Source: a virus
Strand: one strand, 5' to 3'
Virus record (IMG/VR): IMGVR_UViG_3300028361_000019
Coordinates: 37,530 to 101,529 of that record
Length of the DNA stretch: 64,000 bases
Shown: positions 1 through 64,000 of the stretch, in pieces
Numbering within the stretch: the stretch's first letter is position 1
How the letters are laid out: every line of letters begins with the position of its first letter
Position numbers and translations under genes: made by a program
Notes under the pieces: generated by a model
Told to the model about the DNA's origin: nothing
The model's database searches: none
What the model saw: only the letters and a program-made list of their open reading frames with translations

Positions 1-1
1 T

Positions 2-871
2 GATATGGATATTACTGACATTGTAAAAGACTGGTTAAGCGGTGGCTCTGTTAACAATGGTGTTGGAGTTGCATATAGAAGAGATTATGAACTACTAAGT
101 ACTGACACGAGATATATTGCCTCATTTTATACTGAGAAAACAAACTCAGCATTCAAACCATACATAGAAGTTGTTTATAATCAATCATTTCAAGATGATA
201 GAATGCAAGTTACTAACAATAGAACTTCAAGATTATTTCTTTACACTTTTAGTGGAAATAGTGCAGTAAACTATTTCTCTGCTGGAACTGTGGATATTCA
301 GACAATGAATGGAGCGCCAGTAATAACAGGAATTACTCCTACCCAACAGGAAAACGGTGTTTACTATGTTGATGTACTTATGAATTCAGCCACTCGTGGT
401 CAACAATATAAAGATATTTGGAAAGGTGTTACTTTTGTTCCAGGTATTGACCAACAAGATATTACTCAAATCTTCACAATAAAAGATAATTATTATTTGA
501 ATAATGTGCCTCAAGTAAATGATTACTCAATATCTGTTTATGGAATTGGGGATAACTCCATACTTTCGATTGGAGAGACGCACAAAGTGTTTGTGGACCT
601 AAGAGTTAACTACAGCAGTAGAAATCAACCTAAGACAGCTTATGACCTTAAATACAGAATGGTAATGAACAACCAAGATGAGGTTATTCCTTGGACTTCT
701 GTAAATCAAGCGGTGATAAACAAGTGTCCTAATAATTATTTCGTTCTGGAAACTGGGTGGCTATTACACAATCAAACCTATACTATTCAATATAGAATAG
801 ATGAGTTTGGAACCAAGAGAGTAATGCCTGAATCTACTACTTTTAGAGTACTAAGGTCTGATGGTTTTTAA
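2..871 (+). CDS. Virion structural protein, 5' end outside the window
   Basis: The frame is open to the left edge, so the ATG at position 5 is probably internal and the protein is C-terminal only (about 289 residues seen). The first 60 residues (ITDIVKDWLSGG, then FYTEKTNSAFKPYIEVVYN) resemble the end of a DNRLRE/jelly-roll domain, as found in secreted and virion surface proteins. The remainder is rich in beta-strand-type sequence with no catalytic motif that I recognise. It converges on and overlaps the cinA-like gene by 29 bases. A tail or baseplate surface protein is an inference from fold and from the hub genes nearby. Confidence 0.55.
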   Translation, partial: DMDITDIVKDWLSGGSVNNGVGVAYRRDYELLSTDTRYIASFYTEKTNSAFKPYIEVVYNQSFQDDRMQVTNNRTSRLFLYTFSGNSAVNYFSAGTVDIQTMNGAPVITGITPTQQENGVYYVDVLMNSATRGQQYKDIWKGVTFVPGIDQQDITQIFTIKDNYYLNNVPQVNDYSISVYGIGDNSILSIGETHKVFVDLRVNYSSRNQPKTAYDLKYRMVMNNQDEVIPWTSVNQAVINKCPNNYFVLETGWLLHNQTYTIQYRIDEFGTKRVMPESTTFRVLRSDGF

Positions 872-1334
872 TAGCATCCTGAAGGATGTCTATAGCTTCG
901 ATTGTGGCAAGGTAAATATTTCTACTCCTACTATCATTTAACTCAAGTCTTTTAACTACTGTTTCGCTCGGAGTTGAAACTGCTATGAATATTGTACCTG
1001 GAGGATTTTCCTCTGTACCATAACCTTTTGGGTCAGCATATCCAGTTGTGGCAATTGAATAGTCGGTATTCATGACCTCTTTTGCTCTTTCTGCCATTCT
1101 TCTGACAACTTGGTCGCTGACTTCTGTGTGCTCTTCGATTAATTCTTTCTCTACGCCAAGAACATTCATCTTAGCCTCATTGCTGTAAACAACTAATGAG
1201 CCTTCAAAATAGTCTGAGCTACCAGGGATTGATGTTAATAAACTACTAATGTAGCCTGCTGTACAGCTTTCTGCTGTTGAGATTCTACTTCCTGAATCTT
1301 TAAGGCTATCTCCAATTTCTCTTATTAACTGCAT
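843..1334 (-). CDS. CinA C-terminal family protein (NMN amidase, PncC-like)
   Basis: This 163-residue protein has the size of a stand-alone CinA C-terminal domain. Family motifs are clear: STAESCTAGYISSLL near residue 19 (the Ser-containing active-site loop), LTSIPGSSDYFEGSLVVYSNEAK following it, and TGYADP near residue 97. The family deamidates nicotinamide mononucleotide to nicotinic acid mononucleotide in pyridine-nucleotide recycling. A phage copy would act in host cytoplasm and may influence the NAD pool during infection, which is an inference. It lies four bases downstream of a small Cys-rich gene on the same strand, so the two are probably cotranscribed. Confidence 0.85.
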   Translation of the reverse strand: MQLIREIGDSLKDSGSRISTAESCTAGYISSLLTSIPGSSDYFEGSLVVYSNEAKMNVLGVEKELIEEHTEVSDQVVRRMAERAKEVMNTDYSIATTGYADPKGYGTEENPPGTIFIAVSTPSETVVKRLELNDSRSRNIYLATIEAIDILQDAIKNHQTLVL

Positions 1335-1338
1335 AGTA

Positions 1339-1575
1339 TCACTTTGGTTTGTATCCGTTTTCTTTTAATTCTTCATTAGAAGGGAATCCTAATTCTGCAC
1401 CGCAGCATTCACAAACTCTTCTTAATTGTGATGACCCAGGTTCTGGGTTTGTGTTTTTAATATTAACTATCTCATGCTTGCATGCACTCCTTAGCTCTTT
1501 TAGTTCTTCCTCTGAATTTTTAATTTCATTGGTAAGTTCGTTTTTTCTTTTTTTAATATATTCACTATCTTCCAT
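1339..1575 (-). CDS. Small Cys-rich coiled-coil protein
   Basis: The 78-residue protein starts with a charged helical stretch (residues 5-30, coiled-coil-like), followed by CKHE near residue 32 and CECCG near residue 55. The Cys/His pairs could bind one zinc ion. No family is recognised. It directly precedes the CinA-like gene on the same strand with a four-base gap, which implies one transcript. It begins about 80 bases after the stop of the hub gene. Function unknown. Confidence 0.6.
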   Translation of the reverse strand: MEDSEYIKKRKNELTNEIKNSEEELKELRSACKHEIVNIKNTNPEPGSSQLRRVCECCGAELGFPSNEELKENGYKPK

Positions 1576-1655
1576 TAAGATAAATTTCGTTCAACTTTCT
1601 CTCTCACAAATCTCTTCTATTACAAATATATGCAAAATTTACAATATTCTAAAGT

Positions 1656-2627
1656 TTAATTAATCCTAACGTGATTTGAAAGTATTCTCTGAAGGTCTCC
1701 TTCTACAGTATATGCAGATAGTTCATCTGACTCTGGAGATGGGACCAATGGCAACTGAGGCGTGTGTATATGGTTTAGCAAAACCCTAACTATAAGGTCA
1801 AGTAATTTTACTAACTCATCACCAAAAACTGAAGGATGCAATGCATTTGCTGTGTCTCCAAAAGACTTAAGGTCTTCACTGATTTCAAATCCAGAAATCC
1901 CCGCATCTCTGAATTTACCTAAAATAGAATAGATATTTATATTTGAAGTTGTTAAGTTAGCTTGAGAATATTTTTGAAGCAGTTTTTCTCCATCCTCGTT
2001 TTCTTCTGGGTTTTCTTTTTGAATTAGCTGAAAGTTTGCAGGATTGTCGATATTTACTTCTGTAGTTCCTTTTTTGAATTTACCAGCCACCATAAACACC
2101 TCTCTTGGTCTCAATATTAAATCAGCATCTGTACGACCTTGTAGGGCTATGTCTCCAATTCTTGGAAATACTTGAGTAGAACCAACGGTTGAGTCTGGGT
2201 TCTTATTTAGATTGAAGTCTGTATATTTGAATACTTGGTTAGCTTCTTTATAGTCTTGAAACTTTAATTTGAATGGGTTGTTTATTTGAGAACCTATGTA
2301 ATATCTTGGTGCTGAATTATCAGCAGGGTTTTCAAGTATAATATAAATCATTTCATCCACAAGTGGAACTATGTGAAAATGAGAAGGTATCATTGGAACA
2401 CAGAAAGGAAGAGACTCTGTAGGTGTGTCCCTATCTCTTCCGCCACTTATATTTCCATTATCATCAAGAGAAATTATACGAGCAACAACTCTTTTCATAC
2501 CCAATGGGTCTTCATTGTTTGTTACAATAGCTGGGTATACCAACCTTGCCGTTTGATTCCCTGATGAAACCACTCCTCCAGATTGGCCTTGGCCTTGTAA
2601 AATTGAGTCTGCTAACTTGTTTGACAT
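1656..2627 (-). CDS. Baseplate hub protein, gp5-like OB-fold
   Basis: The 323-residue protein resembles the N-terminal OB-fold region of T4 gp5 and its relatives. After a short tail come RLVYPAIVTNNEDPLGMKRVVARI (residues ~28-50), PFCVPMIPSHFHIVPLVDEM (~73-93) and a YYIGSQINNPF stretch, the usual layout of these domains. No lysozyme domain is visible, so this may be a hub subunit without cell-wall activity, or the lytic domain may be a separate protein. It is followed (two bases upstream in transcription order) by a coiled-coil gene and belongs to a minus-strand baseplate operon starting near 5013. Confidence 0.7.
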   Translation of the reverse strand: MSNKLADSILQGQGQSGGVVSSGNQTARLVYPAIVTNNEDPLGMKRVVARIISLDDNGNISGGRDRDTPTESLPFCVPMIPSHFHIVPLVDEMIYIILENPADNSAPRYYIGSQINNPFKLKFQDYKEANQVFKYTDFNLNKNPDSTVGSTQVFPRIGDIALQGRTDADLILRPREVFMVAGKFKKGTTEVNIDNPANFQLIQKENPEENEDGEKLLQKYSQANLTTSNINIYSILGKFRDAGISGFEISEDLKSFGDTANALHPSVFGDELVKLLDLIVRVLLNHIHTPQLPLVPSPESDELSAYTVEGDLQRILSNHVRIN

Positions 2628-2628
2628 A

Positions 2629-2868
2629 TTATCCTTTTATTTTTTTATTTACTTTCTCTTGCTCTAACTCAATCTCTTCATACTCAGCAAAAAGAGTTTC
2701 AATAATAGCCATACCACTAAGATGCTCTCTTGATACACCTTCTTTTATTGCCTTAGCATCAAGGTCATCAAGAGCTGTTTCAATCACCTTTTTTTTCTCA
2801 CTGAGTTTATCTGCAAGATTTTGTGATTCAAGCATTAATTCGTCTCTATTTTTTTTCTTATCTTCCAT
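2629..2868 (-). CDS. Small coiled-coil protein of the hub operon
   Basis: This 79-residue protein is almost entirely charged helix (heptad-like Leu/Ile spacing from residue 12 to the end) without Cys or a signal peptide. Its start overlaps the stop of the preceding gene by three bases and its own stop is one base before the hub gene, so it is translated from the same message. A chaperone or assembly role for the hub is possible but not shown by the sequence. Confidence 0.6.
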   Translation of the reverse strand: MEDKKKNRDELMLESQNLADKLSEKKKVIETALDDLDAKAIKEGVSREHLSGMAIIETLFAEYEEIELEQEKVNKKIKG

Positions 2869-3284
2869 TAGCTTGCTATTCCTACGCCAGTATGCGGCAC
2901 AACTGTTGCCCCAACGGCAACAACTGGGCCTCCAGCGTTTGCTCCAGAAGCTTGAACTGTTGCTCCAGCATCTGATGCGATGTCTACTCTCATGTCTGTT
3001 TGAATTGCTGTTACAAATTCTTCTACAAATATTTTTACAAAATTTTCCATAACATTTGGAGTGCCACCGATAAGTGGGCCAGTCGGTATTCCAGCTTCTT
3101 CAAACCTGGAAGTTATGGATGCTGTTAAAATCTCAGAACTTAATCCAGGTCTTGTCTTAGCAAGAAGTATTTGTTGAATACTTGGTTTTGGTATTGGAAT
3201 TCTATCCTCTTTTAATAAAAAGAGAAGAAAATCCGCCACTTCTTCCGATACTTGTAATTCTGAGTCTATTGGTATTATTGCCAT
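2868..3284 (-). CDS. Small virion-associated protein, hub operon
   Basis: The 138-residue protein has a helical first half (EEVADFLLFLLKEDRIPIPKP, then ITSRFEEAGIPTGPLIGG) and a low-complexity Ala/Gly/Val tail from about residue 100 to the end. No known domain is recognised. It shares an ATG/stop overlap with the coiled-coil gene downstream and lies 11 bases after the 425-residue gene, so it is operon-linked to the baseplate hub. Its role in the virion is inferred from position only. Confidence 0.6.
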   Translation of the reverse strand: MAIIPIDSELQVSEEVADFLLFLLKEDRIPIPKPSIQQILLAKTRPGLSSEILTASITSRFEEAGIPTGPLIGGTPNVMENFVKIFVEEFVTAIQTDMRVDIASDAGATVQASGANAGGPVVAVGATVVPHTGVGIAS

Positions 3285-3295
3285 GTTATTATTTT

Positions 3296-4573
3296 TTATG
3301 CTTCTATACTTCCGAGTATTCCAACAAGAGATGATGCTGCGGCTGCATATTTCTGAGCCTTACTCGCCAATTCTGCAGCTTGACCAAGCTTGTTGAATAT
3401 TTCGAATTTCTGTTTAATTTTTTCTGCTTTTCTTTTTTGCTTTTCTATCGCAGTCTTCGCAAAGTAATTAGCAACAAGTTTCTTAAACTCTTTTACAGCA
3501 AACACGAGAAGCATTCTAAGAAGCTCCTTAAGAAGTGCGTTGGCAAGACTTTTTAAGAATGACTGTTGTTCTACTGCTGCTGGTCCGTCAGCTGAATTCA
3601 TAATTTCACAATTGCTATATGCAATGTTTGTGTTATCTATTCCTGCAGCAGCTGGGTCTCCAGATATTGCTGAAAATATTGGACCTAAAAAAGGAAACAA
3701 CAAAGAAGAGATGTAGTTAAGAAGCTTTTGAATCAGGATTTGAAAGAAACTTTTTCCTATTGAGTTAGAATTTTCTTCGTTGTTAATTCTTTGTCCAGAA
3801 TTTTTTACATGCTGAACCAATATTCCAAGACTTTGAGATGGCGTTGGAGGCAATGTTGCACTACTTGTAAATTGGCCGCCTTCACCAAAGATATATCCAG
3901 GGTCTTCAGGAAGTTTAATTTTTATTTGCTGACAACTAACTTCAAATACAACTTCTCCTTTCTCAAGTTGTTGCTTTAACTTTACTCTATTGAATTCGAC
4001 ATCTTCTTGAAGTACGATTGGGTCACTTGATACACTAAATAGATTTTGACCACAAATAGCGTCCTCAACAAGTCTGTTTATTTCTGTAGCATCTGGGTTA
4101 AGCGCATTAGCTGCGTCTCCCTTTCCAAAAATCATTATAGTAAGATTCTTAGCTATAAGTTGTTTTAAGGCTTGTAAGAACGTAGGAGGTATCAATCCAG
4201 CAAGATATGCTCTGTTTGCAGTTTTATAATCTTCTTTTTGAGCTTGTGTTGCTGATGGATTAATTGTGTTTGGCAACTGCCTTCCTTTTTCTCCAATAGA
4301 ATCCGCTACTGCATTAAGAACTTTTTCTTCTAAGAACGTTCCAGCTTCATCAAATACTTTATCTAAAAAAACATTAAAGATTAAATCTGGGTCAATACCA
4401 AGAGCTTTTAACACTTTCATTAGATAGTCAAATACTGATATTTGTTTATCTTTTGGGATGTTAAAATTTATGTCTATATCCGAAGATAATAAACTCTTCA
4501 TTGAGCCTATTTTTGATGTTAGCTCATTTTGTGCCTCTGTAAGAGGGGATGATATTGGAACCTGTAAAGCCAT
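3296..4573 (-). CDS. Baseplate/hub-associated structural protein
   Basis: This 425-residue protein has no catalytic motif. It is helical at both ends, with hydrophobic stretches near residues 270-300 (FFQILIQKLLNYISSLLFPFLG) and 350-375 (ALLKELLRMLLVFAVKEF), and a final Lys/Ala-rich helix. Position between a gp5-like hub gene and a small coiled-coil gene points to the central baseplate or tail tip. The hydrophobic parts could be buried helices or membrane-active segments used in penetration, which is an inference. The start overlaps the previous stop by one base. Confidence 0.6.
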   Translation of the reverse strand: MALQVPISSPLTEAQNELTSKIGSMKSLLSSDIDINFNIPKDKQISVFDYLMKVLKALGIDPDLIFNVFLDKVFDEAGTFLEEKVLNAVADSIGEKGRQLPNTINPSATQAQKEDYKTANRAYLAGLIPPTFLQALKQLIAKNLTIMIFGKGDAANALNPDATEINRLVEDAICGQNLFSVSSDPIVLQEDVEFNRVKLKQQLEKGEVVFEVSCQQIKIKLPEDPGYIFGEGGQFTSSATLPPTPSQSLGILVQHVKNSGQRINNEENSNSIGKSFFQILIQKLLNYISSLLFPFLGPIFSAISGDPAAAGIDNTNIAYSNCEIMNSADGPAAVEQQSFLKSLANALLKELLRMLLVFAVKEFKKLVANYFAKTAIEKQKRKAEKIKQKFEIFNKLGQAAELASKAQKYAAAASSLVGILGSIEA

Positions 4574-5013
4574 TAGTCGTAATCTTCGTCTGCGCCTTTG
4601 TTATCGCTTAAGTTTTCGTCCTTAAGCCTCTTAGCTTCTGCTGCCGCTTCTCTTTTAGCTTTTTCTTCAGCCCTCATTGCGTCAATGATTAACTTTTTGT
4701 CTGAATCATTAAAAGAAGCTGCTCCTCCAGATGCTTCGTCTTCTTTATAGACTATGCCCTTGATTTCTTTGGCCAGTTTTTCAATTCCATCAGACGAGTC
4801 AGCTGCTTGCTTTAAAAAAGCAATCGCATTCTTTCCCATAAGAATAAAGCTTTCTGCTGTATCCATTTGCTCGTCAGACCTTCTATATCTATCCAGAGCC
4901 ATTTCTCTTTCCTCCAACTTATACTTATAAACCTCTGACATAAGAGATTCGTATAGTTCTCTTGTTGGGTTCATGCTTTTTTTAGTAGAGTCGTCATTTG
5001 TGTTATCTTCCAT
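4573..5013 (-). CDS. Acidic helical protein, first gene of the hub operon
   Basis: The 146-residue protein is highly charged and helical, with an Ala/Lys/Glu-rich stretch from about residue 110 and an acidic C-terminus. No family is recognised. It is the first gene after a TATTTATAAT motif at 5034-5043 and overlaps the next gene by one base, so it probably leads the late baseplate operon running down to 1656. A chaperone or small structural role is plausible by comparison with the many small baseplate genes of T4-like phages. Confidence 0.6.
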   Translation of the reverse strand: MEDNTNDDSTKKSMNPTRELYESLMSEVYKYKLEEREMALDRYRRSDEQMDTAESFILMGKNAIAFLKQAADSSDGIEKLAKEIKGIVYKEDEASGGAASFNDSDKKLIIDAMRAEEKAKREAAAEAKRLKDENLSDNKGADEDYD

Positions 5014-5033
5014 GATAATTGTTTGTTTGTTTA

Positions 5034-5043
5034 ATTATAAATA
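5034..5043 (-). promoter_or_regulatory. Late-type promoter motif for the hub operon
   Basis: On the minus strand the sequence reads TATTTATAAT, 30 bases before the ATG at 5013. It matches the motif found before most structural genes in this window. Confidence 0.55.
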
Positions 5044-5048
5044 GAAAG

Positions 5049-5426
5049 TCAAAAAAAATCTATGAAAAATCGAGTAAGAAGTCTTTTTTTTATAGAAATA
5101 TACATGTCTCTAAATTTAGAAATAGATACTTGAAATTCTCCGTCTGACAATCCACCATAGTCTTTAAGATAATCAGAAACCCCTTTGTATGTCCAAACGA
5201 CAGAGCCTTCAATCAAATCAAAACTTGACATAAACTCTATTATAGAAAAACAAAGAGAGATGTCTGCATCCTGTTTTGCAGGAATCTCAAACACCTCTCT
5301 TTCTAATGTGTCTAATAAAAAATGATAAAATTGAATACAATTGTTATCATTAACGCCTATGCTGTCATCATGAAAAAGAACTTCGAGTATTATAAACAAC
5401 ACTTCTTTTTTGATGTCTGTTTCCAT
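5049..5426 (-). CDS. Small protein downstream of the late sigma factor
   Basis: The 125-residue protein is acidic in its first two thirds and ends in a basic-then-aromatic tail (KKRLLTRFFIDFF). No family is recognised by sequence. It starts five bases after the gp55-like sigma gene stops, in the same orientation. T4 gp33, the late-transcription coactivator, is of similar size and has a hydrophobic C-terminal clamp-binding peptide, so a gp33-like role is conceivable, but this rests only on position, size and tail. Confidence 0.5.
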   Translation of the reverse strand: METDIKKEVLFIILEVLFHDDSIGVNDNNCIQFYHFLLDTLEREVFEIPAKQDADISLCFSIIEFMSSFDLIEGSVVWTYKGVSDYLKDYGGLSDGEFQVSISKFRDMYISIKKRLLTRFFIDFF

Positions 5427-5431
5427 GATTT

Positions 5432-6349
5432 CTATTCTGAAAAAAAGAACATGTCATCATCGTGACCAAAATACTTATCCTTGTGCTTTTTAACAAACTC
5501 CTGCTTTTTAAGTCTATAAAGAATTTTGAATCTGTGGAGAGAATATGTAATATCCTTTGTCTCAAGATTAGTATGTTCTTTTATTAGTTTATAAATAGCA
5601 CTCTTTGAGTATACGCCCATTAATTCATGACTTCTAAATATGTCCACAATAGCCTCAGCTACTTTAGCGTCATTTTTAGATATGTCAGTCTTATCTATTA
5701 CTTCTTCAAAGATTTCTGTAATATAGTTAAACAGAGCCATAGAGCTATCTAATTCGGATTCTTCATCAATTTCAAATTGACTCAACTCTTCCACTTCCTC
5801 ACTATGGCTTTCATAGTCAAGAATAGATTTAGTCTCTTTATCCACTTCCTTCTTTTTGTTTTGAAGGTAGTGTTTGGCTACGGTTCCATAAAAAGAAAAA
5901 GATTTAGTATTCTGGTCTGGGTCAAAGTTGCAAAACTTCTCCAAAACGAAAGACATGCAATCGTTATGAAGAGTTTTAACATCAACTCCAGCTCTAAATA
6001 ATTTAAAGCTGAAAATTATATTTTCGACCAACCTCGTTAGTGGCGTATAGATGCTGTCTCTGAAAACCTTTTCTTTCAAAGCAATGATTTCACGTCTACT
6101 TGTGTGTTCAACCATTGATTCGTTGATTAAGATAAAGTCTTCATCAATACTTAGCTCTTTTTTCTTTCCTTTACTTTTCTCAACCTCTTCTTTGTGTTTA
6201 TCAATTTTGTATTGATAATAGTTAAAGTCGTTTTTCAAGTACTCCTTGACTGCATCTTCAGTCTCTTTAGTCCAATATTCCTTCTTTCTCTTTTTAGCTA
6301 CCTTTATAGTCTTTAGAGTGTCTTTATACTTTTTCTGGTTGCTGTCCAT
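5432..6349 (-). CDS. Late-transcription sigma factor, gp55-like
   Basis: The ATG at 6349 is preferred (305 residues): an upstream ATG at 6448 would overlap the preceding gene by 125 bases, this one by only 26. A basic N-terminus is followed by EYWTKETEDAVKEYL, then LTRLVENIIFSFKLFRAG, DCMSFVLEKFCNFDP and KSFSFYGTVAKHYL. That order matches gp55-type late sigma factors of T4-like phages. The aromatic region (SFSFYGTVAKHYL) corresponds to sigma region 2, which reads the promoter -10 element. The second half is extra helical sequence ending DDDMFFFSE, possibly a clamp-binding tail. It should direct host RNA polymerase to the TATTTATA-type promoters listed here. Confidence 0.75.
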   Translation of the reverse strand: MDSNQKKYKDTLKTIKVAKKRKKEYWTKETEDAVKEYLKNDFNYYQYKIDKHKEEVEKSKGKKKELSIDEDFILINESMVEHTSRREIIALKEKVFRDSIYTPLTRLVENIIFSFKLFRAGVDVKTLHNDCMSFVLEKFCNFDPDQNTKSFSFYGTVAKHYLQNKKKEVDKETKSILDYESHSEEVEELSQFEIDEESELDSSMALFNYITEIFEEVIDKTDISKNDAKVAEAIVDIFRSHELMGVYSKSAIYKLIKEHTNLETKDITYSLHRFKILYRLKKQEFVKKHKDKYFGHDDDMFFFSE

Positions 6350-7277
6350 ATGACTTGTTTCTATCTTCGTCAAAGAAGTATTCTTTTTTGGCAAGGTCCA
6401 TCCAGAACCCCATTTCTGCTGGAGAAACGCCTCCTTTGTCTGGTTCAATTGTTGTAACGTTTCCTGGAATTTTAGAAGATGAATGATTAAACTCTTGAGA
6501 ATTTCTCACTCTAAATTCGTAACCAATTCTTGGAACCGTCATCATTTTTACATCATTATAAATCATTCTTAAAAAGAACTCATAATAGTGACTTACTTTA
6601 ACACTTTCCTTCATTGGTAAAAATCTACCATCTTTCTCTTCGCTGTATTCTTCAAGCTCACTTACTCTATAAAGGCCTCCAAGTGGATTAGCACAGTTAT
6701 ATCTTAAAAGTAGGTTCATATCAAACTTACCTGCTTCTTCAGCAATACCTTCTGCCCAACACGCTTCATTCATTAATCCTGAAAGAGCTCCGTTTTGCCA
6801 GTTTTTAACCATTGGCAAGAAAAAACCTATTTCTTCGTTTTCATTCATAAAAGCATTGGCAATATTATACCAATTTGCTCCTACTGCGTCTCCAGACTCT
6901 ATAATAGAGAATGCTTCATAGTCGTTTTCAAGAGCTAAGTTGAATATGTCATTAAACACTTTTGGAAAGCTACTTACAGATGCTTTTACAACACTTAAGT
7001 TTACGCTTTTCTCAGCTTTTATTACTTCTTCTACAGGCTCTTCTCCTTCTTGGTGTGTTTTCACCATTCTTACTTCAGCTTCTTTTGCTGTTTTAGCAAG
7101 AATTTCTACTTCTTTATCAGACAATCCAGCATCCAACACAACAACATCAACTGCGTGAGTTTGCGAAGCCAGTCCGAAAAACAATTCGTTTAACTGACCT
7201 TCGTGGTTGATTTTGTCCAAGTATAACCCTACAAGTATATTACTGCTTGAGGCTTTCAAGTTCTTTGATTCTTTCAT
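6324..7277 (-). CDS. Glycosyltransferase-like protein, GT-A type
   Basis: The 317-residue protein starts with SNILVGLYLDKINHEGQLNE and VDVVVLDAGLSDKEVEILA, a nucleotide-sugar-fold opening. It continues with NDIFNLALENDYEAFSIIESGD near residue 110-135, where family-2 glycosyltransferases carry the metal-binding DxD; here it reads ESGD, so the motif is degenerate. Its start lies inside the end of the upstream GT-B gene (38-base overlap), and its own end overlaps the sigma gene. Pairing with a GT-B gene suggests a shared glycosylation task. Catalytic activity is uncertain. Confidence 0.55.
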   Translation of the reverse strand: MKESKNLKASSSNILVGLYLDKINHEGQLNELFFGLASQTHAVDVVVLDAGLSDKEVEILAKTAKEAEVRMVKTHQEGEEPVEEVIKAEKSVNLSVVKASVSSFPKVFNDIFNLALENDYEAFSIIESGDAVGANWYNIANAFMNENEEIGFFLPMVKNWQNGALSGLMNEACWAEGIAEEAGKFDMNLLLRYNCANPLGGLYRVSELEEYSEEKDGRFLPMKESVKVSHYYEFFLRMIYNDVKMMTVPRIGYEFRVRNSQEFNHSSSKIPGNVTTIEPDKGGVSPAEMGFWMDLAKKEYFFDEDRNKSYGQQPEKV

Positions 7278-8439
7278 CTTTGTACTGATTTAATAAATTA
7301 TTAATATTTTCTTTCTCTCCCTCCGTAGTGTATTTACTAAGAGTGTCTTCGTATGTTTTTTGGATGTCTTCATTATCCATATCACCATTCAACCATTTGT
7401 CGATAGCAATTCCAAGAATTTCTGCAGTTTGAAAAATGTCACCATTGTTACACCAGAAACCGTTTTCGTTATTCATATACTCTTTACCACCGAATGAAGC
7501 CCAACCAATAGTATGAGTTCCACAAGCCATTGCTTCAAGTGGTGCTGTACCAAATCCTGCAATGTCATCTGTATACAAGTAGAATGCACAATTTCCTAAT
7601 CTCTCAGCAAATTGCTCTCTATCCATACCTTCGAGTTCTTGGAATCTTACCCACTTAAGGTGAGGATAGAATGCGTAGAACGTCTTGATGATGTTATAAG
7701 TCTTAAGTTTGTTTTCTGGACCTCTTGATGCAGAGAATGCTACCATTGGTAATTTGTCCGACATTTTTTCAGGAACTTTAAAGTATTCTCTATTGATTCC
7801 TTGTTTAAAATCTTTAATGTTAAGACCTGGCATAACTGATACTAAGTATTCAGAAATTGCGTCTGATGCTGAAATTACATCTGTAATCCCAAAGTGTTGC
7901 CACTTTTCTCCTGGCTGCATTGCATTTAATACATAAAACCAGCTTTGTGCAAATATAATTCTCTTACAAGAAACTTGCATTGTTTTCTTCATTACATCTG
8001 GAAAACCTTCAGGAATGATTAAGAAATCTTCTGGACTTACATTAAGAGGAATACAATCTTGTTCAGTTCCATCTGAAAATTTAATTTTTTTATCTCCAAG
8101 AGGACTAATTGAAATATTTGAGATGTCAAAATCAACCCACTTAGGATTGAACTTCTCAAAAATATCTGTTTGTTTCTTAGCTTTTGCAGAAGCTTCATAA
8201 GAAGCTCTTTGGTCTTGTCTTGGTTCATAAACAATCTCTACATCAAATCCATCATCTGATAAATTTTTAGCTGCTTTTAAAATTACCCCAATCCCACCAC
8301 TTGGCGAATTCATTGGTGGACAATAAAAGTAAGTCTTAAATTTGTTTTCTCTAAGATTACTAATCGCATTGTCGATTACCTCATTTTGAGTTGGCTGTCT
8401 TTCTTGTTGTACTTCTTGTACTTCAGTGTTGTTTTCCAT
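7240..8439 (-). CDS. Glycosyltransferase, GT-B fold (family 4-like)
   Basis: The 399-residue protein has a GT-B layout. The N-terminal half opens with YFYCPPMNSPSGGIGVILKAA, where the Gly-rich loop after strand 1 accepts the acceptor side. The C-terminal half carries FYLYTDDIAGFGTAPLEAMACGT near residue 300, the EAMACG motif that binds the nucleotide-sugar donor in GT4 and related families. The donor cannot be told from sequence. It is the first gene after a 13-bp inverted repeat and several TATTTAT motifs, and it overlaps the next glycosyltransferase-like gene. Confidence 0.75.
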   Translation of the reverse strand: MENNTEVQEVQQERQPTQNEVIDNAISNLRENKFKTYFYCPPMNSPSGGIGVILKAAKNLSDDGFDVEIVYEPRQDQRASYEASAKAKKQTDIFEKFNPKWVDFDISNISISPLGDKKIKFSDGTEQDCIPLNVSPEDFLIIPEGFPDVMKKTMQVSCKRIIFAQSWFYVLNAMQPGEKWQHFGITDVISASDAISEYLVSVMPGLNIKDFKQGINREYFKVPEKMSDKLPMVAFSASRGPENKLKTYNIIKTFYAFYPHLKWVRFQELEGMDREQFAERLGNCAFYLYTDDIAGFGTAPLEAMACGTHTIGWASFGGKEYMNNENGFWCNNGDIFQTAEILGIAIDKWLNGDMDNEDIQKTYEDTLSKYTTEGEKENINNLLNQYKDERIKELESLKQ

Positions 8440-8445
8440 GAAATT

Positions 8446-8494
8446 ATATTTATTTCGATTAATTAAAGTTCTAACGTGTATTCGAAATAAATAT
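8446..8494. repeat. Perfect 13-bp inverted repeat in a 5' leader
   Basis: Arms ATATTTATTTCGA (8446-8458) and its exact complement (8482-8494) are separated by 23 bases, just upstream of the GT-B gene that starts at 8439 on the minus strand. The right arm contains a late-type TATTTAT core in the right orientation for that gene. It may be an operator, a leader hairpin or both. Confidence 0.5.
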
Positions 8495-8495
8495 A

Positions 8496-8520
8496 GAAAG
8501 CATAAATAGTAAAATAAATA
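8496..8520 (-). promoter_or_regulatory. Paired late-type promoter cores
   Basis: Read on the minus strand this stretch contains CTATTTATTTTACTATTTATG, two TATTTAT cores 60-80 bases before the ATG at 8439. Which one is used cannot be judged from sequence. Confidence 0.4.
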
Positions 8521-8530
8521 GTTTTTAAAA

Positions 8531-8560
8531 AAAAGACCAAGAAATTAATCTTGGTCTTTT
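8531..8560. terminator. Bidirectional terminator hairpin
   Basis: The 12-bp perfect stem AAAAGACCAAGA / TCTTGGTCTTTT has a six-base loop and is flanked by A and T runs, so it can end transcription on either strand. It would stop minus-strand transcripts coming from the vWA gene before they enter the glycosyltransferase leader. Confidence 0.75.
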
Positions 8561-8572
8561 TTAAATTTGTAA

Positions 8573-8766
8573 TTGCAGCGACTAAAGAGAGTCTAACAGC
8601 AGGCCAGACTTGTAAGCTTGTCCAGAATCAAATCCTGCCTTTTCAGCTTGTTCAGATTATCATCCTGCTTCTAAATTCCACGAGTCTTCCTGGGTCTTGT
8701 ATTATGGTTTACGCAAGGTTACTGGTTTGCTCTCACTAATGTTAACCTTTTTTCGTGTCGCTACAA
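8573..8766. ncRNA. Candidate structured non-coding RNA region
   Basis: There is no convincing gene between the terminator at 8560 and the vWA stop at 8773. The ends pair: TTGCAGCGAC (8573-8582) with GTCGCTACAA (8757-8766), one mismatch in ten. Inside are a perfect 7-bp inverted repeat (AAGGTTA / TAACCTT, near 8714-8748), GCAGG...CCTGC around 8599-8638, and two imperfect copies of a 24-base unit that begins GCAGGAT on the minus strand and ends ACAAGCT. The strand is not certain; the downstream terminator suits the minus strand. No known RNA family was recognised. Confidence 0.35.
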
Positions 8767-8772
8767 AACAAA

Positions 8773-9615
8773 TTATGCTTTATTTTCAGTATCTTCCTTA
8801 AGATTTGAATCATCTTCACCAACAGTGTCTCCATCAACTACTGCAGAAAAGAAAGTGTTATTATCCATTGCCATATTTTCAAGCGTAACATCTCCAAGAG
8901 AAGCTGACACTGAATATGAAACATTGCTCATTTGAGCTCTTGACACAATACCTCTTGACAAAGTATCATAAGCTACAGAAGCACCTCCAGCTGTTGACGC
9001 ATAGTTCATAGCGTTTCCAGAAGAAATACCAAATCTACTTGCAGCTAAAACAGCATCTTGATTTGCTCCCATGTAACTAAATGTCCAAGCTCCAGTTTTT
9101 TCAAGTTCACTAACAATTTTTTTAATGGAGTCAGAACTATGCTCTCTCGAAGCGTTTTCGTCACCATCAGTCATAACAACAACAAGCGCTGTTGAAAGAT
9201 TTTCGCTTTCTTTGTTTTTCTTATCCAATTGAACTCTAAGGTTTGAGATACCAACTCCCATTGCATCATGCAAGGCTGTACCACCTCTTGGAGGGAACTC
9301 TGTACCATCAAAGTTTTTAACACTTGAAATAGGTTCGTTTTCCAACACTGTGTCAATTTCTGTATCAAACACAACAAGAGATACAAAATATCTTTGTTCA
9401 GGATATTTCTCCTCAAGGTGTCTAATTGTTCCAAGCTGTTCATTTAATCCGCTAATTGTCGAATTCCAGCAAGAGCTCATAGAACCACTTCTATCTAACA
9501 CTAATAAATAGTGTGTGTCTAAATTTTTGTCTACCGTTGTGGTAGTAGTTGTAACTACAGTTGTAGTCGTTTTTGTAACAGTCTTCTTTTTTGAATCTTT
9601 TTTGTTTTTTGCCAT
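8773..9615 (-). CDS. von Willebrand factor A domain protein
   Basis: After a Lys/Thr-rich leader of about 30 residues, the vWA domain begins HYLLVLDRSGSMSSCW (residues ~32-47), a complete MIDAS motif (DxSxS). A conserved Thr lies in PPRGGTALHDAMG and an Asp in VVVMTDGDENAS. The last 90 residues (GANQDAVLAASRFGISSGNAM) also look like other phage vWA proteins I have seen. vWA domains bind partner proteins through a bound metal ion. There is no signal peptide, so it is cytoplasmic or part of the virion. A second, much larger vWA protein is at 37007-39328. Confidence 0.8.
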   Translation of the reverse strand: MAKNKKDSKKKTVTKTTTTVVTTTTTTVDKNLDTHYLLVLDRSGSMSSCWNSTISGLNEQLGTIRHLEEKYPEQRYFVSLVVFDTEIDTVLENEPISSVKNFDGTEFPPRGGTALHDAMGVGISNLRVQLDKKNKESENLSTALVVVMTDGDENASREHSSDSIKKIVSELEKTGAWTFSYMGANQDAVLAASRFGISSGNAMNYASTAGGASVAYDTLSRGIVSRAQMSNVSYSVSASLGDVTLENMAMDNNTFFSAVVDGDTVGEDDSNLKEDTENKA

Positions 9616-9699
9616 TGTGTAATTTTTTAATAAGTAATTCTAAATACTATTTAAAAAAAATTATGGACATAACAAAGTGTTTTTGAAAATTGAGGTAAA

Positions 9700-10419
9700 T
9701 TATTTTTTCTCCTTATCTCCAACAAACAAATCCTCTATAAAAGAAGGGTTAACATCTCTAATAGATTTGAAGCTATGTTCAACTTCATCGTACTGATTAA
9801 ATGGGTGCTCTATTTTTATAATAGTTTTTCCTTTTGGTACATTTTGAATAACTTCAGGAACACAATCAATTATAATATCACAATAATCCCATTTTTCATA
9901 ATCCTCTTGAATGAATGCTATGTTTCTAACTCTACACGCATTCTTTGCAAGGAAGTGAAATGTAGCTGGAATCGCTTTACTATCTGTATTAGATATAAGA
10001 ATTGTTTTATAAAGATTATTTTGAAGCCCGTAAGCCTGAATTCTGTTTAGCGCATCTGAAGCTCCTTCATACTCATCAGCGTCTCCATATATCTTGAAGG
10101 GCTTGATGTTGTTCATGAAGTTTAAAAGAGCCTCTTCTGGTGATAATACAGTTTCTCCATCAAGAGCAATTTCCTCTCCGAACTTGTAGTGGTTGTTCAA
10201 GTTGTATGTATTAACTGGAAGAGATATAAGCTCTTTCTCTTGAAGGTTTATTCTTTTTTCAAGATTTTCCAACTCTTCTTCAGTGTTCTCCTTTACAGTC
10301 ATATCTTTGTTCATCTCTACAAGAGATGGATTGTGGATATATTTACTTCTGTATTGTTTATCAAACGCACTATGAAGGTCTCTCAATACTCCGTCAATGC
10401 TAATTCCTAATGTTTTCAT
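9700..10419 (-). CDS. HAD-like protein with altered nucleophile position
   Basis: The 239-residue protein opens LGISIDGVLRDLHSAF, the first HAD motif (DxDGVL), but the first Asp is Ser here. The second Asp is kept. The motif II position reads TILISNTDSK near residue 142 and the last acidic motif is WDYCDIIIDCVPE near 180. A long helical insert (residues ~40-90) acts as a cap. Because the usual catalytic Asp is missing, it may bind but not hydrolyse phosphate esters, or act by another route. It stands alone between two intergenic regions. Confidence 0.6.
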   Translation of the reverse strand: MKTLGISIDGVLRDLHSAFDKQYRSKYIHNPSLVEMNKDMTVKENTEEELENLEKRINLQEKELISLPVNTYNLNNHYKFGEEIALDGETVLSPEEALLNFMNNIKPFKIYGDADEYEGASDALNRIQAYGLQNNLYKTILISNTDSKAIPATFHFLAKNACRVRNIAFIQEDYEKWDYCDIIIDCVPEVIQNVPKGKTIIKIEHPFNQYDEVEHSFKSIRDVNPSFIEDLFVGDKEKK

Positions 10420-10470
10420 TTTCTAAATTTATAATGTCCTGGTAAATAGTTGTAGAAATTTAAACAAAAA

Positions 10471-10495
10471 AAAGAGGAATATCAAATTCCTCTTT
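10471..10495 (-). terminator. Terminator hairpin, minus strand
   Basis: The 10-bp perfect stem AAAGAGGAAT / ATTCCTCTTT has a five-base loop and is followed on the minus strand by a run of eight T. It sits just past the displaced end of the metallophosphoesterase gene, so it is probably that gene's original terminator. Confidence 0.75.
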
Positions 10496-10499
10496 CATC

Positions 10500-10538
10500 T
10501 TATTCAAATGTTGTATATCCTCCACGTATGAAGTGTAT
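10500..10538 (-). pseudogene. Displaced 3' end of the metallophosphoesterase gene
   Basis: On the minus strand these 39 bases read IHFIRGGYTTFE followed by a stop. The intact gene at 11426-13051 ends IHFIRGCFTTLD-stop (11426-11464). Eight of twelve residues are identical and the rest are similar, while the DNA differs at about a third of positions. An in-frame stop directly precedes the fragment, so it is not expressed as such. The endonuclease gene at 10573-11442 lies exactly between the two copies. Confidence 0.7.
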
Positions 10539-10560
10539 TTATATAAATAAAATTTTTACC

Positions 10561-10570
10561 TATTTATAAA
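10561..10570 (+). promoter_or_regulatory. Late-type promoter motif before a homing nuclease
   Basis: TATTTATAAA lies 12 bases before the ATG at 10573. This short spacing is also seen at 18604 and 56005, shorter than the 22-39 bases seen for structural genes. Confidence 0.4.
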
Positions 10571-10572
10571 TT

Positions 10573-11442
10573 ATGAAAACAAATAAGTTTATAGAAGAGT
10601 CGATTAAAATTCATGGAAATCGCTATAATTATAAAAACACAAAATACACAAACGCAAGAACTAAAATTAAAATAATTTGCCCAGAACACAATGAGTTTGA
10701 ACAGTTGCCTGGAAATCACAAAAGAGGTAATGGATGTCCTAAGTGTATTTATAACAAATTAACTAAAAAAGAAGTTTTAAAGCAATTTAAAAAAATACAT
10801 GGAGATAAATATGATTATTCTTTAATTGATTACAATGGAGATAATGTTAAAGTAAAAATAATTTGTTCAGAACATGGAGTATTTAAACAAGTTCCAGGAA
10901 TACACAAATTAGGTAGTGGTTGCAAAAAATGCGCTGGACTTGAGAAATTAGATAATGAAAAAGTGGTGGAGCAATTTAAAGAAACACATGGAGATAAATA
11001 TAATTATTCTTTAATTAACTATATTAATGCTCATACAAAAGTTAATATTATATGTCCAGAGCATGGAAGGTGGAGACAAACTCCAAATAATCATAAAAAC
11101 GGAAATGGGTGTCCTATATGTAAAGAATCTAAAGGAGAAAGAAAAATCAGAAATTTATTAAATGAAAATAAAGTCAATTTCATCTCGCAATATAAATTTA
11201 AAGATTGCAAAAATATATTGCAATTACCTTTCGATTTTTATTTACCAGAATATAATATATGCATTGAATACAATGGAATGCAACATTATAAACCAATTGA
11301 ACACTTTGGGGGTAGACTTGGTTTCAAAAAAAGAATTATTAATGATAATATAAAAAAAGGATATTGTGAAAAAAACAATATCCTTTTAATAACTATTAAC
11401 TACAACGAAGATGTAGAGAAAAAACTTAATCTAAAGTGGTAA
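10573..11442 (+). CDS. Homing-type endonuclease, zinc-ribbon repeats plus PD-(D/E)XK-like domain
   Basis: The 289-residue protein has three repeats of about 60 residues (starting near 1, 63 and 122), each with ICPEH or ICSEH, an HK.GNGCPKC-type second half and a KIHGDKYDYS-like opening. This is the DUF723-type repeat of phage and mobile endonucleases. The last 100 residues contain LPFDFYLPEYNICIEYNGMQHY, a Vsr/PD-(D/E)XK-like core with the catalytic Asp and Glu. It is on the plus strand inside a minus-strand operon and its end overlaps the end of the metallophosphoesterase by 17 bases. A displaced copy of that gene's 3' end is just upstream of it. Confidence 0.75.
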   Translation: MKTNKFIEESIKIHGNRYNYKNTKYTNARTKIKIICPEHNEFEQLPGNHKRGNGCPKCIYNKLTKKEVLKQFKKIHGDKYDYSLIDYNGDNVKVKIICSEHGVFKQVPGIHKLGSGCKKCAGLEKLDNEKVVEQFKETHGDKYNYSLINYINAHTKVNIICPEHGRWRQTPNNHKNGNGCPICKESKGERKIRNLLNENKVNFISQYKFKDCKNILQLPFDFYLPEYNICIEYNGMQHYKPIEHFGGRLGFKKRIINDNIKKGYCEKNNILLITINYNEDVEKKLNLKW

Positions 11443-13051
11443 AACACCCTCGTATAAAGTGTATCTGCTGGGCTTTTCCATCTGAGTGAATAATTGAGTG
11501 TGATTGCAACCACGGGCTTGCTCCAATATTATATCCAACTCTAAGAATTGTAGAAGTTCCTACTTGAATTACTCCATCCATACGGCCTGGAGAGTGTGAA
11601 TGTCCAATAATCATTTTTGTACTCAACTTTCTAAACTGAACAATTGACCCACGACTACCTGAAGCTCCGATGTCTCCATGTTGTCCAACTTCCCATTCAT
11701 GAATTCTATGAGTGTGGCTTCTGCCCAGTGTAATGAAATTAGGAAACTTTTCGTTAATCAAATAAGGAATAACTCCATCTGGAGCATCTTCCCCAAGCAA
11801 CAAAGCCGCATAGTTCATGTAACAAAGAGAGTTTTTCATTGTTGACTCTTTTCTCCAATCAACATCTCTAAGCCATCTGTCAAGGAAATCATCATGATTA
11901 CTTCTAACTATGACTGTCTTATATTCTCTGAATGCCTCAAGGCCATCAAGCATAAAATCAATCTCTTTTTTAAGGTCGTTCTTTCCAGAGATTTCCTTTT
12001 TGTATTGAGCAAACGCATCCTTTCTGTCGTGATGACTAATAGAGTGTCCGTCAAAAACATCATGAAGAACTACCTCTTTAGGCTTCAGCTTTTTAAACAA
12101 AACATTTAAAGTTGTATTCATTACATCTTTATCTGTTTCGCCAAAGTGAATATCCCCAAGAATAGCGCCATCAATAGACTTATTTCTCTTTATAACTGTT
12201 TTACCAATCAACTCTTCTCCTTGAAATGTTAGGCCAGGTATTAAATCAACCTCTTCATAACCACCATCAAAAGACACATTATAATAAAGGTCGTTAAAAT
12301 TACCATCTTCCGTTGCAGTGACTTGCCTTGTGTAAAAAACTTCTTCATCTTTAATCTCAACAACAACAAAACCAAGGGTGTGGTGAAACTCTCCTTTCTT
12401 TCCTGCTTTTGAGTCTGTATAATTTTCTAAAGTTACAGCTCCAGTTGTCATCATCATCTTTGGTGCTGTACCTTCTAATGCAGAAACCATTTTCATTTGC
12501 ATCTTAGGGTGTCCAAATATAGATGATTCTGGTCCAGAAAAACCTTCCAATGCTGTCATTGGGTTTGTGGCTGTAGGAGAAATTTTGACATCACCACAAA
12601 CAATCAATCGCTTGTGAGCATTTTGTCTTGCGGCAAATAAATAAGGCTCTACTCTTGAGTGCCATGATTCAAAATCTTTATCATCAAATACAGATGTTGG
12701 ATTTTTGTATCTACCAGCTATTATATGAACTTCTGCGTTAATCTCTTTTGCATAAGCTTCGATATTTCTAAGAAACACTTCGTGTACTGGAGTGTTGTTT
12801 TGTGCCCATGTAAATATGAATCTCTTAGATTTTTTGCTAATCTTTTTCTTTTTAGCTTTTTTGAACTGGGGTGAATCCTCAGTAGCAGTTTTTTTAATTC
12901 CAAGCTTTACAAGCCAGTTTCGAGTTGTTTTTTCGCCTTTTCCGAAAAATTGCATTAACTCACTTATCCTTTCGTCATAAGCTAAATTGGATGAATAATA
13001 AATCTCCTTCGCATGAAGAATATCATCCTCTGTTAGTTTTTTGAATTTCAT
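11426..13051 (-). CDS. Metallophosphoesterase, T5 A1-like
   Basis: The ATG at 13051 (541 residues) is chosen because translation from there begins with a helix-turn-helix-like region (MKFKKLTEDDILHAKEIYYS to about residue 60); an earlier ATG at 13108 adds only low-complexity sequence. The C-terminal half shows calcineurin-like phosphoesterase motifs in order: GDIHFGE, HDVFDGHSISHH, VRSNHDDFLDRW, GRSHTHR and IIGHSHSPGR. The central part (NYTDSKAGKKGEFHHTLGFV) recalls the A1 DNA-transfer protein of T5-like phages, from memory. A nuclease or phosphodiesterase role on DNA is likely. Its 3' end was exchanged by the adjacent endonuclease insertion. Confidence 0.7.
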   Translation of the reverse strand: MKFKKLTEDDILHAKEIYYSSNLAYDERISELMQFFGKGEKTTRNWLVKLGIKKTATEDSPQFKKAKKKKISKKSKRFIFTWAQNNTPVHEVFLRNIEAYAKEINAEVHIIAGRYKNPTSVFDDKDFESWHSRVEPYLFAARQNAHKRLIVCGDVKISPTATNPMTALEGFSGPESSIFGHPKMQMKMVSALEGTAPKMMMTTGAVTLENYTDSKAGKKGEFHHTLGFVVVEIKDEEVFYTRQVTATEDGNFNDLYYNVSFDGGYEEVDLIPGLTFQGEELIGKTVIKRNKSIDGAILGDIHFGETDKDVMNTTLNVLFKKLKPKEVVLHDVFDGHSISHHDRKDAFAQYKKEISGKNDLKKEIDFMLDGLEAFREYKTVIVRSNHDDFLDRWLRDVDWRKESTMKNSLCYMNYAALLLGEDAPDGVIPYLINEKFPNFITLGRSHTHRIHEWEVGQHGDIGASGSRGSIVQFRKLSTKMIIGHSHSPGRMDGVIQVGTSTILRVGYNIGASPWLQSHSIIHSDGKAQQIHFIRGCFTTLD

Positions 13052-13116
13052 AAATTGTTGTCTTATTATTTCTTCTAAGTGCAAATTAAAGAAAAAAAAG
13101 GCAACCAAACAAATAT

Positions 13117-13940
13117 TTATCTACTTTTTAAAATCTTAACCCACTCATCAAGACTCTTTTCTGGTCTCCAATTCAGAACTTTCTCTGTATCTGAGGGAAA
13201 TTCTTCTGAAGTAAATCTTTCTCCTTTTCTTTCTGGAATCATGATTACATCATCACTAAATTTCTTGGCAAGTTCAATCAATTCAACATTTTGCCCAGAA
13301 CGAAGCATCCACTCTCTGTTTAAATTCATGTGAGTTGTCATCTCAACTCCACGAACAACGTCTTCAACGTGTGTAAAATCTCTTGATTGAGTTCCAGGAG
13401 AAACCACAGTAATTGGCCTGCCTTCTTTCATAATGTTTTTTGTCTGCGGAAACCCAATCATCACGAAGTGTGGTTGGGATGAGCAGGCCTCTTTTTGTTA
13501 GTATACGACAAATATACAAAAAAAATTTAATTAATTTCAAGTTTTCTTTTTTTTATCTGCACCACCATTTCCAAATTTAGAACTACTGGCTGAATAAATT
13601 ATTTTTGGCACCTTTTCTTTTACAGTATTCAATAACTTCAGATGTACCACGAAGATTTGATTTCATAACATACTCTATGTCATCAAAGCTTTTGACAATT
13701 CTTGAATATTCTCCAAGGTGATATACGATGTTTGGGTTAAACTGAGTTGTTACAAATCTAAGGTTTTATTTCCCAAGTATTTCCATGAACATAGTGAACG
13801 CCATCAATGTGATTATCTCTACTCCCTGTGAAGTAATTATCAAGAGCCATTATTTCAGCATAAGGATGCTCTTCTTTTAAATGCTTTACCAAGTGAGTTC
13901 CTATAAACCCAGCCCCGCCCGTTACTAATATTTTATTCAT
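13117..13940 (-). pseudogene. Broken NAD-dependent sugar epimerase
   Basis: The N-terminal Rossmann part is intact ([18 protein letters not shown], 13758-13940). Then the frame shifts at least twice: FNPNIVYHLGEYSRIV and IIYSASSSKFGNGGADK (Ser triad region) can be read in other frames. After GGADK about 45 expected residues, including the YxxxK catalytic motif, are missing and replaced by AT-rich sequence with a host-type promoter. The C-terminal part resumes at about 13464 (GRPITVVSPGTQSRDFTHVE). Its start overlaps the end of gmd by eight bases, so it was once the next gene of the sugar operon. It is probably inactive. Confidence 0.7.
13509..13540 (-). promoter_or_regulatory. Bacteroidota-type promoter inside the broken epimerase
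   Basis: On the minus strand TTG is followed after 21 bases by TATATTTG, matching the Bacteroidota pattern. Downstream lies a strong hairpin (CCCAACCA...TGATTGGG, about 13453-13478) before coding sequence resumes. It does not belong to an ordinary epimerase gene. Confidence 0.45.
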
Positions 13941-14970
13941 GTTCTAAATCATATTTAACCATTCTTTCAACAAGTTCGTCAAGGTCAACTTTTGCCTCCC
14001 ATCCAAGAACCGCTTTTGCCTTTGATGGGTCTCCAATTAACCTATCAACTTCTGCTGGTCTAAAATACCTTGGGTCCACCTCTACAAGCAGGTCTCCAGA
14101 TTCTTTGTCGTAACCTTTTTCATTCACACCCTCACCTCTCCATTCAATATCCCAACCAAGATGTTTAGCTGTCATCTCAATAAATGTACGAACTTTATAA
14201 GTTCTACCAGTTGCAAGAACAAAATCTTCTGGCTTATCCTGCTGCAACATTCTCCACATTCCCTCTACATACTCCTGAGCATGTCCCCAATCTCTTTCTG
14301 CCTCCATGTTGCCAATAGTCAAAACCTTACGCTTGCCTTTTTTGATTTGAGCCATGTTGGTTGTAATCTTTCTTGTAACGAATGTTTTACCTCTTCTCTC
14401 ACTTTCGTGATTAAACAAAATTCCATTGCATGCAAATAAATTATAGGATTCACGATAATTCTTGATTATCCAAAAACCATAAAGCTTAGCGCAGCCATAA
14501 GGGCTTCTTGGGTGCATCGGAGAGTTCTCGTCATAAAAACCTTCACTGTTCTTGTTATACTCAAGCCCTCCATATAATTCAGAGGTTGATGCTTGGTAAA
14601 ACTTAGCACCAGGACAATGCGCTCTCATTGCTTCAAGAATAGTAAGCGTTCCAAGTGCGTCTACATTTGCTGTATAGTGAGGTACTTCAAAAGAAACTGC
14701 AACATGCGATTGAGCTGCCAGGTTATATATCTCATCTGGCTGAGTCTCTGCAATAAGCCTCATAATGTTTGAGGGGTCTGTAACATCTCCGTGATGAAGA
14801 TGAAGTCGCTCGTGGTCCATTATGTGTTCAATTCTTTCTGTATTGAATGTACTTGCTCTTCTCATTGTTGCATGCACCTCATACCCTTTTTCTAAAAGAA
14901 GTTCCGCAAGGTAAGAACCATCTTGTCCTGTAACGCCCGTAACCAGGGCAATTTTGTTTTTTTCTATCAT
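13933..14970 (-). CDS. gmd: GDP-mannose 4,6-dehydratase
   Basis: The enzyme converts GDP-D-mannose to GDP-4-keto-6-deoxy-D-mannose with bound NADP. The ATG at 14970 is preferred because it overlaps the endonuclease stop as ATGA; a second ATG at 14979 would add three residues. The 345-residue length is normal. The opening [20 protein letters not shown], the [14 protein letters not shown] stretch and SELYGG, then the YxxxK motif in [19 protein letters not shown] are diagnostic of Gmd. It feeds the ColD-like and ColC-like enzymes encoded upstream in the same operon. A LAGLIDADG endonuclease gene abuts its start and a remnant of the original N-terminus lies beyond it. Confidence 0.92.
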
Positions 14971-15782
14971 ATTTCCCACTTATATTTGTATTGTTCCATT
15001 ATTCCTTTTTCGGGTGTAATCCATTTCAAAAAAGCAATTGTATCTTTTTTATCAAACCTTATTCTATTTCTACTTGTTACTGATGGTTTAAATCCTTTTT
15101 TATTTAATTTTTCTACTAAAAATTGATTATCTTCTTTTGTAAAAGAATCTGTGCATAAATAAACATTTCCATCAGTTGTATAACCGTCTCCAACAAACCA
15201 CCAATAGCAAGATTTTGGTGTAATCAAAATATCTCTTGGCACTATTTTTTCTTTTTTTGGATACCATCTTAAATTTTCACTCAATAAATCATGATACATA
15301 TTAGATTTGGAGTGATAACATTTTGTATGTTCGCTTTGCCAAATTGGACTAAAATCAATAGAATGTAATTCTTTAAAAATCTCTTCTGGAGTTTCTTTAA
15401 ACTTAAAGCCAAAAGTCAATCTTGCTGATATTCTTGATTTTTCAGATAAACACCCGTCACTTAGTAATAATCCATCTAAAACCTCTTTTTCTTCATTACT
15501 TAAATTACAGTACCTAAATTTAGAATCATCCCATTTACTTGATTCGCTCATTTTTTCTTTAGACTCTTCTGAATGACTTTTTCCATAAAAGGCGTTTAAA
15601 TCACCTTTTCTGCCCTTTTTTTTATTAACTTCATCTGAATACTTTCTACCCTCACCTTGTTGGCCATTATATCTTCCAGAACAAACTCTGGAGCAAAACT
15701 CTTTTTCTCTTTCTCTTTTTCTTTTGGGATTAAATTCAAACTCTTCATTACATAATTTGCATTTCTTTTTTTCCTTTTCCAT
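14967..15782 (-). CDS. LAGLIDADG-type homing endonuclease
   Basis: The 271-residue protein starts with a four-Cys zinc-finger-like segment ([10 protein letters not shown] ... [12 protein letters not shown]) and a NUMOD3-like stretch ([16 protein letters not shown], residues ~65-80). The catalytic part has two LAGLIDADG-like helices: [12 protein letters not shown] near residue 102 and [18 protein letters not shown] near 195, so it is a single-chain two-motif enzyme. Its stop overlaps the gmd start by four bases, and a TATTTATAAT motif lies just upstream. It interrupts the sugar operon at the 5' end of gmd. Confidence 0.8.
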
Positions 15783-15790
15783 AACTTTTT

Positions 15791-15800
15791 ATTATAAATA
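15791..15800 (-). promoter_or_regulatory. Late-type promoter motif before LAGLIDADG gene
   Basis: TATTTATAAT on the minus strand, 18 bases before the ATG at 15782. It would allow the endonuclease, and gmd after it, to be expressed late in addition to read-through from the sugar operon. Confidence 0.45.
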
Positions 15801-15817
15801 GTTATAAAAATTTCTAT

Positions 15818-15841
15818 TCCAGCAATACCTGTTATAAATGC
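15818..15841 (-). pseudogene. Displaced N-terminal fragment of gmd
   Basis: The minus strand reads AFITGIAG, matching the ALVTGVTG Rossmann loop at the start of Gmd. It overlaps the stop of the 99-residue gene (15832), as a following operon gene would, and is cut off where the endonuclease leader begins. No in-frame ATG remains; one base seems lost. The match is short, so it is less certain than the two other displaced termini. Confidence 0.45.
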
Positions 15842-16131
15842 ATTTTATATTCTTCGCATTTTAATTTTTCTCTTCTATAATAAAAATCGTTATCATATTC
15901 ATCTTTTATAAATTCTCCAACAGTTAAATTTGATAATCTAATTCCAATTGTAGGTGAATACATATAATTAAACAACATTTCTAAATTACTATTAGTTGCC
16001 TTCATAAATGATTCGATGTTTAATGTGGATTTAATTCTATTATAATAATCCTCTTTACCTTCAAACATTTTCTCGTTTACTATTTTTAACAACTCCGCTT
16101 CTACGTCTATACCATATTTTTTCATATCCAT
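15832..16131 (-). CDS. Hypothetical protein in the sugar operon
   Basis: The 99-residue protein is mostly helical and charged (KIVNEKMFEGKEDYYNRIK) with no cysteine, signal or catalytic motif. It starts at the very last base of the ColD-like gene, so translation is probably coupled to it, and its end overlaps a displaced fragment of gmd. This places it between colD and gmd in the ancestral operon. No family is recognised. Confidence 0.55.
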   Translation of the reverse strand: MDMKKYGIDVEAELLKIVNEKMFEGKEDYYNRIKSTLNIESFMKATNSNLEMLFNYMYSPTIGIRLSNLTVGEFIKDEYDNDFYYRREKLKCEEYKMHL

Positions 16132-17312
16132 TACTTAATTGCGTCAGTTACTGTTTTACAAATAAACTCTATTTCCTTCTTGCCCATCTTAGGGTGATTA
16201 GGAACATAAATACCACAGTCATCGACTGTTTTTGCATTTAGAGTTTCGTGTCTACCATATCTTTTGATGAAGAAAGGTTGAGTTCCCATTGAGCCGCAGA
16301 TAAGTGGTCTACACTCAACATCAGCTTCAATAAGTGCTGCTACAGCTTTTTCTTTATCTTTCTTAGATTGGAATATCATTGGATAACAAAAAGATGCTGT
16401 GAATGAATCTTTGTGCTCTGTCGGCTTCCATATTTTCTTTTTCTTGTCGTATGATTTAATTGCATCCAAGAAGTAGTAGAAGTTTTCGTTTCTTGTATCA
16501 ATCATGTCATCAACTTTATCAAGCTGCTTAATTCCAATTACTGCCTGAAGGTCTGTTGACCTAAGATTGAATCCTGGCTCATAGAAAGTGTATAAGGCAG
16601 AGAATTCATCCACTCCCCACTTAGTTCTTAATCTTTGTTGAGTCGCTGAGTCAAGGTCTCTATCCCACCCATGACTTCTAAGCATTACAAGAAGGTCATA
16701 AACATCTTTATCGTTCGTACAAACCATTCCGCCCTCAATAGTACTCATTGTATGGCCGAAGTAAGTTGAAAACGATGACATCAATCCAAAGTTTCCAAGA
16801 CGAACTCCGTCAAACTCAGTTCCTTGAGATTCACAATTGTCTTCGAGAAGTTCAACTCCATAAGTTTTACAAAGTTCAACAATCTTATCCATATCTGGAG
16901 AAAGACCAAGAACTGAAACAAGAATCATTGCTGCAGGTTTGTGGTGTCTAAATATAGCTTCAAGTTGACTTACATCAACAGCAAGATTATTCATGTTACA
17001 ATCAACGATAAGAGGGTCGAATCCAAGTTGGATTACTGGAGCCATATCAGTTGCCCAAGCAAGAGCTGGAACCACCACTTTATTATTTCTTAGGTTACCC
17101 ATCACTTTAAGCGCATAAAGCATGAGAAGGTTCGCTGAAGAACCAGAGTTTACAAATACAGAATATTTACTACCAATCCATTTGGACCATTTCTCTTCAA
17201 ATTCTCTCGTTTTTGGTCCCATAGTCAAGCGGGGCGCTGGTTTTTGAGACAACCACTTTATAAGGTTTGCAATATCCTCATCATCTATTGTGTCTTTTAC
17301 TAATTTTATCAT
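16131..17312 (-). CDS. colD: GDP-4-keto-6-deoxymannose 3-dehydratase-like PLP enzyme (ColD-like)
   Basis: The 393-residue DegT/DnrJ/EryC1-family protein starts at 17312; an earlier ATG at 17351 lies inside the previous gene. Family landmarks are FVNSGSSANLLMLYAL (cofactor phosphate loop), VPALAWATDMAPV, LLEDNCESQGT (Asp pairing with the pyridine N) and SFSTYFGHTMSTIEGGM near residue 190. In aminotransferases of this fold the last motif has a Lys that binds PLP. Here it is His, as in ColD, which removes the 3-hydroxyl of GDP-4-keto-6-deoxymannose. With Gmd and the ColC-like enzyme this makes GDP-L-colitose likely. A displaced copy of its N-terminus is at 18638-18742. Confidence 0.82.
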   Translation of the reverse strand: MIKLVKDTIDDEDIANLIKWLSQKPAPRLTMGPKTREFEEKWSKWIGSKYSVFVNSGSSANLLMLYALKVMGNLRNNKVVVPALAWATDMAPVIQLGFDPLIVDCNMNNLAVDVSQLEAIFRHHKPAAMILVSVLGLSPDMDKIVELCKTYGVELLEDNCESQGTEFDGVRLGNFGLMSSFSTYFGHTMSTIEGGMVCTNDKDVYDLLVMLRSHGWDRDLDSATQQRLRTKWGVDEFSALYTFYEPGFNLRSTDLQAVIGIKQLDKVDDMIDTRNENFYYFLDAIKSYDKKKKIWKPTEHKDSFTASFCYPMIFQSKKDKEKAVAALIEADVECRPLICGSMGTQPFFIKRYGRHETLNAKTVDDCGIYVPNHPKMGKKEIEFICKTVTDAIK

Positions 17313-17317
17313 AATTT

Positions 17318-17611
17318 TTATTTTTGATTTATAAACATATTTGCTATACACTTTGAAATAATATTCAAATTTTCTTTAAAGAAATCTTCACCTTCTGGAG
17401 AACTATTCCAAAACATAAATCCTGGAGTATTTTCAATTTTTTTCATTTGTTCTATATTTTTTTTTGACACCTCTTCATCAACTCTTAACTCTAAACAAAT
17501 ATTTTGTCCTAACTGAATTGTTCCTTGGTCGTCTTTTTTTAAATAACCAACCATACCAACTGGCATTTCTGTTTTAAAAACTTCTTTAAAATAAACCTCT
17601 CTTATTGTCAT
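17318..17611 (-). CDS. Hypothetical protein between endonuclease and colD
   Basis: The 97-residue protein has an alpha/beta-like pattern (PVGMVGYLKKDDQGTIQLGQNICLELRV, then FMFWNSSPEGEDFFKENL). It starts directly after the stop of the GIY-YIG gene and ends five bases before the colD start. It lies inside the segment separating colD from its displaced N-terminus, so it either belongs to the inserted element or is cargo brought in with it. No family is recognised. Confidence 0.5.
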   Translation of the reverse strand: MTIREVYFKEVFKTEMPVGMVGYLKKDDQGTIQLGQNICLELRVDEEVSKKNIEQMKKIENTPGFMFWNSSPEGEDFFKENLNIISKCIANMFINQK

Positions 17612-18604
17612 TTATATTTCGTTTAATTTTTTATTTAACCCGTTCTTTATTAAAAAATTATTATAAGCATCTGCAGCTTCAATCTCTGTATCAAAAGTTC
17701 CAACATACTTATGTTTTCCATTATTCCAAACACTTGTCTCCCATTTATCTTTTTTAGCTCTATATGTTACTCCTGTGAATTGAGAGGAAAACTTCTTAGA
17801 GATGTCTATGCTCTTCCAGTCTTTTATGTTGTTTAATTTTGTCTCATCTCCATATAGCTCATAAGCTTTCTGGTTGTATGCAACAGCTGCATCAATTTCT
17901 TTTTTGAAGTGTCCAATAATAATCGACTCTCTATCAAACCTCAGCGTAGCTCTATAAAGCTTTTGAGTAGATATGTAGCTTACTCCTATAAAATTGGAAC
18001 TTGAACTGTCGTGTTTATAGCCAATTCCATTTTTAGAAATCTTGTCTTTAATCTCTTGACTATGTGTCCTGCCCAAATTTATCTCTCTCAATTTTTCTTT
18101 TGTCTCGTCAGACATCTCCCTGCCCTTATTTGCTTCAGAGATTTTCCTACTAATCTCCTTTTTCTTTTTCTCAGAGAAGTTAGAACGTGTCTTCATCATT
18201 TTCTTTTTCACCTCCTCTGGGGGCTTTCTTCCAAGAAGCTTTCCTTTGTTGCCTTTAGAAATTTTTCTCTTTGTTTCCTCCGATAAAATCCTTCCAGTAG
18301 CGCCTTCTCCTCCGTCTGTAGCATTAACCAAAATTCCTTTACTCTTATCCGCTCTTCCGAGTAATTTTATATAAAACTCCTCAGCGTAATTACATCTACC
18401 TTCACTCTCGCAAATTTTAACCAGTTTTATCTCTGGCAATAAACCTTCCTTTTTGAGAGACTTAATCCAGTTGGTCTTATGAGTTCTTGATGAGTCTTGC
18501 ATGTGCCCATTCATTAGTCTATAAGTTAACTTCTTAGTGGTTTTGCCCACGTATCTAACTTCTCCAGCCCTTGGGTCAATTAGAAAATAAATTTTGTATT
18601 CCAT
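17612..18604 (-). CDS. GIY-YIG homing endonuclease with NUMOD3 and AP2-like domains
   Basis: The 330-residue protein opens YKIYFLIDPRAGEVRYVGKT (GIY-YIG core; here FLI and YVG) and has the catalytic Glu region CNYAEEFYIKLLG near residue 70. From ~105 to 190 run several NUMOD3 DNA-binding repeats (LSEETKRKISKGNKG, MSDETKEKLREINLG, HSQEIKDKISKN). Two AP2-like domains follow (FIGVSYISTQKLYRATL and FTGVTYRAKKDKWETSV). The ATG follows a TATTTATAGT motif. It lies between a truncated colD 5' fragment and the complete colD gene. Confidence 0.85.
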   Translation of the reverse strand: MEYKIYFLIDPRAGEVRYVGKTTKKLTYRLMNGHMQDSSRTHKTNWIKSLKKEGLLPEIKLVKICESEGRCNYAEEFYIKLLGRADKSKGILVNATDGGEGATGRILSEETKRKISKGNKGKLLGRKPPEEVKKKMMKTRSNFSEKKKKEISRKISEANKGREMSDETKEKLREINLGRTHSQEIKDKISKNGIGYKHDSSSSNFIGVSYISTQKLYRATLRFDRESIIIGHFKKEIDAAVAYNQKAYELYGDETKLNNIKDWKSIDISKKFSSQFTGVTYRAKKDKWETSVWNNGKHKYVGTFDTEIEAADAYNNFLIKNGLNKKLNEI

Positions 18605-18605
18605 A

Positions 18606-18615
18606 ACTATAAATA
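18606..18615 (-). promoter_or_regulatory. Late-type promoter motif before GIY-YIG gene
   Basis: TATTTATAGT on the minus strand lies 11 bases before the ATG at 18604. Confidence 0.4.
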
Positions 18616-18637
18616 GCTAAAAAAACTAAATTATTAA

Positions 18638-18742
18638 CTAACCTTTTGTAAGTCTTGGGTAGGTTTTTAACCATTCGATTAAGTTGTCTACATCATCTTT
18701 GTCGATGGTGTCTTTTACGAGTGCAATTTTTTCTTTAGCCAT
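18638..18742 (-). pseudogene. Displaced N-terminal fragment of colD
   Basis: The minus strand encodes 34 residues: MAKEKIALVKDTIDKDD, then VDNLIEWLKTYPRLTKG and a stop. The intact ColD-like protein begins MIKLVKDTIDDEDIANLIKW and continues to PAPRLTMG. The fragment aligns over its full length and ends where the GIY-YIG element begins. The DNA is well diverged, so this is not a recent tandem copy. The fragment keeps its ATG and may be translated as a short peptide. Confidence 0.75.
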
Positions 18743-18743
18743 G

Positions 18744-18772
18744 TTTCATATCATTTTAATAATAATATGAAA
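18744..18772. repeat. 8-bp inverted repeat upstream of the colD fragment
   Basis: TTTCATAT (18744-18751) and ATATGAAA (18765-18772) are perfect complements with a 13-base loop. The hairpin lies between the ColC-like gene stop and the start of the colD fragment. There is no T run, so it is not an evident terminator. Confidence 0.35.
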
Positions 18773-18795
18773 ATCATTTCAAATAATCAAGTGGT

Positions 18796-19710
18796 TTATT
18801 TCCAGGTTTGCTGTAAAATAGAATAGGTTGAGCCTATTCCGTGATAAAGTCTTGTTGGTTTAAAATCTGGAAATATACTTTTCATTTTTTCTATTGAAAC
18901 ATCTTTTCTAAATTGACCATCTGGCATTGTTGAATCATATTCAATTTTCATACCATCTGCTTTGCAAGCTCTGATTGCTGCTCTTGCAATATCATCAATA
19001 GAAACATTTTGTTCTGTAGCCACATTGAAGCTGTCATAAACGTTTTCATAAATACATCTTCTGATGATAGCAGCAAGGTCGTTTGAGTGCATAAACTGTC
19101 TCAACGGAGCTCCTGTTCCAAATAAAGTAATTTTTTCTTCACCAGTAGATTTTGCTTGGTGAATCTTTTTTATGAGCGCAGCAACAAAATGACTATTTTC
19201 TCCAAACTTATCGTGCTCTCCATAAAGATTGCAAGGAGTAAGGTATTGATAGTTGGTGCCGTGTTCTTTATTGCAAGCATCTATTTGAACTGCCAGGCAT
19301 CTCTTAGCGTATCCATATGAAAAGTTTGTAGGAGTCGGAGGCCCTTGGTGAAGCATCTCTTCTGTCATTGGGTATTCGTCAACTTTATCTGGATATATAC
19401 ATGTACTTAGTATTCCAATAAATCTTTCAACACCATTAAACTTAGCATACTCAACAAGGAGCGTGTTCATTAAAACATTGTCAGTAAAATAAGTGGATGG
19501 CTTTTTTATATTGTCAATTATTCCACCAACTTTTGCTGCAAGATGAATTACTATTCTTGGCTGAAGTTCTTGATACATTTGAGCAACGCCTCTTTCTGAT
19601 GTTAAGTCATAGTCTTTTGACGATAAATAAACTGCGCCTGGCATTATCTTTTTAAGCGACCTGCCAACCATCCCGCTACCACCTGTAATTACTATCTTAT
19701 TTTGTTCCAT
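18796..19710 (-). CDS. GDP-L-colitose/GDP-L-fucose synthase-type epimerase-reductase (ColC/Fcl-like)
   Basis: The 304-residue short-chain dehydrogenase/epimerase starts KIVITGGSGMVGRSL (NADP-binding loop) and contains HLAAKVGGIIDN, STCIYPD and the catalytic YGYAKRCL (YxxxK, residue ~135), followed by YGEHDKFGENSHFVAALI, all typical of GDP-fucose synthase. That enzyme epimerises C3 and C5 and reduces C4. The ColC homologue acts on the 3-deoxy product of ColD, with C5 epimerisation and C4 reduction. With a ColD-like gene in the same operon, ColC is more likely than fucose synthase. The two cannot be separated by eye. Confidence 0.8.
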   Translation of the reverse strand: MEQNKIVITGGSGMVGRSLKKIMPGAVYLSSKDYDLTSERGVAQMYQELQPRIVIHLAAKVGGIIDNIKKPSTYFTDNVLMNTLLVEYAKFNGVERFIGILSTCIYPDKVDEYPMTEEMLHQGPPTPTNFSYGYAKRCLAVQIDACNKEHGTNYQYLTPCNLYGEHDKFGENSHFVAALIKKIHQAKSTGEEKITLFGTGAPLRQFMHSNDLAAIIRRCIYENVYDSFNVATEQNVSIDDIARAAIRACKADGMKIEYDSTMPDGQFRKDVSIEKMKSIFPDFKPTRLYHGIGSTYSILQQTWK

Positions 19711-19713
19711 TTT

Positions 19714-20496
19714 TTATATTTTAATCCAACCTTCGCAATAAATATCCTTCGTATCATGAGAAGCAAGCGCTGCTCCAAACCACAAACTTGGAGCTATAAC
19801 TGTTTTTTCTAAATTTCTGTTAAGCCAAGCTCCCCACCAACTAAAAGATGAGTTACAAATTATATTATTTTTACAATGACTCATCAAATAAAGGTCTTCA
19901 TAATCTTTATTACCTTCAATAAATTTGAATTTTTCAGGTAGGTCTGGAAAGTTGCTCTTACACCATTCTATGTCATCAGAAAATATTAAGAACACAGAAT
20001 CTTTGGGCATTTTTTTAATTGCCTTCATATAGTAGTTCATACTTTGAGTGGGGTGGTGATTTGGTGACTTTAGATAATCGCCTCTTCTAACGTGAATAGA
20101 ACAAGTGTTTTCATTACTAAGAATATCTTGCATTTCTTCACTAATATCCACATCGTATGACATAAACTCTTTTCTTATGTCCTCTTCGCAGTCTTTAAAG
20201 TATTTCTCAGACTGATAATAACCAGACAAAAGCACGTTTCTATCTGGATAGTCTGGAACCTCTTGATAATGGAATCCATTTTCATTATGTTGTATTTGTG
20301 AGTTTATAGGATTAGAAAACTCTATATTTTTTAATATATTATCTTCATATGTGTCAATGCTTTTGTGTACAATAACAACTCCTTCTTTATATAAAATAAG
20401 TTCTTTGTTAAATTTTTTTGAATATGAGTATGCAACTGCTATTTGAAATAGTATGTTGCCAATTCCGCCCTGAAGGGTTGTAGTTACTTTATTCAT
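19714..20496 (-). CDS. GT11 family glycosyltransferase (fucosyl/colitosyl type)
   Basis: The 260-residue protein has the glycosyltransferase family 11 motifs: TTTLQGGIGNILFQIAVAY at the start, HVRRGDYL near residue 138 (GDP-sugar contact), VFLIFSDDIEWCK near 172 and NSSFSWWGAWL near 218. The family transfers L-fucose from GDP-fucose in alpha-1,2 linkage, and some members use GDP-colitose. Next to ColC-like and ColD-like genes, colitose is the likely donor. The ATG at 20496 is preferred because it overlaps the stop of the upstream reading frame; an ATG seven codons earlier is possible. Confidence 0.8.
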   Translation of the reverse strand: MNKVTTTLQGGIGNILFQIAVAYSYSKKFNKELILYKEGVVIVHKSIDTYEDNILKNIEFSNPINSQIQHNENGFHYQEVPDYPDRNVLLSGYYQSEKYFKDCEEDIRKEFMSYDVDISEEMQDILSNENTCSIHVRRGDYLKSPNHHPTQSMNYYMKAIKKMPKDSVFLIFSDDIEWCKSNFPDLPEKFKFIEGNKDYEDLYLMSHCKNNIICNSSFSWWGAWLNRNLEKTVIAPSLWFGAALASHDTKDIYCEGWIKI

Positions 20497-20999
20497 TGTT
20501 TTTAAAATATTCATCAAATTTTTCCTTTTTTCTATTCAACTGTATATTAGAATTTTTATATATAATATCAATATCTTTAAGATTGTTAATACCATCATCT
20601 TCAAGGTCAATAATATTAACATTTCCCATTTCCATTCCATTTTTTTTTCACAAAAACGATTTAGTTATATTGAGGTCGTTATATGGAATTGGATTTGCGT
20701 TACTATGTTGACCACAGGCCTCTTTTCTTATCAAACTCTTTACCATTGAAATCTGCTAAATAAAACTTTGTGTCAGATAAGCTCTCCATATGATTAAAAT
20801 AAACACTTGTTCTACCGATTCCAGCTCCAATATCTAAAATAGATTTTGGCTTAGATTTGAATATAAAGCCTTTAACACACTGATACTCATCTTCACTTCT
20901 TTCAGTATATTGTTTGTCAGACTTATTTATTTGAAGATGCTTCAAGTCATCCATTAATTCCTGATTATCACTCTCGAAGTTAAATTTAAAATTACTCAT
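20489..20999 (-). pseudogene. Broken class I methyltransferase
   Basis: From the ATG at 20999 the frame encodes a SAM-binding loop (SILDIGAGIGRTSVYF, residues ~50-65) and YLADFNG, then stops at 20703 after GLWST. One base fewer in the A-run at about 20722 restores EACGQHSNANPIPYNDLNIT. A TGA at about 20652 in a T/A homopolymer region breaks it again, after which NVNIIDLEDDG and a terminal KFDEYFKNNE follow in the same frame. The final stop overlaps the GT11 start. The lesions lie in homopolymers, so sequencing error is a real alternative to gene decay. Confidence 0.65.
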
Positions 21000-22122
21000 T
21001 TTCATTGTATATATGATTAACATCAGCTCTACTAACAGCAAGTCTAACTGCTGGAGTTTCTCCGATGGCGGTTATTTTGTGTTTCTTTCCTTTTTCTATA
21101 AACACAAGGTCTCCTTCTTTTACTATAATTTCTCTACCTTCAACAGTCCATTTCCATTCTCCGCCAAGAATATACCACCATTCATTCCAATTGTCATGAT
21201 AATGCATTCTATTGCCTTCTCCTGGCATTTGACTTATTAAGGTAGCACTGTTGTTTTCTGTATCAACCAAACGTTTACTCCACGATTCATTCTTTGGATT
21301 GTTTTCTATAATCTCTACAACGCTCACACGTTCATTATTAACATCAAAAAGGTCGTTATTAACAACTCCATCTTTTGCAAGAATACTTGGAACGTCTACT
21401 TCAATTCTCTCTTTATTTTCTGAGTCGTAATATTCTGGCTCTGCAGGTTCTATTTTAATTGCAGAAGCAACCACTTCAGCTATAACAAAATCTTCTTCAT
21501 TATCAACATCAATAGTTGAATATCCGTCAAGCTCATAATATCCAGTACTACGACAACTCCCATGATATGCTGAGCCGAAAGTAGCCATGTCATTTACAAA
21601 CTCTTTAGAGTTCCAGGCCATCAAAGCTGTTGCATATATTTTAACTGGAACTACCTCTTGAGACGGAGGTAATGGTAAAGTTCTATCAAAGTTTATCGCT
21701 TCATCGCCATAAACACAGCTTATTTGAGCGTGTTTAACTGAAATCATGGTTTTGTAATCACCATCTTCCATTGCTTCAACAAAACCTTGAATATCTTCTG
21801 GAGTTACAAAAGGCGAAGTAGGCAATAGTTGATATAAGGTTTCGCACTCGATGTTCTCAATAAAGTCAAGAGCAAAATCATCATTAGTAGCTGTATCACT
21901 TGCATGAATATCTGGTCTTTTATAAAACTTAATACCGTACTCATTAGCAATTTTCTCAAAAACATCTGACTCTGAATTAAGATATATTTCATCAAAACAA
22001 CCAGATGCTTTTGCAGCTTCAATTATATAAGCAATCATAGGCTTTCCGTCAATTATACGAAGATTTTTTCTCTTAACTCTTTTGCTGCCCATCCTGGCTG
22101 GTATCATTGCTACTCTTTTCAT
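20992..22122 (-). CDS. CMP-sugar cytidylyltransferase fused to a cupin domain
   Basis: Residues 1-~225 form a NeuA/KdsB-type cytidylyltransferase: VAMIPARMGSKRVKRKNLRII (CTP-binding loop), TLYQLLPTSPFVTPEDI and GYSTIDVDNEEDF (metal-binding Asp). Residues ~285-376 form a cupin: GEGNRMHYHDNWNEWWYILGG has the HxH...E metal ligands, and GKKHKI the last His. The first half activates an acidic or other sugar with CMP. The cupin may isomerise, epimerise or bind the sugar. It lies two genes from the cyclase-like protein, within an unbroken minus-strand operon. Confidence 0.78.
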   Translation of the reverse strand: MKRVAMIPARMGSKRVKRKNLRIIDGKPMIAYIIEAAKASGCFDEIYLNSESDVFEKIANEYGIKFYKRPDIHASDTATNDDFALDFIENIECETLYQLLPTSPFVTPEDIQGFVEAMEDGDYKTMISVKHAQISCVYGDEAINFDRTLPLPPSQEVVPVKIYATALMAWNSKEFVNDMATFGSAYHGSCRSTGYYELDGYSTIDVDNEEDFVIAEVVASAIKIEPAEPEYYDSENKERIEVDVPSILAKDGVVNNDLFDVNNERVSVVEIIENNPKNESWSKRLVDTENNSATLISQMPGEGNRMHYHDNWNEWWYILGGEWKWTVEGREIIVKEGDLVFIEKGKKHKITAIGETPAVRLAVSRADVNHIYNENE

Positions 22123-23244
22123 TTATTTTTGTTTAGAATATTCTCTTAAAATATTTTTAAATTCATCATCTGGACGCACCTCTTGTTTGAAAACGTATCC
22201 AGGTTCTTTAGAAAGAATAAGGCCCAAGTGTGTCTGAGTGTTCTTTTTATCTTTCTTCAATAACTCTATAAATCTATCTAAAAAGTAATCATTTGAGTTA
22301 TAAAAATCAATCATAACTTCTTTAATATATGTTCCTCCCCAAAAGTTTTTAAGAAAACTATTGGATTTCAAATAAGTTTCTTCATTTGATATTCCTATTT
22401 TCCACGAAACATAGTTAGCCATATCCATTCCATGAACCACAGCAATACCATGAGGAACTCCATAATTCGTTAAAGATTCGATAACGTGACCAAAAGAATG
22501 TCCATAGTTAAACACAAGCCTTGGCCCTTTGTCGAACTCATCAATTTCAACCATTCGCTTCTTTATGCGAAGAGATTGTGTAATAACTTCATCAAGTCTA
22601 TTTCTATCACTGTGAGCTTCTTTAAAAAACTCAAGTTCAAAACCTCCTTGAATCATAAAATAATGAGCCATTTCTCCTAATCCAGATATTATCTGATTTC
22701 CTGGAAGTGTACTTAAAAAATTTGTGTCAATGATGATTTGATGAGGTGGATAGAATCCTCCAAGTTGATTTTTGTAATTACCAAAGTTTATTGATGATTT
22801 GCCGCCAATACAACTATCTCCTTGAGCAAGAAGAGTTGTAGGATAAAACACCCAGTCTACACCCCTATATAGAGTAGATGCTATAAATCCAGATATATCT
22901 TGAACTACTCCACCTCCAATAGCTATTATTTTATTTCCTTTTCTAAATCCAGACTCAATTATCTCTCCAACACACTTGCCTACTTCTGAATATTCTTTGC
23001 TTTTTTCAGACACATCAACTACAACTTTCTTGTGAGCCCCAAGAATACCTTGGCCATTAGAGTTCTCAAGCCAATATAAAAATTCTTTCATATTACCATG
23101 TTCACTCTGGTCATATATAGACTTATCTATTATGATTACATCACCATCGCTAATTAAACTTCTAATGCTATCATAAAAGCCTTCAAACCTTACTTCGTAG
23201 TCATGAATGCTCGACTTTATTTTAAACGACTGTAAATCCTCCAT
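22123..23244 (-). CDS. 3-dehydroquinate-synthase-like sugar cyclase
   Basis: The 373-residue protein has the AroB-superfamily pattern: KIIAIGGGVVQDISGFIASTLYRG near residue 105 (NAD pyrophosphate loop), TTLLAQGDSCIGGKSSINFGNYKN (substrate and metal region), GLGEMAHYFMIQG (Glu metal ligand) and FNYGHSFGHVIES plus GIAVVHGMDM (His ligands). Relatives that are not shikimate enzymes cyclise sedoheptulose 7-phosphate or related sugars. A shikimate role is unlikely in a phage sugar operon. It starts 22 bases inside the end of the SDR gene and is followed at once by the cytidylyltransferase, suggesting one pathway. Confidence 0.82.
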   Translation of the reverse strand: MEDLQSFKIKSSIHDYEVRFEGFYDSIRSLISDGDVIIIDKSIYDQSEHGNMKEFLYWLENSNGQGILGAHKKVVVDVSEKSKEYSEVGKCVGEIIESGFRKGNKIIAIGGGVVQDISGFIASTLYRGVDWVFYPTTLLAQGDSCIGGKSSINFGNYKNQLGGFYPPHQIIIDTNFLSTLPGNQIISGLGEMAHYFMIQGGFELEFFKEAHSDRNRLDEVITQSLRIKKRMVEIDEFDKGPRLVFNYGHSFGHVIESLTNYGVPHGIAVVHGMDMANYVSWKIGISNEETYLKSNSFLKNFWGGTYIKEVMIDFYNSNDYFLDRFIELLKKDKKNTQTHLGLILSKEPGYVFKQEVRPDDEFKNILREYSKQK

Positions 23245-23923
23245 CTACGATAATGTTTTGACCTGTTATATATGTATTTTCCTTGCTGCACATAAAACAA
23301 ACAACATTAGCCATTTCTTCTACTTCAGCAAGTCTTCCGAGAGGAATCTTAGAAGCATACCCATCCATCTCTTCCTGAGAAAGAGATTCTTTAGTTAAGT
23401 CCGTAAGCGTAAATCCAGGAGACACACAATTAACAAGGATGTTATCTGGGCCAAGCTCAATAGAAAGAGCTCTGGTCATGCCAGTAAGCCCTGCTTTTGT
23501 TGTTGAATAAAGACTTCTCTTTTCTCTCGATGTGACGCTCATTATTGATGATATATTAACAATGTGTCCACTACCTCTTTTTTTCATAGAGATAGCAGCT
23601 GCCTTGCACAAAAAATATGGAGCCTTTAAGTTAACATCAAAAAGTCCATCATAATCTTCTACGCTAACTTCTGGAATTAATTTTATATTATTAATTCCTG
23701 CGTTGTTTATTAAGACATCAATCTCTAAACCCTCAAGCTCTTTGAAAAATCTTGGAGAAGTATAGTATGGATTAGAGAAGTTCATTCGAATATACTGAAA
23801 ACCTTCAATATCTGGGTCTTCTCCAGTGCCAGTTATGATAACATCACAACCGTTTGCTTTGAATTGGTCTGCAATAGCTCTTCCAATACCTCTTGTGCCG
23901 CCTGTAACAAGAACTGTTCTCAT
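23222..23923 (-). CDS. Short-chain dehydrogenase/reductase
   Basis: The 233-residue classic SDR has TGGTRGIGRAI (cofactor loop), NNAGINN, the Ser of INISSIMS, YSTTKAG (catalytic YxxxK near residue 149) and SPGFTLTDL, ending in YITGQNIIVDGGFTV. Close relatives reduce 3-oxoacyl-ACP or sugar ketones. In this operon, between a SIS isomerase and a dehydroquinate-synthase-like cyclase, a keto-sugar or keto-cyclitol is a better substrate guess. It overlaps the cyclase by 23 bases. Confidence 0.85.
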   Translation of the reverse strand: MRTVLVTGGTRGIGRAIADQFKANGCDVIITGTGEDPDIEGFQYIRMNFSNPYYTSPRFFKELEGLEIDVLINNAGINNIKLIPEVSVEDYDGLFDVNLKAPYFLCKAAAISMKKRGSGHIVNISSIMSVTSREKRSLYSTTKAGLTGMTRALSIELGPDNILVNCVSPGFTLTDLTKESLSQEEMDGYASKIPLGRLAEVEEMANVVCFMCSKENTYITGQNIIVDGGFTVV

Positions 23924-23926
23924 TTC

Positions 23927-24553
23927 TTATTCTTCTGTACTCTTATCATCAAGAGGTCTTGACAATGGTTGAGATACACTTTTTCTCATTCTCTCCGCCT
24001 TAATAGTTGGACATTTAGCGCCACAAGCATGAATAAGCTGGTAGAAAAGTACAAGTGTTAAAATCTCTGTTGTGTGAAAATATTCTGTATCAAAAGTAAG
24101 CTCATGAACCCCTTCTGGTAATACATCAGAACGCTGTCCAGAAATCATTGCAGCCTTATAACCATGTTGTTTAGCCCAATAAAGAGCAGACACTACGTTT
24201 TTCGATGTTCCAGAACATGAAAGACCTACTACAAGAGCGTCTTTGCTAATTTTATCAGTCTTTTCAAAAAGACCTAACCATTCAACAAATAAATTGTTAA
24301 ACCCATAGTCATTAGCAACAGATGTCATCATACACTGACTTTCCATTGTATATACCATCTTTTTTATATCGGCTTTAGCAAACAATCTATTACAATCGTC
24401 TGCAGCATGATTACCTACAGCCCAAAGACCTCCGTTTGCAACAACGTAAACTTCGCTGCTTTCTTTAAACATTTTCAAAAATTCTTTGTATTCTTCTGTT
24501 TCCAAAGTATTCGCAAACCTTTCTTCAAAGTTCTCAAAATCAAGATGTTTCAT
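23927..24553 (-). CDS. SIS-domain sugar-phosphate isomerase, GmhA-like
   Basis: The 208-residue protein has one SIS domain: VYVVANGGLWAVGNHAADDCNR near residue 34, ALVVGLSCSGTSKNVVSALYWAKQ near 107 and AAMISGQ. The pattern resembles GmhA, which isomerises sedoheptulose 7-phosphate, although the first loop reads NGGLWAVGNH rather than NGGSAADAQH. It is the first gene of the segment SIS-SDR-cyclase-cytidylyltransferase and may supply a heptose or ketose phosphate to it. The upstream 79 bases are AT-rich with three ATATTTTTT-like repeats. Confidence 0.75.
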   Translation of the reverse strand: MKHLDFENFEERFANTLETEEYKEFLKMFKESSEVYVVANGGLWAVGNHAADDCNRLFAKADIKKMVYTMESQCMMTSVANDYGFNNLFVEWLGLFEKTDKISKDALVVGLSCSGTSKNVVSALYWAKQHGYKAAMISGQRSDVLPEGVHELTFDTEYFHTTEILTLVLFYQLIHACGAKCPTIKAERMRKSVSQPLSRPLDDKSTEE

Positions 24554-24632
24554 AATTTTTATATTTTTTATATTTTTTATATTTTATTTTATCAAAAATA
24601 CTAAAAAAAAAAGTACGAACCAAATGTATTTG

Positions 24633-25385
24633 TTATTTATCTACAAATAATTCATCAAATTCTACGTATTCTAAAAACTCATTTATTGGAGAATCTGGTG
24701 AACTTGATATAATTTCAAAATCAGGTATACTTTTTTGTTGCTCTGAGAAAAGCTTCCAGTAGTGCGTGCCTGCGTGATAAGTGTCTTTTCCTTGGTTTAC
24801 TCCCTCTTTGAACGTTTTAATATCAAAGTAGTCTGGTCGAAAATGACTTAAATCCTCGTTTGAAGCAACGCTTGCGCTTCTACTAACATATTTAGCATCC
24901 ACACCCAAAAGAACTACTCTTTTATATCCAAGAGAACGAGCGACATCCACAGCGCATGCTCCAGCGTTTCCACAGAAGCTAACCCTCTTTCCATCAAGTT
25001 CATGACTCGTATCTTTGGTGGTTTTTAAAAGACTCCCACTTCCGCAGTCAGATATTCTGACTATTTTTTCTCCATTTTCTGACCTCATTTTATCAACCCA
25101 TCCCGACATTTTGTAAGGATTGCCAAGGTGTTTCATTATGAAAAGCTTTTTAATATCTCTTTCTTTTATTATGCTTTCTATATCTTTGTGAATTGTTTTT
25201 ATCAACTTAGAGTCTATAATAAGATAATAAGTTGGAGTGAACCCCCAGTCATCATAAGCAATATACTGTCTATTCATACTAATCGTATTTTGACCAGCCA
25301 GTTTAGACATATCTATTTTGTTTAAGCTTTTTCCACTGCCTATGATAAAAACAGTATCCTTATTTGCTATCTTATCGTTTTTCAT
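24633..25385 (-). CDS. MptE/DUF115-like protein, copy 1
   Basis: The 250-residue protein begins DTVFIIGSGKSLNKIDMSKL and continues NTISMNRQYIAYDDWGFTPTYYLIID. A Gly-rich loop followed by LxxID and an asparagine-containing strand is typical of the MptE-like/DUF115 fold, shared by Maf flagellin glycosyltransferases and similar in plan to GT42 sialyltransferases. GACAVDVARSLGYKRVVLLGVDAKY near residue 145 is the second conserved block. It is a close paralogue of the next gene. Maf enzymes use CMP-linked nonulosonates, which would suit the CMP-sugar enzyme nearby; this link is inferred. Confidence 0.65.
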   Translation of the reverse strand: MKNDKIANKDTVFIIGSGKSLNKIDMSKLAGQNTISMNRQYIAYDDWGFTPTYYLIIDSKLIKTIHKDIESIIKERDIKKLFIMKHLGNPYKMSGWVDKMRSENGEKIVRISDCGSGSLLKTTKDTSHELDGKRVSFCGNAGACAVDVARSLGYKRVVLLGVDAKYVSRSASVASNEDLSHFRPDYFDIKTFKEGVNQGKDTYHAGTHYWKLFSEQQKSIPDFEIISSSPDSPINEFLEYVEFDELFVDK

Positions 25386-25390
25386 AATAT

Positions 25391-26119
25391 TTAAAATAAT
25401 TCATCAAACTCTATATATTCTAAGAACTCATTTATTGGAGAACCTGGAGAGCTTGATATAATTTCAAAATCAGGCATGCTTTTTTGTTGCTCTGAGAAAA
25501 GCTTCCAATACTTTGTGCCTGAATTAACTCCATCTGGACCCTGATGTACTCCTTGCTTAAAAGTGTTAACATCAAAATAGTCAGAACGAAAGTGACTCAA
25601 ATCCTTATTGGCCTTAACACTTTCTTTTCTGTCAGTGTATTTAGCGTCTATTCCTAATAGTACAACTTTTTTGTATCCAAGAGAACGAGCGACCTCTACA
25701 GAACAAGCGCCAGCATTGCCATCAAATCCCATTCTTTTATTGTCTAAGTCAGGTCCTGATGTTACAAATCTTTCGCTTCCACCTGTGTGTATTTTCACTA
25801 TCTTATCGCCTTTTTCTTTTTTCATTATATCAATCCATGCTGCCATTTGATTCTGTGGATGATGCATGATGAAAAATTTTTTAATATCTGACTCTTCTTT
25901 TATTAATTTCTCCACGTCTTTGTGAATCGTATTTATTAGTTGAGCATCTATAATAAGGTAGTAAGTTGGAATAAATCCCCAGTCATCATAAGCAATGTAC
26001 TGTCTATTCATACTAATCGTGTTGTGATTAGCCAATTTAGACATATCCACTTTATTTAGACTATTGCCACTGCCAATAATAAAAACAGTGTCTTTGTCTG
26101 CTATTTTTTTATTCTCCAT
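25391..26119 (-). CDS. MptE/DUF115-like protein, copy 2
   Basis: The 242-residue protein is colinear with copy 1, with long identical stretches (NTISMNRQYIAYDDWGF, HKD, FEIISSSP, INEFLEY). The middle part, where the partner reads NPYKMSGWVDKM and here NQMAAWIDIM, is the most variable and may set acceptor choice. The copies are five bases apart, so both are made from one message. A tandem duplication with divergence is the simplest history. The MptE/GT42-like assignment is by pattern only. Confidence 0.65.
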   Translation of the reverse strand: MENKKIADKDTVFIIGSGNSLNKVDMSKLANHNTISMNRQYIAYDDWGFIPTYYLIIDAQLINTIHKDVEKLIKEESDIKKFFIMHHPQNQMAAWIDIMKKEKGDKIVKIHTGGSERFVTSGPDLDNKRMGFDGNAGACSVEVARSLGYKKVVLLGIDAKYTDRKESVKANKDLSHFRSDYFDVNTFKQGVHQGPDGVNSGTKYWKLFSEQQKSMPDFEIISSSPGSPINEFLEYIEFDELF

Positions 26120-26130
26120 CTCTTTTTAAT

Positions 26131-26868
26131 TTATAAACTTGTGATTTGTTTAAAAATATCACTTTTTACTTTGTTATTTATTTTACGCATTTCTTCAATA
26201 TCACTTTCTGTTATCTTCCTGTTCTTATATTGTTCATAGTTAAACGTTTCAATTCCATTTTGACATTCCACTTGTAATCCACAAAAAAGCATTTCCAAAT
26301 ATTTTGCTTTGTTTTGATATGCTACCTCTCCAGCCTCTCCCTTCCCCTCGCTTGTCACGTAACCTTTTGAGTGCATAGATGCCATGTAATAAACATCTTT
26401 AATAGTGTTTCCTCTAATGTGCTTGCACTTATCTGGAAATGTCCTTCCAAATAACTTGTGACCAAAATAACACTGTTTCCCATTACGTTCGTTGTTAAAA
26501 ACTGGAAAAGGTGTTTCTGACAAGTAGAAATCGGATATGTATGTATGAACTGAGAATCTATCTTTATATTTTTTATCAAACAATATAAACATATCAACCA
26601 GTTCTTCAGCAACAAGTGTATCGACAAATGGAAACCTTGACTCATCATAAAATAAGGAAATAATTTTAATACCCTGCTCTTTAGCTGATTTCACTTCTTC
26701 TTTTCTTCTGCCTATTAATTCTGGCATGTCTATGAAAAGCCAATATTTAGTTCCATCAAGAGTTTGTCCCTTATCTTCATAAAAGTCAGAAGGATACATT
26801 GAGCTAAGTCCATGAAAACCATGAACTTTATTAAACTCGAAACCTCCATCAAATGTGCATTTAATCAT
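26131..26868 (-). CDS. Hypothetical protein, possible glycosyltransferase
   Basis: The 245-residue protein is not assigned. It has alternating hydrophobic strands and helices (YWLFIDMPELIGRRKEEVKSAKEQGIKIISLFYD, VDMFILFDKKYKDRF) as in a GT-B N-terminal domain, but lacks a clear donor motif. It sits between the MptE-like pair and an epimerase in the sugar operon. A sugar-related job is likely by position only. Confidence 0.55.
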   Translation of the reverse strand: MIKCTFDGGFEFNKVHGFHGLSSMYPSDFYEDKGQTLDGTKYWLFIDMPELIGRRKEEVKSAKEQGIKIISLFYDESRFPFVDTLVAEELVDMFILFDKKYKDRFSVHTYISDFYLSETPFPVFNNERNGKQCYFGHKLFGRTFPDKCKHIRGNTIKDVYYMASMHSKGYVTSEGKGEAGEVAYQNKAKYLEMLFCGLQVECQNGIETFNYEQYKNRKITESDIEEMRKINNKVKSDIFKQITSL

Positions 26869-26889
26869 AATGTAATTTTTATAGTATTT

Positions 26890-27786
26890 TTAATCTGTAG
26901 ATTCTATGTTTTTTTTCATTATTTCATAAGTCTTTTCAAAACCTTCTTTCAAAGAGTGCTCAGGCTCCCATCCAGTTAAATCTTTCAATAAAGTCACGTC
27001 AGCAACAAACTCCATAACACCATCTACATCTCTATTTAGCGAAACTATTTCTTTGCCAGAAATTTCTTCAATAATATTAGTAATATCTTCAATCGAAGAC
27101 ATCGAACCACTGCCTAAATTTAACATACCTACATAATCTGTATCCAAAAGTCTTACAATAGCACTTGCTGCATCTGAAGTGAAAATAAAATCTCTCTTTG
27201 GCTTTTTTGACCAAACAGATGGATTCTCCTTAGTTAATACATCTTTTATTAGAGTAGGAACTAAGTCTGGCCTTATTAAAGATGTGTCTCCATAAATGTT
27301 GCACAATCTTATATTTACTATTGGAACTTCTTTCTTATAAAACTCAACAACCTGCTCAGCTAAAAACTTGCTAAAAATGTATTCATTTTGATATGGATGA
27401 AGCTCATCTGATTCATTAACTGGCCTTCCCTTGGGTTCGTTTCCATATAGCAATATACTTGTAAAGCACACAAACTTGTCTATGTTTCTATTCTTCATAT
27501 AGTGCAAAACTTTCTTAAGAGGAATTACATTATAGTCAAGCCCCATCGTACAGCTTGCATTTATTTCGTGGTGATTTGAATTCCCTATTAGGAATATAAC
27601 ATTATCAAACTCAACATCATCAAGTAAATGTAGGCTATCCATATCAGGCACATGAATGTGTTCGTTTTCAATTTTAGAACCTGGTTGAGAAGGGTGATTT
27701 CTACCAACGGAAACAATCTCTGGATAGTCTCTAAGAAAGATGTGTCCAAGAAATCCGCTTCCTCCGAATAATATTGTTTTTTTCAT
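26890..27786 (-). CDS. NAD-dependent sugar epimerase/dehydratase
   Basis: The 298-residue extended SDR has the opening ILFGGSGFLGHIFL (GxxGxxG), FLIGNSN, CFTSILLYGNE and YIFSKFLAEQV (YxxxK with Tyr and Lys kept, residue ~137), then NIRLCNIYGD and KRDFIFTSDAASAIVRLL. The family interconverts nucleotide sugars or acts on 4-keto intermediates. Substrate is unknown. The gene is separated from its neighbours by only a few bases. This is an intact counterpart to the broken epimerase at 13117-13940, but the sequences are not close. Confidence 0.8.
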   Translation of the reverse strand: MKKTILFGGSGFLGHIFLRDYPEIVSVGRNHPSQPGSKIENEHIHVPDMDSLHLLDDVEFDNVIFLIGNSNHHEINASCTMGLDYNVIPLKKVLHYMKNRNIDKFVCFTSILLYGNEPKGRPVNESDELHPYQNEYIFSKFLAEQVVEFYKKEVPIVNIRLCNIYGDTSLIRPDLVPTLIKDVLTKENPSVWSKKPKRDFIFTSDAASAIVRLLDTDYVGMLNLGSGSMSSIEDITNIIEEISGKEIVSLNRDVDGVMEFVADVTLLKDLTGWEPEHSLKEGFEKTYEIMKKNIESTD

Positions 27787-27792
27787 AATGAT

Positions 27793-28002
27793 TTATTTAT
27801 ATGATTTAAGTTTCTCAAACTCTTCTTCTGTCAATTTGAATTCTGTTATAAATTCATCAATTATTATTTCTGAATTTGAATTATAGTATGTATTATAAAT
27901 TCTTTCTCCTACTTGTATTTTACAACCAGACGTAGACCTTAGTGACATTTCAAGCAATTCTTTGTTAGAAAAGTTTGTGTTATTTTTTTCTATTTTCTCC
28001 AT
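27793..28002 (-). CDS. Small hypothetical protein
   Basis: The 69-residue acidic protein (FSNKELLEMSLRS, then IDEFITEFKLTEEEFEKLKSY) is probably a helix-strand-helix. It lies between a glycosyltransferase and an epimerase with one- and six-base gaps. No family is recognised. The close packing supports expression. Confidence 0.5.
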   Translation of the reverse strand: MEKIEKNNTNFSNKELLEMSLRSTSGCKIQVGERIYNTYYNSNSEIIIDEFITEFKLTEEEFEKLKSYK

Positions 28003-28003
28003 G

Positions 28004-28750
28004 TTATTTATATGTTTTAATTTTTTTTAAAAAAGGTTTATTAGCAACTTCCTTATGAACACTCCACTGTAGCTGCTGGTCTACTTTGTCATCGCTAATA
28101 GGGTTATCTCTATTGTAGATATAAAGTATTGTATCATTAAACACTGTTTTCTCATGTCCAGCCATTTCTAAAATTGGAAACATGATAACAGTATCATAAG
28201 AACTTTTATAAAAATCTCCACTTTTATCTTTTAGTCCAGAGAAATTCTCATCCTGCTCTTCCATTGATTGATACAAACCTGCTCTGAAAGTTCTTAGGTG
28301 AGACACTTTAAATGGAATGTTTCTAATATTAGAAAATTCTTCTGGAGAATATGCTCTTGCAAATCCTCTTTGACCATTTGTCCAATTTGCTTGACCATAC
28401 ATAATCCAACAATCCTCTTCTTTGTATTGTTCATCAATATAGGAAAGAACTTTTTTATTTGGAAACCAATCATCTCCATCCAAAAGCACAACTATGTCAT
28501 CTGGGTCACAATGGTCCATAATAGCGTTGTGAATATTTTCAAGAGCTGTCTTACGAACTTCATTCTTAATTATAGTTGCCCTGTCATCATCATGAGGTAG
28601 TTTATCATAAGAGCCATCTGTTGACATATCATCAATGAAAATAACTTCATAGTTATCATATTTCTGTGACATTGCTGTAGCAACACATTTCTCTAAAAAT
28701 TCTCCTGGGTTGTAAAAAGGTGTGATTACCTTCATTCTATTATTGCTCAT
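28004..28750 (-). CDS. Glycosyltransferase family 2
   Basis: The 248-residue GT-A protein begins KVITPFYNPGEFLEKCVATAM, followed by YEVIFIDDMSTDGSYD (first Asp pair) and VVLLDGDDWFPNKKVL near residue 92 (DxD metal site). Such enzymes transfer one sugar from a nucleotide donor with inversion. It overlaps the upstream small gene by 11 bases. A later ATG five codons downstream is possible. There is no membrane segment, so it acts in the cytoplasm, presumably on a phage protein or a sugar chain intermediate. Confidence 0.85.
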   Translation of the reverse strand: MSNNRMKVITPFYNPGEFLEKCVATAMSQKYDNYEVIFIDDMSTDGSYDKLPHDDDRATIIKNEVRKTALENIHNAIMDHCDPDDIVVLLDGDDWFPNKKVLSYIDEQYKEEDCWIMYGQANWTNGQRGFARAYSPEEFSNIRNIPFKVSHLRTFRAGLYQSMEEQDENFSGLKDKSGDFYKSSYDTVIMFPILEMAGHEKTVFNDTILYIYNRDNPISDDKVDQQLQWSVHKEVANKPFLKKIKTYK

Positions 28751-29006
28751 TTGTTATGTTTTTAACGTGTTCATCTAATCTCTTGATAACAGACCTAAAG
28801 TCTTCATCAACTTCTTCTCCTACCACATATTTTGGATACACACATTCAACTCTAATGTTTGATTCATCTCTTACTGGAATAAAATACTGAGTCAATTCTT
28901 CATCTTTGAGACCTTTGCTTATGGTATCAATATGTTCTTCCACATCGCTGTGGTCTAAATTTCCAATACCAATATAGTATGCTATTATAATTTTTTTATT
29001 GCTCAT
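28740..29006 (-). CDS. Hypothetical protein in the sugar operon
   Basis: The 88-residue protein reads KIIIAYYIGIGNLDHSDVEEHIDTI, then a charged strand region (YFIPVRDESNIRVECVYPKYV) and a helix. No family is recognised. Both ends overlap neighbouring genes by 11 bases, so it is translated as part of the operon. Confidence 0.55.
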   Translation of the reverse strand: MSNKKIIIAYYIGIGNLDHSDVEEHIDTISKGLKDEELTQYFIPVRDESNIRVECVYPKYVVGEEVDEDFRSVIKRLDEHVKNITNEQ

Positions 29007-29988
29007 TTTCTTCTTTTTTTTCTACCATCTTTGCAACTGCATCAATAGAGTTATTTATTACTTTCTGCTCTTCTTCCGTTAGGTCATCAAACAGTTTTCC
29101 ATGCTTCTTTGCTGCGATAGCATCGAGAGCACCTTTTCCTGAGTCTAATAAAAACCCAAGGTCAAGCTCTTGGTGGCACCCTTCTATTTCTAAACTTAGA
29201 AAATCTATATCCTTTAAAATCGGTGCCTCACCTTTGATTAATTGTTCATTCATTCTTTGTCTGGCTTTTTTAGCCTGAATGTCTTTTAGTGTCATAGTCA
29301 TCTCGTTTTCAACAGACATTTGAACCCTTCCTATTGGAACATTTACAAGTGTGCTGTGATTGTATGATGCCATTTTGTTTCTTGGGAACATTTCGGCAAA
29401 GTCAAACAGAGCCATTTCTAACTCTTCGGCTCCAGTGAATTTAGACTTGCGAACAAGTTTATAAATATCTTTTCTCCTAAAGATGTGGCCATTCAATGCA
29501 AATGGGTATCCGAAGTCAAGATAGTGAAGACTCCAATCCCATTTCATTGTATTGCCGTCATGCTCCATATCGTGCATTACATTGTCTGCACCGAGCGTAT
29601 AACACTTGGTTACGTTTTCTCCAAGCCTAAGAGAAAAGCAAACAACATCTTCATCAGACTCAATCTGAGTTGTGATGTCTTCTGTTTTTACTTCCCTGTA
29701 TAATATGTCATCATCCAAGAAGAAGCAGGCATAATCATGTTTGGTTTTAAGTAGTGCAAGAACTTGTTCTTTAAATTCCTTTTCTTGCATCACAAAATTT
29801 ACATCACTAAAATTGGGGTCATTAATAACTCTCCCATATCCTTTATCATAATCTTCGCTCGTATGACTTACGATTACATTTAAGTCAAAAACTCCAGAAG
29901 CATGTTTGTTTACACTTTCAAGAAACAGTCTCAACTGAGCTGCTTTATCACGACTAAATACTATTGCATTAATTTTATGATTCATCAC
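28996..29988 (-). CDS. Glycosyltransferase-like protein, GT-A fold
   Basis: The 330-residue protein opens NAIVFSRDKAAQLRLFLESV and has YACFFLDDDILYREV near residue 90, a DxD motif in GT-A context. The middle (WDWSLHYLDFGYPFALNGHIFRR) resembles acceptor regions of small phage glycosyltransferases. The last 60 residues are a charged helical tail. It overlaps the thioredoxin gene by 14 bases. Donor and acceptor are unknown. Confidence 0.65.
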   Translation of the reverse strand: MMNHKINAIVFSRDKAAQLRLFLESVNKHASGVFDLNVIVSHTSEDYDKGYGRVINDPNFSDVNFVMQEKEFKEQVLALLKTKHDYACFFLDDDILYREVKTEDITTQIESDEDVVCFSLRLGENVTKCYTLGADNVMHDMEHDGNTMKWDWSLHYLDFGYPFALNGHIFRRKDIYKLVRKSKFTGAEELEMALFDFAEMFPRNKMASYNHSTLVNVPIGRVQMSVENEMTMTLKDIQAKKARQRMNEQLIKGEAPILKDIDFLSLEIEGCHQELDLGFLLDSGKGALDAIAAKKHGKLFDDLTEEEQKVINNSIDAVAKMVEKKEENEQ

Positions 29989-30322
29989 TATTTGTTTCTG
30001 GAGTATTATGTCTATTTAGAATTTCAATAATTTTATCTTTATTTTGAAGTCCTACAAACTTATCAACTTGTTGTCCTTCTTTAATTACAATGACTGTTGG
30101 CAAGTTTCTTATACCATATTTAGCTGATAGTTCTGGGTTTTCATCTACATTTATTTTTACAACAGTAACATTCTCTACCTCCTCAGATACCTTCTCAAGT
30201 TCTGGAGAGAGAGTTTTGCAAGGCCCACACCAATTGGCATAGAAATCTACGAGTAATATATTTTTTTCAGAGTCCAATATTTGCTGAAACTCTTCTTGAT
30301 TTGCGTTAATTAACTTTCCCAT
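29975..30322 (-). CDS. Thioredoxin
   Basis: The 115-residue protein is a standard thioredoxin: ILLVDFYANWCGPCKTLSPEL contains the redox pair WCGPC near residue 31, and GIRNLPTVIVI has the cis-Pro. It reduces disulfides in the cytoplasm, in phages often for ribonucleotide reductase or as a polymerase factor. It is the first gene of the minus-strand operon that continues into the sugar genes, an unusual place. A short polar tail (PETNSDES) follows the fold. Confidence 0.93.
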   Translation of the reverse strand: MGKLINANQEEFQQILDSEKNILLVDFYANWCGPCKTLSPELEKVSEEVENVTVVKINVDENPELSAKYGIRNLPTVIVIKEGQQVDKFVGLQNKDKIIEILNRHNTPETNSDES

Positions 30323-30433
30323 TTCTTAAATTTTTTATTTTTTATCGGTTTATACAAATTATCTCTATTTATAATAAAGCATTTGCTTTTAGGAAAAATA
30401 AATAATTGCATTGAGAAAATCAATTTTTTTGAA

Positions 30434-30443
30434 TATTTATTAG
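30434..30443 (+). promoter_or_regulatory. Late-type promoter motif
   Basis: TATTTATTAG, 22 bases before the ATG at 30456. A second copy, TATTTATAAT, is at 30366-30375 in the same orientation. Confidence 0.6.
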
Positions 30444-30455
30444 AAAACAATAAAG

Positions 30456-30839
30456 ATGAACAAATCAAAAGTTAGCCCAAACGCTATTAAGAAAGCTGTC
30501 TTCGCAGAAGGTCTTAGAATCAAAAGGAAGGAAGAGCTTTACGAGGAGGTAAAACGAATCGAAACAGAACTCGGAACTATCAACGAAGCAAGTGAGAACA
30601 TTCTTTCTGAAATCGGTATGGCAGGTTCATTTGGTTTTGTAGGAGACCAGTCAGATAATCACAAGCATGGATTTGTGGATGACAACTTCCAAAATATTTC
30701 TAACATCGCAAGATTAGAAAAAGAATTTGCTTCAGCAGATTCTAAAGAATCAATGAACGAAGACGTTATTGATGAGAATACACAACTTAAGGCTCAAATC
30801 GAAGAGCTTAAGAAACAACTTGAGGAATCAAAAAAATAA
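30456..30839 (+). CDS. Coiled-coil virion/core-type protein
   Basis: The 127-residue protein has a basic N-terminus (MNKSKVSPNAIKKAVFAEG), a first coiled-coil (KRKEELYEEVKRIETELG), a Gly-rich middle with FGFVGDQSDNHKHGF, and a C-terminal coiled-coil (ENTQLKAQIEELKKQLEES). No enzyme motif is seen. A late-type promoter precedes it and two acidic proteins follow. It may be a head core or scaffold-associated protein, judged by composition and context. Confidence 0.6.
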   Translation: MNKSKVSPNAIKKAVFAEGLRIKRKEELYEEVKRIETELGTINEASENILSEIGMAGSFGFVGDQSDNHKHGFVDDNFQNISNIARLEKEFASADSKESMNEDVIDENTQLKAQIEELKKQLEESKK

Positions 30840-30870
30840 TCAATCATAAACCAAAAAAAACTATTAAGTC

Positions 30871-31692
30871 ATGAAAAAAGACAAATTTCAAATAACAATG
30901 CCTGAGCTTCAAAAGCTAATCAAAGAAGAATACTCTTCTATGGCAAAAAAAGCTTCAAGAGCTGGAGAGATTCAGAACAGACTTAAAGCTATTAACGAAG
31001 AATTAGAAACTTTACCTGAAACTCTTTCAGAAGTAGAAGCTGGCGGCCTTAAAGGTGTTAAGTCAACTGGATGGACTGGAGCTGGAGAAGAAGATAAGAA
31101 GTATGATGAAAAATTCGAAAAAATCGGAACTCACTTAAAGGAGGATGAAGAAATCGAAGGAGAAATGGAAATGGGCGGAGAAGAAGAGTCTATGGGAGGT
31201 CCAGAAATGGGAGAGCCAGAGATGGAAGCTCCAGAAATGGGATATTTCGAATTAAAATTCGCAGAACTTGGAAAAGAGCTTGATGCTAAAGTAGGTGGTG
31301 AAGAAATGGATATGGAAGTTGAAGCTGGTGACGGTGAAGAAATGGAAGTTGAAATGGGCGTTGAAGAGAACGTTGAAATGGCATCTAATGATTCTGTTGC
31401 TTCTGAAGGTCTTTCTGAGGAAGTTGAAGTTGAAGAAGAAGTTGTTGCTGAAGAAATGGAAACAGAGGAAGAAGCAGAAATTGTTTCTGAAGACCTTGAA
31501 GAGCCAATCGAAGGAAAAACTCCAGCACAAGATTCTGATGCAAGATTCAATGATTACATGGAAAAAGATAAGCACGTTAAAGAAAGCGTAAATGCTCCAG
31601 GAGCTGGAGTTTTAAGCGAAGGATATTCTACTCAAAAGAAAACTGCACTTAGCAGCGAACTTGAAAGAATGAAAAGACTTGCTAAGTTATAA
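30871..31692 (+). CDS. Acidic internal head/scaffold-like protein
   Basis: The 273-residue protein begins with the helix MPELQKLIKEEYSSMAKKA (from residue 10), followed by a Glu/Met/Gly-rich acidic central region (residues ~85-215) and a C-terminal ELERMKRLAKL. The scaffold at 42924-44285 ends in a similar REVSRMKQLAG. Such acidic composition suits a scaffold or internal head protein. The N-terminal LIKEE helix recurs in other proteins here and may be a capsid-targeting peptide cut by the gp21-like protease. This is inference. Confidence 0.6.
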   Translation: MKKDKFQITMPELQKLIKEEYSSMAKKASRAGEIQNRLKAINEELETLPETLSEVEAGGLKGVKSTGWTGAGEEDKKYDEKFEKIGTHLKEDEEIEGEMEMGGEEESMGGPEMGEPEMEAPEMGYFELKFAELGKELDAKVGGEEMDMEVEAGDGEEMEVEMGVEENVEMASNDSVASEGLSEEVEVEEEVVAEEMETEEEAEIVSEDLEEPIEGKTPAQDSDARFNDYMEKDKHVKESVNAPGAGVLSEGYSTQKKTALSSELERMKRLAKL

Positions 31693-31703
31693 GAGAATCA
31701 CCA

Positions 31704-32357
31704 ATGGATGGTAATAAAAATATAATTAGAAACCTAATTAAAAAAGAAAGCCTGAGAATTATAAAAGAATCTCAGGCTTCTTTTTTGAAGGAGGATTCTG
31801 GTGACGTTCAAAATGTCATCAAGGATGTCGATGAAGGTATTATCGGTGTTAATGAAAAAAGACTGGCCAAACTTGAAGGTGAGGAAAAATCTGCTAAAGA
31901 TAAAGAAGATTTTGCTGAACTTAAAAGAATCAAAGAGGAACAGCTTGACTCTACAGAAAAACTTATTAGAGGTTATGCTAAAAAAGTAGAACTTCTTACC
32001 AAGGTTAGAGTTGAACTGCAAGAAGAAATGATAAACATTGAAACTAATGGTTCTGGAGTATTTAAAAACCAAGAGATGAGCGAATTCAATAACGAAAGCT
32101 TTGAAAAAGATTGGGGACTTAGAATTGAGACTCCCAACACTTCTACTGGCCTTGTTAAAGTATTAGATACTAACGCATACAAAGTTGTTGACACAAATAT
32201 ACCAAGCCTTGTAGTGGGCGATTTACTTCAGTTACCAGACCTTAAAATAGGAGGAGCTGGTAGTGTTAAAGTTTATAGAAAAGTTGGAGAGAGACATGAA
32301 AATGTTGCCAACTTCAAAATAGAAAATATCACTAAACTGGTTAAGAATCCACAATAA
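31704..32357 (+). CDS. Virion-associated protein with N-terminal core-type helix
   Basis: The 217-residue protein starts NIIRNLIKKESLRIIKESQ, like the N-termini of other core-type proteins here. A long charged coiled-coil spans residues ~45-115, followed by a compact beta-rich domain (VLDTNAYKVVDTNIPSLVVGDLLQLPDLKIG...KVYRKVG). It lies 11 bases after the acidic protein and before a strong terminator. The function is unknown; a head-internal location is suggested by the shared N-terminus. Confidence 0.6.
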   Translation: MDGNKNIIRNLIKKESLRIIKESQASFLKEDSGDVQNVIKDVDEGIIGVNEKRLAKLEGEEKSAKDKEDFAELKRIKEEQLDSTEKLIRGYAKKVELLTKVRVELQEEMINIETNGSGVFKNQEMSEFNNESFEKDWGLRIETPNTSTGLVKVLDTNAYKVVDTNIPSLVVGDLLQLPDLKIGGAGSVKVYRKVGERHENVANFKIENITKLVKNPQ

Positions 32358-32373
32358 CAAAAAACTATAAAAC

Positions 32374-32410
32374 AAAAAAGCTCGTTAAAATTAATTAACG
32401 AGCTTTTTTT
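32374..32410. terminator. Bidirectional terminator
   Basis: A 15-bp perfect stem (AAAAAAGCTCGTTAA and complement) with a six-base loop, T run on both strands. It separates the plus-strand gene ending at 32357 from the minus-strand gene ending at 32424. Confidence 0.85.
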
Positions 32411-32423
32411 ATGTTCCAATGTA

Positions 32424-32630
32424 TTATTTTAAAAGTTGTCTTCCATCATCTGTTGTGATGTTATCTTCTCTTTCGACAATATCGTTTTTACCAACGCTAA
32501 TTTTCTTAGCAACCTTTTTCAAAGGAGTGTCAACTTTTTCAGGACTCAATAATCCTTTGTCGTTTTTTTTATTATCTGTACTTTCAGTTATCATATCTTT
32601 ATTTTTAATTGAGAATCTCTCTCCCATCAT
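32424..32630 (-). CDS. Small basic-acidic protein, paralogue A
   Basis: The 68-residue hydrophilic protein contains NDKGLLSPEKVDTPLKKVAKK and ends ITTDDGRQLLK. The upstream gene (32605-32808) has the same frame: ADKGLLSREALRENAQKKAKK and TNDGREILN at its end. The two are divergent copies and overlap by 26 bases. They look disordered with a conserved C-terminal TxDGRxxL peptide. Function unknown; short linear motifs at both ends suggest binding to a larger partner. Confidence 0.55.
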   Translation of the reverse strand: MMGERFSIKNKDMITESTDNKKNDKGLLSPEKVDTPLKKVAKKISVGKNDIVEREDNITTDDGRQLLK

Positions 32631-32808
32631 TGGTTAATAGCTTGCCTTCGTTTTTAGACATAAGTCCATCGCTTTTTTTAGATTCCTCTATTTTTTTAGC
32701 TTTCTTTTGAGCGTTTTCTCTTAGAGCTTCACGACTTAAAAGTCCTTTGTCTGCCTTTTTAGATTTATCGTCTCCAGGCATTTCTGGTGAAAAATATTGC
32801 ATGTTCAT
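32605..32808 (-). CDS. Small basic-acidic protein, paralogue B
   Basis: The 67-residue protein shares KGLLSxE and a terminal TNDGREILN with its downstream neighbour. A late-type motif (TATTTATAG) lies 22 bases before the ATG at 32808, the same spacing as for structural genes. It therefore probably belongs to the late set. No known family is recognised. Confidence 0.55.
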   Translation of the reverse strand: MNMQYFSPEMPGDDKSKKADKGLLSREALRENAQKKAKKIEESKKSDGLMSKNEGKLLTNDGREILN

Positions 32809-32820
32809 CTTTGTTGTTTT

Positions 32821-32829
32821 CTATAAATA
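32821..32829 (-). promoter_or_regulatory. Late-type promoter motif
   Basis: TATTTATAG on the minus strand, 22 bases before the ATG at 32808. Confidence 0.55.
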
Positions 32830-32858
32830 GAAAAAAATAATAAAATTTACCCCTAAAA

Positions 32859-33647
32859 TTAAGTGTTCCTAATTGTGCCTGGCATTTTTCCAGAATCTTC
32901 AAATTGCTCAAACCTATCAATAATATCAATAAGAATTTGTTCACGAACAATATCATCACGTTCGAATTTAAAATTTTCACAACCATTTATTGTGCTAATT
33001 ATATCTACAAAAGTATCGACAGCAACATATTTCTTGTTAATGTCATTTTGTCTTGTATCTCCCATGAAAACAATCTTACTATTTCTACCAAGACGAGTAA
33101 CAATACTCTTAAGTGCTTTTATGTCAAAGTTTTGGAATTCATCCACAATAATATAAGAATCTTTTAAAGAACGCCCTCTTAAAAACTGAGCTGGTTTAAA
33201 TTCTATCAACTTCTCATCCCACAGGTGTTTAAAGTCTCCTGGAGATAAGAATTCTTCGAAAGAATCTATAAATGATTCTGCAAATACTGCCATTTTTTCA
33301 TCAAGCGTACCTGGAAGTGCCCCTGGGTCTCTTGTTCCAGATAAAACCTCAGTAGGTTTTGATAGGATTATTTTCTTACACTTACCAGCAAGTAATGCTT
33401 GAACTGCTGAATAACATGCGATAAATGTCTTTGATGTTCCTGGAGGCCCTGTTACAGTTATGATTTTGTTTTTTTCAAGGATTGATAAAACTTTTTTTTG
33501 TTTGCTTGTAAGTTCGAAATCTAAACCTTTTATTTTAACAAATTCATTTGTTGTTTTTACTGAGTTTTTATAGTTTTGAACCTCTTCTAAATCAAATTTA
33601 GAAGGTTTTTTACTTTCTCTTCTCGGTGTGTTTCTATTTTTAGCCAT
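32859..33647 (-). CDS. PhoH-like P-loop ATPase
   Basis: The 262-residue protein has Walker A VTGPPGTSKTFIACYSAVQAL near residue 68, the family's KIILSKPTEV, and Walker B SYIIVDEFQNFDIKALKSIVTRLG near 165, followed by GDTRQND. This is the PhoH family, common in phages and possibly an RNA helicase or phosphate-stress ATPase. The role in infection is unknown. A TATTTATTAC motif lies 25 bases upstream. It is a single-gene unit between divergent structural operons. Confidence 0.88.
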   Translation of the reverse strand: MAKNRNTPRRESKKPSKFDLEEVQNYKNSVKTTNEFVKIKGLDFELTSKQKKVLSILEKNKIITVTGPPGTSKTFIACYSAVQALLAGKCKKIILSKPTEVLSGTRDPGALPGTLDEKMAVFAESFIDSFEEFLSPGDFKHLWDEKLIEFKPAQFLRGRSLKDSYIIVDEFQNFDIKALKSIVTRLGRNSKIVFMGDTRQNDINKKYVAVDTFVDIISTINGCENFKFERDDIVREQILIDIIDRFEQFEDSGKMPGTIRNT

Positions 33648-33662
33648 ATATTATTTTGTATA

Positions 33663-33672
33663 GTAATAAATA
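33663..33672 (-). promoter_or_regulatory. Late-type promoter motif before phoH-like gene
   Basis: TATTTATTAC on the minus strand, 25 bases before the ATG at 33647. Confidence 0.5.
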
Positions 33673-33722
33673 AGCATTTTTTTTGTGAAATACAAGCATA
33701 TTCGGTTTAATAAAAATCTGAA

Positions 33723-33733
33723 TATTTATATAG
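33723..33733 (+). promoter_or_regulatory. Late-type promoter motif
   Basis: TATTTATATAG, 23 bases before the ATG at 33746. Confidence 0.6.
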
Positions 33734-33745
33734 AAAGCCTCTAAA

Positions 33746-34834
33746 ATGAAATTAAACACTGAAGAATTAAAGACTTTAATTGCAAATCAAATAAGAAACG
33801 AGAATCTAAACGGCTCTCTTCCTGATGATGCAATCGAAAGAATAAAAGAAAAAATACTTGCAAAGAACGCTCACGAGTCTGCGCAAGGAATACCAGAAGT
33901 AGTTTCTGAAGACAGTTTTAATACCGATGATAGAGTGTTTCCTGACGAAAGAGAAGGAACTCCTTCTCCAGAGCAACAATTAGATATGACTGGAAGTACT
34001 CAGCCAGAAGTTTTTGTAGATGCTGGAGCCGTATCTATGAATAACACAACTGCGCCAACTATGGGATACACCCCAGAGCTTCCAGAGATGCTTAAAAAAG
34101 CTGCACCTGGAGAATTGTTTGTGTTTAGATATAATGACGTAGGAGAAAGCGGAGAAAACCTTAGCTTTAAGCCTATGAGGCTAATGAATGACCCTGATGT
34201 AAAGAAGTCGATGAACGACCTTTGGATACAGGAGGGAAAAACAAAAGCAGACGTATATGTTGCTAAGCTTGAAAAGATGGGAGAAATTGAGTTTAATTAT
34301 TCAGATGGGACAAGTAAGTTTACAGAAACAGCTTCACTTCCAGATTATGCTGGGGGACCTCAATATAAAGACAACCCTTATGCTGAAAAGTCATTACCAC
34401 AAATAGATGCTGCTACAAAAAACGAACTTGAGACCTACGTTAAATCATCAGTTGATTTAGAAAAAGTTGTTCATGACATCGTGATGAATATTGTTAAAGA
34501 CTCTCTTCTTACTAATACAGAAAAAGCTGTGAGTACAGATGGTGTACAGGAAGATATAGCACCAAGAGTTGATAGGCCTGGATATGGCGCAGAAACTACT
34601 CAAATGGTTAGACCAATGGAAGAAGGTTTTACTCTTTCTATGAGAGAAATTGCAGAGGGAGAATCTTATAAAAAGATTGACCTACCTAAAGGTTTGAATG
34701 AAGCTATATCATCAGGAGACAAAGGTATGCTGGTTCAAGAAAATGAAACTATGCAACAGTGGGAATTTGAAAATAAGACATATTTCACCCCAACGGATAG
34801 GCTTTCAAAAACAAAAGGATACATTAAGTCTTAA
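33746..34834 (+). CDS. Virion/core-type protein
   Basis: The 362-residue protein opens LNTEELKTLIANQIRNENLNG, again a short amphipathic helix. A disordered stretch to about residue 110 is followed by a folded region (GELFVFRYNDVGESGENLSFKPMRLM...) and, near residue 225, helices (ELETYVKSSVDLEKVVHDIVMNIV). It has no catalytic motif. The late-type promoter and neighbouring structural genes suggest a head or internal protein. Confidence 0.55.
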   Translation: MKLNTEELKTLIANQIRNENLNGSLPDDAIERIKEKILAKNAHESAQGIPEVVSEDSFNTDDRVFPDEREGTPSPEQQLDMTGSTQPEVFVDAGAVSMNNTTAPTMGYTPELPEMLKKAAPGELFVFRYNDVGESGENLSFKPMRLMNDPDVKKSMNDLWIQEGKTKADVYVAKLEKMGEIEFNYSDGTSKFTETASLPDYAGGPQYKDNPYAEKSLPQIDAATKNELETYVKSSVDLEKVVHDIVMNIVKDSLLTNTEKAVSTDGVQEDIAPRVDRPGYGAETTQMVRPMEEGFTLSMREIAEGESYKKIDLPKGLNEAISSGDKGMLVQENETMQQWEFENKTYFTPTDRLSKTKGYIKS

Positions 34835-34888
34835 AAACACTTTAATTTTATTCATTTGGATTTTACATTAAAAGAAAACAAACAAATT

Positions 34889-35161
34889 ATGAGTACTTGG
34901 AAAATTAAGAACATAACAGATAATCCAGTTAAAATTTCTGTAGCACTTGGTGCCAACAGTAATCCTGGGATTATATTAAAGCCTGGTGAAATGGTTTTGT
35001 CTATTGCAAGACTTACAGCGCCATTGGACGCACAAGAAAGAAGAAGCGCAGTTGAAGTTGACAGAAGCTTTGATAATTCTGAACTTAACTTACCTCTCGG
35101 TACTGTTATGTTAGATATTGATGCAGCGACTCAAAACGTAGAAGATTATTCTGGAGAGTAA
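34889..35161 (+). CDS. Small beta-rich virion protein
   Basis: The ATG at 34889 gives 90 residues: STWKIKNITDNPVKISVALG, LKPGEMVLSIARLTAPL and a final acidic tail. The short beta strands and PGE turn resemble the 98-residue protein before the sheath (51818-52114: PAGKTVEVSSLKNLAQVL). It may be a decoration or adaptor protein. An ATG at 34856 is in frame but gives an atypical leader. It overlaps the next gene by one base (TAATG). Confidence 0.5.
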   Translation: MSTWKIKNITDNPVKISVALGANSNPGIILKPGEMVLSIARLTAPLDAQERRSAVEVDRSFDNSELNLPLGTVMLDIDAATQNVEDYSGE

Positions 35162-35520
35162 TGTTTAAGCCTGAATTAAAAGATACTGGTTGGGAAATAG
35201 CCCCAGAAGTAATTTTTGAAATTACTGGAGAAAACTACAAAGAGTCAGAACGAATTTTTTTAAACAACTATAATTATAGTGTAGAAGAGAAAAAATTATC
35301 AACCCTAATGAATAATTCTTTAATGAATATAATTTGGGACTCAATTACTATCTCAGAATTAGAAAATCATTTTAAGAAAGCTATCTCTGAAGAAGATAGT
35401 CAACTTAGATTAGAACTTGATGAAGGTGTTGTATTTGGGTGGTTACACTATAATAGAAATAATAAAATTAACACCTTTAGATTTAAAATAAACTTAAAGG
35501 GAGGGTTTAGTAAGTGCTAA
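35161..35520 (+). CDS. Hypothetical protein
   Basis: The 119-residue protein reads TGWEIAPEVIFEITGENYKES at the start and GVVFGWLHYNRNNKINTFRFKIN near the end, with an acidic helix between. No family is recognised. It is translationally coupled to the preceding gene, and a terminator hairpin follows. Confidence 0.5.
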   Translation: MFKPELKDTGWEIAPEVIFEITGENYKESERIFLNNYNYSVEEKKLSTLMNNSLMNIIWDSITISELENHFKKAISEEDSQLRLELDEGVVFGWLHYNRNNKINTFRFKINLKGGFSKC

Positions 35521-35544
35521 ACATAACATACTTAAAATCAATTG

Positions 35545-35573
35545 AAAGAGGTCAGAAATGTCCTCTTTTTTTG
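35545..35573 (+). terminator. Rho-independent terminator
   Basis: AAAGAGG / CCTCTTT with a ten-base loop and a run of T on the plus strand, directly after the hypothetical gene. Confidence 0.65.
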
Positions 35574-35642
35574 CTTTTTATAATTTAAGTATTGATTTTG
35601 TGACAATCAAGATTTATATTTTTAGAAATCATACTTAAATTC

Positions 35643-36950
35643 ATGAAAGATAAGATTAAAATACTAATTATCCCCTCAGATACAATGGGAGTGGGACATT
35701 TTCGTTCGATTTGGCCAGCCCAATCAATGGAGAGAGATTATAGCGATAAAGTTGATGTAGAAATCAACCACCAACCAAACATTGAGAATATTGAATACCT
35801 TACGTCATTCGATATAATTCATTTTCACAGACACATAGGTCCTTATGAAGGTTCTGCTGAATTATTTCCAAAAATACAAGCTGCAGGAACAATACTTGTC
35901 ATGGATATTGATGACTTTTGGGAACCGCCTTCAACTCACCCTCTTTATGAAGTCGTGAAGAAAGAACGGTTATCTGAAAAGATTAGTGGAAATTTGAAGC
36001 TGGTTGACTACGTGACAACGACTACTGAAGTTTTTGCCGAGCAAATAAGACAGTTTAACAAAAATGTTTTCGTTATTCCTAATGCACTAAACATGGAGCA
36101 CAAAATGTGGGTTTCTGAATCACAAGAAAATCCTACAGATAGATGTAGAATATCTTGGATTGGAGGTTCTTCTCACTTGCATGACCTTGAGCTTATGAAG
36201 CCAGGTTTTCAAAGATTATGGGGCAACTCTGAATTAAAGGACAAATTTCAAATAATCATGTGTGGATTTGACACAAGAGGTAGTATTACAGAAATGACTC
36301 CAGAAGGTCAAGGTAGAACACGACCAATTAAGCCACACGAAACTGTATGGTTAAAATTTGAGGAGTTTTTTACAAGCAATCACAAAGGGGCAGAAAACGA
36401 CCCAGAGTATTACAAGTGGCTTAGTAAAATAAAAAAACCTAAATCAAGTGATTATAAAGATGCTCAGTATGAAAAAGACTATGTGAGAAGATGGACTCTT
36501 CCGCTTACACAATACGGTAGACACTATGATTATTGTGACGTTTGTCTTGCTCCGCTAATTGATACGTGGATTGAGAAAAAAGAGCATAAAAAACCAGACG
36601 GACGAGTTAGTGTTCAAGAAATAAAAAGAAGACACGTATTTAACGAAGTTAAGTCGGAGCTTAAGATTATTGAGGCTGGTATGAAAAAGAAAGTTCTTAT
36701 TGCACAGGACTTCGGAATCTATAAAGAATTAATAGAGGATGGAAAAACTGGATTGCTCGTTAAGAATGACCAAAAAGATTGGTATAAACATATGAAGCGA
36801 GTAATTGAAGACCCTGAGTACAGAGCTGAGCTTGCTGAAAATCTACATGAATTTGTTAAAGACAAATATGAGATTACAGGCGTTACTGGAGATAGAATTA
36901 AAATCTATGAGCAGATAATGGAAAAAGTTAAATCAAAAGAATTAGCATAA
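35643..36950 (+). CDS. Glycosyltransferase, GT-B fold
   Basis: The 435-residue protein begins KILIIPSDTMGVGHFRSIWPAQ (Gly loop after strand 1), continues DIIHFHRHIGPYEG and ends with a donor half containing RISWIGGSSHLHDLELMKPGF and KSELKIIEAGMKKKVLIAQDFGIYKELIEDGKTG, where IEAG-type motifs contact the sugar nucleotide. It lies outside the main sugar operon and on the other strand, surrounded by late genes, so it may act on virion proteins during assembly. Donor unknown. Confidence 0.8.
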   Translation: MKDKIKILIIPSDTMGVGHFRSIWPAQSMERDYSDKVDVEINHQPNIENIEYLTSFDIIHFHRHIGPYEGSAELFPKIQAAGTILVMDIDDFWEPPSTHPLYEVVKKERLSEKISGNLKLVDYVTTTTEVFAEQIRQFNKNVFVIPNALNMEHKMWVSESQENPTDRCRISWIGGSSHLHDLELMKPGFQRLWGNSELKDKFQIIMCGFDTRGSITEMTPEGQGRTRPIKPHETVWLKFEEFFTSNHKGAENDPEYYKWLSKIKKPKSSDYKDAQYEKDYVRRWTLPLTQYGRHYDYCDVCLAPLIDTWIEKKEHKKPDGRVSVQEIKRRHVFNEVKSELKIIEAGMKKKVLIAQDFGIYKELIEDGKTGLLVKNDQKDWYKHMKRVIEDPEYRAELAENLHEFVKDKYEITGVTGDRIKIYEQIMEKVKSKELA

Positions 36951-36955
36951 CAAAA

Positions 36956-36988
36956 AAAGGGACTTCATAACGAAGTCCCTTTCTTTTT
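36956..36988. terminator. Bidirectional terminator
   Basis: An 11-bp perfect stem AAAGGGACTTC / GAAGTCCCTTT with a five-base loop, A run before and T run after. It separates the convergent glycosyltransferase and vWA genes. Confidence 0.85.
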
Positions 36989-37006
36989 TCACTCTGGAGA
37001 GAATGA

Positions 37007-39328
37007 TTACAACTTAATAGTTGCTTGTTTGTCGATAACAGTACATGTAATGTCTGTTCCATCAAATGGAATTGTCATTTCATTTTGGTCTCTATTCTCA
37101 AATTCTGAGAACCAAGATTTACCAACAATAGTTAAGAATTTAGCTCTTGAGATTTGACCCATAAGCTTAGTCTTAGTTTTTCTAAAGTCATCAGATTTAG
37201 CATAAATCCACTCTTCAATCATCATTGACTTCTTGTCCTCTGGAAGGCTTGAGATAGTTTTTTCAAAAGCGATAAACTCTCTGATTGAAGGTGCTGCAAG
37301 AGCTTCTTTACCAGAAAGACTGTCGTCAAGTCCAGCGATGATTTTCTTTTCAGCAGATTCAAACTCTTTTTTAGTAGGATTAGCTGTAAGACCTTTGATT
37401 TTAACCTCAAGTGTGTTAACCTCAATTTCTTCATTCATCTTCTCTACTTTGCTCTTAGGACTGAATCCATTAGCTGTAAGTCCGATTTCTTTAAGCCATG
37501 CTGTAGCATCTTCACCATAAAGGTCAAGGAAACCTTTGCTTGCTCCATCAAAGAATCTTTTCTTGTATTGTCCAAACACATAGTTAGACGCTTTAAGCTT
37601 AGCAAGTTCATGCGCTTCTTTGAATAACGCTTCAGCAGAAAGAGATTGAACCATCTGTCTATTAATTACAGGAAGCTTAGAGAAGTTAAGAACATAAATT
37701 GTTCCTTCTGCATAAGTTTCTCCTTCTAAAAGACCATTAGCCTGAAGTGTATCAAATGTAGTTTTGCTTAAACTAACTGGTAACTCATAAGTCCAGATTA
37801 CACCGTCTTGAATGATTGTGTAGTTTCTAAATATTTGAGTATCAAACTTAGCGTCAAGCCCATAACTGTTTGAAGGCAAGTTTACATATCCCTTAAAGTT
37901 AACGAGAACTGAAAGGTTTGCTCTTGTTTCGTTCCAAGTAAGACTTGAAAAAGAAGATGCTGGCATTTCTTCATTAAAAATAAATTTAATTGGCTCAACA
38001 ATGTTTGCTTTAACTTCTTGAAGTTTTGCTTCAAGACCGTCAAGGTCTCCTTCGTTTAATAAATCAGATAGAGAAGATTTATCTTCATCCGTCATCTCAG
38101 ACTTAACAGCAACCGCTTTTCCTCCAGTTCTTTTGTAAGAAAAAGATTCGTGTCTTGGGTACCAAACATTCTCGTCATCAGACATAAGAGTGTCAAATAA
38201 ATCCATAACACAAAACGCATCTTCTGCAGGTTCTAAGTCTGGATTGTATCCTTGTTGGTATCTTTCGCTTGGGTTTCTCATTGCATTAATGAACTTAAAT
38301 TCAAGTTCGTTAATCTTTTGAGTACCAAAAGTGTTTGTTTTTTCAGTAATCAAATAAGCATCACCTAAGAAGCCTAATATTTCAGAAACTGTATTATAAT
38401 CACTCACTCTTGAGTATGCAAAGGCAGCTCCATAAAGTCCAGCGAAAATAGAATCAGAAGTATCTCCTCTAAGCACTGCATCAGAGATGAAGTTTTCATC
38501 ACCAAGATATTTAGCATTTGGAGTTTCTTCAGTAAAGTAGAATAAATCTACATCACCTTCAACGCTTAAGAAAATTTCATTATCTTCATTTGGAAGATAT
38601 GTAACGATGTCTCCATCAATAACATTGAATACAACTCCATTGTGCGGAGTGTGGTCAAGCTTAACATAACGTCTTTTAGATGTTTGACCTCCAGTGAATA
38701 CTTTTTCAGAATATGGCTCATACTCATCGAAGCCTTCGCTAAAAGTATGTACTCCACCGATTGTGGTAGCCATCTCATTAAGGAGTTGTTTGTTGCAGTA
38801 CCATCCGTACTCTACGATGATTGCGCTTGAAAGTTCTTCCTTAACATCTTCAACAGCCTTAAGGACTTCTGAAGTTGTGTTACGATTATCGTGACCATCA
38901 GTCAAGAAAAACATTGTGTGAAGCATATCTGGGTTTCTCTTAGAAACTCTTTTGATTACTTCTTTTAATTCAACAAGCGGCTCTTTGAACGATGTCAAAC
39001 ACTGCGGTGTTAAATATTTATCAATAAGGTTTTTTACCTTACTAAGTTCAGTTGTTCCATTTACGTGGTAATCCTCAAGAAGAACTCCGCACTCGTTTCT
39101 ACCTGAGAACCAAATCAGCGTAACTGAATCACTTAGCTTAAGCATTGTAGAAATTTTGTTGTAGAGGTCTCTTCTAATAGAGTCCAATTCTCCCCACATT
39201 GAACCTGAACAGTCGATAATGAATGTGTGATGTGCCGATACATCTACAACCTTTTGGTTTCCGTTTTCTGGTTTTACAACCTGATTCAAGAAGTTAAGAT
39301 TGTCCGAGGCTTTTAAATACTTAGACAT
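37007..39328 (-). CDS. Large von Willebrand factor A domain protein
   Basis: The 773-residue protein has a vWA domain at residues ~28-205: HHTFIIDCSGSMWGELDSIRR is a complete MIDAS (DxSxS), with further metal ligands in QCLTSFKEPL and FFLTDGHDNRN. Beyond it, ~570 residues of mixed folds without known motifs include acidic and Lys-rich helices near 640-720. vWA proteins bind partners through a metal ion. Its size is larger than any structural protein here except the sheath, so a virion or host-interaction role is possible. The upstream region has a host-type promoter candidate, unlike the nearby late genes. Confidence 0.75.
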   Translation of the reverse strand: MSKYLKASDNLNFLNQVVKPENGNQKVVDVSAHHTFIIDCSGSMWGELDSIRRDLYNKISTMLKLSDSVTLIWFSGRNECGVLLEDYHVNGTTELSKVKNLIDKYLTPQCLTSFKEPLVELKEVIKRVSKRNPDMLHTMFFLTDGHDNRNTTSEVLKAVEDVKEELSSAIIVEYGWYCNKQLLNEMATTIGGVHTFSEGFDEYEPYSEKVFTGGQTSKRRYVKLDHTPHNGVVFNVIDGDIVTYLPNEDNEIFLSVEGDVDLFYFTEETPNAKYLGDENFISDAVLRGDTSDSIFAGLYGAAFAYSRVSDYNTVSEILGFLGDAYLITEKTNTFGTQKINELEFKFINAMRNPSERYQQGYNPDLEPAEDAFCVMDLFDTLMSDDENVWYPRHESFSYKRTGGKAVAVKSEMTDEDKSSLSDLLNEGDLDGLEAKLQEVKANIVEPIKFIFNEEMPASSFSSLTWNETRANLSVLVNFKGYVNLPSNSYGLDAKFDTQIFRNYTIIQDGVIWTYELPVSLSKTTFDTLQANGLLEGETYAEGTIYVLNFSKLPVINRQMVQSLSAEALFKEAHELAKLKASNYVFGQYKKRFFDGASKGFLDLYGEDATAWLKEIGLTANGFSPKSKVEKMNEEIEVNTLEVKIKGLTANPTKKEFESAEKKIIAGLDDSLSGKEALAAPSIREFIAFEKTISSLPEDKKSMMIEEWIYAKSDDFRKTKTKLMGQISRAKFLTIVGKSWFSEFENRDQNEMTIPFDGTDITCTVIDKQATIKL

Positions 39329-39364
39329 AATACTCTGTTATTTGTTAAAATTTAATTGTCGATG

Positions 39365-39395
39365 CGAAGATATAGAAAAAAGATACTCCAGCAAA
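39365..39395 (-). promoter_or_regulatory. Host-type promoter candidate for the large vWA gene
   Basis: On the minus strand TTTG is followed after 19 bases by TATCTTCG, one mismatch from TAnnTTTG. It is 37 bases before the ATG at 39328. Confidence 0.35.
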
Positions 39396-39425
39396 ATTTT
39401 TCTTGATTTATTGTCTTTTTTGATG

Positions 39426-39435
39426 TATTTATTAG
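39426..39435 (+). promoter_or_regulatory. Late-type promoter motif
   Basis: TATTTATTAG, 36 bases before the ATG at 39462. Confidence 0.6.
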
Positions 39436-39461
39436 AAAGAGACTCTATAAAAATTTTTACA

Positions 39462-40283
39462 ATGAAAAACATTAGTTATAACTTCGGGGCAATTAGAGAT
39501 AGTATTGCAAGATTATCTTCAAAAGAATTGATGGAACAGAACAAAAGCTTAACGCTTGAAAGGTATGTTTCAAAAACTCAATTGAGCCCAGACCTAAAGA
39601 AACAACAATTAATCTACAAGAACATCCAGGAATGTAAACCATTTCCAAAGGAAAGATTAGCTGAAAGATTTCTTAATCAGAATCTGAGTATGTTTAAAAA
39701 TTCCAACTGGAATGACGTGATATTTGAAAACAAGCAGCTTAGATATGACCTACTTGGAGCTCCAGATGTAAGTCACGTTGGTGCAAACAATAATAACGAT
39801 AAATTATTTGAAGCAATAAACACTCTTATTGAGTCTGTAACAAATAGAGCTTTTTCTGATTTTGAATCAGAGGGTAAAGCTTATGAGTTCGTACTTGAAT
39901 ATCTTACAAGAGAAGTTTCTGAAGAAGAGGTTTCTGAAGAAAAAGATGACGCTCCAGCTTTAAAAGAAGCTTGGAAGTTTGTAACAAAACTTGCAGTAAA
40001 TAATTTCAATGAAAGATACGAGCATTTAAACGAATCTGAAAAAGAAGTTCTTGCCGTATTACTTTCTAACAACAAAGATAAAACTGACTTCTTTCAGAAC
40101 ATTAAAAAAGAAAGTATTCAATTGATTGATTCTTTGCTTGAAGAATCTGAAAAAGTTCATCACGATACTTTAATTGGTTTTAAAGAAAAAATGGAGAAAA
40201 TGGACAATGTTGCTCCAGGAATGATTGACGAGCATATTCTTGAGTGTATTAATTTGAGACAGGCATTAAATGAATTAAAATAA
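39462..40283 (+). CDS. Helical virion/assembly-type protein
   Basis: The ATG at 39462 (273 residues) is chosen because it follows the late motif and begins the conserved-looking NISYNFGAIRDSIARLSSKEL. The upstream in-frame extension runs into the vWA leader and is low-complexity. The protein is mostly charged helix without cysteine-rich or catalytic motifs. It stands alone between a promoter and a terminator. Function unknown. Confidence 0.6.
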   Translation: MKNISYNFGAIRDSIARLSSKELMEQNKSLTLERYVSKTQLSPDLKKQQLIYKNIQECKPFPKERLAERFLNQNLSMFKNSNWNDVIFENKQLRYDLLGAPDVSHVGANNNNDKLFEAINTLIESVTNRAFSDFESEGKAYEFVLEYLTREVSEEEVSEEKDDAPALKEAWKFVTKLAVNNFNERYEHLNESEKEVLAVLLSNNKDKTDFFQNIKKESIQLIDSLLEESEKVHHDTLIGFKEKMEKMDNVAPGMIDEHILECINLRQALNELK

Positions 40284-40314
40284 TTGTATAGCGATTATTT
40301 TTTAACTGTGCAAG

Positions 40315-40343
40315 AAAAAGTGAGATTAATTCTCACTTTTTTT
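40315..40343 (+). terminator. Rho-independent terminator
   Basis: An 11-bp stem AAAAAGTGAGA / TCTCACTTTTT with a five-base loop and a T run. Confidence 0.8.
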
Positions 40344-40398
40344 GTTTTCGGCAATTTCTTTGTTTATATTTCTTTTATTAAGGGAAATAATTTAAAAC

Positions 40399-40914
40399 AT
40401 GGAAGTAAAGACAAAAAGAACAGCGAGAGAGATTAAGATTGGCAACGAACTGTTAGATAACAAAAATATAAATGTAAAGATTGGAACAGTTGAGAACAGA
40501 GAGGCTCCAGAGACAATTTACATATTTATTAGTTTTTGGGCAAAGCCAACGATAGAAATAGAGAATGAATCTCAAGATTTTCTTAAAGATATTTTAAACA
40601 AGAAACTTGGGGCGATATATAGGTCAAAACTAAAACCTTATCTAAGTGAAAATAAATACTTCACAAATGAGAAGGATAATATTTATATCAAAAACATACC
40701 TGAGAACATTAACTATAACAACAAGAGAAATTTTATTTCAGTAGAATTATATCTCCACACTCTAAACATACAAGATGGCAACAGCGTGCCGTTAAGCAAT
40801 AAAAAAAATACAGAGTTATTTGATGAGGCGCTAAGGGTTTCAAATATTATTGGCAACTCACCCTTACTGAGCGATGGTGATGAATTTAAGATATTCAAAA
40901 AATCAATGAACTAA
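40399..40914 (+). CDS. Hypothetical protein
   Basis: The 171-residue protein has an alpha/beta character (NVKIGTVENREAPETIYIFISFWAKP, then KLGAIYRSKLKPYLSENKYF). No domain is recognised. It lacks a clear late motif, although an AT-rich stretch precedes it. It is closed by a terminator at 40919. Confidence 0.5.
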   Translation: MEVKTKRTAREIKIGNELLDNKNINVKIGTVENREAPETIYIFISFWAKPTIEIENESQDFLKDILNKKLGAIYRSKLKPYLSENKYFTNEKDNIYIKNIPENINYNNKRNFISVELYLHTLNIQDGNSVPLSNKKNTELFDEALRVSNIIGNSPLLSDGDEFKIFKKSMN

Positions 40915-40918
40915 TTAC

Positions 40919-40950
40919 AAAGCTTCCTTATTAAGGAGGCTTTTTTTTTG
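40919..40950 (+). terminator. Rho-independent terminator
   Basis: Stem AAAGCTTCCTT / AAGGAGGCTTT with one wobble, a three-base loop and nine T. The next promoter motif begins two bases after the T run. Confidence 0.8.
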
Positions 40951-40951
40951 C

Positions 40952-40961
40952 TATTTATTAG
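40952..40961 (+). promoter_or_regulatory. Late-type promoter motif
   Basis: TATTTATTAG, 22 bases before the ATG at 40974. Confidence 0.6.
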
Positions 40962-40973
40962 AAACAATTAGCA

Positions 40974-42074
40974 ATGAACAAAAACGAAATACAAAAGTTA
41001 ATAGCAGAATCTCTATATGAATTAACTCATGAGGATGTTTCTCCAGAAGACCAGTCGATGGATACATCAGAATTCGAAGACTCTCTTGGGAGTGGAGAAG
41101 AAGATTATGAAGACGAAGACATTAACCTTGGATTAGAACCTATATCTATGTCATCAATTGACATTCCTATTCAAGATAAAGGAGTATTCAGTGCTATGGG
41201 TGGTAACGAACCTTATGATGATGAATTTTCTGACTTAAATGGTTATCAAGAATTTGGTGATGATTATGAAGGTAACTATCAAGATGACGTTTCTGTATCT
41301 CCAGGATATTTTAATGAAGAAGAAGTTCCAATGTCAGCAATTGACATGCCGATTAAAGATAAAGCTATTTTTAGCGCCATGGATGGAGACGATACTATGG
41401 ATGACATGTCTGACATTGCTAAATACAGAAGAGACAAAGGTGGTGACTACGAAGGTGGATTCCAGGATGATGTTTCTGTATCTCCAGGATACTACAACGA
41501 AAGCGAAGATGACATGGACCCAATTGCAATAGCTAAGACTAATGCATCATCAAACTACGACCCAACAGAAGATGCTATGGCATATGCTGGAGAACACTGG
41601 GGCTCACTATCTCCACAAGAAAAAGAAGAAATTTTTGCAGATATGGAAAATGATTTCGCAAGAAATATGGGTGAAGCAATTGAGTTTACTCCAGAAGAAC
41701 TTCAAAAAATAATTAGCGAAGGTGTAGAAAGATTACATAGAAAAACTCTTATTGAGAATAGGCTTAAACAAATCAACAACGAACTTAATTTAATGGCTGA
41801 CCCAGAAGCTTGGGAAAATGCTAAAATAGAAGCAAAGGCTCAACTTGCAAAAAAATCAATTGCTTGGAATAATATATCTACAAGAGAAGACCTTTTATCG
41901 GAAATGAGTTTTAGAGATATTAAAATGCCAGTTGCTAAACCAATAGATGTAGCTACAAACAAGGCTAAATCAAAGTGGGATAACATGCAGAAAGAATCGG
42001 TGTCTGATATTATGTCAAGAGCATCAGACCTAATGGCAGAAGCTAAAAAGAAATACAACGACATCTCAAAATAA
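40974..42074 (+). CDS. Acidic repeat protein, head core candidate
   Basis: The 366-residue protein starts NKNEIQKLIAESLYELTHED, an N-terminal helix shared with other core-type proteins. Residues ~58-175 hold two repeats of about 60 residues: SSIDIPIQDKGVFSAMGG...DDVSVSPGYFNE and SAIDMPIKDKAIFSAMDG...DDVSVSPGYYNE. A second copy of the helix motif, FTPEELQKIISEGVERL, lies near residue 240. The C-terminal third is helical and basic. It lies just before the protease and scaffold genes, which fits an internal head or core protein processed by the protease. Confidence 0.6.
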   Translation: MNKNEIQKLIAESLYELTHEDVSPEDQSMDTSEFEDSLGSGEEDYEDEDINLGLEPISMSSIDIPIQDKGVFSAMGGNEPYDDEFSDLNGYQEFGDDYEGNYQDDVSVSPGYFNEEEVPMSAIDMPIKDKAIFSAMDGDDTMDDMSDIAKYRRDKGGDYEGGFQDDVSVSPGYYNESEDDMDPIAIAKTNASSNYDPTEDAMAYAGEHWGSLSPQEKEEIFADMENDFARNMGEAIEFTPEELQKIISEGVERLHRKTLIENRLKQINNELNLMADPEAWENAKIEAKAQLAKKSIAWNNISTREDLLSEMSFRDIKMPVAKPIDVATNKAKSKWDNMQKESVSDIMSRASDLMAEAKKKYNDISK

Positions 42075-42092
42075 GGTGCTTTATAAATTTAG

Positions 42093-42118
42093 AAAACCCT
42101 GCAATGTAGGGTTTTTTT
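42093..42118 (+). terminator. Rho-independent terminator
   Basis: AAAACCCT / AGGGTTTT with a seven-base loop and a run of seven T. Confidence 0.75.
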
Positions 42119-42149
42119 AGTTTACCACCTAAATTTCGAAAAAATCAAA

Positions 42150-42159
42150 TATTTATAAG
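42150..42159 (+). promoter_or_regulatory. Late-type promoter motif before protease
   Basis: TATTTATAAG, 29 bases before the ATG at 42179. Confidence 0.6.
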
Positions 42160-42178
42160 AGAACAACATTACAACATC

Positions 42179-42847
42179 ATGATAAAAGATAATGGAAAAT
42201 ATATAATCTCAGAATTCTATGAATTCAAGATTGAACCGAATTTAATTACGGAGTCTGAGAAAGCTGGAAAACCTCTTGTTATGACAGGGATTCTACAAAA
42301 AGCAGATACGCTTAATAGAAACGGTAGAGTTTATCCTTATGAGATTCTTAAAAGAGAAGCTGATAAGTATATGGAACTTGTTGAGAACAACACTGCAGGT
42401 GGGGAACTTGACCACCCAGACTCAGCAGTTGTATCTCTTGCTAATGTTTCACACAGAGTATCAGAAATGTGGTGGGACGGAAAAGACCTTTATGGTAAAG
42501 TTATTATTGCAGAAGAAACTCCTGCAGGTAAAATTCTTAGAGGACTTCTTAAATCTGGATTTATGTTAGGAATATCATCAAGAGGTGTTGGTTCTGTAAA
42601 ATCAGAAGGAGACCAAGATATTGTACAAGAAGATTTTGAATTAATTGCATTTGACTTTGTGTCATCTCCATCTACTCCAGGAGCTTACTTATTCAAAGAA
42701 GGAAAAGGATATGGAAATAGAGGTGCTGGTATGGTTCCTTTAGGTGAGAGCTCAGGTGTCATAACTACGATTGATGTTCAAGAGAAGGGTAATAATTATT
42801 CTAAATTAAATGAAATAGCAAATAGCGATTTCTGGAAAAATAAATAA
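42179..42847 (+). CDS. Prohead core protease, gp21-like
   Basis: The 222-residue protein (T4 gp21 is 212) has the U9/herpesvirus-assemblin-type features: GILQKADTLNRNGRVYPYEILKRE, AGGELDHPDSAVVSLANVSHRV (catalytic His region, near residue 78) and LKSGFMLGISSRGVGSV (catalytic Ser region, near 135), then FELIAFDFVSSPSTPGA. It cleaves scaffold and capsid N-termini inside the prohead. It has its own promoter motif and precedes the scaffold and capsid genes, as in T4. Confidence 0.9.
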   Translation: MIKDNGKYIISEFYEFKIEPNLITESEKAGKPLVMTGILQKADTLNRNGRVYPYEILKREADKYMELVENNTAGGELDHPDSAVVSLANVSHRVSEMWWDGKDLYGKVIIAEETPAGKILRGLLKSGFMLGISSRGVGSVKSEGDQDIVQEDFELIAFDFVSSPSTPGAYLFKEGKGYGNRGAGMVPLGESSGVITTIDVQEKGNNYSKLNEIANSDFWKNK

Positions 42848-42885
42848 AAAGATTAACGAGATTTAGATTTTACAAAATTTGTAAA

Positions 42886-42895
42886 TATTTATTAG
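42886..42895 (+). promoter_or_regulatory. Late-type promoter motif before scaffold
   Basis: TATTTATTAG, 38 bases before the ATG at 42924. Confidence 0.55.
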
Positions 42896-42923
42896 AAATC
42901 AACAGTCATAAAATAAACACAAC

Positions 42924-44285
42924 ATGAGCGACAAGATTAACAAATCATCATTACAAGAAGCGAAAGCAAATTTTGAAGAGATTCGAAAGTTTGCACTTGA
43001 AGAAGCTACAAAAGGTCTTGAAGAAGAAGTTAGCGCAAAAGTTATTGAACTTATGAATAAATCAATCGAAAGCGATTTAGTCAAAGAAGGTGTTACAATT
43101 AATGCTGACGGAACTACAATAACAATTGACGATTCAGGAGATGTTACAGTAGATGCAGATGTTGATGGTATTGAAGGTGGGGATATGGAAATTGAACCAG
43201 CTGGAGAACCAATAGGAATGGATTCAGAAATGGATTCAGATATTGATTCAGAAATAGTAGTTTCTGATGAAGATGATGAAATTGAAATTGATAACTCAGA
43301 AATAGACGAAATGAACAACTTAGACGAAATGAGCTTTGAAGAACAAGAGATGGCTGCGGCTGCTCCTGCTCCTGAAGCTGCACCTGTTGCACCAGAAGCT
43401 GCTCCAGTAGAGGAGATGCCAATGGATATGCCAGCAGAAGAAATGCCAGCAGAAGATGCTATGGCAAACCCATTTGAAATGTTAGCAGGAAAATTGGACC
43501 AACTTATGTCTATGATGGGCGGAGACGCTGGGGCTGGAGGAGATGAAATTGAAATCATTGATGACGCTGGAATGGAAGCTGCACCTGCGGCTGCACCTGC
43601 TGCGCCAGAAGCTGCACCTGTTGCTGAAGAAATTACTTTTGAAGTGGTAAACAACGAAATGGAAATGCCAGAAATGGACATGGGAGACGATGTTCTTGAA
43701 ATCGTTGGAGAAATGGATGAAGAACCTATTGAAGAAGTTAAGATGATGGGAGTTGGACATACTGTTCAAAGAAGTACTGGAACGAGTGCTGGACCTGAAT
43801 CTGCAAAGAAAAGAGAAAGAATTGCTGAAAGCAATAAAAAAGATATAGCTCAACATGAGGCAAAATTTGCCGAGCTCATTAAGGAAAACGAGGGTTTAAA
43901 ATCGGAGAAAGAAGAATTAGAAGGAAGACTTATTAAGTTTGAAAACGGATTCGTAAAGCTCCAAGAGAATTTTGGTCAAATGCAAGATTACAACGCTAAG
44001 TTGGTAATGGCATACAAAGTTGCAATGTCTGGTGGACTTACAACTGACGAAAAAGTTCAAATCTCTGAGCAGTTCGACAAGTGCGATACTGTAGAAGATG
44101 CTGAAAAACTTTATAAGTCAATTGTGAATGAACACAAAATCAAGGTGAATAAAAACCCTGAGAAAAGCATTAAAAGCAACACTGTAAAAGCAGTACACGC
44201 TAAGAGCGAATCTAAGCCACTATACGAAAGTAGAGAGGTTTCAAGAATGAAGCAACTTGCAGGTATCAAAAACTTAAACGGATAA
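42924..44285 (+). CDS. Prohead core scaffold protein, gp22-like
   Basis: The 453-residue protein has an N-terminal helix, a very acidic Ala/Pro/Glu/Met-rich centre (residues ~75-270) and a coiled-coil (KFAELIKENEGLKSEKEELEGRL, ~310-345), ending EVSRMKQLAGIKNLNG. Position between protease and capsid genes and composition match the T4 core scaffold, although it is longer than gp22 (269 residues). It would assemble the prohead core and be digested by the protease. A 273-residue acidic protein at 30871 has the same type of C-terminus. Confidence 0.8.
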   Translation: MSDKINKSSLQEAKANFEEIRKFALEEATKGLEEEVSAKVIELMNKSIESDLVKEGVTINADGTTITIDDSGDVTVDADVDGIEGGDMEIEPAGEPIGMDSEMDSDIDSEIVVSDEDDEIEIDNSEIDEMNNLDEMSFEEQEMAAAAPAPEAAPVAPEAAPVEEMPMDMPAEEMPAEDAMANPFEMLAGKLDQLMSMMGGDAGAGGDEIEIIDDAGMEAAPAAAPAAPEAAPVAEEITFEVVNNEMEMPEMDMGDDVLEIVGEMDEEPIEEVKMMGVGHTVQRSTGTSAGPESAKKRERIAESNKKDIAQHEAKFAELIKENEGLKSEKEELEGRLIKFENGFVKLQENFGQMQDYNAKLVMAYKVAMSGGLTTDEKVQISEQFDKCDTVEDAEKLYKSIVNEHKIKVNKNPEKSIKSNTVKAVHAKSESKPLYESREVSRMKQLAGIKNLNG

Positions 44286-44344
44286 AAATTATATGTTTTT
44301 CGCAAGAAAAAGTGAATAAAATTTAAAAACACTTTTTTTAAACA

Positions 44345-44354
44345 TATTTATTAT
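44345..44354 (+). promoter_or_regulatory. Late-type promoter motif before major capsid gene
   Basis: TATTTATTAT, 32 bases before the ATG at 44377. The leader has no Shine-Dalgarno sequence. Confidence 0.55.
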
Positions 44355-44376
44355 TAACAAATTAAAAACTTAAAAA

Positions 44377-46056
44377 ATGAGCGAATTATTGAACAGTGGT
44401 AAAGTTGGACTTACAGTCTTCAAAAACTTAGCTGAACAAAGAAAGGCGATTGTAACAAGTTGGTCTGATTCAGGACTTCTTGACGAAGGGTACGATGTAA
44501 ATGGTGCTCCAATCAGAATGAAAGGAATCAAAGCTGCAAACGTAGCACAACTTTTAGAAAATCAAGCTGCAGCAATGTTGAACGAGGTAACTCTTGATTC
44601 ATCTGCAGGTAGATTCGATACTGTTGCATTCCCAATCGTAAGAAGAGTATTCTCAAGATTACTTGCTAACGAAATTGTTTCTGTACAGCCTTTGGCATTA
44701 CCATCAGGATTATTATTTTACATGGATGCGAGAGTATCATATGCTGGACAAGATACAGCATTTAACGCAAACCCTCCAGGTATCACAAACGGAACAGGAC
44801 AACGTGACATCGTTGCGCCTCAAAACACAGCTAACGGACAAGCAGGTCCAGTTTTTGCTGACACTACAGCTTACGAGCGTTTTTACAACAACCAAGGTTT
44901 TGATATGTCTTTCGGGACAGGAGAGACAGTTATCGGTGGTGCTGCAGCTTCTGCAGCAACTGCATGGGTTGGTGGACTTAACAATATGGTTTTCAACTTA
45001 GGTGTTGGATTCGATACTTCTAAGCAACAATCTTCTGCAACACTTAGATTTACAGCAGCTACTGATGTATATCTTTCAGGTGCAGCAGGAAACACGTTAC
45101 TTATAGCAGCAGGTGGAACTATTCCATTCTACTCTTCAGTACAAACGTGGGCAGAAGACCAATACCAAGACGGTTTTGCAAGAGTAATTCTTGACCTTAG
45201 ACCAGCTGGTGTATATGGGAATGATTTTGATGCTAACCTTCTTAATGATGGTGCAGGTAACTTCGGTGCTGCGTACTCTCTTCAAGCTGGAGCGCTTTAC
45301 GAAATCTTTAACGATTTAGAGGCTAAGTCAGAAATGGCTGAACTTACAATCAGATTCTCATCTGTAACTGTAAACACTGTAACAAGAAAACTTAGAGCAC
45401 ACTGGACTCCAGAACTTGCTCAAGACCTTGAAGCATACCACTCAATTGATGCTGAGGCTGAGCTTACTGCTCTTCTTTCTGAGCACGTTGCAGCGGAAAT
45501 TGATAGAGAAATCATCATCGACCTTATTAATGGTGCGCCATTCAGAGCAAGATGGGATTACAACGGACTTTCATCTAATGCGAACTTCTTCGGAACTCAA
45601 AAAGATTGGAACCAAACTCTTATCACAAGAATTAACGAGCTTTCAGCTCAAATTCACAAAGCAACACTTAGAGGTGGAGCGAACTGGATTGTATGTTCTG
45701 CTGAGGCAGGAGCAATCTTTGATGACTTAGAATACTTCCACGTTGACGGTAGCGCAGCTCCAGAAAGCGAAAAGTATAACTTAGGAGTTGAGAAAATTGG
45801 TAACTTAGGTTCAAGATACGTAGTATACAAAGACCCTTATCTTCCAGCTAATATCGTACTTCTTGGACACAAAGGGAACACGTTCCTTGAGGCTGGGTAC
45901 ATCTACGCACCATACATCCCTCTTCAGTTGACACAAACTATCACTGACCCTAACGACTTCACACCTCGTAAAGGAATCATGACTCGTTATGCGAAGAAGA
46001 TGGTTAACAACAGATTCTACGGAGTTGTATACATTGATAACATTAACACTTACTAA
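44377..46056 (+). CDS. Major capsid protein, gp23-like
   Basis: The 559-residue protein (T4 gp23 is 521) has family landmarks: VAQLLENQAAAMLNE near residue 56-70, where T4 gp23 is cleaved after a similar segment, then AFPIVRRVFSRLLANEIVSVQPLALPSGLLFYMDARV. The C-terminal half shows IVCSAEAGAIFDDLEYF, a GNTFLEAGYIYAPYIPL strand and MTRYAKKMVNNRFYGVVYI. It forms the T4-type capsomers after N-terminal removal. Upstream are protease and scaffold genes. A terminator follows. Confidence 0.93.
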   Translation: MSELLNSGKVGLTVFKNLAEQRKAIVTSWSDSGLLDEGYDVNGAPIRMKGIKAANVAQLLENQAAAMLNEVTLDSSAGRFDTVAFPIVRRVFSRLLANEIVSVQPLALPSGLLFYMDARVSYAGQDTAFNANPPGITNGTGQRDIVAPQNTANGQAGPVFADTTAYERFYNNQGFDMSFGTGETVIGGAAASAATAWVGGLNNMVFNLGVGFDTSKQQSSATLRFTAATDVYLSGAAGNTLLIAAGGTIPFYSSVQTWAEDQYQDGFARVILDLRPAGVYGNDFDANLLNDGAGNFGAAYSLQAGALYEIFNDLEAKSEMAELTIRFSSVTVNTVTRKLRAHWTPELAQDLEAYHSIDAEAELTALLSEHVAAEIDREIIIDLINGAPFRARWDYNGLSSNANFFGTQKDWNQTLITRINELSAQIHKATLRGGANWIVCSAEAGAIFDDLEYFHVDGSAAPESEKYNLGVEKIGNLGSRYVVYKDPYLPANIVLLGHKGNTFLEAGYIYAPYIPLQLTQTITDPNDFTPRKGIMTRYAKKMVNNRFYGVVYIDNINTY

Positions 46057-46095
46057 GCCGAAAGGATTAGAAAGGTTTATCATAAACTAAAAATT

Positions 46096-46126
46096 AGAGA
46101 GATTCGAAAGAGTCTCTCTTTTTTTT
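46096..46126 (+). terminator. Terminator after the capsid gene
   Basis: AGAGAGATT / AGTCTCTCT with one wobble, a short loop and a run of ten T on the plus strand. Confidence 0.8.
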
Positions 46127-46166
46127 GCCTTAAACTTTCGCACATTAAAAACGTGCTATAACAGTT

Positions 46167-46194
46167 GCTAAACACAACTTCGCAGATGTTTAGC
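46167..46194. repeat. 8-bp inverted repeat at edge of the minus-strand block
   Basis: GCTAAACA (46167-46174) and TGTTTAGC (46187-46194), perfect, 12-base loop. It is followed four bases later by a second, longer palindrome. It lies between the capsid terminator and the first gene of the opposite strand. Confidence 0.55.
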
Positions 46195-46197
46195 TTT

Positions 46198-46230
46198 GTG
46201 TTGTAGTGCATTGAAACGACACTACAACAC
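46198..46230. repeat. 11-bp perfect inverted repeat
   Basis: GTGTTGTAGTG (46198-46208) and CACTACAACAC (46220-46230) with an 11-base loop. CGTGCTATA and CACGCTATA flank the two palindromes on either side. The whole 46150-46240 stretch looks like a cassette or recombination boundary rather than a terminator, as there is no T run. Confidence 0.55.
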
Positions 46231-46252
46231 GCTATATAAGTAATAAAAAATA

Positions 46253-46453
46253 CTACTTCTGTGCTTTTTTAAGGGCATATTTCTTTTCCCAAGCCGTTCG
46301 CTCAAAATCTAAGTATTCAATTAAATAGTCTAATGTTTTTAGTTTATCCCATTTTTTTAATTCATCTTCTGTGTAGTCGCTCTCTATTTCACAACTACAG
46401 TCATTAGATACTTCTTCTATGAAGTTTTGTATTTTATCAATGTCAAATTCCAT
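46253..46453 (-). CDS. Small acidic hypothetical protein
   Basis: The 66-residue protein is a helical, acidic protein (IDKIQNFIEEVSNDCSCEIESDYTEDELKKW ...). CSC near residue 19 is the only notable feature. It is the last gene of the minus-strand block and adjoins the palindromes at its 3' side. No family is recognised. Confidence 0.5.
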   Translation of the reverse strand: MEFDIDKIQNFIEEVSNDCSCEIESDYTEDELKKWDKLKTLDYLIEYLDFERTAWEKKYALKKAQK

Positions 46454-46509
46454 ATTTATTTATTTAGTGTTAATTTTTCCGTATTTTTTACTACTCATAT
46501 AGCTATCCG

Positions 46510-46782
46510 TTAATAATTTTTTTGCCTTTTAAAATCAGACCATAAAATAACTATTGTTGCTACAATTAACAGTCCTGCACTTATTAAATGTATCGGTACA
46601 GTAAAAGGCAAAAGTGAAAACCCAAAACAATGATGTAGGTACAAACTAAATGCTGTTATTACCCAAGTTATCATTTGTGGTATTATTATAATCGCTCTGT
46701 GTTTTGGCTTATCTAAATAACTAACAACAACATTTGGTATAGTGCATTGCTCTGTTTCTGTTTTTTTATTGTCTGTATTCAT
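46510..46782 (-). CDS. Small membrane protein, two transmembrane helices
   Basis: After a polar N-terminus of ~27 residues, hydrophobic helices span about residues 29-50 (AIIIIPQMITWVITAFSLYL) and 58-80 (FTVPIHLISAGLLIVATIVI), followed by a basic tail (SDFKRQKNY). By the positive-inside rule both ends should be cytoplasmic. It may be a holin, superinfection-exclusion or host-derived protein; the sequence does not decide. Its start overlaps the end of a small upstream gene by 17 bases. Confidence 0.55.
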   Translation of the reverse strand: MNTDNKKTETEQCTIPNVVVSYLDKPKHRAIIIIPQMITWVITAFSLYLHHCFGFSLLPFTVPIHLISAGLLIVATIVILWSDFKRQKNY

Positions 46783-46900
46783 AATTCAAAGTTTTTATAT
46801 TATTTATGTGCCAACGAAGTTCGTCTGCGATTCCATAATGCTCATCTGCACCATCATCTTTAATACATCTAACTTTAATTCCTATTCTCGCTACTTCCAT
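46766..46900 (-). CDS. Very small hypothetical protein
   Basis: This 44-residue reading frame begins MEVARIGIKVRCIKDDGADE and includes IADELRWHINNI. It fills the gap between the membrane-protein gene, which it overlaps by 17 bases, and the MazG-like gene, two bases away from it. The close packing and codon pattern suggest it is real. No family is recognised. Confidence 0.5.
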   Translation of the reverse strand: MEVARIGIKVRCIKDDGADEHYGIADELRWHINNIKTLNYEYRQ

Positions 46901-46902
46901 AA

Positions 46903-47193
46903 TTAATCAGTTAATGTGCCACACTCCTTAGAAAGTTTCAGAAATTTCTCAATCTTCAACTTCTTCTTTTCAATGGCGGTTCGGTCCAAAATTTTTTTTA
47001 TGTGTCCTTCATCTAACAAAATCTCCATCATTGCAAAAATGTCATTAAATTCATAAACGATTCTTTCTGAGTTAGTTAGCTCTTGACCAGGTTGTACTTC
47101 CTGAAGACTGAAACGTAAAGCTTTGGATGCTCTAACCGCTGTTTCACAACATTCTTCCTCAAGAATTTTTAACAAATGTTCTTGTCTATTCAT
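46903..47193 (-). CDS. MazG-like nucleotide pyrophosphohydrolase
   Basis: The 96-residue protein has LLKILEEECCETAVRASKALRF near residue 7, the EExxE motif, and IVYEFNDIFAMMEILLDEG near 45, which carries the second (E/N)xxD-type metal site of all-alpha NTP pyrophosphatases. Such enzymes remove non-canonical or excess dNTPs, or ppGpp, during infection. It is preceded by a host-type promoter only five bases away, so the transcript may be leaderless. It is next to the HD phosphohydrolase gene, another nucleotide-pool enzyme. Confidence 0.7.
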   Translation of the reverse strand: MNRQEHLLKILEEECCETAVRASKALRFSLQEVQPGQELTNSERIVYEFNDIFAMMEILLDEGHIKKILDRTAIEKKKLKIEKFLKLSKECGTLTD

Positions 47194-47197
47194 ATTG

Positions 47198-47228
47198 CAA
47201 AGCTATAGAAATTTTATGATTCGTACAA
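47198..47228 (-). promoter_or_regulatory. Bacteroidota-type promoter
   Basis: On the minus strand TTG, 20 bases, TAGCTTTG; the box ends five bases before the ATG at 47193. Confidence 0.55.
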
Positions 47229-47816
47229 CTCGTAGAAACGATTTAAGAATAATTCCTCTGCCTCCAGTGGAGAAATCTGAGGAATAAAACAGTTAGAAAT
47301 TTTCTCTTTACGTAAAAATTTTCTGGCATCCCTAAGTGAGATTTCTTTTTCAAATGAGCATGCTGCTATTTCGTCACAATTAATAACTACTGCAACAAGT
47401 TCTTTTCTAAGTATATGATTATCAACATCATGTACACGTTGAGAAAAAGGGAACTCCAGTCTAAATTTTTCGAAAATTATCTTCTGAATCTTATCTTCCT
47501 CCAGTCTGTAGTGTTCGAATTCTGGCCTGTGCTTAATTGGTCGGACCAAATCATTCACAAATGCTTCAGATGCATCGTGGAGTAAAAAAGCTAACTGTTC
47601 TTCTTTTGTCCCTTCTTCAAGAGAGCATAAATAAGAATGTAAAGCTACTGAATAATGAAAGAGGCAATGTCCTCCATATCTACATAGATTTGATAATGCA
47701 TGAGCAATATCTTCAATATCAATGTCATCATGACTAAGGTTAAAAATATCAACCTCTTTACCAGAGTAGAGAGTCATTGTCATTGGTTTAATGATACTTT
47801 TATTTCGTACTTCCAT
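47214..47816 (-). CDS. HD-domain phosphohydrolase, YfbR-like
   Basis: The 200-residue protein has H-containing GGHCLFHYSVALHSYL near residue 48, the HD pair in FLLHDASEAFVNDLVRPIKH near 77 and a later Asp in NCDEIAACSFEKEI near 150. This is the order for HD nucleotidases such as YfbR, which dephosphorylate dNMPs, and fits phage nucleotide metabolism. The metal-binding His, HD and D are all present. A host-type promoter 25 bases upstream suggests early expression. Confidence 0.75.
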   Translation of the reverse strand: MEVRNKSIIKPMTMTLYSGKEVDIFNLSHDDIDIEDIAHALSNLCRYGGHCLFHYSVALHSYLCSLEEGTKEEQLAFLLHDASEAFVNDLVRPIKHRPEFEHYRLEEDKIQKIIFEKFRLEFPFSQRVHDVDNHILRKELVAVVINCDEIAACSFEKEISLRDARKFLRKEKISNCFIPQISPLEAEELFLNRFYELYES

Positions 47817-47840
47817 AAACTATAAGTTTTGGTGTACTGG

Positions 47841-47871
47841 CAAAGTTAAGTAAAATATCCTTTACGACAAA
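47841..47871 (-). promoter_or_regulatory. Bacteroidota-type promoter
   Basis: On the minus strand TTTG, 19 bases, TAACTTTG, an excellent match to the TTTG/TAnnTTTG pattern, 25 bases before the ATG at 47816. The upstream box lies within the end of the previous gene. Confidence 0.65.
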
Positions 47872-48473
47872 ATCTTTCTTAATTCCTCCTTGATTATAGA
47901 CCTAATTTCATTAAGGCTTTTATGAGACATATAGTATCTTAAAGCTTGTGGTTTAAGAGCTGGTATCTCATCTGGATTCGGAGCAAACCCAAGCCTGCTA
48001 ATAGTGTTTAAATATTGAATTTGGTCGTCAGCATCCAGATAAACAAGTTCTTCTGGAGTAAAAGTTGTATCAATAGAATATTTAATCTTTTCTTTTACAT
48101 AAAAATGCCTTAATTCATCATTTGCAAGTAAATTAAATTCATCTGGTTTAAGTTGAATACCAGTTGATATAGTATTGATAATAAATTTCTTTTGCAATTT
48201 TTCTGGAAGTCTCTTAAGGTCTGCTTTTTGTAAAAATCTTTTTTTAACTATGTAAATTTCCTTTTCTTTATCTGGCATAGCATTAAATTCATAATCCTCC
48301 AGCCAATCAGAAGTTCTAACACGATTATAAAAATATGCACTTCTATTATTTGGGACCAGGTATTTTATTTCCTCTTCAGAAAGTTTTGTATTTTTAATCA
48401 CAAGGTCGTTTACAAAAGCAATTTTTTGCTCTGTAGTCATGTTCTCAAATCTATCTCTTTCGAAGTTAATCAT
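47862..48473 (-). CDS. Helical-repeat protein with core-type C-terminus
   Basis: The 203-residue protein contains about four helical repeats of ~40-45 residues (LSEEEIKYLVPNNRSAYFY; LKPDEFNLLANDELRHFY; FTPEELVYLDADDQIQYL; PNPDEIPALKPQALRYYM). It ends LNEIRSIIKEELRKIL, similar to the N-terminal IxxxIxEEL helix of several virion-type proteins. A late-type motif precedes the start. It is thus probably a late, virion-associated protein, unlike the nucleotide enzymes downstream. Confidence 0.55.
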   Translation of the reverse strand: MINFERDRFENMTTEQKIAFVNDLVIKNTKLSEEEIKYLVPNNRSAYFYNRVRTSDWLEDYEFNAMPDKEKEIYIVKKRFLQKADLKRLPEKLQKKFIINTISTGIQLKPDEFNLLANDELRHFYVKEKIKYSIDTTFTPEELVYLDADDQIQYLNTISRLGFAPNPDEIPALKPQALRYYMSHKSLNEIRSIIKEELRKILS

Positions 48474-48492
48474 AAAATTATAAGTTTCTCCC

Positions 48493-48501
48493 CTATAAAT
48501 A
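48493..48501 (-). promoter_or_regulatory. Late-type promoter motif
   Basis: TATTTATAG on the minus strand, 28 bases before the ATG at 48473, facing away from the plus-strand motif at 48536. Confidence 0.5.
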
Positions 48502-48535
48502 GTCTAAAACAAATAGGAATCAAAATTTCTCAGCC

Positions 48536-48545
48536 TATTTATAAT
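48536..48545 (+). promoter_or_regulatory. Late-type promoter motif
   Basis: TATTTATAAT, 23 bases before the ATG at 48559. Confidence 0.6.
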
Positions 48546-48558
48546 AAAAATTATAATT

Positions 48559-48843
48559 ATGGCTTTTCACAATATAAATTGGACAGCAGTCCCTTTACCA
48601 GCAGGAACTTATACACTTAACGACCTTGGTAATGGATTGACTGGTTCTACAGTACATCAAGTTTTCTGCACCACTTCAGGTTCAGTAACAATAACTGCTA
48701 TGGGTGGTGGTGAATTTACATGGGCAGCAACAGCTGGTCAAAAAGTAGATGTAGTCGCTTCTAAGATAGTGGTAGCTGGTGGTTCTTTTGTAGGCTTTAA
48801 AGCAGCTTATCAACCAAACTACAGACAGCAAATAGGTAGATAA
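48559..48843 (+). CDS. Small beta-rich structural protein
   Basis: The 94-residue protein (TAVPLPAGTYTLNDLGNGLTGSTVHQV, then ITAMGGGEFTWAATAGQKVDVVASKIVV) looks like a compact beta-sandwich, common for head decoration or fibre-attached proteins. It starts the neck/tail operon after the minus-strand block, with 21 bases to the neck gene. A head decoration or spike role is inferred. Confidence 0.6.
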   Translation: MAFHNINWTAVPLPAGTYTLNDLGNGLTGSTVHQVFCTTSGSVTITAMGGGEFTWAATAGQKVDVVASKIVVAGGSFVGFKAAYQPNYRQQIGR

Positions 48844-48864
48844 TAATTAATAAAAATTTAGAAC

Positions 48865-50067
48865 ATGAGTTTTTGCGCAGAAGGATGTCTGGAATGTATG
48901 ACAGTAACAGAAAAGAACCAAATTTTCAGAAGAATTAGGAGAAAAATTGGTGCGCCTGTTATGGGAGTAGAACTTCTTGACGAACAAATCGAAGAGTGTA
49001 TTTGTGAAGCAATCGAAGAGTATTCTACATACATAAACGATTGGGTTCTTAGGAATCGTCTTGGAGAGATGCTTGGTCTTCCTTCTGAGGTTGATTTCAC
49101 GCTTAAATACGTTTCTAATTCTTTATATTTTGAAAGGTCTTTTGCTCAAGATATTGGTGAACAAATTGGTCTTGGAGCAAATGGAACCAGAGAAGTAAAA
49201 ACTACTTCTATACCATTAACTGCTGGTACTCAGGACTATTCTGTGCCTGCAGGAAGAGAAGTTCTTGATATTTTATGGTTTACTCCATCTTTTATCAACC
49301 TTTATGGACTTGACCCTTTTTCAAACAACAACATTGCTTTTTCTGAGTTTGGAGCTTCATTTGCAGGTCACTCTCTTTATTCTGTTATGCCTGTGTTTGA
49401 CACAATTATGAACGCACAAGCTGCAGAACTTAGAAATAGAGTTAGAGGTTCAGAGTATCACTACATACTTAGACCTGGACCAGATGGTACAAAAACTCTT
49501 AAATTATTTCCAGTTCCAAGAAGCGGAAGTGTGGCTGGCGGAAACAACAACATAGGAATTGGTGCTGGAGCTGGGACTCCTGGTACTGTGTTTTATACAT
49601 ATAGAGATAGAGCTGGTGCTTATGGTAACCCTGAATTTAGTGGATTCACTGCTAATCCAGACCCAAATTTTACAGGAAATACTGATAGTCAAGGAAATCC
49701 TCTTCCAGGAAATGGCCTTGTTTCAGGGCCTGGGGATGCTCAACTTAACTACATTAGCTGGTGTCAAATGAACTCTGTTGCACAAACATGGGTTAAAAAA
49801 TATGCTCAAGCTCTTGCAAAAGAATTGCTTGGTGTCGGTATTAGAGGAAAATTTAATGGACAACTTCCAATTCCTGGAGCTGAACTTACATTAAATAAAG
49901 ATGACCTTATTTCAACTGGTAGAGAAGACCAGCAAAGATTACTTGACAAGCTTGAAAAAGACCTTGAGGAGCTTTCTTACGATAGAATAATGGAGAAAAG
50001 GATGGCTGTACAACAAGCTGTAAACACAACGTTGTCATTCATACCAATGAAAATATGGATTTACTAA
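48865..50067 (+). CDS. Neck protein, gp13-like
   Basis: The 400-residue protein starts FCAEGCLECMTVTEKNQIFRRIRRKIGAP, with an LLDEQIEECICEAIEEYSTYIND helix (residues ~37-60), a feature of T4-type neck proteins, then TTSIPLTAGTQDYSVPAGREVLDILWFTP. The C-terminal half includes AQTWVKKYAQALAKELLGVGIRGKF and GREDQQRLLDKLEKDLEEL. In T4, gp13 and gp14 close the filled head and join the tail. It is longer than T4 gp13 (309). The gp14-like gene begins immediately after its stop codon. Confidence 0.78.
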   Translation: MSFCAEGCLECMTVTEKNQIFRRIRRKIGAPVMGVELLDEQIEECICEAIEEYSTYINDWVLRNRLGEMLGLPSEVDFTLKYVSNSLYFERSFAQDIGEQIGLGANGTREVKTTSIPLTAGTQDYSVPAGREVLDILWFTPSFINLYGLDPFSNNNIAFSEFGASFAGHSLYSVMPVFDTIMNAQAAELRNRVRGSEYHYILRPGPDGTKTLKLFPVPRSGSVAGGNNNIGIGAGAGTPGTVFYTYRDRAGAYGNPEFSGFTANPDPNFTGNTDSQGNPLPGNGLVSGPGDAQLNYISWCQMNSVAQTWVKKYAQALAKELLGVGIRGKFNGQLPIPGAELTLNKDDLISTGREDQQRLLDKLEKDLEELSYDRIMEKRMAVQQAVNTTLSFIPMKIWIY

Positions 50068-50640
50068 ATGGCTGATTTAAACGAAATAGGAAAATTCCCA
50101 GACGGGATGAAGGATGATGAAACTCAACCAGATGGTATTGGGTTATTCTTTGGAGATAAAGAGCGTGCTTTCTTTAGTTCTGCTGGTAGAGAGATGACTG
50201 AACAGATTCTTCAAGAGTCTATGATGCTTTTTAGAATTGACCTTAAGAGAACCCAAGGTCATAGTCTTTATGGTGAAGCAAAAGCTTTTCAAAAAGTTTG
50301 GAAACCAGAAGTTAAGATTCTTGGTAGAATAAATGTAGAGGCTATAGCTCCAGAATACACTGCAGATGGTGGTATTGTAAAGAAAGGGTTTGGACAATTG
50401 ACTGCGCATGTTTATATGGAACACTTAGAAGAGTTGGGTCTTGTTTTTGCCAAAGAAAATCAAACTACTGTGTTTGACCTTAATGATGGTGATTTTATAG
50501 GATTTAAAGACCAGTTTTATAAAATCATAAACAATGGTCACTCTCAAATCTCAAATGAGCACTCTTGGGGTGGTGATAGAAGGTTTTTTATTACAATCAC
50601 TGCTATCGAAGTTGACGAAGACGTTTTTAAGGCAAGGTAA
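50068..50640 (+). CDS. Neck protein, gp14-like
   Basis: The 190-residue protein has EMTEQILQESMMLFRIDLKRTQGHSLYGEA near residue 47, then KVWKPEVKILGRINVEAI and DLNDGDFIGFKDQFYKI, a beta-rich pattern like the head-closure proteins of T4-type myoviruses. T4 gp14 is 256 residues. It immediately follows the gp13-like gene. It would sit at the portal neck after packaging. The assignment rests on order as well as pattern. Confidence 0.72.
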   Translation: MADLNEIGKFPDGMKDDETQPDGIGLFFGDKERAFFSSAGREMTEQILQESMMLFRIDLKRTQGHSLYGEAKAFQKVWKPEVKILGRINVEAIAPEYTADGGIVKKGFGQLTAHVYMEHLEELGLVFAKENQTTVFDLNDGDFIGFKDQFYKIINNGHSQISNEHSWGGDRRFFITITAIEVDEDVFKAR

Positions 50641-50734
50641 TTCAAGAATTTATTTTTCTCTTAAATTATACTATAATCTTAGATATATAAAAATTATTCT
50701 TACCAGATTTAGGGAAAAATCCAAAAAGATAACG

Positions 50735-50754
50735 CCCCCCCTATTATCCCCCCC
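50735..50754. repeat. Paired C7 tracts
   Basis: Seven C, TATTAT, seven C. These are exceptional in an AT-rich genome. On the minus strand the G7-N6-G7 arrangement could fold as a G-quadruplex. A third tract of five C is at 50946-50950. The tracts lie in a 414-base gap between the gp14-like and tail-terminator genes. Confidence 0.6.
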
Positions 50755-50776
50755 TCTTAGAAAAAGTATTTCTACT

Positions 50777-50965
50777 TTAATCAAAAAGGCCTGTGTGAGA
50801 GGATGCTAAGTTAATTGTTATACTTAGTCTTAAACCTGCAGTGACAGGACACCAAATTGCTTTGGCGGGTAATAGAGAGTTTGTTTTCCAAAAGTATGAT
50901 AAGTCTACCATGCCCAGTGTAAAATCTTTGTGATAGAAAGCAACGCCCCCAAAAATAAAACTCAT
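50777..50965 (-). CDS. Possible small antisense-strand gene
   Basis: From the ATG at 50965 the frame encodes 62 residues (SFIFGGVAFYHKDFTLGMVD, ending NLASSHTGLFD) opposite to the surrounding late genes. It follows a good host-type promoter at 50989-51021 with a leader of about 20 bases. A GTG at 50971 in frame is also possible. No family is recognised. The alternative is that the transcript is a non-coding RNA with the G tracts at its 3' side. Confidence 0.35.
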   Translation of the reverse strand: MSFIFGGVAFYHKDFTLGMVDLSYFWKTNSLLPAKAIWCPVTAGLRLSITINLASSHTGLFD

Positions 50966-50988
50966 AGTCACAAAGCAAAAGCCTTACG

Positions 50989-51021
50989 CAAAGATAAAGC
51001 ATAAAAAACTTCATTTCCAAA
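50989..51021 (-). promoter_or_regulatory. Bacteroidota-type promoter, antisense in the neck-tail gap
   Basis: On the minus strand TTTG, 21 bases, TATCTTTG followed by CG. The match is good and the direction is opposite to all neighbouring genes. Confidence 0.5.
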
Positions 51022-51032
51022 TTTCTTCAAAC

Positions 51033-51042
51033 TATTTATTAA
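51033..51042 (+). promoter_or_regulatory. Late-type promoter motif
   Basis: TATTTATTAA, 22 bases before the ATG at 51055. Confidence 0.6.
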
Positions 51043-51054
51043 AAACACCTACAG

Positions 51055-51768
51055 ATGAGTATTAGTGATAACATAGGAAGAGAGTTGGATAACAACTTTG
51101 AAAACTTTAACTACTTGCCCCAAAAGCTTGAACTTGAAGACCATGACCTTGGTATCAAAAATTTCATTGAAGACTTAGGAATAAGTATGACAAATGAAAA
51201 TAATATTCTTGCTAAAGTTCCATTAATTTGGTTGACTCAAGAGCTTTGGGCTGAGAGAAAATTAAATTGGAAAGAGATGAGGGGAGAATTGGGAGAAGAA
51301 ATTACAAGACCTTTCATGACGATATATAGGAATTCCGTTATTCAAGGAACTTCTCCACTAAAAAGAACAATTCCAAACAAAATGAAGTTCAGATTTGTAA
51401 AGATTCCAAAAATGGATGGAACTTTAAAGGGTTATGATATTTATAAAATTCCACAACCAACTTATGTGGACTGTTCTTATACATTAAGCTTATTTACTCA
51501 CTATATAGTTGACGTAAATACATTTTACGAATTTATATTAAGAGAAGGTTATTCTGGAGGTCAAGGTTATATGAAAATCAATGGTCACGACATTTCTTCT
51601 AAGATAGGCGACCCAAGTGAAAACAATAAAAATGACATCTCTCAAGAGAGGGTTTATAGGATAGACATACCAATAACAGTGCAGGGTAAATTAATTGACC
51701 CAACCAAATTTGAGAAAGTAAATACCATTACAAAGGTGTTGATTAAAATTCAAGAGAAAAGAAGATAA
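51055..51768 (+). CDS. Tail terminator/sheath stabiliser, gp15-like
   Basis: The 237-residue protein (T4 gp15: 272) has LPLIWLTQELWAERK-like sequence near residue 60 (VPLIWLTQELWAERKLNW), RPFMTIYRNSVIQGTSPLKR and PTYVDCSYTLSLFTHYIVDVNTFYEFIL near 145-170. The position between neck and sheath genes is where T4-like phages encode the tail completion protein. It caps the tail tube and sheath before joining the head. The assignment is based mainly on order, size and general pattern. Confidence 0.6.
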   Translation: MSISDNIGRELDNNFENFNYLPQKLELEDHDLGIKNFIEDLGISMTNENNILAKVPLIWLTQELWAERKLNWKEMRGELGEEITRPFMTIYRNSVIQGTSPLKRTIPNKMKFRFVKIPKMDGTLKGYDIYKIPQPTYVDCSYTLSLFTHYIVDVNTFYEFILREGYSGGQGYMKINGHDISSKIGDPSENNKNDISQERVYRIDIPITVQGKLIDPTKFEKVNTITKVLIKIQEKRR

Positions 51769-51794
51769 TCAATAATGTTTTATCTTTTTTCTTC

Positions 51795-51804
51795 TATTTA
51801 TAAG
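51795..51804 (+). promoter_or_regulatory. Late-type promoter motif
   Basis: TATTTATAAG, 23 bases before the ATG at 51818. Confidence 0.6.
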
Positions 51805-51817
51805 AAAGTTTTAGATA

Positions 51818-52114
51818 ATGAAGATTAAGAACAAAAAAAATAAGGTAAACTATGTCAATTTTAAGGATTGTGGAGTACCTAAAAAGATAATGATTCCTGC
51901 TGGTAAGACAGTTGAAGTTTCATCATTAAAAAACTTAGCTCAGGTGTTAAATCTTGGAGATTTTGAAAGAGGTTTTTTTGAAGTAATTGAAGAAAACGAA
52001 GCTGTTGAAATCAAGCCAGCAGAAGCTTCTAAGAAAGATAAAACAGAAGATACCTTAGACAAGGCGGAAAAGGAAGTTAAGAACTACACTGACAACAAAA
52101 AAGAAAAAAAATAA
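51818..52114 (+). CDS. Small protein upstream of the sheath gene
   Basis: The 98-residue protein has a short beta domain (KNKVNYVNFKDCGVPKKIMI, PAGKTVEVSSLKNLAQVL) and a disordered Lys/Glu tail. The pattern resembles the small protein at 34889-35161. It precedes the sheath gene by 25 bases, which suggests cotranscription. Possibly a tail or head decoration protein; not assigned. Confidence 0.5.
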   Translation: MKIKNKKNKVNYVNFKDCGVPKKIMIPAGKTVEVSSLKNLAQVLNLGDFERGFFEVIEENEAVEIKPAEASKKDKTEDTLDKAEKEVKNYTDNKKEKK

Positions 52115-52139
52115 AAACTAATAATTTAATCAAAGCGAT

Positions 52140-54821
52140 ATGGCAACAATATTTGTATCACCAGGTGTCTTCACAAGAGAACAAGATTTCACAATCTTTG
52201 CATCAAGAATAGGTATTACAAGATTGGGAGTTGTTGGTAAAACCTTAAAGGGACCAGCATTCGAACCAATTAAAATAAGAACTACTGATGACTATCTACT
52301 TAGATTTGGGTCAACTGACCCAGACTTCCCGCTACCATACGTGGCGAATTCATTCTTGGCACAATCAAATGAATTAACTGTAACCAGAGTACTTGGTAGT
52401 GATGGGTTTACTAACTCACCAGCATGGTTAATCATGGCTAACATTTCTGATTTTTATTCAGGAGAGACAGTTTATAGTGGACTTACATTTTCACAAAGCG
52501 GACAAGCTGCACCAGTAACTTATAACTTCTCAGGTATCACAGACCCTGTTATGGCGAACGGAACTGTTTCAGCAAACACTGTTGGAAATGATGTTGTAAT
52601 TAACTATAGTGGTTCTGTAACTTCAGATTTTGTAAACAACGCACTTTTAGCTGATGCAGGATTTGTAGCCTTAAATATTTCTGTTGATGATGATAATGTT
52701 TCTCTTTTTGGAGATGGAACATGGTCACTTGCTGTAGCTACTGCAGAGCCTAAAGGTTCTAAATCAGGTTCTACACTTGCAGTTCTTAGAAGTAAGAGAA
52801 ATCAAATTGATGATTCATGGTACTTCAACGAAGAAAGTGATGTTACAATTGGAGCAATTACTTCTACATTAGGAAGTTTTGCACTTAGCGCAACAACTGG
52901 ACCTCTTACTGCTCAAACAAATAGTGGATTTACAGTTTCTCTTGATGAAACGAGAGAAGATTATATTACTAAGATTCTTGGTAGAAACCCAAAAATTATT
53001 GATGGGGCACCAAATCTTTATGTAGAAAGAATCTACCCTCACTTTGTGAGAGAGGCGAGTTCTCTTAATGATATTGCAAATATTAACTCAACTCTTGCTT
53101 ATACAGAAGAAGCGGCTTATACTGACTTCGCAAATGGATATACAAATGCTATTACTCCATGGATTGTATCGAGAGTAATCGGGGGAGACGTTAGAAACCT
53201 TTTCAAAATCCAAACTATTTCTGATGGTAACTCATCAAATATTGAGATTAAGATTTCTATCGCAAATATTGATATTTTAAACTATACTTTCGATATAATT
53301 GTAAGAAGATATGAAGACACAGATGCTTCAGCTTCTTCTACAGCGCTTGAAAGATGGTCAAACCTTTCTCTTAGAGAAGAAGATGCTAACTTTATTGCTA
53401 AGGTAATCGGAACAGCCGATGAGACTTACCCAAGAAAGTCAAGATTCATTACAATTGACCTTGCTGCTTCATTCCCAACTAATACTGTACCTGCAGGATT
53501 TAGAGGTTATGATTTAAGAGAGACTGGGATTTCAGGTTCTACTGCACCAAATGTTTATTACAAGACTGATTATCTTTCAGGTGATTCAGTGTTCAAAACA
53601 TACCTTGGTATTTCTGAGCTTGGATACACTAATTTTACAACTGACCAAGTTTCTACAAGAACTGCGATTAAGACTATCGAGTCTGATTTATTTTCATACG
53701 AAGGAGGAACTACTACAGATAAAACAGAGATTAAAGGTTTCCACCTTGAGAACACAGCAGATGCTACTAAATTTATTAGTGGTAACGAAAATTCTCTTAC
53801 AGGATATACAAATGCAGCTGGAACACTTGTTGATAGAAACAAGTTGAAATTTACACTTGTACCTGCTGGTGGATTTGATGGATGGGATAAGTATAGAACT
53901 TACCAAAATCTTTACGAAGAGTTTACTGATGCATTCCCTAATAATGTTAACGCATTTAAAGATGGTCTTGACGAAATGGCAAACCCAGAAGTTGTGGACA
54001 TCAATGTAATGGTTACGCCAGGTGTTGATTATAGCAATAATACAAACATTGTTAAGTATGCACTTGATATTGTAGAAGATAGAACGGATGCAATCTATGT
54101 AATGGATGCGCCAAGGCTTACAAGCGGCTCAATCAAAGGGACTCCAGAAGAAGTTGTTTCAAGACTTGAAGCAACTGGTATTGACAGCAACTATGCTGCT
54201 ACATACTGGCCATGGATTCAAATTGAAGACCCTAATTCAGGTAGATTCACTTACCAAGCGCCTACTATGATGGCTGTTCAAACATATGCGCTTACAGATA
54301 ATATTTCTGCGCCATGGTTTGCTCCTGCTGGACTTAACAGAGGACTTGCTGGACCACAAGTAATTAGAGCTGACGTTAGATTAAACAACAACGATAGAGA
54401 CACACTTTACCAAGGTAGAGTTAATCCAATCGCAACGTTTGTACAACAAGGTGTTGTTATTTGGGGACAAAAAACTCTTCAACAAAGACAATCTGCTCTT
54501 GATAGAATTAACATCAGAAGATTGTTACTTCAAGTTAGAAGATTAGTTGCAGCAGCGTCTCTTACATTATTGTTCGAACAAAACGACCAAACTCTTAGAG
54601 ACCAATTCTTAGCTAAGGTTGAGCCAATTCTTCTTCAGATTCAAAATCAAAGAGGGCTTACAGCTTTCAAAGTAGTTATGGATGACTCTAATAACACAGC
54701 AGATACAATCGACAGAAATACGTTGGTTGGTAAGATTCAACTTCAACCTACAAGAACGGCTGAATTCATTGACCTTACGTTTCAAGTCCTTCCCACGGGG
54801 GCGAGATTTGAAGATTTTTAA
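52140..54821 (+). CDS. Tail sheath protein, gp18-like
   Basis: The 893-residue protein starts IFVSPGVFTREQDFTIFASRIG, the conserved start of T4-type sheath proteins (SPGVxxxExDxT), followed by GVVGKTLKGPAFEPIKI and FLAQSNELTVTRVLG. The C-terminal region has the sheath core: YWPWIQIEDPNSGRFTYQAPTMMAVQTYALTDN, PWFAPAGLNRGL, VNPIATFVQQGVVIWGQKTLQQRQSALDRINIRRLLLQVRR. It is much longer than T4 gp18 (659), the extra length lying in the middle (residues ~100-560), so a large surface domain is likely. It contracts around the tube at infection. Confidence 0.93.
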   Translation: MATIFVSPGVFTREQDFTIFASRIGITRLGVVGKTLKGPAFEPIKIRTTDDYLLRFGSTDPDFPLPYVANSFLAQSNELTVTRVLGSDGFTNSPAWLIMANISDFYSGETVYSGLTFSQSGQAAPVTYNFSGITDPVMANGTVSANTVGNDVVINYSGSVTSDFVNNALLADAGFVALNISVDDDNVSLFGDGTWSLAVATAEPKGSKSGSTLAVLRSKRNQIDDSWYFNEESDVTIGAITSTLGSFALSATTGPLTAQTNSGFTVSLDETREDYITKILGRNPKIIDGAPNLYVERIYPHFVREASSLNDIANINSTLAYTEEAAYTDFANGYTNAITPWIVSRVIGGDVRNLFKIQTISDGNSSNIEIKISIANIDILNYTFDIIVRRYEDTDASASSTALERWSNLSLREEDANFIAKVIGTADETYPRKSRFITIDLAASFPTNTVPAGFRGYDLRETGISGSTAPNVYYKTDYLSGDSVFKTYLGISELGYTNFTTDQVSTRTAIKTIESDLFSYEGGTTTDKTEIKGFHLENTADATKFISGNENSLTGYTNAAGTLVDRNKLKFTLVPAGGFDGWDKYRTYQNLYEEFTDAFPNNVNAFKDGLDEMANPEVVDINVMVTPGVDYSNNTNIVKYALDIVEDRTDAIYVMDAPRLTSGSIKGTPEEVVSRLEATGIDSNYAATYWPWIQIEDPNSGRFTYQAPTMMAVQTYALTDNISAPWFAPAGLNRGLAGPQVIRADVRLNNNDRDTLYQGRVNPIATFVQQGVVIWGQKTLQQRQSALDRINIRRLLLQVRRLVAAASLTLLFEQNDQTLRDQFLAKVEPILLQIQNQRGLTAFKVVMDDSNNTADTIDRNTLVGKIQLQPTRTAEFIDLTFQVLPTGARFEDF

Positions 54822-54849
54822 TTTTCTGATAATCAGACACTTACATATT

Positions 54850-54877
54850 AAAAGGAGCTTTCGAGCTCCTTTTTTTT
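54850..54877 (+). terminator. Terminator after the sheath gene
   Basis: Ten-bp stem AAAAGGAGCT / AGCTCCTTTT with a TTCG tetraloop and a T run. Confidence 0.85.
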
Positions 54878-54895
54878 GTTTTATTATTTTCTTAC

Positions 54896-54905
54896 TATTT
54901 ATTCA
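54896..54905 (+). promoter_or_regulatory. Late-type promoter motif before a homing nuclease
   Basis: TATTTATTCA, 47 bases before the ATG at 54943. A six-codon reading frame (54916-54936) lies between. Confidence 0.35.
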
Positions 54906-54942
54906 TACAAACCGAATGCCAGTAGGTATTAAATGAAATGCT

Positions 54943-56001
54943 ATGAAAGAAAAAGGAAACTGCGAGAACTGCGGAAATGAGAACCCTAAGCGAAGTATGA
55001 AGACCTGTTGTAGGAAGTGCGCAGATGAGTTAAAGAAAAAGAAGAGTCGAGAGACCAGAGAGTGTGTTAACTGTAGCCTAGGCTTCGAGGTCAGAAAGAA
55101 AGATAAGAAAAAGCTTTGTTCCGATGAGTGCAGAAAAGAATGGGCCTTGGTTCCAGAGAATTTGGAGTTAAGAATAAATAATTCCAAGCAAGCTGTTAGG
55201 GGTAGGTTTGGGGTTGACAACGTATTTCAATTAGAGAATATTAAACAGAAGTCTAAAGAGACTAAGAAAGAAAGATATGGTGATGAGAACTATCATAATT
55301 CTGACAAAAAAGTTGAAACTTTATACGATAGATATGGAGAGGGTTATTTTAAAAATTTATCAGATAGTTTAAAAGAAAAGTTTTTGAAAGAACATGGAGT
55401 AGAACATCCATTGCAGCTTGACGAATTCAAAGATAAGATGAAGCAAACCAACCTCGACAAGTATGGAGTAGAGAATGTCTCTCAGGTCGAGGAGTTCAAG
55501 GAGAAGAGAAAGGAGACTATGATGGAGCTCTATGGAGTGGAGAATGCTTCTCAGAATGAAGATATTAAGCAAAAGAAGAAAGATACTTCGATGAAGAATT
55601 TTGGAGTGAGCCATCACTTGAAAGATTACGACATGCTCCAGAAACATTTTAAAGCTCAATTAAAGGTCAAGAAGTATAAGGATACCAAGCTGTACTACCA
55701 AGGTTCATATGAACTTCATTTCTTGGAATTGATGGATGATAAAGGTTTGCTTAGTCAGGTAAGCAACGGCAGGAGTTATGACTACGAGTTCATGGACGAG
55801 AATCATGTGTATCATACAGATTTTGTATATGATAGTAAGGACATTGAAATTAAGTCAGGTTGGACGTACAACAAGAATGGAGAAGATAAATTGCTCCAGG
55901 AGATAAACGAGACCAAGTGGCAATCTGTGAGAGATGTGGGTGAGGAGATTGTTGTCTTGATTTCTAAAATTAGAATAAGTGAATTCGTGGACTATTTATA
56001 A
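54943..56001 (+). CDS. Homing-type endonuclease with YGVxN repeats
   Basis: The 352-residue protein begins with two zinc-binding segments (CENCGNENPKRSMKTCCRKC; CVNCSLGFEV...LCSDECRKEW). Residues ~80-225 carry five to six repeats of the form KERYGxENxxQxxEFKxK (for example YGVENVSQVEEFKEKRKETM), a DNA-binding array common in phage homing nucleases. The last 120 residues contain YDYEFMDENHVYHTDFVYDSKDIEIKSG, with D and ExK spacing of PD-(D/E)XK nucleases. It is related in the repeat region to the 566-residue protein at 61765. It lies right after the sheath terminator. Confidence 0.75.
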   Translation: MKEKGNCENCGNENPKRSMKTCCRKCADELKKKKSRETRECVNCSLGFEVRKKDKKKLCSDECRKEWALVPENLELRINNSKQAVRGRFGVDNVFQLENIKQKSKETKKERYGDENYHNSDKKVETLYDRYGEGYFKNLSDSLKEKFLKEHGVEHPLQLDEFKDKMKQTNLDKYGVENVSQVEEFKEKRKETMMELYGVENASQNEDIKQKKKDTSMKNFGVSHHLKDYDMLQKHFKAQLKVKKYKDTKLYYQGSYELHFLELMDDKGLLSQVSNGRSYDYEFMDENHVYHTDFVYDSKDIEIKSGWTYNKNGEDKLLQEINETKWQSVRDVGEEIVVLISKIRISEFVDYL

Positions 56002-56002
56002 T
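55993..56002 (+). promoter_or_regulatory. Late-type promoter motif within an upstream stop
   Basis: TATTTATAAT, 12 bases before the ATG at 56005, overlapping the last codons of the endonuclease gene. Confidence 0.35.
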
Positions 56003-56004
56003 TG

Positions 56005-56466
56005 ATGTTAACAGAATCATATATAAGGAAAATTATTAGAGAAGAATTGAAATTGATTCAAGAGTCAAAAAAAATGCCAGAGTATCAATATCATTCTACT
56101 TCATGGGACAAAATTGATTCTATATTGAAAAAAGGATTATTATTACCAAAGACTACATCAGACATTGCAACTCACGCATATAACACAAAAACAATATCTA
56201 CAGCAGATGAAGAAAAATTTGCCATGGTTTATAATCCAAATGGGGCTTTGTTAAAAATAAAAATAAACCCAGAAAATTATAAGGATGTAAACATTAATTC
56301 AATGTGGAAGAGTGGCGAGAATCTTGAACAACTTATGAATAGGTTGATAGATAAGTATAAGTCAGAAGGTTTTAGTGGAATTTATGTTGGAAATAATTAT
56401 CAATCAACAGTAGGTAATCAATCATTCTTTGACATATCTCCATATAATATTGAATTAATAAATTAG
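56005..56466 (+). CDS. Possible ADP-ribosyltransferase-fold protein with core-type N-terminus
   Basis: The ATG at 56005 gives 153 residues. It opens LTESYIRKIIREELKLIQES, the amphipathic helix found at the start of several core-type proteins. Next comes YQYHSTSWDKIDSILKKGLLLP, which fits the first strand of ART/PARP/Tpt1-like folds (YHxTxxxxxxxIxxxGL). The middle and end (KFAMVYNPNGALLKIKI, FSGIYVGNNY) are compatible with that fold. T4 Alt is an injected ADP-ribosyltransferase packed in the head. A similar role here is an attractive but unproven inference; the catalytic Glu cannot be identified safely. Confidence 0.5.
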   Translation: MLTESYIRKIIREELKLIQESKKMPEYQYHSTSWDKIDSILKKGLLLPKTTSDIATHAYNTKTISTADEEKFAMVYNPNGALLKIKINPENYKDVNINSMWKSGENLEQLMNRLIDKYKSEGFSGIYVGNNYQSTVGNQSFFDISPYNIELIN

Positions 56467-56484
56467 AAAAACATAAATAAAACT

Positions 56485-56515
56485 AAAGAGGATTTGAAAA
56501 ATTCCTCTTTTTTTT
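56485..56515 (+). terminator. Rho-independent terminator
   Basis: AAAGAGGA / TCCTCTTT with a mostly A loop and a run of T. Confidence 0.75.
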
Positions 56516-56548
56516 GTCAATAACTGTACTTAAAATCATTTTGATTTC

Positions 56549-56558
56549 TATTTATATA
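56549..56558 (+). promoter_or_regulatory. Late-type promoter motif
   Basis: TATTTATATA, 27 bases before the ATG at 56576. Confidence 0.6.
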
Positions 56559-56575
56559 AAAAGCTGTATTTTACT

Positions 56576-57055
56576 ATGTCTGGTATCTATTTTCATCCTA
56601 TAAAAAGAATATTTCTCAACCTTTCGGGTGGGACTGTTACTGGTGATACTGTGTTCACCGAAGGTGTTTACGCTACTCGTTTGTCTGGTGGCACGATTTA
56701 TTCAGGCTCAACAGACCTTGAGGTTATAATTAGAAATATATCCTCTTCGTTTTCTGGTGTCACTGGTAATTTTTTACCATTGTCTGGAGGAACTGGGGGG
56801 TCATATTCTTTTACAGGAGGAACGACAGCAGATACTTTAACAATAACTACTACAGTAGCGCCAGCTACAGATAACACAGTAGACCTTGGGAGTCCTGTGA
56901 GAAGGTTTAGAAGACTTAACATAGTGGATGGAGTTGCAGTAAGTTTTACAGCTTCAACAAGAATTAAAACAGCTCAACTGGAGTTAGGAAATACAATAGT
57001 TACAGAAAACAATATTATACTATCAGGAGATTGTATTGATGGTGGAGATTGGTAA
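56576..57055 (+). CDS. Tail fibre/adhesin-type protein, short form
   Basis: The 159-residue protein is Gly/Thr/Ser-rich and beta-type: LSGGTVTGDTVFTEGVYATRLSGG, IYSGSTDLEVII, then TDNTVDLGSPVRRFRRLNIVDG. It ends GDCIDGGDW. The SGSTDLE and TVDLGSxxRRFRR modules and the DCIDGG end recur in the next fibre gene (57105) and in the partial fibre gene at the right edge, so these are paralogous modules. It lacks a long helical shaft. Host binding is a reasonable inference. Confidence 0.65.
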   Translation: MSGIYFHPIKRIFLNLSGGTVTGDTVFTEGVYATRLSGGTIYSGSTDLEVIIRNISSSFSGVTGNFLPLSGGTGGSYSFTGGTTADTLTITTTVAPATDNTVDLGSPVRRFRRLNIVDGVAVSFTASTRIKTAQLELGNTIVTENNIILSGDCIDGGDW

Positions 57056-57075
57056 CAGATAAACAAAAAATAGAA

Positions 57076-57085
57076 TATTTATTAA
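57076..57085 (+). promoter_or_regulatory. Late-type promoter motif
   Basis: TATTTATTAA, 29 bases before the ATG at 57105. Confidence 0.6.
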
Positions 57086-57104
57086 TAAATAAAAGAACAT
57101 TATA

Positions 57105-58862
57105 ATGGCTGAAATTAGGCAAGTAACAATCAAAGTAAGAGACAGGCAAGTAAACGGTGGTTTGCTTCCCGTGGACACAGTATTCGGAGAACCGTTTGTA
57201 AACCTATACAATGGAGTTCTTAGATTTTCTGGTGTAACTGGAGGAGACTTTGAAGAGTCTGGTCAGTCAGGAGTTTTTGAAGTAGGTTCAAAACTTTACA
57301 ATTCAAATATATCAAATAGACTTAACATCAACGATAATTTTATTATCAGTGGTGGCACTGGGTTGATTTCTACTTATGGTGGAGCATCTGGAGCTGGACT
57401 TGATGGTAAGTTCATGAGTGGTACAACCAACGGGTTTGTATTAGGAAATATTTCAGACATACAAGGTGTGACTACAAGAGTTCAGCCAGGAGTAAACACA
57501 TACACTGGAGGAACAGCTGATAACCCAACTGTAAACGTTGTTGATTCGCCATCTTTTAACGAATTAACCGCTTCTGGAACTTCTAATTTTACAGGAATCA
57601 TTCAATCTGGAGGAACAAATCTTGAGGATATTTTCTTGACTGCTGGAGACCTTTCTGGGACAACTGTAAGCGAAGGTTCGAATGTTAACGTTAACAATGT
57701 TGGTACTGATTATGAAGTTTCTGTTGTAGATTCTCCAAGTTTCAATGATATTCTTTTTTCTGGAACAGCTACTGGTGGAGATGCGTTTTTTACAAACATG
57801 TCAGCAACTACCCTTTACTCAGGCTCAACAGATGTAGAAGATATAATTTATTCAATTGCTGCAGATGTGGCAGGCGAGCACACATATGTTGCTGGAGGAA
57901 CAAATATCGTTACAGGAGGCACAGCAGCGCTACCAACCATTAGTCTTGTAGATTCTCCTTCTGTTAACATACTTACAGCATCGGGACATGTATTTACAAA
58001 TGGTACAACTTATTCTGGAGGAACAATCGTAGACGATGGCGTGTTCACAATTGATGCAGCTACGCAAGTAGAGGTCGATAGCGACTTGCTTCCAACTGCA
58101 CATCTTACTTATGACCTTGGAGCTGTAGGACAAAGATGGGATAGAGTATTTGCAAGAAGAATTAGACTGGGAACGTCATCAACAATACTTGAGGACAACT
58201 TATTCTCGTCAACTACTGGAAACTTCTTGTTTGATTTCGCTGGAGACCTTTCAATAGATAACAACACGCTTCCAAATGTGGATTTAGCTTATGACCTTGG
58301 GTCAAATTCAAATAGATGGAAAACTGCTTACGCTGAAGATTTAGACCTTTCAGGGGTTTTGGCTGCAACTGGAATAACTGATTCAAGCTTAACTGCTGGA
58401 CAAGTTGTGTACGCAGGGGTTGGTGGTAAATTAACAGGAGAACCAGGTTTTGAATATGATGAAGCTTCAAATTTATTTAAGACTGGAAAGATTCAAATTG
58501 GTAACCCAGGAGACACAGGAAATACAACAACTATTTTCGGAGACATTCTTGTTATCGGTCAATCAATTAGTGGGTTTACTTCACAACTTTATATTGAAGA
58601 TAATCTTATTGAACTTAACTACAATCCATCAGCATCAACAATAGCTACCTCACTTGGGGCAGGTTGGTCAATTCAAGATGGTTCTGGTGTAGATGGTACA
58701 GATGTTCTTTGGGATATTAGAGGTACGGCAACAGGTCTTGGTAATCGTTCATTTACAACGAACCTTCAAGATATTAGAATTAGAGAAACAGGAACTATAG
58801 CTGCTCCAAATGGCGATAGGGTAATAGCTGAAAACGATTGCATTGATGGGGGGTCATATTGA
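57105..58862 (+). CDS. Tail fibre/adhesin-type protein, long form
   Basis: The 585-residue protein has an N-terminus (EIRQVTIKVRDRQVNGGLLPVDTVFGEPFVNLYNGVLRFSG) that looks like an attachment domain. Then come repeated modules: VQPGVNTYTGGTADNPTVNVVDSPSFNELTASG, GTNLEDIFLTAGD, LYSGSTDVEDII, and twice LTYDLGAVGQRWDRVFA / LAYDLGSNSNRWKTAYA, typical of trimeric beta fibres. It ends NDCIDGGSY. Just after the stop a second copy of the last codons reads IDGGIY-stop. It probably forms the long receptor-binding fibre. Confidence 0.7.
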   Translation: MAEIRQVTIKVRDRQVNGGLLPVDTVFGEPFVNLYNGVLRFSGVTGGDFEESGQSGVFEVGSKLYNSNISNRLNINDNFIISGGTGLISTYGGASGAGLDGKFMSGTTNGFVLGNISDIQGVTTRVQPGVNTYTGGTADNPTVNVVDSPSFNELTASGTSNFTGIIQSGGTNLEDIFLTAGDLSGTTVSEGSNVNVNNVGTDYEVSVVDSPSFNDILFSGTATGGDAFFTNMSATTLYSGSTDVEDIIYSIAADVAGEHTYVAGGTNIVTGGTAALPTISLVDSPSVNILTASGHVFTNGTTYSGGTIVDDGVFTIDAATQVEVDSDLLPTAHLTYDLGAVGQRWDRVFARRIRLGTSSTILEDNLFSSTTGNFLFDFAGDLSIDNNTLPNVDLAYDLGSNSNRWKTAYAEDLDLSGVLAATGITDSSLTAGQVVYAGVGGKLTGEPGFEYDEASNLFKTGKIQIGNPGDTGNTTTIFGDILVIGQSISGFTSQLYIEDNLIELNYNPSASTIATSLGAGWSIQDGSGVDGTDVLWDIRGTATGLGNRSFTTNLQDIRIRETGTIAAPNGDRVIAENDCIDGGSY

Positions 58863-58864
58863 TG

Positions 58865-58879
58865 GTGGAATTTACTAAA
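58865..58879 (+). other. Duplicated C-terminal codons after the fibre gene
   Basis: Overlapping the end of the fibre gene, ATTGATGGTGGAATTTACTAA reads IDGGIY-stop one base out of frame with the fibre gene, which ends ATTGATGGGGGGTCATATTGA (IDGGSY-stop). It looks like a second copy of the 3' terminus, perhaps from recombination near the adjacent GIY-YIG gene. Confidence 0.4.
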
Positions 58880-58894
58880 TTTTAAACTATTTAG

Positions 58895-58925
58895 AAAGAC
58901 AGAGTTTGATTACTCTGTCTTTTTT
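58895..58925 (+). terminator. Rho-independent terminator
   Basis: AAAGACAGAGT / ACTCTGTCTTT with a six-base loop and T run, after the fibre gene. Confidence 0.8.
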
Positions 58926-58951
58926 GTTTACAATTAATTTAAAATAAACAT

Positions 58952-59740
58952 ATGAAATCAGGAATTTACAAAATAACAAACACCATTAACAAAAAGGTCT
59001 ACGTTGGACAGTCAGAAAATTTAAACACAAGATATAGTAGGCATTTATATAGAATCAAAAGGAGTGAACATCACAACGAACACCTTCAGAGGTCTTTTGA
59101 TAAATATGGTGAGGATAATTTTATTTATGAGATTTTAGAAGAGACAGAAGATTTGTCTCTCATGGATTTAAGAGAGAAATTTTGGATTGACTATTATGGA
59201 GGAATTAATAGCGATGATACATATAATCTAAAAGACCCACTTCTCAATGAGCACAATGATTATGTTAAAAGCAAGTTAAGTAAAATTAATACTGGAGAAA
59301 ATAATCCTAACTATGGAAATAAGTGGTCAGATAAACAGAGAAAGAAAATGTCTGAGTCAAGAAAAGGAAAAAATTGGGAAGAATTATATGGGAAGAAGAA
59401 ATCTGATGAAATGAAAAAAGAGGCGGCAGAAAGAAAAAAGGGGAGCACACAGTCTGATGAGACAAAAGAGAAGATAAGGGAAGCTAATATTGGAGATAAG
59501 AATCCAGCATATGGAAAAGGTAGTAGGCAGAGAGGAAAGAAAAATCCAAATTTTGGTAAAGCATCAAGTCAAAGAAGAGGTTTATTGCAATTTAGTAAAG
59601 ATGGTATTTTAATTAAAGAATATGAATTTTTATCTCAAGTAAAAGAATGTGGGTTTCATATTGGAAATGTAGCTTCTGCAGCAAGGGGTGACTTAAAATC
59701 TTCTGGAGGATACATCTGGAAGTATAAAGATGAAAAATAA
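58952..59740 (+). CDS. GIY-YIG homing endonuclease
   Basis: The 262-residue protein begins SGIYKITNTINKKVYVGQSENLNTRYSRHL, the GIY-YIG core with the catalytic Arg (RYSRH), and has the catalytic Glu in LREKFWIDYYGGIN near residue 85. Residues ~110-210 carry NUMOD3 repeats (INTGENNPNYGNKWSDKQRKKMSE, NIGDKNPAYGKGS). The C-terminus (GLLQFSKDGILIKEYEFLSQVKECGF) is a NUMOD1-like DNA-binding helix region. Insertion is between a fibre gene terminator and a lipoprotein gene. Confidence 0.88.
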   Translation: MKSGIYKITNTINKKVYVGQSENLNTRYSRHLYRIKRSEHHNEHLQRSFDKYGEDNFIYEILEETEDLSLMDLREKFWIDYYGGINSDDTYNLKDPLLNEHNDYVKSKLSKINTGENNPNYGNKWSDKQRKKMSESRKGKNWEELYGKKKSDEMKKEAAERKKGSTQSDETKEKIREANIGDKNPAYGKGSRQRGKKNPNFGKASSQRRGLLQFSKDGILIKEYEFLSQVKECGFHIGNVASAARGDLKSSGGYIWKYKDEK

Positions 59741-59749
59741 AAACTATTT

Positions 59750-59884
59750 ATGAATATGAAAAGAATAATTATATTATTATCAGTTATTGGAACTTTGATT
59801 CTTGCATCATGCGGAACAAGACAACATTGCGATGCATACGGAAGCGTTGAATATAAAACGGATTCTACAGAAATAAAATCATAA
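59750..59884 (+). CDS. Small lipoprotein
   Basis: The 44-residue precursor has a basic start (MNMKR), a hydrophobic helix IIILLSVIGTLIL and a lipobox LILASC with Cys at residue 21, so a mature peptide of 24 residues (CGTRQHCDAYGSVEY...) would be lipid-anchored. HCDAYG in a small lipoprotein is something I associate with Bacteroidota. The ATG at 59750 overlaps a TATTTATG motif; a second ATG at 59756 is equally possible. It may act in superinfection exclusion or lysis, or be a host gene kept by the phage. Confidence 0.65.
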   Translation: MNMKRIIILLSVIGTLILASCGTRQHCDAYGSVEYKTDSTEIKS

Positions 59885-59921
59885 TATTTCTTGACGACCT
59901 AAACAGGGTTTATGAGAAAAT

Positions 59922-59952
59922 AAAAAAGCCACCTAAATTAGGTGGCTTTTTT
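59922..59952. terminator. Strong terminator hairpin
   Basis: AAAAAAGCCACCT / AGGTGGCTTTTTT, 13 bp, five-base loop. Confidence 0.85.
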
Positions 59953-59969
59953 ATTTGTATATTTGTAAT

Positions 59970-60344
59970 ATGATTAAGGTTATTCACAAAAAAGATAAAG
60001 ACAAATTTGACAATACAATTTACATTGGAAGAGGTTCGGTATTAGGCAATCCTTATACCAGCATACAGGGGCGTGAAACAAAAGCTGAATTCGTAGTAGA
60101 TTCAAGAAAAGAAAGTATTCAGTGTTTTAAAGATTATTTGCTAAAAAAGATAGATGAAAAAGATGAAGAAGTATGTCTCATGATGAACGAGATATACACT
60201 TTATCTAAACAAGGAGAGGTTTGTCTGGCATGTTACTGTAGGCCAAAGAAAACTTGTCACAGAGATGTGATAAAAGAAATAGTGGATTCAAAAACCTCCA
60301 TACAAATAAAAGATGGTCAACTTGGTTTATTTAATAAGGATTAA
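59970..60344 (+). CDS. DUF4326-like protein
   Basis: The ATG at 59970 gives 124 residues. Pattern: KFDNTIYIGRGSVLGNPYTS (R-G-S-V-x-GNP), ESIQCFKDYLLKKI and VCLACYCRPKKTCHRDVIKEI, which carries the Cys-x-Cys...Cys-His motif. These match the DUF4326 family, found in phages and bacteria, of unknown function and possibly metal-binding. It converges on and overlaps the structural gene ending at 60331 by 14 bases. A TATATTTG box right before the ATG may be a host-type -7 element, but no upstream box is seen. Confidence 0.7.
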   Translation: MIKVIHKKDKDKFDNTIYIGRGSVLGNPYTSIQGRETKAEFVVDSRKESIQCFKDYLLKKIDEKDEEVCLMMNEIYTLSKQGEVCLACYCRPKKTCHRDVIKEIVDSKTSIQIKDGQLGLFNKD

Positions 60345-60690
60345 CATCCTTTGGAATCATTATGTCGATGAATCCATTTTGTGGAACAGATAGTTTGTTT
60401 CCATCAGAGTACAATAATTGAAACTCTCCTTTGAAAGTTCCGCCTTCATTGGTATCTTCAGAGCTCCAGTTATATTGAATGGTTCCACAAGAATAAGAAA
60501 CTACTTGAGCATCCTTTGCAAAAATTTTATAATCACCACATTCTCTCGTCATCGTGAAAGTGACTCCAGTAATACCAGAAAGGTTAAACGGCTCCTTTCC
60601 ACCAAGGCACCCTCTGTCAATTAAGTTAAGTTGCAGCGCAGGTAGTGTGTCGTTTCTTTTTATTATGAATTCATTCTTATTTAAAGGCAT
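60331..60690 (-). CDS. Small structural protein, baseplate-type
   Basis: The 119-residue protein has FIIKRNDTLPALQLNLIDRG and FNLSGITGVTFTMTREC...FKGEFQLLYSDGNKLSVPQNGFIDIMI, an Ig-like/BppU-N-terminal pattern used by baseplate or fibre-attached proteins. It follows the 129-residue gene with a seven-base gap. Together they look like a two-gene minus-strand unit after the tail tube gene. Confidence 0.6.
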   Translation of the reverse strand: MPLNKNEFIIKRNDTLPALQLNLIDRGCLGGKEPFNLSGITGVTFTMTRECGDYKIFAKDAQVVSYSCGTIQYNWSSEDTNEGGTFKGEFQLLYSDGNKLSVPQNGFIDIMIPKDVNPY

Positions 60691-60697
60691 ATCTTAA

Positions 60698-61087
60698 TTA
60701 ATTATAGGTTCCTATTATCTCATACTCCATTGGTCTTGTGTCGCTAATTTCGTAGTCAAGTTGATTTGCAATATTGAAAGGTTTAATTCTAAATCTTGTT
60801 GTCAGTCTTTTGTCTAACGGTGCTTTTGGTGTGTATTGTACATAAAAAGCAAGGTCATAAGTTACATCAGCTGCATACAAAGTTGGGTCCAGGTCTGCAT
60901 AGAAAATTCCCAAACTCTCCTCAGTAATAGGAACGTTGGATTCTATAACAGTAGAACTCGGAGTATCACCGCTTCCAGCAAGATAAACAGAAGCGCTTAG
61001 AGTTGTAGGAGTTATTAGAGAATAGGTGTTCCCAGTACCCGCTGTGGGTACACAATAAAACCTTCTATATAATCTAAACATTCCCAT
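60698..61087 (-). CDS. Small structural protein
   Basis: The ATG at 61087 gives 129 residues beginning MFRLYRRFYCVPTAGTGNTY; an ATG at 61105 in the terminator region is less likely. The body is beta-rich (LSASVYLAGSGDTPSSTVIES, DVTYDLAFYVQYTPKAPLDKRLTTRFRI). It resembles small baseplate or tail completion proteins without a specific match. It is followed by the BppU-like gene. Confidence 0.55.
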   Translation of the reverse strand: MGMFRLYRRFYCVPTAGTGNTYSLITPTTLSASVYLAGSGDTPSSTVIESNVPITEESLGIFYADLDPTLYAADVTYDLAFYVQYTPKAPLDKRLTTRFRIKPFNIANQLDYEISDTRPMEYEIIGTYN

Positions 61088-61103
61088 ATTCTCTATTAAA
61101 AAC

Positions 61104-61139
61104 AAAAACCTTGAACGCTAAATAATAGCACCCAAGGTT
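61104..61139 (-). terminator. Terminator between tail tube and small structural genes
   Basis: AAACCTTG ... CAAGGTTT with inner GCTA/TAGC pairing; on the minus strand it is followed by a GTTTTT run. It lies downstream of the tail tube gene. Confidence 0.7.
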
Positions 61140-61163
61140 TGAGTTGATATTTTACGATAAAAA

Positions 61164-61652
61164 TTATGCTGCAAGCAGACATCTGTCTGGCTGAAGAGTA
61201 ATTGTTACTGTAGATAAATCGTCAGCACCGTAATCGTAATCATCAAATGAAGCATTTGTAATCATACATCCGATTAAAGTCCACTTTTCAACTTCAACAC
61301 CTGTTGGGTCAAGAGCTTTAAGCACAAGATTCTTTTTGTATCCAATTGCATAACCCATTCTACCTGTAGCAGATTCAAAGTGTAGTCTTACCCACTCCAT
61401 GATTTTTTGAGTTGTAGAGGGCCCTATCACGTCAATGAAGGAAACCTCGATGCTTGACCACACAGAACGACCAGCAACCCAAGTTGAGGTATTCATGTAT
61501 TGGATTTCGGTTGAACCAATTTCAAGCGATGGCTTTCCAGACGTTTGTACTAAGAAGCTCTCAATACCAAGTTCAGTTGGGAATTCCAGCACGAATCTGT
61601 TCTTTCTTTTTGGTTCCTGTTCAATTGGAACAGGTCTAAACATATCAGCCAT
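61164..61652 (-). CDS. Tail tube protein, gp19-like
   Basis: The 162-residue protein (T4 gp19: 163) has KNRFVLEFPTELGIESFLVQTSGKPS, then NTSTWVAGRSVWSSIEVSFIDVIGPSTTQKIMEWVRLH and a C-terminal ITNASFDDYDYGADDLSTVTITLQPDRCLL, all hallmarks of T4-type tube subunits. It stacks as hexamer rings inside the sheath. In T4 it follows the sheath gene directly; here it is ~6 kb away and on the opposite strand, separated by endonuclease and fibre genes. Confidence 0.88.
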   Translation of the reverse strand: MADMFRPVPIEQEPKRKNRFVLEFPTELGIESFLVQTSGKPSLEIGSTEIQYMNTSTWVAGRSVWSSIEVSFIDVIGPSTTQKIMEWVRLHFESATGRMGYAIGYKKNLVLKALDPTGVEVEKWTLIGCMITNASFDDYDYGADDLSTVTITLQPDRCLLAA

Positions 61653-61681
61653 AATTATTTATTTTATTTGTTTCTTTTATA

Positions 61682-61691
61682 TTAATAAATA
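61682..61691 (-). promoter_or_regulatory. Late-type promoter motif before tail tube gene
   Basis: TATTTATTAA on the minus strand, 39 bases before the ATG at 61652. Confidence 0.5.
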
Positions 61692-61735
61692 AGCAGAAAA
61701 AATTTTTTATATAAATATTTGATTTTTTTTTTCTA

Positions 61736-61745
61736 TATTTATATA
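61736..61745 (+). promoter_or_regulatory. Late-type promoter motif before a homing nuclease
   Basis: TATTTATATA, 29 bases before the ATG at 61765. Confidence 0.45.
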
Positions 61746-61764
61746 AAAACATTAACTTTGGTAT

Positions 61765-63465
61765 ATGGAAAAAAAGTGTGAAATATGTAAAAATTTTTTT
61801 GAGACTGGAAAGCATAAAGAAAAAAAAACATGCGGAAAGGATTGTCTTAAAATTTTACGTGAAAATGGAAAAGAGGAAAGGATTAAAAAATCGAGAGAAG
61901 CTATTATTAAAAAATATGGAGTAGACCACCCTTCAAAAATACCTGGCTTTGGGGATAAAGTAAAAAAAACAAAGAAAGAAAAACATGGAGATGAAACATA
62001 TAATAATAGAAAAAAGGCAAAAGAGACTATAAAAAAAGAATTTGGAGTTGAGAACTCTATGCAAATAGAAGAGTCGAAATTAAAAACAAAAAAAACTAAA
62101 AAAGAAAAGTACGGAGACGAGCATTATAATAATAGAAAAAAGGCAAAAGAGACTATAAAAAAAGAATTTGGAGTTGAGCATCATCTTCAGTTAAAAGAAA
62201 TTTTAGACAAGCAAATAAAGACAAATATAGAAAAAAACGGAGTCTCATATAATGTGCTGAGCGATAAGAGTAAGGAAAATCTAATAAAAACTAATAATAT
62301 AAAATTTGGTTCAGATTATTATTTTTCTTCTTTAGATTATTTAAAAGAAACTAAGGAAGAAAAACTTGAAAGGTTAAGGATAATTTTAGAGGAAAGAAAA
62401 TTAGAATTTAAAGAGTGCGAATGTGATAGGGTAAGATATAAAAACACTGATGGAAAAATTAATTATTTGAAATATGATATAAAATGCACTTCCTGTGGAA
62501 ACAAATTTAGTTCAAGAGTAGTTAAGAGCGCTTTAGTTTGTAGAAAATGTTATCCAATTAAAAGTGGGTCAAAAATTCAAAGAGAGATGAGTGAGTTTAT
62601 TTTTGAAATAGAATCTAATACAACAGAATGCGAAAGAAGTGTTATAAAGCCTTATGAATTAGATTTTTATATAAAAGATAAGAAATTAGCAATTGAGTTA
62701 AATGGGAATTATTATCATTCCGAGATTTCTGGAAACAAAAATAAAAAATATCACCTATCAAAGTCTGAAAAGTCAGATAGATTAGGCATTAAGTTAATTC
62801 ATGTTTTCGAAGACGAATGGCTCCTTAAACAATCTATCGTTAAATCAAGAATTAGGAATTTACTTAATTTAACAGATAGTAAAATATATGCAAGACAATG
62901 CGAAATAAAAGAAGTTTCTTTTGAAGATAAGAAAGAGTTTTTGAATTCAAATCATATTCAAGGAAATTGTGTAGATAAAATTAGAGTTGGACTTTATTTT
63001 AGAAACGAGCTCGTTTCTTTAATAACTTTTGGAAAACCAAGATTAGCACTCGGAGCTAAAAATAAAACTCAAGAAGAAGGTTTTTTCGAATTAATTAGAT
63101 TTTGTTCAATATTAGACACTAATGTTGTTGGAGGGTTTGAAAGATTACTTAAATATTTTACAAACAACTATTCTCCAAAGAAAATATTAACTTATGCTGA
63201 TTGTAGATGGTCTGGAGTAAATCCAGAAAAAACAGTCTATAATAAAGTTGGATTTGAATTTATAAGAAAAACACCTCCATCATATTATTTTGTTAAGACA
63301 AATGATTATTTAAGTAGATTGCATAGATTTTCTTTAAATAAAATTAAATTGTTAGAAACTTATAAGGGAGATAAAAATAAAACTGGATTTGAATTAGCTA
63401 TTGAAAATGGATATGATAGAATTTGGGATTGTGGCACATTGGTGTTTGAGAAAATTGTGAAATAA
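61765..63465 (+). CDS. Homing-type endonuclease, Hef-like, with YGVxH repeats
   Basis: The 566-residue protein starts with a four-Cys finger (CEICKNFFETGKHKEKKTCG) and about four FGVENSMQIEESKLKTKK-type repeats (to residue ~165). A zinc ribbon follows (CTSCGNKFSSR...LVCRKC, near 245-265), and then a nuclease core: KPYELDFYIKDKKLAIELNGNYYHSE near 295-320 and KLIHVFEDEWLLKQSIVKSRI near 345. The last 200 residues (ARQCEIKEVSFEDKKEFLNSNHIQGN, LVSLITFGKPR, ILTYADCRWSG) match the C-terminal part of Hef-like phage endonucleases, from memory. It lies between the tail tube gene and a fibre gene. Confidence 0.8.
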   Translation: MEKKCEICKNFFETGKHKEKKTCGKDCLKILRENGKEERIKKSREAIIKKYGVDHPSKIPGFGDKVKKTKKEKHGDETYNNRKKAKETIKKEFGVENSMQIEESKLKTKKTKKEKYGDEHYNNRKKAKETIKKEFGVEHHLQLKEILDKQIKTNIEKNGVSYNVLSDKSKENLIKTNNIKFGSDYYFSSLDYLKETKEEKLERLRIILEERKLEFKECECDRVRYKNTDGKINYLKYDIKCTSCGNKFSSRVVKSALVCRKCYPIKSGSKIQREMSEFIFEIESNTTECERSVIKPYELDFYIKDKKLAIELNGNYYHSEISGNKNKKYHLSKSEKSDRLGIKLIHVFEDEWLLKQSIVKSRIRNLLNLTDSKIYARQCEIKEVSFEDKKEFLNSNHIQGNCVDKIRVGLYFRNELVSLITFGKPRLALGAKNKTQEEGFFELIRFCSILDTNVVGGFERLLKYFTNNYSPKKILTYADCRWSGVNPEKTVYNKVGFEFIRKTPPSYYFVKTNDYLSRLHRFSLNKIKLLETYKGDKNKTGFELAIENGYDRIWDCGTLVFEKIVK

Positions 63466-63490
63466 TTTTTTGATTATATAATTATTAAGC

Positions 63491-63500
63491 TATTTATTTA
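63491..63500 (+). promoter_or_regulatory. Late-type promoter motif
   Basis: TATTTATTTA, 70 bases before the ATG at 63561, with a weak hairpin (63515-63526) between them, so use is uncertain. Confidence 0.3.
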
Positions 63501-63512
63501 AAATGGTTAAAT

Positions 63513-63538
63513 AACCTAGCCTCTTTAGGCGTTTTTTA
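63513..63538 (+). terminator. Weak terminator hairpin
   Basis: GCCT / AGGC with a four-base loop followed by six T, after the Hef-like gene. Confidence 0.45.
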
Positions 63539-63560
63539 TTAAAGAATTATATAATTCAAC

Positions 63561-64000
63561 ATGACACAAAACAGAGATGCTCGTTTATTAACGAAAAGAA
63601 CCTCTGTACCTGGCAAGATTCCTACGGGAACCACTGGAAATGAACTAAACCTCATTCAAGCTGGAGAACTTGCATCTAATTTGGCGGACCACACCTTGTG
63701 GGGCTATGATGGTACAGGTGTTTTTGAATATGGGTCAAATTCATTTTTGGCACTTTCAGGAGGGGCAGTTATTGGTGATACAATAATTTTCGGAAATTTA
63801 AGCGCTTCTACTTTATTTTCAGGAAGCACAGATTTATACGACATTTTCTTAACAACCGCAGATGGAAATGATATTACAAGGGTTCAGCCTGGCACAAACA
63901 TTAATACAGGAGGCACGGCTAACTTCCCAATTGTAAATTTAGATGCAGACATTGTTCTCACTTCAGTTAATGCAGCAAGCATTTCTGGTGACACACTATA
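63561..64000 (+). CDS. Tail fibre-type protein, runs off the right edge
   Basis: The frame is open from the ATG at 63561 to the window end (146 codons). The start (RDARLLTKRTSVPGKIPTGTTGNELNLIQAGELASNLADHTLWGYDG) is a typical fibre attachment segment with a short trimer-like domain. It continues with the shared modules LSASTLFSGSTDLYDIFLTTADGNDITRVQPGTNINTGGTANFPIVN, nearly the same as in the long fibre at 57105. It is the third member of this fibre set in the window. Confidence 0.75.
   Translation, partial: MTQNRDARLLTKRTSVPGKIPTGTTGNELNLIQAGELASNLADHTLWGYDGTGVFEYGSNSFLALSGGAVIGDTIIFGNLSASTLFSGSTDLYDIFLTTADGNDITRVQPGTNINTGGTANFPIVNLDADIVLTSVNAASISGDTL

What the first reader, a model, noticed from the sequence alone, without database searches (positions are those of the whole stretch)
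50641..51054. Gap with C7 tracts, antisense host-type promoter and small frame
A 414-base gap inside an otherwise tight late operon holds two C7 tracts six bases apart, a C5 tract and a good host-type promoter pointing against the operon. The G-rich strand could form a quadruplex. It may encode an antisense RNA, a small protein, or be a site for recombination or replication.
Basis: seen in the sequence. Interest (0 to 1): 0.55.

Follow-up and report, generated by a model that had tools for sequence, protein, structure and literature searches.

The report
New structured RNA gene in phages
The odd gap with C-runs in this phage's late operon appears to be the gene of a folded, non-protein-coding RNA that is read from the opposite strand and has been kept by many related large phages, yet matches no RNA family on record.

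Summary
The 414-base gap (50641-51054) in a T4-like phage is strongly conserved, non-protein-coding and structured. The conserved C-tracts are G-tracts of an RNA read from the MINUS strand. Evidence: (1) 35 rows (window plus 34 loci) share the gap; a Bacteroidota-type promoter (TTTG-N20-TAnnTTTG, minus strand) is found in 32 of 35, against 3.3 expected and 0 on the plus strand. (2) The 5' hairpin H1 has changes on both sides in 8 of 8 pairs; in nine full-length relatives 31 of 65 pairs do (15.8 in shuffles, at most 8 when slid). (3) The RNA region is 85-86% identical where third codon positions are 56-58%. (4) It is single-copy, unmatched in Rfam, and its 62-residue frame breaks in relatives. 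The likely sigma-70-like promoter is chance-level; a quadruplex motif occurs in 5 of 29 rows.

The RNA carries one short motif (GGGGGCGUU) twice, and the copies change together. I infer twin contacts to one partner in trans. The boldest rival is a ColE1/T4-like R-loop primer at an origin. Function is unproven.

The parts
50641..51054 (.). conserved intergenic gap inside the late operon
   Evidence: aligned with relatives
50690..50985 (-). inferred structured ncRNA gene (about 290-340 nt; ends not mapped experimentally)
   Evidence: promoter; covariation; conservation
51018..51021 (-). -33 box TTTG of the Bacteroidota-type promoter
50989..50996 (-). -7 box TATCTTTG (consensus TAnnTTTG)
   Evidence: consensus as stated in PMC7366714
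50926..50975 (-). 5' hairpin H1: arms 50975-50968 and 50933-50926; the large loop holds motif copy 1
   Evidence: 8 of 8 pairs with changes on both sides over 22 rows
50941..50950 (-). motif copy 1, GGGGGCGTTG (reads as the C5 tract on the plus strand)
50905..50924 (-). conserved linker TTTTACACTGGGCATGGTAG
   Evidence: alignment A4; a similar ACACTGA stretch is seen in the remote L145/L148/L149
50867..50875 (-). 5' strand of helix P1 (CTATTACCC)
   Evidence: helix 5: 8 of 11 pairs with changes on both sides
50852..50865 (-). hairpin CCAAA/TTTGG inside P1
   Evidence: helix 6: 5 of 6 pairs with changes on both sides
50735..50754 (-).
   Evidence: the two tract lengths are equal in 22 of 25 rows
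50731..50739 (-). motif copy 2, GGGGGCGTT
50638..50697 (.). very A+T-rich stretch after the RNA: terminator of one or both strands, or an unwinding element
   Evidence: 4th least stable distinct 60-bp site of the window
51032..51039 (+). late-promoter-like CTATTTAT for the 51055 gene
   Evidence: same motif before many late genes; TATTTA within 60 nt of the start in 35 of 35 rows

Best explanation
The gap is a gene for a structured non-coding RNA of about 300 nt on the minus strand. An early, host-type (Bacteroidota sigma-A-like) promoter fires leftward from about 50985, and transcription stops in the A+T-rich stretch by 50640. The RNA folds into a 5' hairpin with a big loop, a conserved linker, and a P1-closed, multi-hairpin domain. 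It shows the same short motif (GGGGGCGUU) twice, once in the hairpin loop and once at the 3' side of P1. Shown by comparison: the structure, its conservation, the promoter and the co-change of the two motif copies. Inferred: it is transcribed early, it ends by 50640, and it works in trans by offering two equal contacts to one partner, most likely a phage or host RNA/DNA-binding protein of early infection. Confidence is about 0.9 that it is a minus-strand ncRNA gene and about 0.4 for the twin-contact trans mechanism; the figure in this field is for the whole statement.
For: Promoter in 32 of 35 rows, mean 3.3 (largest 8) in shuffled gaps, 0 of 35 on the plus strand. H1: 8 of 8 pairs with changes on both sides, covariation 0.810 against 0.314 in shuffles. 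Full RNA of nine close relatives: 31 of 65 pairs with changes on both sides, 15.8 +/- 2.4 in shuffles, 2-8 when slid. RNA 85-86% identical to L037/L038 where third codon positions are 56-58%. One copy per record. No frame conserved. Motif copies co-change on a tree of the downstream gene: 13 same-column, same-branch changes against 2.0 expected, 10 of them identical; own-pair mismatches 19 against 37.4 when swapped. L039/L004 lost most of the inner domain but keeps H1, both G-tracts and both motif copies.
Against: No transcript has been seen. The window sequence alone does not fold better than its shuffles (z -0.80; 0.21 for the whole gap). Strand from wobble counts is only moderate: in the helices with the best covariation G-U 15 against A-C 5, and H1 over 22 rows is neutral (5 against 6). 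The model finds neither the remote versions in G001, G002 and G008 nor anything in LR756508; for those three records the link rests on position, promoter and reading by eye. No partner is known; a second conserved target of the motif was not found. Some rows break the co-change (L054, L056).
Confidence: 0.55

Rival explanations
1. R-loop primer RNA at a replication origin, working like ColE1 RNA II or T4 oriF. The G-rich transcript re-anneals to its C-rich template; the H1 loop (copy 1) can pair with the template DNA of copy 2; the A+T-rich stretch just beyond opens, and the RNA primes leading-strand synthesis leftward.
For: Host-type promoter followed by G-rich transcript and then by a very unstable 60-bp stretch (4th least stable site of the window). 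Identity of the two copies, kept through co-change, is what RNA-to-template pairing would need. The phage is T4-like (Gp23, tail sheath), and T4 oriF is promoter plus A+T-rich element with R-loop priming (PMC3016281, passages). For ColE1 the rG stretch and template dC stretch are essential (PMC4412123, passages).
Against: L145/L148/L149 keep two like copies (AAAACTTGT, ACAACTTGT) but have no G-tracts there. GC skew in G001 only follows gene strand. A+T-rich stretches also fit plain terminators, and in other loci the instability is less extreme (up to the 8th percentile). T4 oriF R-loops need no specific sequence, whereas this RNA conserves its fold.
Confidence: 0.22
2. Intramolecular switch: motif copies 1 and 2 compete for the 5' strand of P1, giving two exclusive folds during transcription.
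For: Copy 2 lies in or next to P1, copy 1 resembles it, and in some rows (L061, L145) the P1 5' strand could pair with either copy.
Against: Tested: the H1 loop does not pair better with its own downstream region than with swapped ones (p 0.39, 19 rows), nor better than with shuffled regions (mean z -0.18).
Confidence: 0.08
3. Plain cis-antisense transcription: early minus-strand transcription holds down the late operon, and the fold only stabilises the RNA.
For: The promoter faces into the late genes 50068-50640 and 48865-50067 and lies beside the late-promoter-like motif of 51055.
Against: The RNA fills the intergenic slot and probably ends before the genes; the loop and linker are conserved beyond what pairing needs.
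Confidence: 0.1
4. Plus-strand leader (riboregulator) of the 51055 gene.
For: It lies directly upstream of that gene; paired helices read on both strands.
Against: A late-promoter-like TATTTA lies within 60 nt of the start codon, after the element, in 35 of 35 rows; fold better on the minus strand; minus-strand promoter conserved.
Confidence: 0.04
5. Small protein or micro-ORF on the minus strand.
For: A 62-residue frame from ATG exists in the window.
Against: Start codon lost, or stops and frame changes, in relatives.
Confidence: 0.02

Closest known systems
ColE1 RNA II (primer RNA)
   Same: Non-coding transcript from a host-type promoter, G-rich stretch over a C-rich template, folded RNA, an upstream RNA segment that matches the downstream template.
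   Different: In a T4-like phage, not a plasmid; shorter; no antisense RNA I seen; priming not shown; remote versions lack G-tracts.
T4 oriF/oriG R-loop origins
   Same: Promoter followed by an A+T-rich element in a T4-like genome.
   Different: Those use MotA-dependent middle promoters and the R-loops need no specific sequence (PMC3016281, passages); here a long conserved fold lies between promoter and A+T-rich stretch.
GOLLD, ROOL and other large phage ncRNAs
   Same: Phage-carried, structured, non-coding, role unknown.
   Different: About 300 nt, no Rfam match at gathering score, no tRNA in the window.
phi29 pRNA (recalled, not tested)
   Same: Folded phage ncRNA.
   Different: No Rfam match; no test of packaging.

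Membership tests
Known RNA families (Rfam 15) | score at or above the gathering cut-off of any of 4227 families | tested here: not met
   window, six loci: none; best sub-threshold hits in the gap rli43 13.5 of 100 bits, Alpha_RBS 11.8 of 38, both chance-like
ColE1 RNA II-type primer | promoter for a non-coding RNA upstream of the origin | tested here: inconclusive
   conserved promoter but no origin located; GC skew uninformative
ColE1 RNA II-type primer | rG stretch in RNA over dC stretch in template | tested here: inconclusive
   present in the window and most rows, absent in L145/L148/L149
ColE1 RNA II-type primer | persistent RNA-DNA hybrid and priming of DNA synthesis | not testable with these tools
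   needs infected cells or purified enzymes
T4 oriF-type origin | promoter plus downstream A+T-rich unwinding element | tested here: inconclusive
   60 bp at 50638-50697 is the 4th least stable site of 64 kb, but terminators look alike
GOLLD/ROOL | match to the family models | tested here: not met
   no Rfam match; that both families are in Rfam is recalled
tmRNA or tRNA | ARAGORN hit | tested here: not met
   none in the window or in eight loci
G-quadruplex element | four G3+ tracts with loops of 1-7 conserved among relatives | tested here: not met
   5 of 29 rows

The most novel reading that the evidence does not exclude
T4-like jumbo phages start DNA replication with a dedicated, folded primer RNA: its 5' hairpin loop carries a copy of the template-side landing site about 210 nt downstream, so the RNA guides itself onto its own template, opens the adjacent A+T-rich stretch and primes synthesis. 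That would be a ColE1 RNA II-like origin in a T4-like virus, with a repeated guide motif that can drift freely as long as both copies drift together.
Probability: 0.18. Interest if true: 0.85.

Novelty: new variant of a known kind. Interest (0 to 1): 0.6.

Why it matters
It adds a conserved, covariation-supported RNA gene to a clade of large T4-like phages (contigs up to 388 kb), where 28 of 28 loci examined from the search carry the gap. The co-changing twin motif makes the partner question testable: changing one or both copies separates a twin protein contact from RNA-to-template pairing. If it primes replication, it bears on two questions the T4 origin review leaves open (PMC3016281, passage): the rules of R-loop formation at origins, and whether other origins use R-loops.

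Tried and rejected
Small protein: the frame is not conserved. Sigma-70-like antisense promoter at 50923-50896: count not above shuffles. Quadruplex: not conserved. Known RNA: no Rfam, tRNA or tmRNA match. Intramolecular switch: tested and not supported. Conserved second target of the motif in trans: AACGCCCC was found at 27 places in 11 of 12 records, two of them per record at the element and extra single places in G000 (2), G005, G011 and G012; the plus-strand extra site of G000 was read in its surroundings and not followed further. Origin by GC skew in G001: skew follows gene strand (R 0.91), uninformative. A pattern for the H1 loop was badly chosen and found one known contig in viral contigs and 12 stretches in genome contigs; five of the 12 were read and look like chance matches, seven were not read. 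A protein-profile search of genome contigs found no relative. Four of the 14 loci of a first DNA pattern were chance matches by eye. Near relatives in phage records and plasmids: none convincing.

Rows left out: L042, L060, L063, L067 and L068 (near copies of L041, L058, L062, L066) were not counted apart; A4 leaves out L055, L057, L058, L059, L065, L066 and L069 as too divergent; A5 leaves out L039 because of its deletion; L141, L142, L146 and L147 were printed and showed no element by eye and are not in the 35 rows (L143 was not printed); L012-L017 (about 33% identity) have no such gap, nor has Microcystis phage Mel-JY01. In some searches the motif copies or segment borders were set by hand, and the branch test ignores branch length.

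Full report
What the window is. The window is bases 37530-101529 of a 101,529-base virus record. It is T4-like: a Gp23 major capsid protein at 44377-46056 and a tail sheath at 52140-54821. Late genes carry a TATTTAT-type motif close to their starts, while some leftward genes (for example before 47816 and 47193) carry Bacteroidota-type promoter boxes. The Bacteroidota consensus (TAnnTTTG at -7, TTTG near -33) is as stated in PMC7366714 (passage read). A Bacteroidota host is inferred from this alone.

The observation. The gap, the two C7 tracts and the C5 tract are as described. The 9-mer AACGCCCCC occurs twice in the window, both times in the gap, where 0.01 are expected.

Conservation. Searches of viral contigs with the downstream protein gave 16 loci, then 33 and 44, many of them the same contigs. 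In the close group the gap aligns over most of its length, at about 68-84%. Against L037 and L038 the RNA region is 85-86% identical, while third codon positions of the downstream gene are 56-58%; against three further relatives it is 69-74% with third positions 52-54%. L039/L004 has lost most of the inner domain but keeps both ends. No open frame is kept: the 62-residue frame loses its start codon or meets stops in relatives.

Strand. On the minus strand, TTTG-N(19-22)-TAnnTTTG (one mismatch allowed at -33) lies within 150 nt of the gene start in 32 of 35 rows. The three misses (L038, L044, L054) differ by one or a few bases. Shuffled gaps give 3.3 on average (largest 8), and the plus strand gives 0 of 35. 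In group A the consensus fold is -56.8 kcal/mol on the minus and -42.5 on the plus strand. Wobble counts lean the same way but moderately: in the six best helices G-U 15 against A-C 5; H1 over 22 rows is neutral (5 against 6).

Structure. H1, over 22 rows: 8 of 8 pairs with changes on both sides, 90.3% of cells paired against 65.1% in shuffles, covariation 0.810 against 0.314; slid versions reach 0.332 at most. Full RNA, nine rows: 31 of 65 pairs with changes on both sides (shuffles 15.8 +/- 2.4; slid 2-8), covariation 0.446 against 0.219. P1 has 8 of 11 such pairs, the small hairpin inside it 5 of 6, and the hairpin at alignment columns 179-203 5 of 7. The full structure was predicted from the same rows, which favours it over the slid controls. 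Folding the window sequence alone shows nothing unusual; the evidence is comparative.

Spread. A covariance model of H1 finds one copy per record, always in this gap, in 6 of 10 records, and in the window. It does not find the remote versions in G001, G002 and G008, or anything in LR756508. L122 and L124 match strongly; L145, L148 and L149 match weakly (E about 0.01). More distant relatives lack the gap (L012-L017; Mel-JY01), and L141, L142, L146 and L147 show no element by eye. There is no Rfam match at gathering score and only two sub-threshold hits outside the gap in seven further loci; there is no convincing near match in the phage or plasmid collections.

The twin motif. Copy 1 lies in the H1 loop, copy 2 at the 3' side of P1. 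Their forms differ between clades but agree within an RNA: GGGGGCGTT in most, GAGGGCGTT in L040, GGGAGCTTG in L065/L069 against GGGGGCTTG in L066, GGGGTTG in L061/L062, AAAACTTGT/ACAACTTGT in L145. Swapping partners doubles the mismatches (19 to 37.4, 13 rows). On a tree of the downstream gene, 13 changes fall in the same column and branch in both copies against 2.0 expected, 10 of them identical (24 rows; branch lengths ignored). The two G-tracts around the P1 3' strand are equal in length in 22 of 25 rows.

How it may work. Co-change without pairing to the rest of the RNA (p 0.39 for own against swapped regions) points to a common partner outside the RNA, or to pairing of copy 1 RNA with the template DNA of copy 2. 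I prefer the first: a trans-acting RNA with two equal contacts, transcribed early. The second, an R-loop primer, fits the G-rich transcript, the order promoter - RNA - very A+T-rich stretch (4th least stable 60-bp site of the window) and T4 and ColE1 precedent (PMC3016281, PMC5043065 and PMC4412123, passages read). Against it stand the remote versions without G-tracts and the lack of any origin signal. That ColE1 RNA II uses an upstream G-rich loop is recalled; the passages read state only that the rG stretch and the template dC stretch are essential.

Novelty. Paper searches (listings only, except PMC7567579 and PMC7162821, of which passages were read) showed no description of this RNA. The library lacks most subscription papers, so this is no proof of absence. 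I file it as a new RNA family of a known kind (phage structured ncRNA), function open.

Noticed in passing
window 40974, 44377, 48559, 51055, 51818, 56576, 57105 (upstream of each start): A TATTTAT(A/T) motif shortly before the start codon of late genes looks like this clade's late promoter, different from the TATAAATA of T4 (the T4 form is recalled).
   Followed up: partly
window 54943-56001, 58952-59740, 61765-63465: Three homing-endonuclease-like genes (two with DUF7487, one GIY-YIG with NUMOD3) sit inside the late gene cluster.
   Followed up: no
L055, L057, L059, L136 upstream of the 51055-type gene: A divergent version of the RNA: hairpin loop AGACGGCTAAAAACACCTG or like it, separate G-tract, and in L057/L059 a long helix such as AGCTAAGTTC/GAACTTAGCT; model R1 did not match these four loci.
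   Followed up: partly
L145, L148, L149 upstream of the gene: Remote version without G-tracts at the motif that keeps the promoter, the TTTACACTGAC linker and two like motif copies (AAAACTTGT, ACAACTTGT).
   Followed up: partly
window 50735-50754 and relatives: The two G-tracts flanking the P1 3' strand have equal lengths in 22 of 25 rows (3/3 to 7/7), which pairing in P1 alone does not explain.
   Followed up: partly
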